From positions 1 to 36,600 of the forward strand of contig CAJFTX010000028.1 of assembly GCA_904420075.1 (NCBI GenBank): 36,600 nucleotides of DNA. Reading direction: 5' to 3'. The stretch is from an uncultured Clostridia bacterium (GTDB taxonomy: Bacteria > Bacillota > Clostridia > Oscillospirales > Feifaniaceae). Under the pieces are notes generated by a model. It made no database searches. It had not been told where the DNA came from and worked only from the letters and a program-made list of their open reading frames with translations. The stretch's first letter is position 1. Every line of letters starts with the position of its first letter. Below, one piece after another: positions 1 to 36,600 of the stretch. Both the position numbers and the translations under genes were made by a program.

Positions 1-22
1 CTCCCCGGAAAATTCCGGAGAG
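1..22 (-). terminator. Possible partial rpmB terminator
   Basis: An inverted repeat (CTCCCCGGAA / TTCCGGAGAG, one mismatch) lies 15 bases beyond the rpmB stop codon on the minus strand. The U-run it would need lies outside the window, so this is only a probable intrinsic terminator. Confidence 0.4.
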
Positions 23-36
23 CTTTCAAACAAAAC

Positions 37-225
37 TTAGACAGCGCGCGTCACCTTGTTGGAACGCAGACATCTTGTGCAGACATAGATGTGCTTGTTC
101 GTGCCGTTCACAACAGCCTTAACCCGTCTGACGTTGGGCTTGACCATACGGTTTGTTCTTCTGTGCGAGTGGGAAACATTGATACTGAAGGTTGTACCTT
201 TCCCGCAGACATCACACTTCGCCAT
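37..225 (-). CDS. rpmB: 50S ribosomal protein L28
   Basis: Large-subunit ribosomal protein L28, 62 residues, full length for the family. It starts MAKCDVCGKG and carries two CxxC pairs (C4/C7 and C49/C52), so it is the zinc-binding (C+) form rather than the cysteine-free paralogue. The basic stretch HRRTNR (residues 21-26) is the typical rRNA-contacting part. The start follows a strong AGGAGG about 6 bases upstream, and a TTGCAT-17-TATAAT promoter lies further upstream. It is transcribed leftwards, divergent from hprK, with about 185 bases between the two genes. The identification is secure. Confidence 0.97.
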   Translation of the reverse strand: MAKCDVCGKGTTFSINVSHSHRRTNRMVKPNVRRVKAVVNGTNKHIYVCTRCLRSNKVTRAV

Positions 226-280
226 ATATTACACCTCCTCTGAAAAGATGGAATTTCACGATTTCATTAGAACGAAAATC

Positions 281-309
281 ATTATATCAGAACGGCTTTG
301 AAAATGCAA
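281..309 (-). promoter_or_regulatory. rpmB promoter
   Basis: On the minus strand, -35 TTGCAT (304-309) and -10 TATAAT (281-286) are separated by exactly 17 bases. This places the transcription start about 50 bases upstream of the rpmB start codon. Confidence 0.75.
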
Positions 310-349
310 GCTTTTTCTTGAAAAGGGCTGAATGGAGTCGCCTTCGTGA

Positions 350-378
350 TTGCAAGTGGGCCCAAAATGGGCTATAAT
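350..378 (+). promoter_or_regulatory. hprK operon promoter
   Basis: -35 TTGCAA (350-355) and -10 TATAAT (373-378) are separated by 17 bases. The spacer contains the palindrome GCCC-AAAAT-GGGC (360-372), directly abutting the -10 box, where a bound protein would block polymerase. Whether it is an operator is inference. The GTG start of hprK is at 411, after AAGGGGG. Confidence 0.75.
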
Positions 379-410
379 GTAAAAAAGAAACTGTAAAGGG
401 GGCTTCCGGG

Positions 411-1349
411 GTGGGAAATACGATTTACAAGATTGGAATTGAAAAGGTAATCGAAAAATTCCGGCTGGAGACACTGACAATGCCGGAGAACAAGGAGGTC
501 TTCATCTGCCGGTCGGATTTAAACCGGCTGGGACTTATCCTCTCCGGGTACGACCGGTATTTCGACAACGAGCGCATCCAGATTATGGGGATGGCCGAGT
601 GGTCCTTTTTGAGCGAGATGACCCCGGACAAGCGGACGGCGGCCTCCGAGCTGCTCTGTGCGCAGGAGATCCCACTGGTGGTGGTGACCCGCGGGCTGGA
701 GCCGCCGGAGGAGCTGCTCGACGCGGCGAGACGGCATGATGTCCCGGTGCTGCGTACGAAAGAGGCGACCTCCAGCTTTATGGCTGCGCTGATCGCCTAT
801 CTCAATGTGGAGCTCGCACCGCGGATCACCCGGCACGGGGTGCTGGTCGAGGTCTACGGCGAGGGGGTGCTGCTGCTCGGCGAGAGCGGCGCCGGCAAGA
901 GCGAGACGGCGGTGGAGCTCATCAAGCGCGGCCACCGGCTGATCGCGGACGATGCGGTGGAGATCAAACGGGTCTCCGACCAGACGCTGGTCGGCACCTC
1001 GCCGGAGGTCATCCGGCACTTCATTGAAATCCGCGGCATCGGCGTTGTGGACGTACGGCGGCTCTACGGCATGGGCGCCGTCAAGCTGACCGAGAAGATC
1101 GACCTTATCATTCAGCTCGAGGAGTGGGACGAAAAGAAGGCCTATGACCGGTTCGGCCTGGAGAATCCGACCTACGAGCTGCTGGGGATTGAGGTCCCGG
1201 CGCTGACCATCCCGATCCGGGCGGGCCGGAATCTCGCGGTGATTGTTGAGATCGCGGCGATGAACAACCGCCAGAAGAAGATGGGATACAACGCGGCTCA
1301 GGAGCTCTCCGACCGGCTGACCAACTCATTTGCCACAGGAAAGGAATAG
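411..1349 (+). CDS. hprK: HPr kinase/phosphorylase
   Basis: Bifunctional enzyme that phosphorylates and dephosphorylates Ser46 of the phosphocarrier HPr, the central switch of carbon catabolite repression in low-GC Gram-positives. It has 312 residues, normal for the family. The Walker A loop GESGAGKS is at residues 157-164, the conserved RHG at 141-143, the Asp pair ADD at 179-181 and the HprK signature EIRGIGVVDV at 206-215. Residues 1-130 form the N-terminal domain. I chose the GTG start at 411 because an AAGGGGG ribosome site lies 8 bases upstream and a good promoter sits at 350-378. It is the first gene of the operon running to dnaE. HPr itself is not encoded in this window. Confidence 0.97.
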   Translation: MGNTIYKIGIEKVIEKFRLETLTMPENKEVFICRSDLNRLGLILSGYDRYFDNERIQIMGMAEWSFLSEMTPDKRTAASELLCAQEIPLVVVTRGLEPPEELLDAARRHDVPVLRTKEATSSFMAALIAYLNVELAPRITRHGVLVEVYGEGVLLLGESGAGKSETAVELIKRGHRLIADDAVEIKRVSDQTLVGTSPEVIRHFIEIRGIGVVDVRRLYGMGAVKLTEKIDLIIQLEEWDEKKAYDRFGLENPTYELLGIEVPALTIPIRAGRNLAVIVEIAAMNNRQKKMGYNAAQELSDRLTNSFATGKE

Positions 1350-1357
1350 AAAACAGG

Positions 1358-2092
1358 ATGTACCAAATCAAATGTGACACACATACCCATACCATCGCGA
1401 GCGCGCACGCCTACTGCACCATCACCGAGATGGCCTCTGCGGCGGCGAAGAAGGGGCTCGCGCTGATCGCGATGACCGATCACGGCCCCGCGCTGCCGGA
1501 CAGCACCCATATCATGCACTTTCAGAATCTCAAGATTCTACCGCGGATGATTGACGGGGTCTTTGTCCTGCGGGGAGTGGAGGCAAACCTCATCGACTTT
1601 ACGGGCGAAATTGACATGGAACCGGCGCTTTTAAAGAGGCTTGACTGGGTGATTGCGAGTGCGCACGACCTCTGCCTTACGCCCGGAACGGTGGAGGATC
1701 ACACGCGGATGTACCTCGGCCTCGCGGAGAATGAGCTTGTGGATGTGGTGGGTCACTGTGGAGATGAGCGATTTCGCTTTGACTACGAACGGGTAATCCC
1801 TGTGCTCGCGGAGAGCGGCAAGTGCATCGAGATCAACAACCACTCTTTTGAACTCCGGCCGGGCAGTGATAAAAACTGCCGCGAGATCATAAGAATCTGT
1901 AAAGAGCACCGCGCGCGGATCGTTGTAAACACCGACGCGCACTTCTGGAGCGAGCTCGGCGTGTTCGACCATGCATACCCGCTGCTCGAGGAGGTATCCT
2001 ATCCGGAGGAGCTGATCGTCAACCGCTCCCGGGAGAGCGTGCTCGACTTTATCAAGTACAAAAAAGGCGTGGATCTCGGCCGCTTTGTCTGA
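1358..2092 (+). CDS. PHP-domain phosphatase/hydrolase, YcdX family
   Basis: Metal-dependent phosphoesterase of the PHP superfamily, 244 residues. Metal-ligand motifs are visible in order: CDTHTHT (6-12), MTDHGP in the N-terminal third, ASAHD in the middle, then GHCGD, EINNHSF and NTDAHF near the C-terminus. This matches the trinuclear-metal YcdX-like subgroup. The physiological substrate is not known to me. It begins 8 bases after hprK and is followed 12 bases later by murB, so it is co-transcribed. PHP proteins of this type are regularly found in the clostridial hprK-murB neighbourhood. Confidence 0.9.
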   Translation: MYQIKCDTHTHTIASAHAYCTITEMASAAAKKGLALIAMTDHGPALPDSTHIMHFQNLKILPRMIDGVFVLRGVEANLIDFTGEIDMEPALLKRLDWVIASAHDLCLTPGTVEDHTRMYLGLAENELVDVVGHCGDERFRFDYERVIPVLAESGKCIEINNHSFELRPGSDKNCREIIRICKEHRARIVVNTDAHFWSELGVFDHAYPLLEEVSYPEELIVNRSRESVLDFIKYKKGVDLGRFV

Positions 2093-2104
2093 GGAGGAGA
2101 AATC

Positions 2105-3025
2105 GTGGAAACAATTTCGTCGATCTACGGGGAGATGCGCTCTCTCGGCTATGTCAGCGCGGGCTACTATGACGAGCCGCTCGCAAAGCACACCACCTTC
2201 CGCATCGGCGGTCCGGCGGATGTGATGGTCGTTCCGGCTGACGCGAGAGGGCTTGCGGGAATCATTTCGCTCTGCCGCGAGACGGACACGCCCTGCTATC
2301 TGATCGGAGGGGGGAGCAATCTGCTCGCCCCGGACGAGGGGGTGCGCGGCGTGGTGATCAACACCTGCGGCGCGCTTGCGGAGGTCTCGGAGCGGGGAGG
2401 AATGCTCGTCTCCGGCTGCGGGGCGAAGCTCTCGACGCTCGCAAAGGAGGCGCAGCGGCGCTCCCTCTCAGGACTGGAATTCTCCTACGGGATTCCCGGC
2501 TGTGTAGGCGGCGGAGTCTATATGAATGCGGGCGCCTACGGCGGCGAGATGAAGGACGTCTGCGCCGAAGTTGTGGCTCTCTCGGTGGAGACGGGCGAGA
2601 CGGTGACCCTCGCGGGTGAGGAGCTGGGCTTCGGTTACCGCCACAGCGCTTTCTCGGAGGGCGGACTTGTGGTCCTGGAGGCGGCGTTCCGGCTGTACAG
2701 CGCCAACCCGGAGGAGATCGGCGCCGTGATGGAGAAGAATATGGAGGCGCGTCGTGCGAAGCAGCCGCTCGAGCTGCCGAGCGCGGGCAGCGCTTTTAAG
2801 CGGCCGGAGGGGCACTTTGCCGGCGCGCTGATCGACGAGTGCGGACTGCGCGGGCTGACGGTCGGCGGAGCGCAGGTCTCGACCAAGCACGCGGGATTTG
2901 TTGTGAACATCGGGGGGGCGACCGCGGCGGATGTGCGGGCGCTGCTCGAGGAGGTAAAGGAGCGGGTACTGCAGCGGACAGGCGTTGTCCTGGAGCCGGA
3001 GATCCGGTTGATGCAGGCCCTCTAA
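2105..3025 (+). CDS. murB: UDP-N-acetylenolpyruvoylglucosamine reductase
   Basis: FAD- and NADPH-dependent reductase that completes UDP-MurNAc synthesis, the second committed step of peptidoglycan precursor formation in the cytoplasm. It has 306 residues. Visible motifs are the FAD-binding GGGSNLL, the core YGIPGCVGGGVYMNAGAYGG, GYRHSAF typical of type II (Gram-positive) MurB, the catalytic-serine region PSAGSAFKRP, STKHAGFVVN, and the C-terminal glutamate motif LEPEIRLM. The start is GTG at 2105 with AGGAGG at 2093-2098. Together with rapZ and whiA it links this operon to cell-wall synthesis and growth control. Confidence 0.96.
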   Translation: METISSIYGEMRSLGYVSAGYYDEPLAKHTTFRIGGPADVMVVPADARGLAGIISLCRETDTPCYLIGGGSNLLAPDEGVRGVVINTCGALAEVSERGGMLVSGCGAKLSTLAKEAQRRSLSGLEFSYGIPGCVGGGVYMNAGAYGGEMKDVCAEVVALSVETGETVTLAGEELGFGYRHSAFSEGGLVVLEAAFRLYSANPEEIGAVMEKNMEARRAKQPLELPSAGSAFKRPEGHFAGALIDECGLRGLTVGGAQVSTKHAGFVVNIGGATAADVRALLEEVKERVLQRTGVVLEPEIRLMQAL

Positions 3026-3044
3026 AGGAGAAAGGACGTGAAAG

Positions 3045-3911
3045 ATGGAACTGATACTCATCTCGGGGATGTCGGGCGCAGGCAAGAGCCGCGCGGCCGC
3101 AGTGCTGGAGGACGCGGGATTTTACTGTATTGACAATATGCCCCTCTCGCTGATCCCCAAGTTCGCCGAGATCTGTTTTCAGGCGGGCGGAAAGATTGAG
3201 AAGGTGGCGCTGGTGACCGACGTGCGCGGGATGGATGCGTCGGAGGATTTCTATGACAGTCTGTCAGAGCTCAAGAACGCGGGTTACCCTTTCAAGCTGC
3301 TCTTTCTCGACGCGAACAGTGAGACGCTGATCTCCCGCTACAAGGAGACCCGCCGGAAACACCCGCTCTCCAGCCGGTTTCACGGCTCGGTCGCGGAGGC
3401 GATCGACTACGAGCGGGAGCTGATGCAGAAGATGCGCGACTGCGCCGACTATGTGGTGGACACCAGCCGCCTCTCGCCGACCCAGCTCAAGGAGCAGCTG
3501 GTCGGATTGTTCGTCGAGGGCGGGCAGAAGAGTTTGATGATTGTAAGCGTCGTCTCCTTCGGATTCAAGTACGGCGCGCCGGCGGACGCGGATCTGCTCT
3601 TCGACGTGCGCTGTCTGCCGAACCCCTACTATGTGCTTGAGCTCAAGGACAAGACGGGACTTGACTCGGAGGTTTACGACTACGTGTTCTCCTTTGAGGA
3701 CGCGAACACCTTCTTTGACAAGCTTTCGGACCTGGTGCACTTTTTGATCCCACTCTACATTGAGGAGGGCAAGGCGTCGCTCGTGATCGGCATCGGCTGC
3801 ACGGGGGGAAAACACCGTTCGGTCTCGTTTGCTCAGCGGCTCAACGCTTTTATCAATGAGAGCGGGCTCGCGCACAGTGTGGTGACCCACAAGGATATTG
3901 GAAAGAAGTAA
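3045..3911 (+). CDS. rapZ: RapZ/YvcJ nucleotide-binding protein
   Basis: RapZ-family P-loop protein, 288 residues. In E. coli RapZ controls glucosamine-6-phosphate synthase through small-RNA decay; the B. subtilis homologue YvcJ binds and hydrolyses nucleotides. Walker A GMSGAGKS is at residues 8-15, followed by FYCIDNMP, VTDVRG, ETRRKHPL, the C-terminal domain motif SFGFKYG, the CLPNPYYV segment and GCTGGKHRSV near the end. The ATG at 3045 follows AAAGGAGAAAGG. Its stop is 5 bases from whiA; the gene usually found between the two (yvcK/glmR) is missing. Confidence 0.96.
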   Translation: MELILISGMSGAGKSRAAAVLEDAGFYCIDNMPLSLIPKFAEICFQAGGKIEKVALVTDVRGMDASEDFYDSLSELKNAGYPFKLLFLDANSETLISRYKETRRKHPLSSRFHGSVAEAIDYERELMQKMRDCADYVVDTSRLSPTQLKEQLVGLFVEGGQKSLMIVSVVSFGFKYGAPADADLLFDVRCLPNPYYVLELKDKTGLDSEVYDYVFSFEDANTFFDKLSDLVHFLIPLYIEEGKASLVIGIGCTGGKHRSVSFAQRLNAFINESGLAHSVVTHKDIGKK

Positions 3912-3916
3912 GAGAG

Positions 3917-4819
3917 ATGACAAGATCGTTTTCATCTGAGGTGAAGAGCGAGCTCTGTGCGCTGCCCTTCGGCAGGGAGTGCTGCCGGAGAGCGGAGCTC
4001 TACGGCTTTTTGTTGCTGGCGGGGCAGTTTGATAAGACGGGCGTCCGGCTCGCGACCGAGCACGCGGGGGCGGCGGCGCGGTTTGTGCGGCTTTTATATC
4101 TCGTCTGCGGGGTGGAGGCGGCGGTCTCCGCGGGCGGGAGCGGCGAGGGCAAACTCTACACCGTCTCGGCGGACGGGGAGGGGGCGCGTGTGACGGCGGA
4201 ATTTTTCGGCAGGGACCGTCAGAGCATTACCCTGCGCTGCGACATCTCGCAAATTGAAAACGAGTGCTGCGCCGCCGCGTTTCTGCGCGGCGCATTTTTG
4301 TCGGCGGGCTCGATCAATTCGCCGGAGGCGGGCTATCACCTGGAACTTGTGACTCCGCACATGAAGCTCGCGGAGGATCTGGTGACATTGATCCGGGCTT
4401 ACTACTTTGAACCGCGCACTCTCATGCGTAAGCAGAACTGTGTGATCTACTTTAAGGACAGCTCGGAGATTGAGGATCTGCTGACCACCCTCGGAGCACA
4501 GAAGAGCGTGCTCGAGATTATGAGCGTCAAGGTCTATAAGGACATCCGCAACAACACCAACCGGATTGTCAACTGTGAGACGGCCAATCTCAAAAAGACA
4601 GTGGGCGCCGCCGCGCGTCAATGCGAGGCGATTGAGAAGCTTGAGCGGGCGGGTGTGCTCTCCCGGCTGCCGGATGAGCTGCAGGAGACGGCGAGACTCC
4701 GCAGGGAGAATCCCGAGTGCTCTCTTTTGGAGCTTGTGGACAAGCTGCAGGGGAAACTCACCCGGTCAGGGCTCAATCACCGGCTGCAGAAGCTGATCGC
4801 CGAGGCGGAACGGCTCTAA
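3917..4819 (+). CDS. whiA: DNA-binding protein WhiA
   Basis: WhiA is a transcription or nucleoid-associated regulator conserved in Gram-positives. It is required for sporulation septation in Streptomyces and affects division and chromosome segregation in Bacillus. It has 300 residues, normal length. The N-terminal part (about 1-190) is the degenerate LAGLIDADG-like fold, with the opening motif SFSSEVKSELC and FLRGAFLSAGS in the middle. The C-terminal helix-turn-helix (about 210-300) contains NRIVNCETANLKKTV and the ending LTRSGLNHRLQKL. It begins 5 bases after rapZ, implying translational coupling. Confidence 0.96.
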   Translation: MTRSFSSEVKSELCALPFGRECCRRAELYGFLLLAGQFDKTGVRLATEHAGAAARFVRLLYLVCGVEAAVSAGGSGEGKLYTVSADGEGARVTAEFFGRDRQSITLRCDISQIENECCAAAFLRGAFLSAGSINSPEAGYHLELVTPHMKLAEDLVTLIRAYYFEPRTLMRKQNCVIYFKDSSEIEDLLTTLGAQKSVLEIMSVKVYKDIRNNTNRIVNCETANLKKTVGAAARQCEAIEKLERAGVLSRLPDELQETARLRRENPECSLLELVDKLQGKLTRSGLNHRLQKLIAEAERL

Positions 4820-4846
4820 AAAGTAAAGAGAAGAGGAGGCGAAAGG

Positions 4847-5440
4847 ATGGGATCGGCCATTGAGGATAGGAGGAGCGTCAGGAGATTTTCGGAGAGGGCG
4901 CTGTCCCGCGGGGAGATACGGGAGCTGTTGCAGAGCGGAATTCTGGCTCCGTCTTCAAAAAACCGGCAGCCTTGGAAATTTGTCGTGGTGGAGGGCAAAG
5001 CCAAGCGGGAGATGCTGGAAGTATTTGCCAGAGGAATCGCGCGGGAGGAGAGCGGAGATGCGCTGCTCCCGGAGAGCGGACGGCATTTGGCCGCGGCGAG
5101 AGTGACGCTGCGGGCGTTGGAACAGGCGCCGGTTGTGATATTTGTACTAAATCCACTGGGGAGAGGCCTCTTTGAGGAGCTGACCCGGGAGGAGCGGGTG
5201 TACGAGGTGTGTAATCTCCAGTCAGCCAGCGCGGCGATTGAGAATATGCTGATCGCCGCGGCGGAGAGGGGACTCGGAGGGCTCTGGATCTGCGACATCT
5301 ACTTCGCCTACCGGGAGCTGTGCGAGTGGCTTAATACCGAGGGAGAGCTGCTCGCGGCGGTGGCGTTTGGCCATCCGGAGGAGACGCCCGCGGCGCGGCC
5401 GAGACGTCCGCTCGACGAGGTTGTGGAGTGGCGGAGCTGA
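4847..5440 (+). CDS. Nitroreductase-family flavoprotein
   Basis: FMN-dependent NAD(P)H oxidoreductase of the nitroreductase superfamily, 197 residues. The N-terminal FMN-phosphate motif IEDRRSVRRFSER, the segment LAPSSKNRQPWKF and the C-terminal GLGGLWICDI / VAFGHPEE stretch are characteristic. The physiological substrate cannot be told from sequence. The ATG at 4847 follows AGAGGAGG. It lies between whiA and dnaE in the same orientation, with 27 bases before and 25 after, so it appears to be part of the operon. It occupies the spot where a crh/HPr gene is often seen in relatives. Confidence 0.9.
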   Translation: MGSAIEDRRSVRRFSERALSRGEIRELLQSGILAPSSKNRQPWKFVVVEGKAKREMLEVFARGIAREESGDALLPESGRHLAAARVTLRALEQAPVVIFVLNPLGRGLFEELTREERVYEVCNLQSASAAIENMLIAAAERGLGGLWICDIYFAYRELCEWLNTEGELLAAVAFGHPEETPAARPRRPLDEVVEWRS

Positions 5441-5465
5441 CAGGTTTCAGAAGGGAGAAGAAGAG

Positions 5466-8400
5466 ATGACCGACTTTGTGCATCTGCACCTACATACCGA
5501 GTACAGCCTGCTCGACGGGGCCTGCTCCATCCACCGAAAGGCGGGGGAGGAGCACTCGCCGCTCATCGCGCGCGCGCTCGAGCTCGGGCAGAAATCGCTC
5601 GCCATCACCGACCACGGAGTGATGTTCGGGGTGATCGACTTCTACCGCGAGTGCAAAGCGGCGGGGATTCATCCGGTGATCGGCTGCGAGGTCTACACCG
5701 CGCCGCGGACGATGCGGGACAAGACTCACGAGTATGATTCACGGGCGAACCATCTGGTGCTGCTCGCCAAAAATCAGACGGGTTATAAAAACCTGATGAA
5801 GATCGTCTCACTCGCGCACACCGAAGGGTTCTATATCAAGCCGCGGTGCGACACCGAGGTGCTCCGCGCCCATGCGGAGGGGATTATCGCGCTCTCCGCC
5901 TGTCTCTCCGGAGCGATCCCGGCGGCGCTGTTGCGGGACGACTACGAGGGCGCCCGGGCAAAGGCAGCGGAGCTCAAAGAGATCTTCGGAGAGAACTTCT
6001 ATATTGAGATCCAGGACCACGGACTGCCGGAGCAGCGGCGGATTCTGCCGCTGCTTGTGAAGCTCGCGCGCGAGCTCTCGCTGCCGCTTGTCGCCACCAA
6101 CGACGTCCACTACATTGAGAAAACGGACGCCGAGACCCAGCAGGTGCTCATGTGTATCCAGACGGGTAAGACGGTGGACGACGCGGAGAAGATGAGTCTC
6201 GGCACGGAGGAGTTCTATCTCAAGAGCGGCGACGAGATGGCGGAGCTCTTTCCGGAGTATCCGGAGGCGATCACGAACACGGTGAAGATCGCCGAGATGT
6301 GCAATGTGGAATTTGAGTTCGGCAAGCTGCATCTGCCCGCCTACGCGACGCCGGAGGGCGAAACGGCGGAGAGCTATCTGCGCCGCCTCACCGAGGAGGG
6401 ATTTGCCCGCCGGTACGGGGAGCATCCGCCCGAGGGCGCGCGAGAGCGGATGGAGTATGAGTTTTCGACGATCAGACAGATGGGCTATGTCGACTATTTT
6501 CTGATCGTCTGGGATTTCATCCACTTTGCCAAGAGCCACGATATCCCGGTCGGCCCTGGACGCGGTTCGGCGGCGGGCAGCATTGTCGCCTACTGTCTCG
6601 AGATCACCGACGTCGAGCCGCTGGGGCTTGGTCTGCTGTTCGAGCGCTTTTTGAATCCGGAGCGGGTGACGATGCCGGATATCGACGTCGATTTCTGCGT
6701 GGAGGGCCGGGAGCGGGTGATCGACTATGTGGCGGAGAAGTACGGACACGACCACGTGGCGCAGATCGTCACCTTCGGCACAATGCTCGCCAAGGGGGCG
6801 GTGCGGGACGTCGGCCGGGCGCTCGGCATGCCCTACGGCGATGTGGATACGGTGGCGAAACTCATTCCAAACGAGCTCAAGATGACGATTGACAAGGCGC
6901 TTTCGAGTTCGAAGCAGCTGCGCGACCTCTACGAACAGAATGCCGATGTGCACAAGCTGATCGACATGGCCAGACGGCTGGAGGGGATGCCCCGGCACAG
7001 CTCGACCCACGCGGCGGGCATTGTCATCACTGGGGAGGAGGTCTCGGCTCTGGTGCCGCTCATCCGCAGCGACGATTTTGCGGTGACCCAGTTCACGATG
7101 GGGACGCTCGAGGAGCTCGGACTTCTGAAGATGGACTTTCTGGGGCTGCGGAACCTCACGGTGATCAACGAGGCGGAGAAGATGATCGGCGGGGGCTTCT
7201 CGGTGGCGGAGGCGCCGCTCGACGATCCGGCCGTCTACCGGATGCTCGCGGAGGGGCACACCTCCGGCATCTTCCAGCTCGAGTCGGGCGGAATGAAGAA
7301 TGTGCTCATGGGGATGCGGCCGCGCTCGATCGAGGACATCATCGCGGTGATCTCGCTCTACCGGCCGGGGCCGATGGACTCGATTCCGCGGTATATCGAC
7401 TCGATGCACCACCCGGAGCACGTGCGCTACAAGCACCCGATGCTCGAGGAGATTTTGTCGGTCACCTACGGCTGTATCGTCTACCAGGAACAGGTGATGC
7501 AGATTGTGCGGAAGATGGCGGGCTACTCCTACGGGAGAGCGGATCTGGTGCGCCGCGCGATGAGCAAGAAGAAGGCCTCGGTGATGGAGAAGGAGCGGGA
7601 GTACTTCATCCACGGGCTCACGCGGGAGGACGGGACGGTCGAGTGTGTCGGCGCCGTGGCGAACGGTGTGCCCGAAGCGGTGGCGACCGATATCTTCGAC
7701 GAGATGACCGCCTTTGCCGAGTACGCCTTCAACAAGTCGCACGCGGCGGCCTATGCGATTGTCTCCTACCGCACCGCCTATTTAAAGGCGCACTACCCCG
7801 CCCAGTATATGGCGGCGCTGCTGACCTCAATTCTCGACTCGCCGGGCAAGGTGTCGGAGTATATCGCGGAGTGCCAGCGTATGGGCATCCGGGTGCTCCC
7901 GCCGGACATCAACCAGAGCGGCGTCGGCTTTACGGTGACCGGGAAGAACATCCGTTTCGGGCTTGTGGCGATCAAGAATATCGGCTACGGTGTGATCGAG
8001 GCGGTGATCCGCGAGCGGGAGCGGGGCGGGGCATTTCGGAATCTGTACGACTTTTTAAACCGGATGTGCGGCGGCGAGATCAACAAAAAGGCGATCGAGG
8101 GATTGATCATCTCCGGGGCGTTCGACTCGTTCGGCGTCCGGCGCAGCCAGATGCTCCGCGTCTATGAGGCGGCGCTCGATGAGATCGTCGGGGACCGCAA
8201 GCGCAACGTGGAGGGACAGATCGACCTCTTCGGCGGCGCAGAGGAGCAGAGCGGACGGGAGGATCTCAGCTACCCCGATATCCCGGAGCTCCCGGAGAAA
8301 GAGAAACTCGCGCTGGAGAAGGCGGCGACCGGTCTCTATCTCTCGGGGCATCCGCTCGAGGCCTACGCGGAGAAAATCGCGGCCTCCGGCGCCCGGCCGA

Positions 8401-8942
8401 TCGGCGAGATCCTGGCGCTTGCAGCCGAGGGGGCGGGCGAGACGCTGGAGGGGGAGTTTGTCACCCTTGCGGGGATCGTCATGACAAAGCGGATCAAGAC
8501 CACCCGCAGCGGTAGTGTGATGGCGTTTTTGGGGCTTGAGGACATGTCGGGTTCGATCGAGTGTCTGGTGTTTCCGAAGGTGCTCTTAACGTATCAGGCG
8601 CTCTGCGAGGAGGGGGCGGAGGTCGTGCTCTACGGCCGGCTCTCAGCGCGAGAGGACGAGGAGCCGAAGTTTATTGTGGAGAAGTTGCGCTCGCTCGACG
8701 GTATGGCCGAAAAGAAAAAGCCGAAGCGGCTCTATCTCCGCTTTGAGAGCCGGACGGACGGGCGGATGGAGCTCTGCGAGCGGGTGCTCGGCATCTTCGG
8801 CGGCGGGACTCCGCTTGTCTATTACTATGGAGATGAAAAAAAGTACCAGCAGTGGGGGCTGGAGCGCGGAGTGGAGCCCTGCGAACCGGTACTGCGCAGG
8901 CTCTCGGAAATTCTGGGAGCGGAGAATGTGGTATACCGCTAA
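5466..8942 (+). CDS. dnaE: DNA polymerase III subunit alpha (DnaE type)
   Basis: Replicative polymerase subunit of the DnaE class, 1158 residues. The open frame extends 33 codons upstream, but the ATG at 5466 follows a purine-rich AGAAGGGAGAAG site and gives the canonical N-terminus. Domains in order: PHP domain from residue 4 (HLHLHTEYSLLDG, then ITDHGVMFG), a C-family polymerase core with GPGRGSAAGS (about 364), catalytic PDIDVDF (about 403) and KMDFLGLRN (about 555), HhH region (PDINQSGVGF, about 815), and an OB-fold near 1000-1040 (VTLAGIVMTKR). It is last in the hprK operon. Firmicutes also need PolC, which is not in this window. Confidence 0.97.
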   Translation: MTDFVHLHLHTEYSLLDGACSIHRKAGEEHSPLIARALELGQKSLAITDHGVMFGVIDFYRECKAAGIHPVIGCEVYTAPRTMRDKTHEYDSRANHLVLLAKNQTGYKNLMKIVSLAHTEGFYIKPRCDTEVLRAHAEGIIALSACLSGAIPAALLRDDYEGARAKAAELKEIFGENFYIEIQDHGLPEQRRILPLLVKLARELSLPLVATNDVHYIEKTDAETQQVLMCIQTGKTVDDAEKMSLGTEEFYLKSGDEMAELFPEYPEAITNTVKIAEMCNVEFEFGKLHLPAYATPEGETAESYLRRLTEEGFARRYGEHPPEGARERMEYEFSTIRQMGYVDYFLIVWDFIHFAKSHDIPVGPGRGSAAGSIVAYCLEITDVEPLGLGLLFERFLNPERVTMPDIDVDFCVEGRERVIDYVAEKYGHDHVAQIVTFGTMLAKGAVRDVGRALGMPYGDVDTVAKLIPNELKMTIDKALSSSKQLRDLYEQNADVHKLIDMARRLEGMPRHSSTHAAGIVITGEEVSALVPLIRSDDFAVTQFTMGTLEELGLLKMDFLGLRNLTVINEAEKMIGGGFSVAEAPLDDPAVYRMLAEGHTSGIFQLESGGMKNVLMGMRPRSIEDIIAVISLYRPGPMDSIPRYIDSMHHPEHVRYKHPMLEEILSVTYGCIVYQEQVMQIVRKMAGYSYGRADLVRRAMSKKKASVMEKEREYFIHGLTREDGTVECVGAVANGVPEAVATDIFDEMTAFAEYAFNKSHAAAYAIVSYRTAYLKAHYPAQYMAALLTSILDSPGKVSEYIAECQRMGIRVLPPDINQSGVGFTVTGKNIRFGLVAIKNIGYGVIEAVIRERERGGAFRNLYDFLNRMCGGEINKKAIEGLIISGAFDSFGVRRSQMLRVYEAALDEIVGDRKRNVEGQIDLFGGAEEQSGREDLSYPDIPELPEKEKLALEKAATGLYLSGHPLEAYAEKIAASGARPIGEILALAAEGAGETLEGEFVTLAGIVMTKRIKTTRSGSVMAFLGLEDMSGSIECLVFPKVLLTYQALCEEGAEVVLYGRLSAREDEEPKFIVEKLRSLDGMAEKKKPKRLYLRFESRTDGRMELCERVLGIFGGGTPLVYYYGDEKKYQQWGLERGVEPCEPVLRRLSEILGAENVVYR

Positions 8943-8958
8943 AAAGGGAAAATTCCCA

Positions 8959-8987
8959 TTGTGTTTTAAAAAAGTTTCGTATATAAT
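8959..8987 (+). promoter_or_regulatory. pfkA promoter
   Basis: -35-like TTGTGT (8959-8964), 17-base spacer, perfect -10 TATAAT (8982-8987). It lies in the 96-base gap between dnaE and pfkA, just after a weak GGGAA-AA-TTCCC hairpin, so pfkA probably has its own transcript. Confidence 0.65.
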
Positions 8988-9038
8988 CTATTCTGAGGAA
9001 ATTTTTTTGAATTCTGAGGGATAGGATGAGAGAGTAAC

Positions 9039-10013
9039 ATGGAAAAGACAATCAAGACGATCGGTGTGCTCACCAGCGGCGGAGATGCGCCGGGGATGAA
9101 TGCGGCGGTGCGCGCGGTTGTGCGCACGGGCCTTGTGTCGGGGCTGCGCGTGGTGGGAATTAAACAGGGATATCAGGGATTGATCACCAAAAATATCCAT
9201 GAGATGGACGCCTTCTCTGTGACCGACATCACCCACCGGGGAGGCACTATTCTGCAGAGTGCCCGCTGCCCCGAGTTCCGCGAGGAGGAGGGGATGCAGA
9301 AGGCGATTGCGGTCTGCCACGAGATTGGGATCGAGGGTATCGTGGTCATCGGGGGCGACGGTTCCTTCCGCGGAGCGAGCGATCTCTCCAAGCGCGGAAT
9401 CAACTGTGTCGGCGTGCCGGGCACGATCGACAACGACATCGCCTGCACCGACTACACCATCGGATATGACACCGCGCTCAACACGGCGCGGGACATGGTG
9501 GACAGGCTGCTCGACACGACCGCCTCGCACAACCGCTGCACGGTGGTCGAGGTGATGGGACGCGGGTGCGGAGATATCGCGCTCAACGTCGGCATCGCCT
9601 GCGGGGCGACATCCATTCTGGTGCCGGAGGTACCGGTGAACTTTGAGACGGACGTGATCGATAAGATCCAGGACGCGAAACGGATGGGCAAGACCCATTT
9701 TATCATCATTGTCGCGGAGGGAGTCGGCGGCGCGGAGAAGCTCGCCCGCTCGATCGAGGAGCGGACCGGTATCGCAAGCCGGGCGACCATTCTCGGCCAT
9801 GTGCAGCGCGGCGGCACCCCGACGGTGCGGGACCGCGTGATGGCGACCCGGATGGGAAATTACGCGGTGGAGCTGCTCGTAAACGGCAAGAGCGACCGCG
9901 TCGTGGCGTATAAGAACAGTAAGATTGTCGATTTTGATATTCAGGAGGCGCTTCAGCACCGAAAGGAGTTCGCCATCGACACCTATAAAATGGCTCAGAC
10001 CATTTCACTCTAA
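9039..10013 (+). CDS. pfkA: ATP-dependent 6-phosphofructokinase
   Basis: Phosphorylates fructose-6-phosphate to fructose-1,6-bisphosphate, the committed step of glycolysis. It has 324 residues, the bacterial PfkA length. The nucleotide-binding GVLTSGGDAPGMNA is at residues 9-22, GGDGS at 105-109 indicates the ATP rather than the pyrophosphate form, the catalytic-base motif TIDND is at 129-133, and GHVQRGGTP lies in the C-terminal half. The ATG follows GAGAGTAAC, a rather weak ribosome site. A strong terminator follows at once. Unlike many Firmicutes, no pyk gene lies downstream. Confidence 0.97.
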   Translation: MEKTIKTIGVLTSGGDAPGMNAAVRAVVRTGLVSGLRVVGIKQGYQGLITKNIHEMDAFSVTDITHRGGTILQSARCPEFREEEGMQKAIAVCHEIGIEGIVVIGGDGSFRGASDLSKRGINCVGVPGTIDNDIACTDYTIGYDTALNTARDMVDRLLDTTASHNRCTVVEVMGRGCGDIALNVGIACGATSILVPEVPVNFETDVIDKIQDAKRMGKTHFIIIVAEGVGGAEKLARSIEERTGIASRATILGHVQRGGTPTVRDRVMATRMGNYAVELLVNGKSDRVVAYKNSKIVDFDIQEALQHRKEFAIDTYKMAQTISL

Positions 10014-10052
10014 GCACAAAAAGCGGTTTACGCTGGGCGATGCTATGAAAGA

Positions 10053-10085
10053 AAAGGGCCAGGTCGTCCGACCTGGTCCTTTTTT
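10053..10085 (+). terminator. pfkA intrinsic terminator
   Basis: A 12-base-pair stem (AAAGGGCCAGGT pairing with ACCTGGTCCTTT, one G-U pair), loop CGTCCG, followed by a T-run. The rest of the gap up to 10298 shows no gene. Confidence 0.9.
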
Positions 10086-10298
10086 ATGCCTCTGACAGAA
10101 GACGGCCCGATTGAGAGTGAAAAAGCATTCTTCTGCTTCCGACAGCTTAACGCGGAAGACCTCATCTAAATGACATTGCCCCGCCGGGAGCCGCTTTTTG
10201 TCGGAGTATGGGCCGGCGCTGTAATTTGCGGGCGCGCCGCCGGACGGAAAGCGCTCCGTGAGGGAGAGAATGCCGCCCGAAACTCTTTTTCCCGGCCG

Positions 10299-11447
10299 TC
10301 ACATCAGAGAGCGGTACAGGGCGATGATTTCCTCAAGCGTGGGCTCCTTCGGGTTGCCGGGGGTACAGGCGTCCCTGAGCGCGGATTCGGCGAGGAAGGG
10401 CAGATCCTCCTCCTTTACAATCGCCTTTAAGTCCGCCGGGATACCGACGTCTCGGGACAGCTGTCTCACGGCGTCCACTGCGGCGTCTCTGTACTCCTGC
10501 TGGGCCATGGACTCGGTGCCGGCGACCCCCATCGCCTTTGCGATGGCGCGGTACTTTTCTCCGGTCGCGTCCGCGTTGTAGGCCATAACAGCCGGGAGCA
10601 GAATGGCGTTTGCGACGCCGTGCGGGGTGTCATAGACGGCGCCCAGGGCGTGCGCCATCGAGTGGACGATCCCCAGACCGACGTTTGAGAAACCCATACC
10701 CGCCACATACTGGGCCAGAGCCATCCCCTCGCGTCCCTCCGCTGTGTTTGCGACGGCGCCGCGCAGATGCCTGGAGATCATCTCGATCGCGGTGAGGTGG
10801 AACATATCCGTCATCTCCCAGGCAGCCTTGGTGATATAGCCCTCGATGGCGTGGGTCAGCGCATCCATGCCGGTCGCGGCGGTCAGTCCCTTCGGCATGG
10901 ATGCCATCATCTCCGGGTCCACCACGGCGATCACCGGGATGTCGTGGGTGTCCACGCAGACAAATTTGCGCCTTTTCTCCACGTCTGTGATGACATAGTT
11001 GATTGTGACCTCGGCAGCTGTTCCCGCGGTGGTGGGGACGGCGATGATCGGAACAGAGGGATTCTTGGTGGGCGCGACTCCCTCCAGACTTCTCACGTCG
11101 GAGAACTCCGGATTGTTTACGATGATGCCGATCGCTTTCGCTGTATCCATGGAGGAGCCGCCGCCGACCGCGATCAGATAGTCAGCCCCGGAGGCTTGAA
11201 ATGCGGCGACGCCGGTCTGCACATTCTCGATGGTGGGGTTCGGCTTGATGTTGGAGTACAACTCATAGCGGAGCCCTGCGCCGTCCAACAGCCCGGTCAC
11301 CTTTCCGGTCACGCCGAATTTGACAAGCTCCGGATCGGAACATACAAACGCCTTCTGGAATCCTCTTCTCTTTGCCTCGTCCACAATTGCCGCGATGGCT
11401 CCTGCGCCGTGGTAAGAAGTTTCGTTCAGTACAATTCGGTTTGCCAT
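10299..11447 (-). CDS. fucO: Lactaldehyde reductase-type iron alcohol dehydrogenase
   Basis: Group III (iron-dependent) alcohol dehydrogenase, 382 residues, the same length as E. coli FucO and very similar to it throughout (MANRIVLNETSYHG, AVPTTAGTAAEVTINYVITD, KRRKFVCVD, GQYVAGMGFSNVGLG-like segment). FucO reduces L-lactaldehyde to 1,2-propanediol during anaerobic fucose or rhamnose use. NAD-binding GGGSSMDTAKAIG lies near residue 97. Metal ligands are in DALTHAIEGY, the HSMAHALGA segment and DTPHGVANA. No fucose or rhamnose genes lie nearby, so a role in general alcohol formation is also possible. The ATG follows AAGGAGGAGC. Confidence 0.9.
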   Translation of the reverse strand: MANRIVLNETSYHGAGAIAAIVDEAKRRGFQKAFVCSDPELVKFGVTGKVTGLLDGAGLRYELYSNIKPNPTIENVQTGVAAFQASGADYLIAVGGGSSMDTAKAIGIIVNNPEFSDVRSLEGVAPTKNPSVPIIAVPTTAGTAAEVTINYVITDVEKRRKFVCVDTHDIPVIAVVDPEMMASMPKGLTAATGMDALTHAIEGYITKAAWEMTDMFHLTAIEMISRHLRGAVANTAEGREGMALAQYVAGMGFSNVGLGIVHSMAHALGAVYDTPHGVANAILLPAVMAYNADATGEKYRAIAKAMGVAGTESMAQQEYRDAAVDAVRQLSRDVGIPADLKAIVKEEDLPFLAESALRDACTPGNPKEPTLEEIIALYRSLM

Positions 11448-11513
11448 ACTGCTCCTCCTTTATCGTTCGTTTTTCTCTCCGGACATGTGGAATATGCCCA
11501 GAAAAGCAAGAAC

Positions 11514-11542
11514 AGTATAACACATTTTTGGGAAAGCTTCAA
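11514..11542 (-). promoter_or_regulatory. fucO promoter
   Basis: On the minus strand, -35 TTGAAG (11537-11542), 17-base spacer, -10 TATACT (11514-11519). It lies in the 106-base gap after the MATE gene, so fucO can be transcribed independently. I see no convincing catabolite-response element over it. Confidence 0.6.
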
Positions 11543-11553
11543 AATATACGGGT

Positions 11554-12888
11554 TTACTGTGGCGCCGCGGCGGAACGGCGATAGATCAAAAAGGCAGCGC
11601 CCGCGGTGAATAGTTCGGCCACAGGGAAGGCCCACCAGACTCCGCTGGGCCCCATAAACCGGCTCAGCGCGGCGGCGGCAGGGACGATGAGCAGGAGATA
11701 GCGAAAGAGGGAGATCACAAGAGAGGGAGCGCCCTTACCGAGTCCCTCCAGCGCTCCGGAGGAGGTCACAGAGACGGCCGAGAAGAGGAAGCCCGCACAG
11801 ATGATCCGCAGAGCGGTGCCGCCGGCGGCGACCGTCTCCGGATTGGTGGTAAACAGGCCGATGAGCTGATCTGGGACGAGCAGACAGATCACTGTGCCGA
11901 GCGCCATAATGGAGGCGTTCATGCAGAGCGCTGCCGAATAGATCTGCCGCACCCGCCGGTGCTCCCCCGCTCCGTAGTTGTAACTGACGAGCGGACGCAT
12001 CCCCTGAATGATACCGTTGGCCGGCAGATAGAGAAAGGTCTGTAATTTGTAATAGACGCCGAGGACGACGACATAGATTTGAGAATATCCGGCGAGAATG
12101 ACGTTGAGCGCAGAGATGAGCAGGGAGGGCAGCGCGAGGTTGAGAATCGCCGGAATACCGATCGCGTAGAGCTTGCGGTCCATCCGTCCGCTCCGAACGA
12201 GATAGCGCCGTCCGAGCCGCACGCGGACGGGCTGGAGCAGGTAGACCGCAATATAGATAAGAAGAGAGACCGTCTGTCCGATGCCGGTGGCGAGCGCGGC
12301 GCCGGTGATCCCCAGTTCGGGGAAGGGGCCGAGACCGAAGATCAGTACGGGGTCCAAAAGGATATTGGTGACGCAGCCGCAGAGCAGACTGACCATCGTG
12401 AGCTTCATACGGCCCACAGCCTGAAAGATCTTCTCAAATGCGAGGCCGAGCGCGATGACAAGCGAGAAGGAGAACGCGACGGTCGAATAGCGGGTTCCGA
12501 GTGCGATCACCTGCTCAGAGGAGGTAAACATCCGAAGAAAGGCAGGCGTGCCCACAATGCAGACGGCAGTCAAAAGGAGGCCGTGCGCCGCGGAGAGGAG
12601 CAGGCCGTGCGTCGCGGCGATGTTCGCCTTCTGATCCTCTTTGGCGCCCAGATGATAGGCGATCACGGCATTCATACCGACGCCGAATCCGATGGCGACC
12701 GCGCCGATCAGATTCTGAATCGGGTATACGAGCGACAGAGCGGTCATCGCGTCCTCGCTGATCTTCGCGACAAAAAAACTGTCGACGATGTTGTAGAGCG
12801 AGTTTACGAGCATCGAGATCACCATCGGGAGAGCCATGCTCGTCAGCAGCGGGAGCACCGGGCGCTCTCGCATAAATCTTTCATCCAT
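11554..12888 (-). CDS. MATE-family multidrug/cation exporter
   Basis: Polytopic inner-membrane antiporter of the MATE family, 444 residues, about 12 transmembrane helices. The N-terminal segment PMVISMLVNSLYNIVDSFFV and later NAVIAYHLGAKE and MRPLVSYNYGA are typical of the DinF/NorM-like clostridial group. I chose the ATG at 12888 because AGGAGG lies at 12895-12900. The frame is open 31 codons further to a GTG at 12981, but that part has no ribosome site and would run through a terminator hairpin. The substrate cannot be predicted from sequence. Expression probably depends on read-through of the leader terminator. Confidence 0.92.
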   Translation of the reverse strand: MDERFMRERPVLPLLTSMALPMVISMLVNSLYNIVDSFFVAKISEDAMTALSLVYPIQNLIGAVAIGFGVGMNAVIAYHLGAKEDQKANIAATHGLLLSAAHGLLLTAVCIVGTPAFLRMFTSSEQVIALGTRYSTVAFSFSLVIALGLAFEKIFQAVGRMKLTMVSLLCGCVTNILLDPVLIFGLGPFPELGITGAALATGIGQTVSLLIYIAVYLLQPVRVRLGRRYLVRSGRMDRKLYAIGIPAILNLALPSLLISALNVILAGYSQIYVVVLGVYYKLQTFLYLPANGIIQGMRPLVSYNYGAGEHRRVRQIYSAALCMNASIMALGTVICLLVPDQLIGLFTTNPETVAAGGTALRIICAGFLFSAVSVTSSGALEGLGKGAPSLVISLFRYLLLIVPAAAALSRFMGPSGVWWAFPVAELFTAGAAFLIYRRSAAAPQ

Positions 12889-12918
12889 AAAAATCCTCCT
12901 AACGCCGTCTGGCCGCAC

Positions 12919-12954
12919 AAAAAAAGCCACACAATTACAGCGTAATTGTGTGGC
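12919..12954 (-). terminator. Leader terminator (attenuator) upstream of MATE gene
   Basis: Perfect 13-base-pair stem GCCACACAATTAC / GTAATTGTGTGGC (12926-12938 and 12942-12954) with a 3-base loop, followed on the minus strand by seven T residues (12919-12925). It lies between the promoter and the ribosome site of the MATE gene, so it would end transcription about 65-70 bases after initiation unless read-through occurs. Confidence 0.85.
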
Positions 12955-12996
12955 GAAAATGGCAGAGCCCGAAAAATCCACAGCGAAGTTTGCTCA

Positions 12997-13025
12997 ATTA
13001 TAGCACGGGCGCCGGAACCTGTCAA
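12997..13025 (-). promoter_or_regulatory. Consensus promoter of the MATE transcript
   Basis: Perfect sigma-A promoter on the minus strand: TTGACA (13020-13025), 17 bases, TATAAT (12997-13002). The predicted start is near 12990, giving a leader of about 100 bases that contains the terminator at 12919-12954. Confidence 0.88.
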
Positions 13026-13042
13026 GAACGGCGCCGTATTCT

Positions 13043-13072
13043 GACTCTACGCTCCGTAGAGCGGGCGGAGTC
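13043..13072. promoter_or_regulatory. Inverted repeat between divergent MATE and HTH genes
   Basis: CTCTACG-CTC-CGTAGAG (13045-13051 / 13055-13061) is a perfect 7-base inverted repeat, flanked by an outer GACTC / GAGTC pair (13043-13047 / 13068-13072). Its place between divergent genes, one encoding an HTH protein, suggests an operator. This is inference. Confidence 0.4.
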
Positions 13073-13135
13073 TATGGCCCGTGTGTATGAAAAGACGCGC
13101 CGATGCGGTATACTGAAGCGGAAGGAGGGAGAGAG

Positions 13136-13741
13136 ATGGATCAGAGAAAGACCGGCAGATTGATCGCTGAGAGGAGAAAGGCGCAGAACATTACGCAGAG
13201 ACAGCTCGCCGATCTATTGTCCGTCAGCGATAAGACGATTTCGAAGTGGGAGTGTGGAAAGGGGCTGCCGGAGGTTTCGCTCATGCTGCCGCTCTGTGCC
13301 GCGCTGCACATAACGGTCAACGACCTGCTCACGGGAGAAGAGGTCTCAGAGGTGGATTATCAGAGATATGCGGAGGAGAATCTGATGAATCTGGTGAGGG
13401 AGAACAGGGAGAATAAAAAACGGATGGCGCTGTCTATTATCTGCGGTGTGATTACGCTGATCGCGGTTGGCGCGCTCATCGTAATCGCGGCCTACCTTGC
13501 GCTGCCTGTGGGAGTGCGGATCGCGCTGGTAGTGTTTGCCGCCGGCACGGCGGCGGTGGGAATCGGTGCGGCCGCGGTGCTGGACGCCGGTGCGGGGTAC
13601 TATATGTGTCCGCACTGCGGGGCGCATTTTGTGCCGGATATGGGGGAGTATGTAAAGGGATATCACACCTTTACAAAGCGAAGCCTTACCTGTCCCGAGT
13701 GCAAAAGAAAAGGAATGTGCCGACGCCGGCTGATCCGGTAG
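13136..13741 (+). CDS. XRE-family HTH protein with membrane helices and zinc ribbon
   Basis: 201 residues. Residues 1-70 are a Cro/C1-type helix-turn-helix (QLADLLSVSDKTISKWECGKG), the variant common in Firmicute stress or growth regulators. Two hydrophobic helices follow (about 97-119 and 124-146). The C-terminus has a CPHC ... CPEC zinc-ribbon pattern. It is likely a membrane-tethered DNA-binding protein; its signal is unknown. The ATG at 13136 has GGAGGG 8 bases upstream, whereas an ATG 33 bases earlier lacks one. It is divergent from the MATE gene and may regulate it, but nothing in the sequence proves that. Confidence 0.85.
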   Translation: MDQRKTGRLIAERRKAQNITQRQLADLLSVSDKTISKWECGKGLPEVSLMLPLCAALHITVNDLLTGEEVSEVDYQRYAEENLMNLVRENRENKKRMALSIICGVITLIAVGALIVIAAYLALPVGVRIALVVFAAGTAAVGIGAAAVLDAGAGYYMCPHCGAHFVPDMGEYVKGYHTFTKRSLTCPECKRKGMCRRRLIR

Positions 13742-13743
13742 CG

Positions 13744-13786
13744 AAAACGGGGCAGTCACCGAAGAGCGGTGACTGCCCCGTTTTTT
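13744..13786. terminator. Bidirectional terminator
   Basis: An 18-base-pair stem AAAACGGGGCAGTCACCG / CGGTGACTGCCCCGTTTT with loop AAGAG and T-runs on both strands. It sits between two convergent genes (HTH protein on plus, sdpI on minus) and can serve both. Confidence 0.92.
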
Positions 13787-13805
13787 CAATGGGACCTGCG
13801 CGGGA

Positions 13806-14453
13806 TTACTGTCCCCCGGGATGCGCCCGCCGGTAGAGCAGATAGGAGTAGACGGCGGGGACAATCACGGCGAGCAGGAGCGCGACGAGCGCCGGCCAGA
13901 AGAGCTGCAGGCAGCCGCAGAGGAAGATGAGCGCCCCGGCGAAGATGAAGAGATAGCCTGAGAGACGAGCCGTCTTGCGCCAGTTGTCGGGGTCGTCGAG
14001 CGTCCACGGGAGCCGGACCCCCATCGTGTAGGACTGGCCGCTCTTTGGAAGATAATTGCCGATGAGTATAAAGAGCACCCCCACAACTGCGGAAACAATT
14101 ACCGGAATGGAGAGCGGCACGCCGAGCGCGGAGAACAGGGTGACCGGCATCAGAATGACGCAGAGTACCGGGCAGCACCAGAGACCGAGCAGCCGCAGCA
14201 TATGGCCCATGTTGGCCCGTTTCGGATCCGCTTGGAACAGCAGATGGACGAGCAGGTTGAACACCGCCATCAGTGCGGGGAGGCCAAACGCGGCAAACAG
14301 CTTTGGGGCGTAATTGTCCGGCTGACCGGCGGCGTTCCAATGGATTGGAATCTGGTCCGGAAGCTGAGAATAGAGCGCTGCGGAGAGCAGCATCGGCAAC
14401 AGACAGACGGCGGTGGTAAGAAGCAGGGTGCGGCGGAATTTATTTTGTTTCAT
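13806..14453 (-). CDS. sdpI: SdpI-family immunity-type membrane protein
   Basis: 215 residues, polytopic membrane protein. The N-terminal LPDQIPIHWNAAGQPDNYAPK-like segment is the DUF1648 motif, and the C-terminal half has the SdpI signature GNYLPKSGQSYTMGVRLPWTL. In B. subtilis SdpI gives immunity to the killing factor SdpC and sequesters the repressor SdpR. No sdpABC toxin genes lie here, as is common for such pairs in Clostridia. The true start is the ATG at 14453 with GAAAGGAG upstream; it overlaps the end of sdpR by 14 bases, so the two are translationally coupled. Autoregulation through sdpR is likely. Confidence 0.88.
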   Translation of the reverse strand: MKQNKFRRTLLLTTAVCLLPMLLSAALYSQLPDQIPIHWNAAGQPDNYAPKLFAAFGLPALMAVFNLLVHLLFQADPKRANMGHMLRLLGLWCCPVLCVILMPVTLFSALGVPLSIPVIVSAVVGVLFILIGNYLPKSGQSYTMGVRLPWTLDDPDNWRKTARLSGYLFIFAGALIFLCGCLQLFWPALVALLLAVIVPAVYSYLLYRRAHPGGQ

Positions 14454-14721
14454 CGTGTACTCCTTTCCCAAACTGAGAAAACCAGAAGGCGAGCTCCTCA
14501 AAAACCGAGAGATTGAGCTCGTAGTAGACAAAATTTTTATATTTGGACTCGCTGACCAGGTCCGCTTTTTTGAGTTGGGACAGATGGTAGGAGATGGAGG
14601 CGCCGGTCAGGTCGAACTGCTGCGCGATCTCTCCCGCCGACATCCTCCCGCCGCGCAGCATCAGCAGAATCTGCCGCCGCACCGGATCGGACAGCGCCTT
14701 GAATGTGTCGGGGAAGGCCAT
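14440..14721 (-). CDS. sdpR: SdpR-type ArsR-family repressor
   Basis: Winged-helix repressor of the ArsR superfamily, 93 residues. The HTH spans FKALSDPVRRQILLMLRGG and GEIAQQFDLTGASISYHLSQL, followed by a wing FVYYELN. No cysteine metal-site motif is present, consistent with the SdpR type, which is inactivated by membrane SdpI rather than by metals. I chose the ATG at 14721 because GGAG lies 8 bases upstream; a GTG three codons earlier would have no usable ribosome site. It is the first gene of the sdpRI unit, with a promoter and a palindrome directly upstream. Confidence 0.9.
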   Translation of the reverse strand: MAFPDTFKALSDPVRRQILLMLRGGRMSAGEIAQQFDLTGASISYHLSQLKKADLVSESKYKNFVYYELNLSVFEELAFWFSQFGKGVHDETK

Positions 14722-14733
14722 GAGACTCACTCC

Positions 14734-14763
14734 AATCTATTTTATAATCGATCTAAATAGATT
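14734..14763 (-). promoter_or_regulatory. Predicted SdpR operator
   Basis: Perfect 9-base inverted repeat AATCTATTT (14734-14742) / AAATAGATT (14755-14763), 12 bases apart. It spans from inside the -10 box across the predicted transcription start of sdpR. The position is classic for autorepression; binding by SdpR is inference. Confidence 0.7.
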
Positions 14764-14789
14764 GTAGCTCCGGGGTGGTGCGCTGTCAA
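14761..14789 (-). promoter_or_regulatory. sdpRI promoter
   Basis: On the minus strand, TTGACA (14784-14789), 17-base spacer, TACAAT (14761-14766). The -10 box overlaps the palindrome described at 14734-14763. Confidence 0.8.
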
Positions 14790-14808
14790 GAGGCATTTCG
14801 AATAATTT

Positions 14809-14842
14809 TAAAATAGAAAGAGCGGCGCATGCGGCGCCGCTC
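14809..14842 (-). terminator. Terminator of the LacI-family gene
   Basis: GAGCGGCGC / GCGCCGCTC (14820-14828 and 14834-14842), loop of 5, followed on the minus strand by TTTCTATTTT. It lies 8 bases beyond the stop of the LacI-family gene. Confidence 0.75.
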
Positions 14843-14849
14843 GAAGGAG

Positions 14850-15938
14850 TTATCTCAGATGGGAGTCGCGGAAGAGCTCCTGTTCATCTGCGAGATTTTC
14901 GCGCAGGAGGATGTCGGTACGGGAGTAGATCCGGTCGGCAGGGGGCGGTGTGCCGTCCCGCAGATATTCCGCGAGAATGCGCACGGCGGCATACCCCTGG
15001 GAAAAGGGGTCCTGACTGAGCGTAGCGGTGACCAGTCCTTCAAGCAGATAGCGGCGGGTTTCTTCGCTCAGTTCGTGGCCGATGAGAACGGTGCGGGAGA
15101 GGGAGGACTCTCGCTGCTTGAGCTTGCCGAGCGCGGGGAGAAAGCGGGCGGAGGCATCATAAATTCCATCGATCGCTCCCAGATGGAGCAGCTCTTCGCA
15201 GAGGCGCTCGGTATCGTTCCGCTCAGCCCGCTCGTCCTCCGAGCCTGCGACGGTGATGGTGAGCAGCAGTGAGAGTGAGGGAAAATCCCCGTGAAGCTTC
15301 TCCTGAAACCCGGCGCTCCGGTTTTCAAAGTCGAGCGATTTTACGCCGTTTTGAATCAGTACGACCCGCCCGCCCGAGGGGAGAAAGCGGCCCATCAGCT
15401 CCCCTGCGACCCGTCCGCTCCGGCGGGAGTGCGGACCGACATAGCAGAGCCTGGCGCTCTTTTCGAGGTCGTCGTTGAGGGTGAGAAAGGGAATCTGCGC
15501 CTCGGCGAGCTGCTCCGCTGCCCGGCGGGCCGGCGCGTTATTGCGGGGGACGAAGATCACGGCGTCCACCTGTTCGGCGATCAGCGTGTCCACTGCGGCC
15601 GCCGTTTCAAGACTCTCGTTTTTGACCCGGCGAACGAGCACCTTGACGCCGGAATCCTTGAGCTGGGAGGCTGCGGTCTCCACTCCGGCTGAGACCTGGT
15701 CCCAGAAGAAGTTATAGGCGGGATTGTCGATGAGGACAACGCCGATCCGCCGCGGATTGGCACGCAGGGAGAGCGCGCGTGCAGTGCTGTCCGGCCGGTA
15801 GTGATATTTTTCAATCAGATCAAGTACTCGTTTCCGGGTGGCTGGACTGACGTCCGGCCGATTGTGGATCGCGCGGTCCACCGTGCCGATGGAGATTCCG
15901 AGCATCTCCGCGATGTCCCGTAGGGTGATCGGTTTCAC
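14850..15938 (-). CDS. LacI-family transcriptional regulator
   Basis: 362 residues. The N-terminal HTH (ITLRDIAEMLGISIGTVDRAIHNR, split as TLRDIAEMLGIS then GTVDRAIHNR) and the linker RALSLRANPRRIGVV are followed by a sugar-binding periplasmic-binding-protein fold (about 62-350). The GTVDRA variant is typical of the LacI subgroup with ribose/inositol-type binding domains. Its effector is probably a sugar, not identifiable here. It starts at a GTG (15938) with GGAGG at 15946-15950. It stands alone in its transcript, divergent from the AraC-type regulator across 538 bases. Its target genes are unclear. Confidence 0.92.
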   Translation of the reverse strand: MKPITLRDIAEMLGISIGTVDRAIHNRPDVSPATRKRVLDLIEKYHYRPDSTARALSLRANPRRIGVVLIDNPAYNFFWDQVSAGVETAASQLKDSGVKVLVRRVKNESLETAAAVDTLIAEQVDAVIFVPRNNAPARRAAEQLAEAQIPFLTLNDDLEKSARLCYVGPHSRRSGRVAGELMGRFLPSGGRVVLIQNGVKSLDFENRSAGFQEKLHGDFPSLSLLLTITVAGSEDERAERNDTERLCEELLHLGAIDGIYDASARFLPALGKLKQRESSLSRTVLIGHELSEETRRYLLEGLVTATLSQDPFSQGYAAVRILAEYLRDGTPPPADRIYSRTDILLRENLADEQELFRDSHLR

Positions 15939-16476
15939 GGGAAATCCTCCCTTCTATTCTGTCGTGGAGAACGCCTCCGCTTTCTGCGCGGAGTGCACGC
16001 CTCGCTCTCGGAGAACAGGTCTCACAGAGAACGAGAATAACAGCAGGGCCCTCCGCTTTGCGGCGGACAGAACCGGAGAGCGTGTGCTCCCAGCGCTGCC
16101 GGCTGTTTGGCTCCAAGGGATTCCGCCGCAAGAGTAAGCATGCAGGCCCCCCGGCTTTTGCGGCGGGCATTCTTCCGGATATCCGAAATTTTGAATTCTA
16201 TTTTGCCACAAAAACAGAAGTCGGGCGGCGTGGGCGGGAAGGCTGCCGGAAGGGGCGCCGGTTTCGGCTTTTGCGGCGGATATTTTCCAAAATGCTTAAA
16301 GCATCTGAATTGATCCGTACATTTATAAAATAATTATACCATAAAATTGGAGCGGACCAAAGGAAGACTTTGTAAGTTTTATTGGAGGAAGCGAAGCGCC
16401 GACTTGATTTTTTTGTCAAAAAATGATACCTTAGGATAGCGAATGTGAAAAAAGAGCGGTAAAGGTTTTGGGATAG
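15939..16476. other. 538-base gene-free region with recurring GC-rich motif
   Basis: No convincing gene is visible; the short open frames here have shadow-type composition. The motif GC(T)TTTGCGGCGG occurs three times in one orientation (16053-16067, 16151-16167, 16265-16280), about 100 and 113 bases apart, and once inverted at 16123-16134. The inverted copy can pair with the second one as a 9-base-pair stem. The right part (16315-16345) is AT-rich and contains TATAAT on the minus strand (plus-strand ATTATA), the likely LacI-gene promoter area. ATTTTTT-TGTC-AAAAAAT (about 16407-16424) is a further dyad near the AraC-type gene. Confidence 0.55.
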
Positions 16477-18807
16477 ATGAGAAAAAAAATAAAAGAGATG
16501 CTGTCGGCCTCCGGGCGGGGGCGGAGAAGACGTAGTGTATTTGTGCTGCTGTTTGTCTCCTACCTTGTGATTCTGATCGTTTCGATGATCTGGAGCTACG
16601 CCTATTTTTTGCAGTCGGACGCGGAGATCCGGGAGCAGTCGCGGCTCACAAGGGAGCTTCTGATCAAACAGCAGACGAGCAAGCTTGACAGCTCGCTTGC
16701 CGGGGTCTCCCGGATCAGTGACAAGCTGGTGTTCAATGAGAAGATCGGACTGGCCGCCGGACAGGGAGAGGAATTTTACAGCCTTGAAGAGCTGCAGAAG
16801 ATTCTGATCGATATTGGCCCGGCGGACGGTGTGATTCTAGACTACTATCTCTATCTGCGCAACAACGATATGGTTGTGACCCCCACTTTGCAGATCAGTG
16901 CGAACAAGCTCTATCAGATGATTTACAGCTACACCGGCCAGAGCTTTGCGCAGTGGCGCGACTCGGTCTGGGCGGAGTACCGGTTTGCGGAGTTTTTGCC
17001 CGAGCAGGAGATGACAGTGCTCGGACAGAAAAAGCAGGTGATCACCTACATTCAAAGCATCCCGGTCAACCGCTATCGCGCGCCGCAGGCGCAGATTGTC
17101 ATTCTGCTCGATGCGGACGAGCTGCGCGCCCAGCTGGATGAGATGCGCAGTGTGACCGCCTCCCATATCTATGTATTGGATGAAGGGGGAGATGTGCTGC
17201 TCACGTCGGAAGGCGCGCCCGATCTCGGGGTGATGCAAGGGAGAGACGAGCTGGAGTTTGAGGGGGAGACCTTTTTTCTCTCGAGTGGGCGGGGGGACAA
17301 CTCCCGCTGGCAGATTGTGCTCGCGACGCCGGAGAGCGAGTATTTTAGAACCCAGAACGAGCTGCGCGGGCGGTTTGTACTTGAGCTTGTGCTGATGATC
17401 CTTATCGGCCTTGTTGTGGCCTATCTCTTTACCAGACGGGGGTACCGGCCGATCCGGGAGATTTTGGAGATGGTGGGAAGCGAGCAGGGGACGCCGGAAA
17501 GCAATGAGCTCGAGGACATCAAGCGCTCCATTCTGGAGTCCCACCAGCTACAGCTGGAGATGAGCGACACCATCGAGACCCATAAACCCTATATGCGCAA
17601 CGACTATCTGATGAAACTGCTGCGCGGCATCGACACGCTGGGCAGCTTGGTCGGTACGGAGAAGAACGACTCGCTCGAAGAGGTGAACAGGCAGCTGGCG
17701 GAATTCGGTGTCGCATTCCGTTCGCCCTACTTTATGACGGTGTCGGTGCTGCTCGATCTGGAGAGCGCATTTTTCAAAGAGGACGCCCAGTATCCGGAGG
17801 TCAATCTTGCGATGGGCTCGCTCGTTGTGGAAAATGTGGGATGTGAGCTGCTCCAAAATCGGGGGATTACCCACTACTTTGTACGCATCGACCGCAATCA
17901 GAGTGTGTTTCTGATCAATCTCGCGGAGCGGGATGAGACGGCCCTTGTGGAGTCGGCCTTCCGGGAGCTGAGTCAGATGATGCTTGAAAACTTTCAGCTG
18001 CGCTACTTTGCGGGACAGAGTGAGATTGTGACCGACATCCGGCAGGTGCGGGTCTGCTTTGATCAGTCCCAGAAGGCGCAGGACTACGGCGCGATGAACG
18101 GGAAGAGCGGCATCACCCACTATCACAATGTGGCGGACCTCGAATATGACTATTACTACCCGATCGAGCAGGAGTTGCAGCTTGTAAACCTGTTGAAGGC
18201 GGGCGACGAGCGCGGGGCGCGTGAGCTTTTGAGCTCGGTGCTCGAGATCAATTTTGTCTCGCGCCGGATCGGGGCGCTCGCGGGACGCTGTCTCTTTGTG
18301 GAGCTCGCCGGCACGATTGTCAAAGTGTCGAACAATTTGACCGCAAAAGAGGGGGAGAAACTCGAGTCGGTCGATCTGCTCTATGAGAGCCTCCAGACGA
18401 CCGAGTCGTTTGAAAACAGAAGGGAACGTCTCTTTGAGATGATCGGCTCGGTCTGCCGCCGCGCCGGACGGAAACAGAACAATCAGACCGAGCGGCTGGT
18501 AGAAAAGATTGCAGATTATATCACCATGAGTGAGGAGTGGCTGGATCTCGCCTCAATTGCGGAGAAGTTTGACATCACGCCGCAGTATCTCTCGACGGTG
18601 TTTAAAAAATACCGGGAGATCAATGTGAAGGAATTTATTTCCAAAAAACGGCTTGACAAGGCGAAGGAGCTGCTCGGAGGGACTGAGCTGACGGTGGATG
18701 AGATTGCGCGCAAGCTTGGATATGCAAACGAGACCGGACTCAACAGATTGTTCAAAAAATATGAAGGAATTACCCCGGGAACTTACAGAAACAGCGTAAA
18801 ACATTAA
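16477..18807 (+). CDS. Membrane-bound AraC-family sensor-regulator
   Basis: 776 residues. A basic N-terminus is followed by TM1 (about 21-45), an extracellular sensory region (about 46-297), TM2 (about 299-319), a cytoplasmic middle region, and a C-terminal AraC-type double HTH (about 677-776) with LASIAEKFDITPQYLSTVFK and VDEIARKLGYANETGLNRLFKKY. This one-piece architecture (outer sensor, inner DNA-binding domain) is common in Clostridia and Paenibacillus for sensing carbohydrates outside the cell. Its own ATG has only a weak ribosome site. It lies 124 bases upstream of tatA in the same direction, with no terminator visible between them, so it is the natural candidate regulator of the Tat/beta-helix locus. 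Confidence 0.9.
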   Translation: MRKKIKEMLSASGRGRRRRSVFVLLFVSYLVILIVSMIWSYAYFLQSDAEIREQSRLTRELLIKQQTSKLDSSLAGVSRISDKLVFNEKIGLAAGQGEEFYSLEELQKILIDIGPADGVILDYYLYLRNNDMVVTPTLQISANKLYQMIYSYTGQSFAQWRDSVWAEYRFAEFLPEQEMTVLGQKKQVITYIQSIPVNRYRAPQAQIVILLDADELRAQLDEMRSVTASHIYVLDEGGDVLLTSEGAPDLGVMQGRDELEFEGETFFLSSGRGDNSRWQIVLATPESEYFRTQNELRGRFVLELVLMILIGLVVAYLFTRRGYRPIREILEMVGSEQGTPESNELEDIKRSILESHQLQLEMSDTIETHKPYMRNDYLMKLLRGIDTLGSLVGTEKNDSLEEVNRQLAEFGVAFRSPYFMTVSVLLDLESAFFKEDAQYPEVNLAMGSLVVENVGCELLQNRGITHYFVRIDRNQSVFLINLAERDETALVESAFRELSQMMLENFQLRYFAGQSEIVTDIRQVRVCFDQSQKAQDYGAMNGKSGITHYHNVADLEYDYYYPIEQELQLVNLLKAGDERGARELLSSVLEINFVSRRIGALAGRCLFVELAGTIVKVSNNLTAKEGEKLESVDLLYESLQTTESFENRRERLFEMIGSVCRRAGRKQNNQTERLVEKIADYITMSEEWLDLASIAEKFDITPQYLSTVFKKYREINVKEFISKKRLDKAKELLGGTELTVDEIARKLGYANETGLNRLFKKYEGITPGTYRNSVKH

Positions 18808-18851
18808 CAAATTGTGTCTATTTTTAAGTTATGATAGTGTTTTCTTAAAAT

Positions 18852-18882
18852 TTGACAGTGCATAATTTGTGCATATATGATA
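18852..18882 (+). promoter_or_regulatory. tatA promoter with direct repeats
   Basis: -35 TTGACA (18852-18857) and -10 TATGAT (18877-18882), spacer 19. Two direct TGCATA repeats (18859-18864 and 18870-18875) lie 11 bases apart, one helical turn, inside the spacer. Direct repeats and a long spacer fit an activator-dependent promoter, though this is inference. Confidence 0.55.
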
Positions 18883-18931
18883 TATTAGATTGAGGTAACA
18901 CCTGACGCATTTGTAAAAGGAGGATATGACG

Positions 18932-19168
18932 ATGGGTGCAAGTGGATGGGGACCGATCGGTATTATACTGTTTGCCGTGGTCCTGCTTTTGATCTTTGGG
19001 CCGAAAAAACTGCCTGAACTTGCCAGAAGTTTTGGCAAATCGATCAAGGAGTTCAAGAAGGCCACCAAGGAGGCACAGGAGGATTTTGACGACGTAAAGA
19101 AAGATGTGGAGGAGATCAAAAAAGACATCACCTCGACCGAGCCCACCAAGGAGGACAAGCCCTCCTAA
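18932..19168 (+). CDS. tatA: Twin-arginine translocase subunit TatA
   Basis: 78 residues. The short N-terminal segment GWGPIGIILFAVVLLLIFGPKKLPELAR gives one membrane helix, the FGPKKLPEL hinge and then an amphipathic helix, followed by a charged tail rich in Lys, Asp and Glu. TatA polymerises to form the protein-conducting part of the Tat pathway. Two ATGs are possible: 18926 lies only 2 bases from AAAAGGAGG, and 18932 lies 8 bases from it, so I chose 18932. No tatB is present, consistent with the minimal TatAC systems of Gram-positives. tatC follows 12 bases later. Confidence 0.95.
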   Translation: MGASGWGPIGIILFAVVLLLIFGPKKLPELARSFGKSIKEFKKATKEAQEDFDDVKKDVEEIKKDITSTEPTKEDKPS

Positions 19169-19180
19169 ATAGGGCGCCGG

Positions 19181-19996
19181 ATGGCGGGGAAGGACGGTGA
19201 GCTTTTGCCATCTTCAGAAAAAAAAGAATTAGAGAAAGAGATGGAGCGGGACGAGAGCGAGGAGCAGCCGACTGGACTTGCCAAGTATGCGGATGATCTG
19301 ACGGAGCTTCGGCACAGACTGTTTATTGTCGCTGCGGTATTCTTAGTTTCACTGGTCGTCGGTCTCTTTCTGACGACGAAATTGATGCCGCTCATCATCG
19401 CATACAGCCCGGCGAAGAATATCTCTCTGAATTCTTTCTCGCCGTGGGATGCGGTCTCAGTTTTTATGAAGTTCGGCACGGTGTTTGCGACGGTGATCGG
19501 ACTGCCGGTGATTCTCTTTCAGATCTGGCGGTTTGTCTCCCCGGCGCTCACGCCCAAGGAGCGCAGAGTGTCGCTGCGGTATATCCCGTTTGCGGTGGTC
19601 TGTTTTGCGGTAGGTTTCTGCTTTGCCTATTTTGTAGTTTTTCCGATGGCGTTTGCTTTTACCTCCGGCTTGACTGCGGCGATGGGCATCGAGCAGACTT
19701 ACGGCGTTGCGGAGTTTTTCTCCTATATGGGAGATATCATTTTGGCGGTTTCGCTGATGTTTGAACTTCCGGTACTGGTTATGTTTTTGACGGGTGTCAG
19801 AATTTTAAAGCCCGCCTTTTTGCAGAAGTGCAGAAAGGTGGCCTATGTGATTTTGACGGCGGTGGCGATTACCATCACCCCCGCGGACCTGTTCTCGGAT
19901 CTTTTGGTTCTTTTTCCCCTGATTGGGCTGTTTGAATTTAGCATCCTTCTCTCAAAGGTGGTGTATCGTAAGCTGCACACCGGCGAGGAGGAGTAG
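19181..19996 (+). CDS. tatC: Sec-independent translocase subunit TatC
   Basis: 271 residues; receptor subunit that recognises twin-arginine signal peptides at the cytoplasmic membrane. After a charged N-terminal extension of about 35 residues come the family motif YADDLTELRHRL and six membrane helices, with the F-WRF-P-L-P-ER element (QIWRFVSPALTPKERR) and the C-terminal ITPAD motif. The extension is longer than usual; the ATG at 19181 has a poor ribosome site, and a second in-frame ATG at 19241 is possible. It is followed by a Tat-signal protein 76 bases downstream. Confidence 0.95.
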   Translation: MAGKDGELLPSSEKKELEKEMERDESEEQPTGLAKYADDLTELRHRLFIVAAVFLVSLVVGLFLTTKLMPLIIAYSPAKNISLNSFSPWDAVSVFMKFGTVFATVIGLPVILFQIWRFVSPALTPKERRVSLRYIPFAVVCFAVGFCFAYFVVFPMAFAFTSGLTAAMGIEQTYGVAEFFSYMGDIILAVSLMFELPVLVMFLTGVRILKPAFLQKCRKVAYVILTAVAITITPADLFSDLLVLFPLIGLFEFSILLSKVVYRKLHTGEEE

Positions 19997-20028
19997 ATTC
20001 GGCCCAGGGGATGAGATACATTCACCGC

Positions 20029-20046
20029 TGTGGCCGAGCGGCCACA
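20029..20046 (+). other. Intercistronic hairpin before the Tat substrate gene
   Basis: TGTGGCC-GAGC-GGCCACA, a perfect 7-base-pair stem with no T-run, 14 bases upstream of the AGGAG ribosome site (20061-20065). It is not a terminator by structure. It could mark an mRNA processing or stabilising site that allows more beta-helix protein than TatC to be made. Confidence 0.5.
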
Positions 20047-20072
20047 TAACATACGACAATAGGAGTGATCGC

Positions 20073-22295
20073 ATGGAAAAAAAGTTGAGTAAAAACAGCA
20101 ACTCCGCAGAGCAGAAGGGCAACAACAGACGTGACCTGCTCAAGATGCTCGGTGTCGGGGGACTCACGCTCGCACTGGGCGGCATGATGCCGCTCTCGGC
20201 GTTTGCGATTGAGGGGACTGTGGAGGCGAGCAGCAATGTAAGACAGGTGCCGAATGTGGCGTCGCTGCTCTCTGTAAAGACCTCGGAGCTGAAAAATGGC
20301 GACAAATTTATCGTAGGCGGTTACTATGCGGACGGCGACGGCGGCGCGAAGATTGTGCGCTGGGTGGCCGATTCCGATAAAGCGGACAACGGCGGTACCG
20401 TGCACAATCCGTTCGGTACCAATATGCAGAACGGCCGGTTCGAGGTCGTGCACAACGGTGTCGGCGACTACCGCTGGTTCGGTATTTTTGACGAGACCAA
20501 GGCGGCTGACGAGGCGATGAAGGCAATGGTGAACGACCCGTCGATTTTAAAGATCGACGCGCACAGCAACCTGCTCTTCACGAAGAGAAACCGTCTCACC
20601 AGAAGCAATATCACTTTGAATTTTAATGGATTTACCATCTATACCTACGGTATGGAGTCCGGTGCGAAGGACGATCCGTTCGGCGCGGTGTTCTTCTTCA
20701 CCGGAGAGACCTATGGCAAGAATACGGTATACACCCTGAAGAACGACATGCCGGAGTACTGGGACACCTTTGAGGTTGCGGACTCCTCCAAGTTCACCAT
20801 CGGCGACTGGTATGTGGCGATTGTGGACAACCTGCCGGAGGGACGTGAGCAGAAGGAGCTCCAGAAGATGATGCAGGTCATCGAAGTCGTAGATCCGACC
20901 CATGTCCGCTTCGACTATAAGCTCGGCTGGCCGCTGAAGGCGGGCCGCATTATCACCTACACTCCGGTTAAGCCGGTCACCGACGTCCGCATCGAGAACA
21001 TGAAGTTCGAGGGCAACGGCCGTCCGACCACCACCGACGGCGGTTCGGGCTCCAACCCGATCGCATTTGAGTACGCGGTGCGCTGCGACGTGTTCAATGT
21101 CCACGCAGTCCAGGTGTTCTGGCCGATGATCATGCGCCGGTACAACTCCTACTATCAGACCAACAAGTGCTCGCTCTACAACCCGGTTGAGGTTCAGGTC
21201 GGCGGCACCGGTTACATGACCCAGCAGATCCACTGCACCTATGGCTCGGTGAGAGACTGTCTGGCGAATAAGACCCGTCACCTCAACGACTTTACGAACT
21301 CCGCCTACTGCGAGGTAGAGAACTGCCACGCGATCGGCGACAACATGGGTCCGTATGTCACCCACGGCCAGTTTGAGCACGACCTGACCTATATCGGCAA
21401 CTCGGGTCTGCTCTCGTTTGCAAACTCCGGTATCACCTGGGGCAGCGCGGCGAAGAACATCACCGTGAAGAAGCACATCGGTACCCGTGTCATCGCGGAG
21501 AACCGGATCACCAACCTCACCCTTGAGGATATCCACACCTTCTATCAGGACGGTATCAGCAACGCCGGTTCGATCTGGGCCAATGTGGACGGCCTTGTGA
21601 TGAGAAACTGCCATGCGGAGAAGCATCTCTCCATGTCGCAGAAGAGCAACTGGACCACCCGCCCGAATATCATCGACGGATGTTCCTTCTTCGCGGTGAA
21701 AGGCTACTTCTTCGGCAGAGGTGAGAGCAACATCATCACTCAGCAGGTAACATTCCGCAACTGCGAGTTTAAGAATCTGGATAACAACTACTACGCGGGC
21801 ACCGGCCCTGTCGACTTCGAGAACTGTCTGTTTGAGGGCGCGGCAGAGGGCGCAATCCCCCTGGTCATCAGCTCTGACCGGGTGCGTATGACCAACTGCC
21901 GGTTCCACAACATGGGTATCGGGCTCAACGGCGCGAATCCCCAGGAGCTCAAGATCGACGGCGGCACTGTATTTGAGGGCAAGACAAACGCCGAGTGGAC
22001 CTTTGTCGATATCGGCAACATCGGCGACTATGTGGACCTTGACATCGGTAATATGACCTTCCAGCCGGCGGACGCGAGCAGCACCTTTATCCGCTTCCGT
22101 GAGGGCTCGAAGCTGCGCCGGATGAAGATGATCGGCGCGACGCTGATCGGCGGAAAGAGCGAGATCGGCTCCGATGTACTCACGAGCGACGGCTTTATCT
22201 ATGTGACCAACTGCATCGAGCAGGGCTACAGCAGAGGTAGCATGCCGTCGGAGGGCAACAGAGTCAAGTACAGCTCCGGCAATCTGACAATATAA
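20073..22295 (+). CDS. Tat-exported beta-helix protein
   Basis: 740 residues. The N-terminus has a clear twin-arginine signal: NRRDLLK (residues 18-24; consensus SRRxFLK), a hydrophobic stretch, and a likely cleavage after AFA (residue 45). The mature protein has the pectate-lyase-like GDGGAKIVRW segment near its start and many Asn/Cys-rich beta-strand turns such as LTLEDIH, MRNCHAE, FRNCEFKN, FENCLFEG and MTNCRFH, typical of a right-handed parallel beta-helix. It is probably a polysaccharide-active or surface-binding protein; no catalytic residues can be assigned. The ATG at 20073 follows AGGAG. Its C-ending codon preference suggests high expression. It lies directly behind tatA-tatC, its likely export machinery. 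Confidence 0.85.
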   Translation: MEKKLSKNSNSAEQKGNNRRDLLKMLGVGGLTLALGGMMPLSAFAIEGTVEASSNVRQVPNVASLLSVKTSELKNGDKFIVGGYYADGDGGAKIVRWVADSDKADNGGTVHNPFGTNMQNGRFEVVHNGVGDYRWFGIFDETKAADEAMKAMVNDPSILKIDAHSNLLFTKRNRLTRSNITLNFNGFTIYTYGMESGAKDDPFGAVFFFTGETYGKNTVYTLKNDMPEYWDTFEVADSSKFTIGDWYVAIVDNLPEGREQKELQKMMQVIEVVDPTHVRFDYKLGWPLKAGRIITYTPVKPVTDVRIENMKFEGNGRPTTTDGGSGSNPIAFEYAVRCDVFNVHAVQVFWPMIMRRYNSYYQTNKCSLYNPVEVQVGGTGYMTQQIHCTYGSVRDCLANKTRHLNDFTNSAYCEVENCHAIGDNMGPYVTHGQFEHDLTYIGNSGLLSFANSGITWGSAAKNITVKKHIGTRVIAENRITNLTLEDIHTFYQDGISNAGSIWANVDGLVMRNCHAEKHLSMSQKSNWTTRPNIIDGCSFFAVKGYFFGRGESNIITQQVTFRNCEFKNLDNNYYAGTGPVDFENCLFEGAAEGAIPLVISSDRVRMTNCRFHNMGIGLNGANPQELKIDGGTVFEGKTNAEWTFVDIGNIGDYVDLDIGNMTFQPADASSTFIRFREGSKLRRMKMIGATLIGGKSEIGSDVLTSDGFIYVTNCIEQGYSRGSMPSEGNRVKYSSGNLTI

Positions 22296-22310
22296 GGTGG
22301 AGGTAGTAAG

Positions 22311-23789
22311 ATGAAAAGAAACATGAAACGCGCGCTCTCTCTGCTGCTCGCATGCGTGATGGTGTTTGCGCTGTCGGCGGGGATCTTCCAGGCGTCGGCC
22401 GCTTCAGGTTCTGCACTGAAGGTGGGCGACTATGTCCAGTTTGGCTCTTACAACGGCAGCCCGATTCTCTGGCGCGTCATCGACGTAGACAGCAAGAACG
22501 GACCGCTGCTCTTCTCCGAGAAAATTCTGACTCTCAAATGCTTTGACGCCGGCGAGCCGGTGGAGTCGCTGCCGCAGGACTATCCGAACTACGGCAACAA
22601 CTACTGGGCCTCCTCCAACATCAGAGACTGGCTCAACTCGAGCGCTGAGAAGGTCGAGTGGACGATGAATGAGCCGGGCTATGCGTTTGTCGAGGGCGGT
22701 AAAAATGCCTATGACGACGAGGCGGGCTTCCTTTACAACTTCACTGAAGCGGAGCGCAACAGCATCAACGAGGTTTCTCAGAAGCACGCGCTCGACATGA
22801 TCTCGAAGTCGGTTGCCGAGGGCGGCAGTGAGCTGCTGGTTTACAATCCGAATCTTGCGGATTGCCTGCAGAACTATGATAAGGTTTTCTATAAGTCTGA
22901 GAAGGACAAGGTCTTCCTGCTGAATCTCCAGCAGTTCCACGACTATGTCTATGCGCGCGGCTTCGAGGTCGGCAAGTATCCGACTGAGGCGGCTGTCGTT
23001 CAGTCCGATTACAAGAGCGATCTGCTGAGCCCGAGCAAGTACTGGAAGTACTGGCTCTCCACCTCCCGTGCGGAGGACAACACCTCCGCGCGTACGGTCT
23101 ACTTCGGCAACTATGTGCTGGACGATCAGGCTTACAGCGGCATGAACGGCGTCGCTCCGGCGCTCTATCTCAAGAAGACGGCGAACCTCGCTTCCGGCAG
23201 CGGCACTGCGGCGGACCCGTATGTCGTCGCGGGCGGCAAGACCACCTTTAACGATCTCGCGGGTGTTGAGTGGGCTGCGGAGGCCATCAATATGCTCGCC
23301 GACAAGGGCATTGTCAACGGAACTGGAGACGGCAACTTCTCCCCGCTCGCCTCTGTATCGAGAGCGGACTTCGTTCTGATGATGATGAGATCGCTCGGTA
23401 TCACCGGTGAGGCGACGAAGAACTTTACCGATGTCCCCGAGGATGCGTACTACTATGATGCGGTAGGCCAGGCAAAGCTGCGTCAATATGTCACCGGCTA
23501 TGAGGACGGTTCGTTCCATCCGACGGCTGAGATCACCATGGAGGATATGTATGTGATCGCAGCGCGCGCGCTTGCCGCGAACAACGGCGTGAGCGTGAAA
23601 GAGGTCGAGGGCAATCTTGACTATCTGAAGGATGGGGATCAGATCTCCGATTACGCGAGAGCGTCTATCTCCTTCCTGCTGGATCGCGGCGTGATCACCG
23701 ACTGGAACGGCTATATCAGCCCGAAGGCTGTTGCCGCCAGAGCGGACTGCGCCTACTTTATCTTCCAGATGAGCGGCCAGCTCCTCTAA
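22311..23789 (+). CDS. Secreted DUF6273-like protein with SLH domains
   Basis: 492 residues. A Sec signal peptide (MKRNMKRALSLLLACVMVFA..., cleavage near ASA, about residue 30) is followed by a DUF6273-like domain (about 35-300: VGDYVQFGSYNGSPILWRVI, then NYWASSNIRDWLNS, and the late KYWLSTSRAEDN segment). Three SLH repeats (about 312-480: AINMLADKGIVNGTGDGNF, GQAKLRQYVTGYEDGSF and SISFLLDRGVITDW) should attach it to secondary cell-wall polymers. The DUF6273 function is not known to me. The ATG follows GGAGGT and lies 15 bases after the beta-helix gene, so the two form one transcript ending at the terminator downstream. Confidence 0.85.
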   Translation: MKRNMKRALSLLLACVMVFALSAGIFQASAASGSALKVGDYVQFGSYNGSPILWRVIDVDSKNGPLLFSEKILTLKCFDAGEPVESLPQDYPNYGNNYWASSNIRDWLNSSAEKVEWTMNEPGYAFVEGGKNAYDDEAGFLYNFTEAERNSINEVSQKHALDMISKSVAEGGSELLVYNPNLADCLQNYDKVFYKSEKDKVFLLNLQQFHDYVYARGFEVGKYPTEAAVVQSDYKSDLLSPSKYWKYWLSTSRAEDNTSARTVYFGNYVLDDQAYSGMNGVAPALYLKKTANLASGSGTAADPYVVAGGKTTFNDLAGVEWAAEAINMLADKGIVNGTGDGNFSPLASVSRADFVLMMMRSLGITGEATKNFTDVPEDAYYYDAVGQAKLRQYVTGYEDGSFHPTAEITMEDMYVIAARALAANNGVSVKEVEGNLDYLKDGDQISDYARASISFLLDRGVITDWNGYISPKAVAARADCAYFIFQMSGQLL

Positions 23790-23803
23790 TTTTCCACGGC
23801 AGT

Positions 23804-23847
23804 AAAGCCGGGCGAACAGATTCTGTTCGCCCGGCTTTTGTTTTTTG
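23804..23847 (+). terminator. Terminator ending the Tat/SLH transcript
   Basis: A 16-base-pair stem AAAGCCGGGCGAACAG / CTGTTCGCCCGGCTTT with a 3-base loop, followed by TTGTTTTTT. Confidence 0.92.
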
Positions 23848-23853
23848 GTGTTG

Positions 23854-23882
23854 TTGCAAAAGAGTATGGATTTGATTAAAAT
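23854..23882 (+). promoter_or_regulatory. Promoter of the TIR-DUF6273 gene
   Basis: TTGCAA (23854-23859), 17-base spacer, TAAAAT (23877-23882). It lies immediately after the preceding terminator, so the TIR gene is a separate transcript. Confidence 0.65.
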
Positions 23883-23927
23883 AGAGATAAATAGGAAGTG
23901 ATTGGACGGAAGTAGGGGGACAAAAAG

Positions 23928-26324
23928 ATGGCGACTTTCAGGTGCAAGATGTGCGGAGGGGCCCTCTCGGTCGAGGAGGGAGCCAGCGTCGCGGAGTGCC
24001 CATACTGTGGGACGCAGCAGACGCTGCCAAGACTGTCGGACGAGAGGCGAAAGAATCTCTACGAGCGGGCAAATCATCTGCGGAGGAACAATGAATTTGA
24101 CCGTGCAAGGGAGCTCTATGAGGAAATTCTGAATGAGGATAGAACAGACGCGGAGGCCTACTGGTCGATTATTCTCTGTAAATATGGGGTGGAATATGTG
24201 GAGGACCCGGGTTCTGGCGGCAGAGTCCCCACGGTAAACCGGATGCAGTTTCTCTCCATCTTTTCGGACAGAGATTACCGCGCGGCGCTGGAATATGCGG
24301 ATGCGGCGCAGCGGGCGGTCTATGAGCGGGAGGCGGAGCGGATTGATGAGATTCAGCGGGGCTATTTGGCTGTTGCACAGAACGAGAGCCCTTTTGACGT
24401 TTTTCTCTGCTACAAAGAGAGAGATGAGAAGGGGGAGCGGACGCCCGACTCGGTGCTTGCAACGGAGCTCTACTATGAACTGACGGAGGCGGGATTTCGC
24501 GTCTTTTTTGCGCGGATTACCCTGGAGGGAAAGCTGGGAACAGCCTATGAACCGTATATCTTTGCGGCGCTGCACAGCGCGAAGGTGATGGTGGTTCTGG
24601 GAACGCGGGCGGAGTATTTCCAGGCGCCGTGGGTGAGAAATGAGTGGAGCAGATTTTTGGGACTCATCCAAAATGGGGAGAAAAAGGTACTGATTCCGGC
24701 CTACCGGGATATGGACCCCTACCATCTGCCGGAGGAGTTTTCGCATCTGCAGGCGCAGGACATGTCGAAGCTGGGATTTATGCAGGATCTGGTACACGGA
24801 ATCCGCAAGATTTTGGGCGGACGGGAGGAGGTTGCCCAGGGACAAGACGAGGACAACCTGAGTCTTGCCGAGCGAATTCCGCCGCTTCTTCGCAGAGCGG
24901 AGATCTTTCTGGAGGAAGGAGATTTTGCGCAGGCGGAGGAGTTCTGCGAGCGGGTGCTCAATCTTGATCCCGAGAATGCGCGGGCCTATCTTGGAAAGCT
25001 GATGGCGAAGCTGCGGGTGCGCCGACAGGAGGGACTGAAAGAGCTCGCGGAGCCGTTTGACGGGGAACCGGATTATAGGAGGGCGCTGCGCTTCGGAGAT
25101 GAGGAGCTGACCGAGCAGCTGCGGGATGCCAACCGCTCAATTGTGGAGCGCAATGAGACGAGGCGTAAAGAGGAGATCTACCGCAGAGCGTGTAAACTGG
25201 AGAACGGCACCACCAGCCGTGACTGCCGAAACGCGGCGCAGCTCTTTGAGGGAATTGCTCCATATCAGGATTCGCAGAAGCGGGCGGAGCGGAATCGGGA
25301 GCGGGAGCAGAAGCTGCTGCTGGAGGAAAATTACCAGAATGCCGTACTCTGGAGCAGGGGAGAGGCGGTGAGCAGTCTGGAGCGGGCGATAAGCCAGCTG
25401 CGCGAGCTCGGGGACTACCGGGATAGCGCAGAGCTGCTCTCGGCCTGTGAGCGGAAGCTGGAGGAGCAGCGGAGTCTGCAGGAGATCCGACAGGCCGCAA
25501 AGCGGCGAAACGACGAGCGATGCAGAAGACAGGAGATGGTGTTGTGCCATCTCAAGTGGGCTGTTCCGGCTCTCATTCTGATTCTGATCGGAGTGTTCTG
25601 GGGCGTCTCCATCTCCAACCAGAAGGCGCAGGAGAAAAGCGCGCTCTATTCGGAGGCAGTGGCCTGCTACGAACAGGGAAACTACTACATAGCGATGCGA
25701 AATTTTGAGCAGCTGGGGGATTATCTGGACAGTGCGAGTTATCTCGCACAGATTCCGCTGCGCGAGTGCTGGACAGGGGGTGCCTGGCTGGAGTTTGGCC
25801 GCTATCCTCAGGGAAAGAATGGCGCCGTCAAGCCGATCGAGTGGAAGGTGCTGAGTGTGGAGCCGGAGGAGAAGCGGATGCTGCTGGTTTCAGACGACAG
25901 CCTGGAGGCACTGCCCTACTACGAGATGGAGACGGATGCCGGCTGGGCGGACAGTATCCCGCGCACCTTTTTAAACGGCAGCTTTGTGGAGACCGCTTTC
26001 TCCGAGGAGGAGCGGCTCTATCTCACCGAGACGGAGATCAAGAGTGAAAACAGGGGAGAGACGGTGCTCACAAACGACCGGGTATTTCTCCTCTCGGAGG
26101 AGGAAATCCAGAAATTTGACGAACAGCTCGGATATATGCGCACCGAGCCGAGCCCGTATATCGAGGACAGGCTGGAAGCCGGCTATCACTACTGGTGGTG
26201 GCTCCGCAGCGACGGGATGGCGAAAAACTATGCCAAGTGTATCAATGATGCGAACGGTGTAGAAGAAGAGCTCGTTATTCAGACGATGGGGGGTCGGCCC
26301 GCTATCTGGCTCTGTTGGGGATAG
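23928..26324 (+). CDS. Zinc ribbon-TIR-transmembrane-DUF6273 protein
   Basis: 798 residues, multi-domain. A zinc ribbon (C6/C9, C24/C27) opens it, followed by a TPR-like segment (about 43-90). A TIR domain (about 154-290) begins FDVFLCYKE and includes ATELYYELTEAGFRVFF and then the AYEPYIFAAL helix. E208 in that helix is at the position of the NAD-cleaving glutamate of enzymatic TIRs; the assignment is by motif position only. A second TPR-like stretch (about 325-370) and a Glu/Arg-rich, probably coiled-coil, region follow. One membrane helix lies at about 545-562, then a C-terminal DUF6273-like domain (about 615-798: WLEFGRYPQGKNG, ending with WWWLRSDG and GGRPAIWLCW). Predicted topology is TIR inside, DUF6273 outside. 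It forms a single-gene transcript. The function is unknown; a sensing or defence role is plausible but inferred. Confidence 0.85.
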   Translation: MATFRCKMCGGALSVEEGASVAECPYCGTQQTLPRLSDERRKNLYERANHLRRNNEFDRARELYEEILNEDRTDAEAYWSIILCKYGVEYVEDPGSGGRVPTVNRMQFLSIFSDRDYRAALEYADAAQRAVYEREAERIDEIQRGYLAVAQNESPFDVFLCYKERDEKGERTPDSVLATELYYELTEAGFRVFFARITLEGKLGTAYEPYIFAALHSAKVMVVLGTRAEYFQAPWVRNEWSRFLGLIQNGEKKVLIPAYRDMDPYHLPEEFSHLQAQDMSKLGFMQDLVHGIRKILGGREEVAQGQDEDNLSLAERIPPLLRRAEIFLEEGDFAQAEEFCERVLNLDPENARAYLGKLMAKLRVRRQEGLKELAEPFDGEPDYRRALRFGDEELTEQLRDANRSIVERNETRRKEEIYRRACKLENGTTSRDCRNAAQLFEGIAPYQDSQKRAERNREREQKLLLEENYQNAVLWSRGEAVSSLERAISQLRELGDYRDSAELLSACERKLEEQRSLQEIRQAAKRRNDERCRRQEMVLCHLKWAVPALILILIGVFWGVSISNQKAQEKSALYSEAVACYEQGNYYIAMRNFEQLGDYLDSASYLAQIPLRECWTGGAWLEFGRYPQGKNGAVKPIEWKVLSVEPEEKRMLLVSDDSLEALPYYEMETDAGWADSIPRTFLNGSFVETAFSEEERLYLTETEIKSENRGETVLTNDRVFLLSEEEIQKFDEQLGYMRTEPSPYIEDRLEAGYHYWWWLRSDGMAKNYAKCINDANGVEEELVIQTMGGRPAIWLCWG

Positions 26325-26325
26325 A

Positions 26326-26360
26326 GAACGGCCTCTCCGGAAGTTTCGGAGAGGCTGTTC
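26326..26360 (+). terminator. Terminator 1 after the TIR gene
   Basis: A 14-base-pair stem GAACGGCCTCTCCG / CGGAGAGGCTGTTC with a 7-base loop, one base after the stop codon. The following T-run is weak (TTGTGTAT). Confidence 0.65.
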
Positions 26361-26379
26361 TTGTGTATATAGATTTTGT

Positions 26380-26410
26380 GCAAAAAGCCCGAGAGAATCC
26401 GGCTTTTTGC
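26380..26410. terminator. Terminator 2 after the TIR gene
   Basis: GCAAAAAGCC (26380-26389) / GGCTTTTTGC (26401-26410), a perfect 10-base-pair stem with T-rich 3' arm. Together with the hairpin at 26326-26360 it forms a tandem terminator isolating the TIR gene from the sugar importer. Confidence 0.65.
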
Positions 26411-26504
26411 TTGAAAGAGAAGAGTTTGAGATGTAATTATATGGAAATTTTGCAGTACTTTATCATGATTTTCGGAAAAATAACTGTTTTCTTCATAAAA
26501 AGAG

Positions 26505-26533
26505 TTGACTTATTTGTGCAAAAGTGCCATAAT
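26505..26533 (+). promoter_or_regulatory. Promoter of the sugar ABC importer
   Basis: TTGACT (26505-26510), 17-base spacer, CATAAT (26528-26533). The spacer contains ATTTGTGCA, also found in the spacer of the tatA promoter. Confidence 0.7.
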
Positions 26534-26542
26534 GAACTCGTA

Positions 26543-26573
26543 ATAAAAGATTCACAATTTTGTAATCTTTTAT
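26543..26573 (+). promoter_or_regulatory. Inverted repeat at the start of the importer transcript
   Basis: ATAAAAGATT (26543-26552) / AATCTTTTAT (26564-26573), a perfect 10-base inverted repeat 11 bases apart, starting 9 bases after the -10 box and therefore covering the first 30 or so transcribed bases. An operator is more likely than a terminator because no T-run follows. The binding protein is unknown. Confidence 0.55.
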
Positions 26574-26605
26574 AGCAGAGACATACTTTAAGGAGGTATG
26601 GCAAG

Positions 26606-27895
26606 ATGAGGAAAACTTGGAAGAGACTGATCGCAGTGGGTTTGGTAGGACTTATGGCAGTGGGTCTTACCGCTTGTGACAACGCGCCGGCCCCCTCGGG
26701 CGACGGCGACGGCGGCATCAGCGGAAACGTAGATGCGTTGCTCTGGCTCTCATCCTATCCGCAGTATGCGGATGAGATGATGGCGGAATTCGAGAAGAAG
26801 TACCCCGATATCTCAGTTGACCTGAATATGTGCGCGGGCGATACGCTGGCGCAGAATTATGAGCCGAGAATTGCCTCCGGGCAGATGCCTGAAGTGATCA
26901 GTGTTAACTACGACGAGTGGAGCATGACAAATGCTGACAAGGGCTATCTTGCCGATATTGGAAGTACCCAGGCGTTCCAAAAGCAACGGAAAGAGCTGCA
27001 GGAGCAGCTGACCTCTCCTGGCGGCGTGAAGTATGGTGTCGCGTACGGTGTCGCTTCGATGGTGATCTACTATAATAAAGATCTCTTTGAGAAAGCCGGC
27101 ATCACAGAGACCCCGAAGAATTATACCGAATTTATCGCAGTTTGCCAGAAGCTCAAGGATGCAGGCATTACGCCGATTGCTTGGACCGGTGGTTTCCCGA
27201 ATCTGATTCAGCACGGAATCGTCTCCTCCGGCATCGCGAACAACCTGTATCGGGTGGACAAGGGAATTTCGACTGAGATGCTCACAACCAACTACGACTA
27301 CAATGTAGAGGGCTGGATTGACATCTTTGAGAAGATGGTCGAGATGAGAGACAAGGGCTTCTTCAACGAGGGCTATATGTCTACCGACAACGCCGAGTCA
27401 ATTCGTCTCTTCAGTGAGGGCGAGGTTGCGATGACATGGAACGGTACCTGGTCTGCGGGAGACTTCCTGACGCTGGGCGACCATGTGGATTGCTTTATCC
27501 CGCCGATGAACGATGAGGGGAATCCGCTCTACGGGATCTTCAGCTCGGAGACCGGCTTTGGTATGGGCAAGGGCTCTGAGGACAACGAAGCGGCTAAAGC
27601 GTTCTTTGAGTTCCTCGCATACGATAACTATGTGAACTTCCAGAACACCACAGGAACCATCCCGACCTTTGAGAATATGGAAGGGTGCAAGGTGGATGAG
27701 AGACTGCAGAAGACAGTCGACGAGATCGTAGCTCTGGAGGGCAATGCGCCTCTGGCATTCCAGGTGCTTCCGACCGCGGTCAGCACCGCGTCGATGACCT
27801 TTATCCAGGATGTTTTGACCGGTACAAAGCAGCCGAGCGATATCGGAAGTGTCTTTAATCCCATTCAGCAGGAATACATGAGCTCGAAGGGTTAA
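26606..27895 (+). CDS. Sugar ABC transporter substrate-binding lipoprotein
   Basis: 429 residues. A lipoprotein signal peptide with lipobox LTAC (lipidated C24) is followed by a Gly/Asp-rich linker and a cluster-B (MalE-like, SBP family 1) fold with segments such as YPQYADEMMAEFEKKYPDI, YYNKDLFEKAGI and MTWNGTWSAG. It captures an oligosaccharide or other carbohydrate outside the membrane for the two permeases that follow. The ligand cannot be read from sequence. The ATG at 26606 follows AGGAGG with 9 bases spacing. A terminator hairpin follows the gene, so it is probably made in excess over the permeases. Confidence 0.93.
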   Translation: MRKTWKRLIAVGLVGLMAVGLTACDNAPAPSGDGDGGISGNVDALLWLSSYPQYADEMMAEFEKKYPDISVDLNMCAGDTLAQNYEPRIASGQMPEVISVNYDEWSMTNADKGYLADIGSTQAFQKQRKELQEQLTSPGGVKYGVAYGVASMVIYYNKDLFEKAGITETPKNYTEFIAVCQKLKDAGITPIAWTGGFPNLIQHGIVSSGIANNLYRVDKGISTEMLTTNYDYNVEGWIDIFEKMVEMRDKGFFNEGYMSTDNAESIRLFSEGEVAMTWNGTWSAGDFLTLGDHVDCFIPPMNDEGNPLYGIFSSETGFGMGKGSEDNEAAKAFFEFLAYDNYVNFQNTTGTIPTFENMEGCKVDERLQKTVDEIVALEGNAPLAFQVLPTAVSTASMTFIQDVLTGTKQPSDIGSVFNPIQQEYMSSKG

Positions 27896-27907
27896 TGAAG
27901 CGTATCT

Positions 27908-27945
27908 AGGGGCGGGTGGGCAACCCACCTGCCCCTTCTTTTTTT
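27908..27945 (+). terminator. Attenuating terminator between binding protein and permeases
   Basis: A 13-base-pair GC-rich stem AGGGGCGGGTGGG / CCCACCTGCCCCT (one G-U pair) with loop CAA, then TCTTTTTTT. No promoter is evident between it and the first permease gene, so the permeases probably depend on partial read-through. Confidence 0.85.
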
Positions 27946-27986
27946 AAAAGACAGAACCTATCCTGACAACGAAGGGGGAGGAACCT

Positions 27987-28913
27987 TTGAAAGAATCTCG
28001 TCTGATGCGGGGGACTGTGTACCAGCGAAAATGGCGTAAGCTGGGTATTCTCATGGCTCTTCCTGCGATGCTATTGGTAATTCTGCTGGTCTTTATTCCG
28101 CTGATTATGAATATCGGCTACTCGCTGACCGACTATACAGTCAACAGCGATGTGCCGAAATTCATCGGATTTGCAAACTTTGTCTCGATCTTCCAGGACC
28201 CGGACTTCGGCCTAATTTGCAGCAATACGATCAAACTCGCGCTGCTGTATGTCGTGGGATTGAACACACTCGCAATCGCCCTTGCGATTCTGATTGCAAA
28301 CGTCGGAAAAGTATTGGGCAATACGATTAAATCCATCCTGTACTTCCCCTGCCTGCTGGCGATGGCGGTTGTGGGCTTTGTCTGGAGGATCATCTTCAAC
28401 TATAACAACGGTATCATCAACCGGCTGCTTATAATGCTCGGTATGTCGAAAGACGCGGTGCCGGAGTGGCTGGGCGATCCGAATCTCATCATGGTCTCGA
28501 CGAGCATTGCGATCATCTGGTATGCGCTCGGCTACTATATCGTGATCTACTATGCGGGACTGATGTCGATCTCGCCGGATCTCTATGAGGTGTCCAGTAT
28601 TGAGGGCGCGACCAAGTGGCAGGAGTTCCGCAAGGTGACGCTGCCGATGCTTGCGCCGTCCATCACCATCAACGTGGTGCTGACGACGATGGCGATTATC
28701 GGCTCGTTCGATCTGCCGTACACCCTGACAAACGGCGGCGGCCCGGGCCAATATGGCACAGTGATACCGATCTGGATCTACCGGCTGTACTTCAATAATA
28801 TGCAGTACGGCAAGGCGCTTGCACTCGCGGTCATTCTGGCGGTGATTGCGATGATTGTCGCGGTGATCGAGTTGAAGATCCTTCTGAAGAGGGAGGCGAA
28901 GACAAATGGCTAA
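27987..28913 (+). CDS. Sugar ABC transporter permease (MalF/UgpA type)
   Basis: 308 residues, six predicted membrane helices; one half of the importer channel. It begins at TTG 27987 with GGGGGAGG 5 bases upstream; an in-frame ATG six codons later is an alternative. The EAA loop that contacts the ATPase is visible as LYEVSSIEGATKWQEFRKVTLPML, shown here only by its ends: EVSSIEGA then FRKVTLPML. GGGPGQYGTVIPIWIY near residue 255 is typical of CUT1 permeases. The 3' end overlaps the next gene by 8 bases. Confidence 0.93.
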   Translation: MKESRLMRGTVYQRKWRKLGILMALPAMLLVILLVFIPLIMNIGYSLTDYTVNSDVPKFIGFANFVSIFQDPDFGLICSNTIKLALLYVVGLNTLAIALAILIANVGKVLGNTIKSILYFPCLLAMAVVGFVWRIIFNYNNGIINRLLIMLGMSKDAVPEWLGDPNLIMVSTSIAIIWYALGYYIVIYYAGLMSISPDLYEVSSIEGATKWQEFRKVTLPMLAPSITINVVLTTMAIIGSFDLPYTLTNGGGPGQYGTVIPIWIYRLYFNNMQYGKALALAVILAVIAMIVAVIELKILLKREAKTNG

Positions 28914-29742
28914 AACGCTGAGTAGACAGAACAAACACTGGCCCAGCCGAATCATCCTGATCTTTGCTGCGGTGATTGCGGCAATTCCGCTGGTGCTCTC
29001 ATTCTTCAACGCATTTCGGACGAGAGAGGCCATTGTCCGCGAGCCGTTAAATCTGCTCTCCGGACTTACGACCGAGGGAATTACGAGCGCGTTTAAGATG
29101 ATGAAATATCCCCAGGCGCTGATGAACAATATTATTATTCTGGTCATCAGCCTGGTGATTATGATTGTGCTCGGTTCGCTGATGGGGTTCGCGGTCTCGG
29201 CGGTGAACTCAAGGTTTTTGAATTTCGCCTATATTGCAGTGGTACTGATTATTACCATTCCTTTCCAGGCGATTATGATTCCGATCGTCATGGTTTTGAC
29301 CAAGATTGGGTTGCTCAGCACATATCTCGGCGCCTCACTTGTCTTTGCGGCGACATCAATGTCAATTGTGGTATTTTTATATACGGGGTTTATGCGATCG
29401 CTGCCAAAGGAACTCTGCGAGGCGGCGGTGGTGGACGGCTGCGGAATTTTCCGCACCTATGTCTCCATCTATATGCCGCTACTCAAGACCGTTACGGGTA
29501 CGATCATCATCATCCGCGGTACCTCTGTCTGGAACGACCTGCTGGTGTGCATGATTACATTGCACAACTCCAAGCTTCAGACGATGGTTTACCGGCTTTA
29601 TTCCTTTGTTTCGAACAAACAGAACAACTGGGATATTGTGTTTGCATCGGCGTTTCTTGTGAGTATTCCGATTATTATTATCTTTATCTTTATGCAGAAG
29701 TCCTTTGTCAAAGGCGTTGTTGCGGGCGCAGTCAAAGGCTAG
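28906..29742 (+). CDS. Sugar ABC transporter permease (MalG/UgpE type)
   Basis: 278 residues, six predicted membrane helices, second half of the importer channel. The EAA motif ELCEAAVVDGCGIFRTYVSI and the WNDLLV segment following it place it in the CUT1 MalG-like group. It starts inside the end of the preceding permease gene (8-base overlap), implying translational coupling. No ATPase gene follows; as in many Firmicutes, a shared MsmK/UgpC-type ATPase encoded elsewhere probably energises the importer. No glycoside hydrolase is attached to the locus either. Confidence 0.93.
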   Translation: MAKTLSRQNKHWPSRIILIFAAVIAAIPLVLSFFNAFRTREAIVREPLNLLSGLTTEGITSAFKMMKYPQALMNNIIILVISLVIMIVLGSLMGFAVSAVNSRFLNFAYIAVVLIITIPFQAIMIPIVMVLTKIGLLSTYLGASLVFAATSMSIVVFLYTGFMRSLPKELCEAAVVDGCGIFRTYVSIYMPLLKTVTGTIIIIRGTSVWNDLLVCMITLHNSKLQTMVYRLYSFVSNKQNNWDIVFASAFLVSIPIIIIFIFMQKSFVKGVVAGAVKG

Positions 29743-29749
29743 AGAGAAG

Positions 29750-29781
29750 AAAAAGGTGCGGCTGTAGCCGCACCTTTTTTG
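29750..29781 (+). terminator. Terminator of the sugar importer operon
   Basis: A 13-base-pair stem AAAAAGGTGCGGC / GCCGCACCTTTTT with loop TGTA followed by T residues, 7 bases after the permease stop. Confidence 0.92.
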
Positions 29782-29889
29782 TTATCAGTTTCTCTGTGAA
29801 GCTCAGGAGGCCGGAAGGGCGTTTTTCTGCGAAGCTGCCTGGAAAAGGTACCTGCCCCCACTTGGGGATTTACAAGCGGCGGGGTTTCC

Positions 29890-29898
29890 TGGTATAAA
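29890..29898 (+). promoter_or_regulatory. Extended -10 promoter of the CHAP gene
   Basis: TGGTATAAA, an extended -10 element (TG at 29890-29891, TATAAA at 29893-29898). The -35 region (29870-29875, TTACAA) is weak. It lies about 30 bases upstream of the start codon. Confidence 0.5.
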
Positions 29899-29927
29899 TA
29901 GAGATAGAAGAAAAGGGGGCGATCAGG

Positions 29928-32039
29928 ATGGCAGCCCGGAGGGCGATTTCCATCATATTAGCGGCAGTGCTGCTCTTTGGTCTCTCGTGGGGCGCGCTCG
30001 CGCTGCCGAATGAGGATTACAGCTTGACAGGGAATGAGGCGGAGGATATCGTCACAGTGGCGTCCGCCCAGAAGGGGAAGCGGATTGACGATTTCGGCTG
30101 GACGGTGGACTGGTGCGCCTATTTTGTCTGCTGGGCCGGAGCGCGAGTCGGCGCGGATTTCCCGAACATCGGGACGGTGCGCGGGATGGCGCTCTGGTTT
30201 TTAAATGAGCAAAAGGGGGACTTCTACTGCCTGAGGGAGGAGAACTACGAGAGCCTCATCGCCCTTGGCCTGCAGGACAAGGACGCTCCAATCCGAACGA
30301 CCCATGATGCCTTCACGCCGAGAAAGGGGGACCTCGTCTGTTACCGGTGGGAGGGCTCCTCATCCGACTGGAGTCACATCGGAATCGTGACTGAGGACTA
30401 TGACGGCTCAGGGTATATCCATACTGTGGAGGGCAACACCCGGATAAACGGGGTGTATCAGGTGGCCGAGATGCGGCGGAGCTATGACGGAGAGGTGGTC
30501 GGATTTATCCGGCCGAACTACCGGGTGAAGACGCCGCCCGTGGATGACCGGCCGGGCTTCACTCTGACGCCGGGTGAGGTGACGCTGGGACTCGGTGACG
30601 AGGGGGGAGCGGTACTCTACGCGACGCCGAGCGGGAAGTTGCCGGAACAGCTCGGCTATGAGGTCTCGCTCGACCGGCCGGAGCTTGCGGACGTATTCCC
30701 GCGCAGAGAGGGGGACGGCCTCGCGGTCGCGCTTTTCGGCCGGACAGAGGGGAGCGGTACGCTCACTGTGCGGATGATCGATGCGGAGAGCGGCGCACAG
30801 CTCGCCTCGCGGACGGCACAGATCACCGTTCAGGGAGGAACCTACACTGTGCGCTACGATTCAAACGGTGGAACGGGCGCTCCGCGCAGCCAGACGCAGA
30901 ACCGGGGACAGCCGCTCATGCTGAGCGCACAGATTCCGGCGCGGCCGGGCTATGAGTTTGTGGGCTGGGCGGAGCGTGCGACTGCGGATACCCCGCGCTA
31001 TCAGCCGGGAGGGACGTATACCGCGGGACGGGATATCACCCTCTATGCAGTGTGGCGCAGAGCGCAGGCGGGGTATACGGTGCGCCACTACCAGCAGGGA
31101 CTTCCCGGGGAGACAGAGTATCGGCTCATTGAGGAGGAGCATCTCTCAGCCTATGTGGGGGAGGGCGTCTCGCCGCCGGTGAGAAATTATATCGGCTTCA
31201 CCTCGCCCGAGGTACAGACGGCCACAGTGGCTGCGGGCGGAGAGACGGTGATCTCCTACTACTATGTGCGCAATCGCTACTCATTGAAACTTGAGAGTGG
31301 CGAAGGAATCTCGGGGATTTCCGGCGGCGGGGACTACTACTACGGGGAGCGGGTGCCGCTCACAGCGGAGCTGAAAAAGGGATATCGCTTTGCGGGCTGG
31401 TACCGGGACGGCGCACTGCTTGATGGGCAGAGTGGTGCTGAACTCACCATGCCGGCGAAGGATGTCACGTTGGAGGCGCGCGCGGCGCGGGATACGGCCG
31501 CGGGCGGCTGTCCGTTTGGCGATGCGGAGGAGCACTGGGCGCGGGAGGCGATCTGCTATGTGTGGGAGAGAGATCTCTTCCGCGGAACTTCGGAGGAGGC
31601 GTTTTCACCGGATGCCCAGATGAACCGGGCGATGGTTGTGACGGTGTTGTACCGCCTGTCGGGCGCCAAAGCGCCGGAACATCCGCCCAGTTTTGCGGAT
31701 GTTCCGGAGGACGCCTGGTATGCCGACGCGGTCGGCTGGGCGGCAGCGGAGGGAATTGTCACCGGTACGGGTGCGGGCTTTGACCCGGAGGGGGCGGTCA
31801 CCCGGGAGCAGCTCGCGACCATTCTATACCGCTATGCGGACGGCAGCCCGGAGGGAACGCTGGACGGTTTTCCCGACCGCGGAGAAGTTTCTCCCTGGGC
31901 GGTGGAGGCGCTCAGCTGGGCGACCGAATATGCGCTGATTCGGGGGCGGCCGGACGGCTCACTCGACCCGCAGGGGACCGCGACCCGCGCTGAGGTCGCG
32001 ACCATTCTGATGCGCTACCTGGAACAGATGAATGGATGA
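29928..32039 (+). CDS. Secreted CHAP-domain protein with SLH repeats
   Basis: 703 residues. A Sec signal peptide (about 1-26) is followed by a CHAP amidase/peptidase domain (about 35-195) with catalytic C63 in DWCAYFV, H150 in DWSHIGIV and the polar third-site segment VEGNT (168-171). Then come an unassigned beta-rich domain (about 205-300), an InlB B-repeat-like module (about 305-375, YTVRYDSNGGTGAP to ITLYAVW), a MucBP-like module, a second InlB-like segment (LTAELKKGYRFAGWYRDG) and three SLH repeats (about 527-700). It probably cuts peptidoglycan stem peptides or cross-bridges while bound to the cell wall. It forms a single-gene transcript. Start chosen by AAGGGGG upstream. Confidence 0.88.
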   Translation: MAARRAISIILAAVLLFGLSWGALALPNEDYSLTGNEAEDIVTVASAQKGKRIDDFGWTVDWCAYFVCWAGARVGADFPNIGTVRGMALWFLNEQKGDFYCLREENYESLIALGLQDKDAPIRTTHDAFTPRKGDLVCYRWEGSSSDWSHIGIVTEDYDGSGYIHTVEGNTRINGVYQVAEMRRSYDGEVVGFIRPNYRVKTPPVDDRPGFTLTPGEVTLGLGDEGGAVLYATPSGKLPEQLGYEVSLDRPELADVFPRREGDGLAVALFGRTEGSGTLTVRMIDAESGAQLASRTAQITVQGGTYTVRYDSNGGTGAPRSQTQNRGQPLMLSAQIPARPGYEFVGWAERATADTPRYQPGGTYTAGRDITLYAVWRRAQAGYTVRHYQQGLPGETEYRLIEEEHLSAYVGEGVSPPVRNYIGFTSPEVQTATVAAGGETVISYYYVRNRYSLKLESGEGISGISGGGDYYYGERVPLTAELKKGYRFAGWYRDGALLDGQSGAELTMPAKDVTLEARAARDTAAGGCPFGDAEEHWAREAICYVWERDLFRGTSEEAFSPDAQMNRAMVVTVLYRLSGAKAPEHPPSFADVPEDAWYADAVGWAAAEGIVTGTGAGFDPEGAVTREQLATILYRYADGSPEGTLDGFPDRGEVSPWAVEALSWATEYALIRGRPDGSLDPQGTATRAEVATILMRYLEQMNG

Positions 32040-32075
32040 AATCGGCCTGGAGTACAATCTCCAGGCCGATTTTTG
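32040..32075 (+). terminator. Terminator of the CHAP gene
   Basis: A 13-base-pair stem AATCGGCCTGGAG / CTCCAGGCCGATT, loop TACAAT, followed by TTTT. Confidence 0.9.
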
Positions 32076-32108
32076 TGCAAAACATACGATAACTGTGGAG
32101 GGAATATA

Positions 32109-32117
32109 TGGTATAAT
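32109..32117 (+). promoter_or_regulatory. Extended -10 promoter of the Rhs gene
   Basis: TGGTATAAT: extended TG plus perfect TATAAT (32112-32117), about 28 bases before the start codon. No good -35 box is visible, as expected for extended -10 promoters. Confidence 0.65.
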
Positions 32118-32145
32118 TAGAAAAACTGAATAGGGAGGGCTTGGC

Positions 32146-35100
32146 TTGAAGATCTGGAAACGTGTTTTGGGGGTTACACTTTCTCTGGTGATGAGCTTTG
32201 AGTTGATGCCGCTTGCGCTCTCCGAGCGGGAGCAGACGGCGGAGGACCGGCTTAAGGAGGAGCGGGCTTACTCGGTGTTGCAGCGGGCGGAGGGGACTCC
32301 GCTCGAGCAGTACGAGGGGTACCGCTTTATCGAGTACTGCTTCGAGCTGGGCGCGCCGGAGCTGGTGCCCTTTCAGCGGAGACGGGCGGGGGAGCTCACT
32401 TCGGCGGAGCGCGAACTGCTCTGCGGGGAGCTTGCGCTGCCGGAACTGCTCTTCTCCGAGCAGCTCGCTTCGTTGACGGTGGAGCATCTGGTCGCCTGCT
32501 ACTGGTATCTGAGTGAACGCGAGGTTCCGATTTTGCAGCTGGTAGAGCTCGCAAAGGATGAGCAATTTTTTGAGCGGCAGGGGATCGCACTGCTCTCGGA
32601 GGGGAGCGAGCCCGCATTTGCTCCGCTGCAGAGCGAGCAGAAGTACTACGGCGCGCCGCTTCAGCTGGAGGAGAACGGCTCCGAGCAGGTGGCGTATACT
32701 GACGGATCACTGTCAATCAATGTGACTGATCTGACGCTGCCTGGGGTGAACGGACTGGACCTTGTGATCTCGCGGAGATATGACTCGTCCAAGGCGAGGT
32801 ATTACGGCCAGACAGGCCGCCTGCTGCACGACTGCGGCGAGACACTGGAACTGCAGCACAGTGCGACGCGGTATCTCTACCGCCAGCTCTCAAACGGACT
32901 GCTCGATCAAAACGGCGGATATGTGACCGAGCTGTCTCCGATCTATGAACCGGCGACGTTTGAGGCACTCAGCAGTCCGGGCCGCCAGCGGATTACGGCG
33001 ACTGACGGGGGATTCTGGATTGACGAGTACCGCACGGAGGTGCGGAGTTGTCCTGTCTGCAGCGAGTCGGTGGAGACGGGGAGCTCGGAAAACGAGGCGC
33101 TGCCGGGGACGCCGGAGGAGGGGATCTATTCGCTGGGAGCGGGTTGGAGTCTCGGCTTTTCCCACATCACGACCGACGGGAGAACGCGGACGCTGCACCT
33201 TGCGGACGGACGGGAGCTCCCGATTGAGGAGAACGATTTTAACGGGCTCTACTGGTATATGAACGGGGATCTGCATCTGGAATTTCTGGAGGAGGGGTAC
33301 CAGCTCACCTATCAGGACGGAAAGGTGGAGCTGTTTGACCAGGGGGGGCGGCTCACCGAGATCCGGGACCGCTTCTCCAACCGGATCACATTTACCTATC
33401 CCGAGGACTCACTGATGAAAATTGTGGACAGTTGCGGGAGGGAGATTCTGTTCACAGAGGCCGTGAGCGACACAGAAAAGACGCTGACCGTCTCGGTAAA
33501 CGGGGAGAGTTTCTCCTACCGGTTGAGCAGAAACTCCGCGCGGGAGATCGGTGCGCCGGAGTACAACCTGAGTGCAGTGACCAATATGCTCGGGCATGAA
33601 ACGGTTTACAGCTACACCGACGTGGAGGCGCCTTTCTCCCTCTCGGGCGAGCTGGAGGCGGAGAGCTGTGGGGAGAACTATGTCGCCGCGCTGACCGGAA
33701 TTGACTATCCGACGGGAGCGTCGGTACACTATGAGTATTTCACCCGGGTGCTCGGGGACTTCACAGCTTACGGCTCACAGATCGGGGTGGCGGTGCGCCG
33801 CCGGTACGAGAAGATAGGCGGCGAGATTCAAAATGAGATGCTCTACAACTACGGCGAATATGAGCGGCAGCCGGGCGAGGTGGACCCGACAGCGCAGATC
33901 GGACAAAAGCGCGACGGCGTCGGCGGAGATGGCATTCCCGAGTCGGAGAATCTGCTCTACTCCTCGGCCTATGACCCGGTGCGCGGACTGTTCACCCTCT
34001 ATCAGATGTCGGGGAGCAGCGGGCTTCTGCAGTATGAATACAGCTTTTTGAACGGGGAGAAGATCGAGGAGAAGTTTATCCGAAATATCAGATATATGGG
34101 GGGCAGTCTCCCGCAGAAAGTACAGGAGCGGGTCACCACCTATGACGGGAATCAGAGTGTCAGCTACAGCAAGTACTATGCCTACGACCGGAACGGAAAT
34201 CTGCTCGAATCGTATGAGCGGAATGTGCCCGGCTATGTGGGACTGGATCACAACGGTCATCTTCAGCTGGAGGGAACGATCCCCGATAAGAGCTATACCT
34301 ATGACTCGAGATACGGTCTTGTGACGCGGATTGTGGAGCCGGTGCCGGGCGGGATGCTGGTGACGCAGAATACGCTCTCGGCGGATGGACGAACCATTAC
34401 GGGGAGCAGGGTGTATGAGACCGCCATGGTCTTTGTCTACGACAGGAATGGGATTGAGAGCAGCCGTTCGCTGCTTCTGGATCGTGGCAGCACGAGCTAT
34501 CAGTACAATACCCAGGGCCAGATGACCCGCAGGACCGAACAGGTCTGGCAGGACGCGGACGACCTGATTGAGAATGTTGAGTGGACGGTAAATTACATCC
34601 CGCAGACTGAGTTTGCGCGCACCGCCGTGACCGAATATAGCTATACCGGAGGACTGCTCACCGAGGAGGAGGATCCGGATACCGGCATGAAAAAAACCTA
34701 TTCCTATGATGCGTTCGGCCGAGTGACGAGTGAAGGGGACGCGGCGGGGAGCACCGCCTATGAGTATGATCCGCTCGGAGAAATCGTGAAGATCACCTAT
34801 CCGCTCGGGGGAGTGGACTCGGTTTTGATCGACTATGTGGCGAACACCAAGCGGGTGAAGTTGCGCAGCGGGGCGGAGGTGCTCTATACATACGACCAGG
34901 CCGGCCGGATCTTATCGGTGGAGGACCTCGCCAGCGGGACGACGCTCACCAGCTACGGCTACGACGGAGTGGGGAGGCTCGCCTGGTGCGAAAATGCGGA
35001 TGGCGCATCCAAGGGCCGTGCGGAGTACGCCTATGATCACTGGGACCGCGAGACCCGGTACCGCGTGCTCGACGGCGTGGGAAAGGAGCTCTTTCTGCGC

Positions 35101-36600
35101 ACCAGGAGCTATACCGACGCGTTTGAGTACGGCGGCGCGGGGGCGTATCGCGTGACTACGACCGAGGACGGCGGAAACTCGCCGGACGTGACGGTGAAAG
35201 AGACCTACAATCTGCTCGGAGATCTGTTGGAGGAGAGCCGGGAGAACGGGACCCTGACCTATCAGTACGACGTGCGGGGCAACTGCAAAAGTGTGCAGGG
35301 AGGAAAGTACCGCACCTACGTCTATAACTATCAGGACAAGCTGGTAAGCGAGTCGGCCAGCGGCTGGACCAATGTGACCCGGTACGACTCGCAGGGAAAT
35401 GTGGTCACACGCATCGGCAGTGAGGAGCGCACCGATATGACCTATGACAGCTCGGGCCGGCTGAGATCGGTGCGGTATCCCTTTGAGGGGACACTGGCGC
35501 GCGGAACGGAGTATATCTACAACGCGGCGGGTGATCTGACCAATGAGAACTACGGGTGGTACGATCTGGACGATTTCGGCCTTTTCTCCTGGGACGGCGG
35601 CACGTATTACCGGTACGACGCGGAGCACAATCTTCTCTCCGCAAAAGGCGAGGGGAGGCGCGACGAGGTAAACTACAGCTACGACACGGCGGGAAATATG
35701 CTCACAGCCGGCGGACGGAGCTACACCTATGACGCATTTTCCCGGCCCGTGAGCATGACCGACGAGCAGGGGGCAACAGAGCGTTACGAGTACGACGCAA
35801 ATGGAAATCTGATAAAAACCACAAAGCGGAGCGGGACAGTGATTGAAAGCGAGTACAACGCACTGGGACTCGTGCTCTCGCGGACAGGGACGGCGCCGGG
35901 AAAAGCGGCAGAGACGGAGACTTACAGCTATGACAAACGAGGCCAGCTGATCAGCGAGCAGAACAGCGCCGGCAGCTGGAGTTACAGCTACAGCGAGGCA
36001 GGAGACCGGATAGAGGAGAGCGACGGGAACTATACACTGAAGCTCTCTTACCGGTCGACAGGTGATCTGACGGGGTACGAGCTCTATCAAAACGAGAAGC
36101 GGGTGTACTACCAGACGATGAACTACCAGAATGCAGGGGACCTGAGCGAGGTGCGTGTGGGAAACACGCTGGTAGCGAGCTACGAGACGAAAAACGGAAG
36201 ACTGTACAAAAGAGACCGGCTGAGTTACGGGTACGGAGTGTACGGCCAGATGACAAGCGAGGGAGAGACGGAATTTTCATACGATCTGCGCGGTCGGATG
36301 ACAGAAATCGTCGAGTCAGACGGCAAGAAGCGGAACTATAGCTACAGCGCATCGGGGGAGCTGACAGGCGAGGTAGATGAGCAAAACGGGCTGAACAAGA
36401 CGTATGAGTATGACGGCATGGGCAACCGTGTGCGGCAGACAAGCGGGAGCGAAGTGACGGAGTACGAATACGGTCTGGGTAACCGGCTGACGGCGGTAAT
36501 CAAAGGAGCGGATCGAGAGGCGTACGAATACGACGCGGACGGGAACGTGACGAAGGCGGGAACGCGGACGTATGAGTACAACGCGTTTGGGAAGCTCATA
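32146..36600 (+). CDS. Secreted Rhs/YD-repeat protein, 3' end beyond window
   Basis: 1485 codons are visible and the frame is still open at the right edge. It starts at TTG 32146 with AGGGAGG 7 bases upstream. A Sec signal (KIWKRVLGVTLSLVM..., about 1-26) is followed by a unique region (about 27-185), then the Rhs N-terminal motif DLTLPGVNGLDLVISRRYDS (about 193-212). A single CPVC pair (C302/C305) comes next, then GAGWSLGF, and from about residue 380 numerous YD repeats (YSYDAFGRVTSEGD, YEYDANGNLIK, YEYDADGNVTK). Such repeats form a hollow beta-shell that carries a C-terminal toxin or other payload. The payload, and any immunity gene, lie outside the window. It is preceded by its own promoter. 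Confidence 0.92.
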   Translation, partial: MKIWKRVLGVTLSLVMSFELMPLALSEREQTAEDRLKEERAYSVLQRAEGTPLEQYEGYRFIEYCFELGAPELVPFQRRRAGELTSAERELLCGELALPELLFSEQLASLTVEHLVACYWYLSEREVPILQLVELAKDEQFFERQGIALLSEGSEPAFAPLQSEQKYYGAPLQLEENGSEQVAYTDGSLSINVTDLTLPGVNGLDLVISRRYDSSKARYYGQTGRLLHDCGETLELQHSATRYLYRQLSNGLLDQNGGYVTELSPIYEPATFEALSSPGRQRITATDGGFWIDEYRTEVRSCPVCSESVETGSSENEALPGTPEEGIYSLGAGWSLGFSHITTDGRTRTLHLADGRELPIEENDFNGLYWYMNGDLHLEFLEEGYQLTYQDGKVELFDQGGRLTEIRDRFSNRITFTYPEDSLMKIVDSCGREILFTEAVSDTEKTLTVSVNGESFSYRLSRNSAREIGAPEYNLSAVTNMLGHETVYSYTDVEAPFSLSGELEAESCGENYVAALTGIDYPTGASVHYEYFTRVLGDFTAYGSQIGVAVRRRYEKIGGEIQNEMLYNYGEYERQPGEVDPTAQIGQKRDGVGGDGIPESENLLYSSAYDPVRGLFTLYQMSGSSGLLQYEYSFLNGEKIEEKFIRNIRYMGGSLPQKVQERVTTYDGNQSVSYSKYYAYDRNGNLLESYERNVPGYVGLDHNGHLQLEGTIPDKSYTYDSRYGLVTRIVEPVPGGMLVTQNTLSADGRTITGSRVYETAMVFVYDRNGIESSRSLLLDRGSTSYQYNTQGQMTRRTEQVWQDADDLIENVEWTVNYIPQTEFARTAVTEYSYTGGLLTEEEDPDTGMKKTYSYDAFGRVTSEGDAAGSTAYEYDPLGEIVKITYPLGGVDSVLIDYVANTKRVKLRSGAEVLYTYDQAGRILSVEDLASGTTLTSYGYDGVGRLAWCENADGASKGRAEYAYDHWDRETRYRVLDGVGKELFLRTRSYTDAFEYGGAGAYRVTTTEDGGNSPDVTVKETYNLLGDLLEESRENGTLTYQYDVRGNCKSVQGGKYRTYVYNYQDKLVSESASGWTNVTRYDSQGNVVTRIGSEERTDMTYDSSGRLRSVRYPFEGTLARGTEYIYNAAGDLTNENYGWYDLDDFGLFSWDGGTYYRYDAEHNLLSAKGEGRRDEVNYSYDTAGNMLTAGGRSYTYDAFSRPVSMTDEQGATERYEYDANGNLIKTTKRSGTVIESEYNALGLVLSRTGTAPGKAAETETYSYDKRGQLISEQNSAGSWSYSYSEAGDRIEESDGNYTLKLSYRSTGDLTGYELYQNEKRVYYQTMNYQNAGDLSEVRVGNTLVASYETKNGRLYKRDRLSYGYGVYGQMTSEGETEFSYDLRGRMTEIVESDGKKRNYSYSASGELTGEVDEQNGLNKTYEYDGMGNRVRQTSGSEVTEYEYGLGNRLTAVIKGADREAYEYDADGNVTKAGTRTYEYNAFGKLI

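Follow-up and report, generated by a model that had tools for sequence, protein, structure and literature searches.

What is known of bacterial TIR domains comes mostly from phage-defence proteins that act inside the cell. The glutamate essential in SARM1 is E642, and a SARM1-specific insertion in the loop before the catalytic helix has been tied to activity (PMC8266388). The conserved NADase glutamate sits between βC and βD, and a glutamate at the same position also occurs in TIR domains without reported NADase activity (PMC7075850). Accounts of gut phages treat DUF6273 as C-type-lectin-like or as a target of diversity-generating retroelements (DGRs; PMC10743442, PMC11792537), and a solved protein that contains it, 9qa6, is a secreted IgA peptidase of Thomasclavelia ramosa (PMC12402451). 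Among SPFH proteins, YdjI of Bacillus subtilis carries a zinc finger at its C terminus, depends on two membrane proteins for its location at the membrane, and works for the PspA system of envelope stress (PMC8581546).

Here, we consider a gene from a 36,600-nucleotide stretch of DNA of an uncultured Clostridia bacterium, referred to as the window, whose product joins a TIR domain to a DUF6273 domain across a predicted membrane helix and most of whose relatives are encoded beside an SPFH protein. TIR, DUF6273, and SPFH are each known; their combination is the new part, and there is a fair chance that it represents a new receptor class. In the open full-text literature, which leaves subscription papers and most preprints outside, we found no paper joining a bacterial TIR with SPFH and no description of a zinc ribbon-TPR-TIR-membrane family. 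The explanation we favor, with slightly better than even confidence, is a modular single-pass membrane TIR receptor with a coupled SPFH membrane complex and with NAD cleavage as its most likely activity.

Domain architecture and conservation of the family

The 798-aa product of this intact ORF on the + strand has full-length homology to many family members. A sequence-only reading had proposed that zinc ribbon, TPR, TIR, membrane helix, and DUF6273 lie in one protein, and the ORF, Pfam, invariant cysteines, and hydropathy all agree with this (Table 1). Pfam TIR_2 matches at residues 158-281 with 48 bits against a cut-off of 28, and DUF6273 at residues 650-795 with 68.4 bits against 23.5, making the latter a true member; TPR matches fall at residues ~45-81 and ~320-356. 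Zinc-ribbon Pfam matches are weak, and the four cysteines of this region are invariant in 42/42 sequences. Hydropathy reveals one hydrophobic segment, flanked by five Lys and Arg residues before it and two after. An AlphaFold model built from a 42-sequence alignment has a mean pLDDT of 85 and a pTM of 0.41; its individual domains are reliable, whereas neither the way they are placed relative to one another nor the region of the helix is. The modelled C-terminal domain superimposes on the N-terminal DUF6273 domain of 9qa6 with a VIA-align Z of 18.5 (rmsd 2.2, 168 residues).

Table 1. Features of the TIR gene and its upstream flank (window coordinates)
Feature	Position	Strand	Basis
Intrinsic terminator of the upstream gene, splitting off the TIR gene	23804..23838	+	16-pair stem, then T-rich tail
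Whole gene, ZnR-TPR-TIR-TPR-TM-DUF6273 protein, 798 aa	23928..26324	+	ORF
N-terminal zinc ribbon, residues 1-36 (C6, C9, C24, C27)	23928..24035	+	Four Cys invariant
TPR-like helical region that separates zinc ribbon from TIR, residues 37-150	24036..24377	+	TPR matches, modelled helices, 74% mean pairwise identity
TIR domain, residues 154-299	24387..24824	+	Pfam TIR_2, VIA-align Z 13-16, 82% mean pairwise identity
E208 codon; residue invariant, not the catalytic position	24549..24551	+	Aligned to SARM1 KFED glutamate
E239 codon, predicted SARM1 E642 equivalent, in W235-V-R-N-E239-W	24642..24644	+	hhalign and hmmsearch alignments, 54/54 invariance
Second TPR/helical region, residues 313-530	24864..25517	+	TPR_2 at 320-350; high-pLDDT helices
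Single transmembrane helix, residues 545-563, Arg/Lys-rich N-terminal side	25560..25616	+	Hydropathy, charge, low local pLDDT
DUF6273 domain, C-type-lectin-like fold, residues 616-798, predicted outside	25773..26321	+	Pfam 650-795, VIA-align

A species-genome scan with the first 300 residues of the window protein as the query gave at least 592 matching stretches, at least 550 of which encode relatives; nearly all of the matches listed carry Clostridia names, and many come from gut or rumen. The distribution of the family is patchy: full-length or near-full modules are present in 6/59 same-order relatives, and, in a sample of 398 genomes from across the phylum, two pass a strict cut-off. Strong local expansion is seen in one same-order genome (G009; loci L008, L032, L034, and L037), with 17 matches, of which ~10 are TIR-bearing and several lie at contig ends. 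Carriage by phages or plasmids was considered and rejected, with no phage record found and with DUF6273 matches alone on two plasmids and one viral contig.

Within the family, a near-constant cytoplasmic half is paired with an exchangeable C-terminal half. Mean pairwise identity is 0.66 for the zinc ribbon, 0.74 for the first TPR region, and 0.82 for the TIR domain; it is 0.41 for the second TPR region and 0.35 for DUF6273. Constancy among homologues is found for the zinc ribbon-TPR-TIR half and not for the remainder. Among 76 members scanned, the C-terminal module was DUF6273 in 43, RCC1 in nine, a BspA-type LRR (LRR_5) in four, and List_Bact_rpt in three, with single cases of an M23 peptidase, MORN, and a lipocalin-like domain. 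The TIR domain and helix are followed by LRRs in L066 and L081, by the M23 peptidase in L097 (6266-7906, in tandem with a DUF6273 copy), and by List_Bact repeats in L108. One paralogue (L043:5028-6695) stops just past the membrane helix, without an outer domain. Helix-less TIR paralogues in L034, L037, and L039, mostly with RCC1-like repeats, carry a second zinc ribbon at the C terminus (CQ[HY]CGG...CG[KR]PKDY).

The TIR domain and its genomic partners

The modelled TIR domain matches the solved TIRs of plants (L6, RUN1), SPARTA, and SARM1 with VIA-align Z scores of 13-16. When the family TIR alignment is compared with SARM1 by hhalign (probability 64%, E 7e-5), W235 falls on W638 and E239 on E642, within a SARM1 motif, D-W638-V-H-K-E642, that was confirmed against PDB chains. 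Independent hmmsearch alignments place E239 on the glutamate of the W-C-x-x-E-L motif in flax L7 and in a TLR TIR, and in the model it lies between βC (220-225) and βD (254-259). The sequence-only reading had instead assigned the catalytic position to E208. That residue, invariant in 54/54 sequences as are W235 and E239, precedes βC and falls on an earlier SARM1 glutamate (KFED), 38 residues before E642, and the alignments to SARM1, L7, and the TLR TIR rule it out as the catalytic residue. The catalytic-type glutamate predicted by alignment is therefore E239, and E208A would not serve as a catalytic control.

Putative NAD cleavage by the TIR domain would most likely proceed via E239. Two points weigh against this. 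The SARM1-specific loop (PMC8266388) is missing, the hhalign comparison having a seven-residue gap before W235, although plant NADase TIRs lack the loop too and the flax L7 TIR is equally short there; and the conserved glutamate also occurs in TIRs for which no NADase activity has been reported (PMC7075850).

The main rival explanation is a non-enzymatic scaffold, in which the TIR domain would self-assemble or join the SPFH complex and organize a surface or envelope-stress assembly without NAD cleavage. The level of TIR identity, maintained over distant lineages, exceeds the needs of catalysis and suggests a fixed binding partner; among solved sequences, the TIR profile best matches that of a TLR TIR (7ylf, E 2e-4), which is of the signalling scaffold type; and the lack of a SARM1-type loop, together with the linkage to genes for SPFH and a membrane protein described below, is also consistent with such a role. 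However, the invariance of both catalytic-motif residues, E239 and W235, and the fact that the top fold matches are the NADase TIRs of plants and SPARTA argue against it, and we consider it unlikely.

A zinc-ribbon SPFH protein (Pfam Band_7_1) is encoded in 47 of 79 loci and a membrane protein of ~233 aa in 48, with at least one of the two in 51. The dominant order is SPFH, membrane protein, and then one to three TIR genes on the same strand; the TIR gene is preceded by a median gap of 93 bp, against 8 bp between the SPFH and membrane protein genes. A complete operon is present in Massilioclostridium coli (L064), for instance. Four long N-terminal helices and a helical tail make up the model of the membrane protein (pLDDT 90), for which Pfam gives no clear relative and the PDB no matching fold at E ≤ 0.001; an XpaC-like identity was rejected, only 2/33 members matching, at E ~0.01. 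Strong matches to it are present in 5/60 related genomes, all five among the seven that have full TIR modules (hypergeometric p ~4e-6 over the 60 genomes, uncorrected for kinship).

The window copy of the TIR gene is an orphan with no adjoining partner gene, as is the case in 9/32 loci with full flanks, and this counts against a receptor coupled to SPFH. Two TIR receptors are nevertheless encoded in the window genome (contigs C28 and C74), as is an SPFH-membrane protein pair (contig C32), such that the system is present but split. The suggestion that the gene is alone in its transcript thus applies to the window copy and not to the family. For the family, a solitary gene with antisense-ORF neighbors is ruled out by the two commonest neighbor clusters being the SPFH and membrane proteins. 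On contig C32 (L133, 458-5439), the pair adjoins genes for an XRE regulator, an ImmA-like peptidase, and primase/helicase-like proteins, which suggests a phage or mobile element.

Gene neighborhood and membrane topology

Terminators had been read on both sides of the TIR gene. The upstream one stands and is strong (Table 1); downstream hairpins at 26331-26355 and ~26385-26415 were not accepted on the + strand by the terminator scan, so that isolation of the gene on its two sides has partial support. The gene directly upstream (22311-23789, + strand) encodes a secreted-looking protein with DUF6273 and SLH domains and a signal-peptide-like start. Its DUF6273 domain is 24% identical to that of the TIR protein, and it may be where the module came from or a partner to it. 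An 813-aa frame antisense to both genes (22404-24845, - strand) looks like a GC-rich codon artefact and was not counted as a gene. Elsewhere in the window, an ORF at 29928-32039 (+ strand) has, by eye, a signal-peptide-like start, an amidase-like (CHAP-like) N terminus, and an SLH-like C terminus.

A second rival explanation is anti-phage defence, in which the lectin-like module would recognize phage receptor-binding proteins and the TIR domain would deplete NAD or make an alarm molecule. The status of DUF6273 as a DGR target domain in gut phages (PMC10743442, PMC11792537) is consistent with this, as are BFVD matches to phage DUF6273 and tail proteins, the many phage receptor-binding proteins that carry DUF6273, the patchy distribution of the family, and the pairing of a variable outer half with a constant TIR. 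On the other hand, no PADLOC model matches the window protein, and housekeeping genes make up most of the 142 neighbors sampled, resolvases, integrases, and defence genes being scattered among them; no defence family is dominant among them and no PspA-type family prominent, and a defence island was rejected accordingly. The window genome, which is 93.5% complete, contains no reverse transcriptase (RVT_1), and DGR diversification was rejected on that basis; no Sir2_2 was found in it, which argues against a Thoeris-type effector. We regard a defence role of this kind as unlikely. The search for an adjacent effector that would respond to a TIR-made signal found none, and this weighs against our favored explanation too.

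The membrane-receptor explanation depends on the orientation of the protein. M23 peptidases, BspA LRRs, and List_Bact repeats all belong to the extracytoplasmic modules. In the 73 single-helix members, the mean number of Lys and Arg residues is 7.4 on the N-terminal side of the helix versus 2.1 on the C-terminal side, with bias toward the N-terminal side in 72 and the opposite bias in none. Because of this charge bias and the positive-inside rule, the TIR domain is predicted to lie inside and the C-terminal module outside, a topology also supported by the extracellular-type modules and by 9qa6, the secreted DUF6273 relative. The helix is absent from ~16/83 intact members, in which peak hydropathy is near 1 and the module is DUF6273, RCC1, or LRR; outside display is thus common, but not universal, which tells against the receptor model. 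The outside-in arrangement of the sequence-only reading is accordingly strengthened by topology and modules and weakened by the 7/45 intact DUF6273 members that have no membrane helix, which goes part of the way to the counter-evidence it had named, a cytoplasmic C-terminal domain in homologues. The weakest rival explanation, a cytoplasmic regulator merely sitting on the membrane with its C-terminal module as an interchangeable binding domain on either side, would account for the helix-less members and for the five loci (L077, L078, L085, L110, and L114) in which some of them share an operon with adjoining helix-bearing copies, but is very improbable in light of the strong charge bias of the helix-bearing members and of the M23 peptidase and List_Bact repeats that follow the helix.

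A candidate mechanism and its relation to known systems

We infer the following sequence of events for the favored SPFH-coupled TIR receptor, building on computed results for architecture, C-terminal exchange, charge-based topology, E239 and W235 invariance, operon linkage, and co-occurrence among genomes. The outer C-terminal module, in the window protein the C-type-lectin-like DUF6273, would bind a target on the cell surface or in the wall, and this would be passed through the membrane helix and the two TPR regions as a change in clustering. The SPFH (flotillin-like) and four-helix proteins, encoded in the same operon in most relatives, would probably gather the receptor into a membrane complex, in which the cytoplasmic TIRs may come together and become active, most likely as NAD-cleaving enzymes that use E239, with an outcome that would be either directly toxic or a signal. 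The purpose may be surveillance of the surface or envelope, or an anti-phage alarm. If true, a TIR domain inside, one helix, and interchangeable outer modules, including LRRs, would amount to a receptor-like use of TIR in bacteria, one common in gut Clostridia, and the named partners and the residue E239 make the sensing of outside ligands via a bacterial TIR directly testable.

A broader proposition, which we hold only tentatively, is that the family is a bacterial counterpart of the TLRs, with a constant inner TIR, swappable outer modules, and an SPFH/four-helix complex converting an outside signal to NAD-based signalling. In common with Toll and the TLRs, there would be one membrane helix, a ligand-type domain outside (LRR in some members), and a TIR inside. 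In contrast to them, the TIR is N-terminal, a zinc ribbon, TPRs, and an SPFH operon are present, and the LRRs are BspA-type; rather than the TLR order of LRR, helix, and TIR, the window protein has DUF6273, and L066 and L081 have the reverse order. The likeness would therefore be one of layout, and nothing indicates that the receptor as a whole shares its ancestry with them.

The TIR fold and W-x-x-x-E motif are shared with SARM1 and the plant TIR-NLR NADases (RUN1, L6), but those proteins are subject to soluble ARM or NLR regulation, whereas this family is a predicted membrane receptor and lacks the SARM1-specific loop. Likeness to Thoeris and other bacterial TIR defence is confined to the TIR domain, including a weak NCBIfam ThcB4 match (22/220 bits); no ThsA/Sir2 partner or PADLOC match was found for the window system, which is predicted to span the membrane and to carry an outer domain. 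In multicellular bacteria, CLec/FGS-bearing conflict systems (PMC7159879, PMC10907252) also combine effectors such as TIR with a C-terminal CLec-type domain, but at their center are NTPases of the vWA-MoxR, STAND, or similar kinds, and the window system has none of these. With the DUF6273 tentaclins, the C-type-lectin DGR targets (PMC10743442), the window protein shares domain family and fold, but its module forms the end of a TIR receptor, and the genome contains no reverse transcriptase.

For the partner genes, the comparison is with PspA-YdjGHI of B. subtilis (PMC8581546), in which a Band_7_1 SPFH protein with a C-terminal zinc ribbon is likewise encoded with membrane proteins. The Band_7_1 profile matches in B. 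subtilis too, and a Band_7_1-zinc ribbon protein accompanied by a membrane protein is found both in the usual operon of the family and on contig C32. The differences are that a TIR receptor replaces PspA and that neither Pfam nor the PDB offers a clear relative for the four-helix protein. By analogy, the YdjI set is the closest described precedent for the SPFH and membrane-protein pair.
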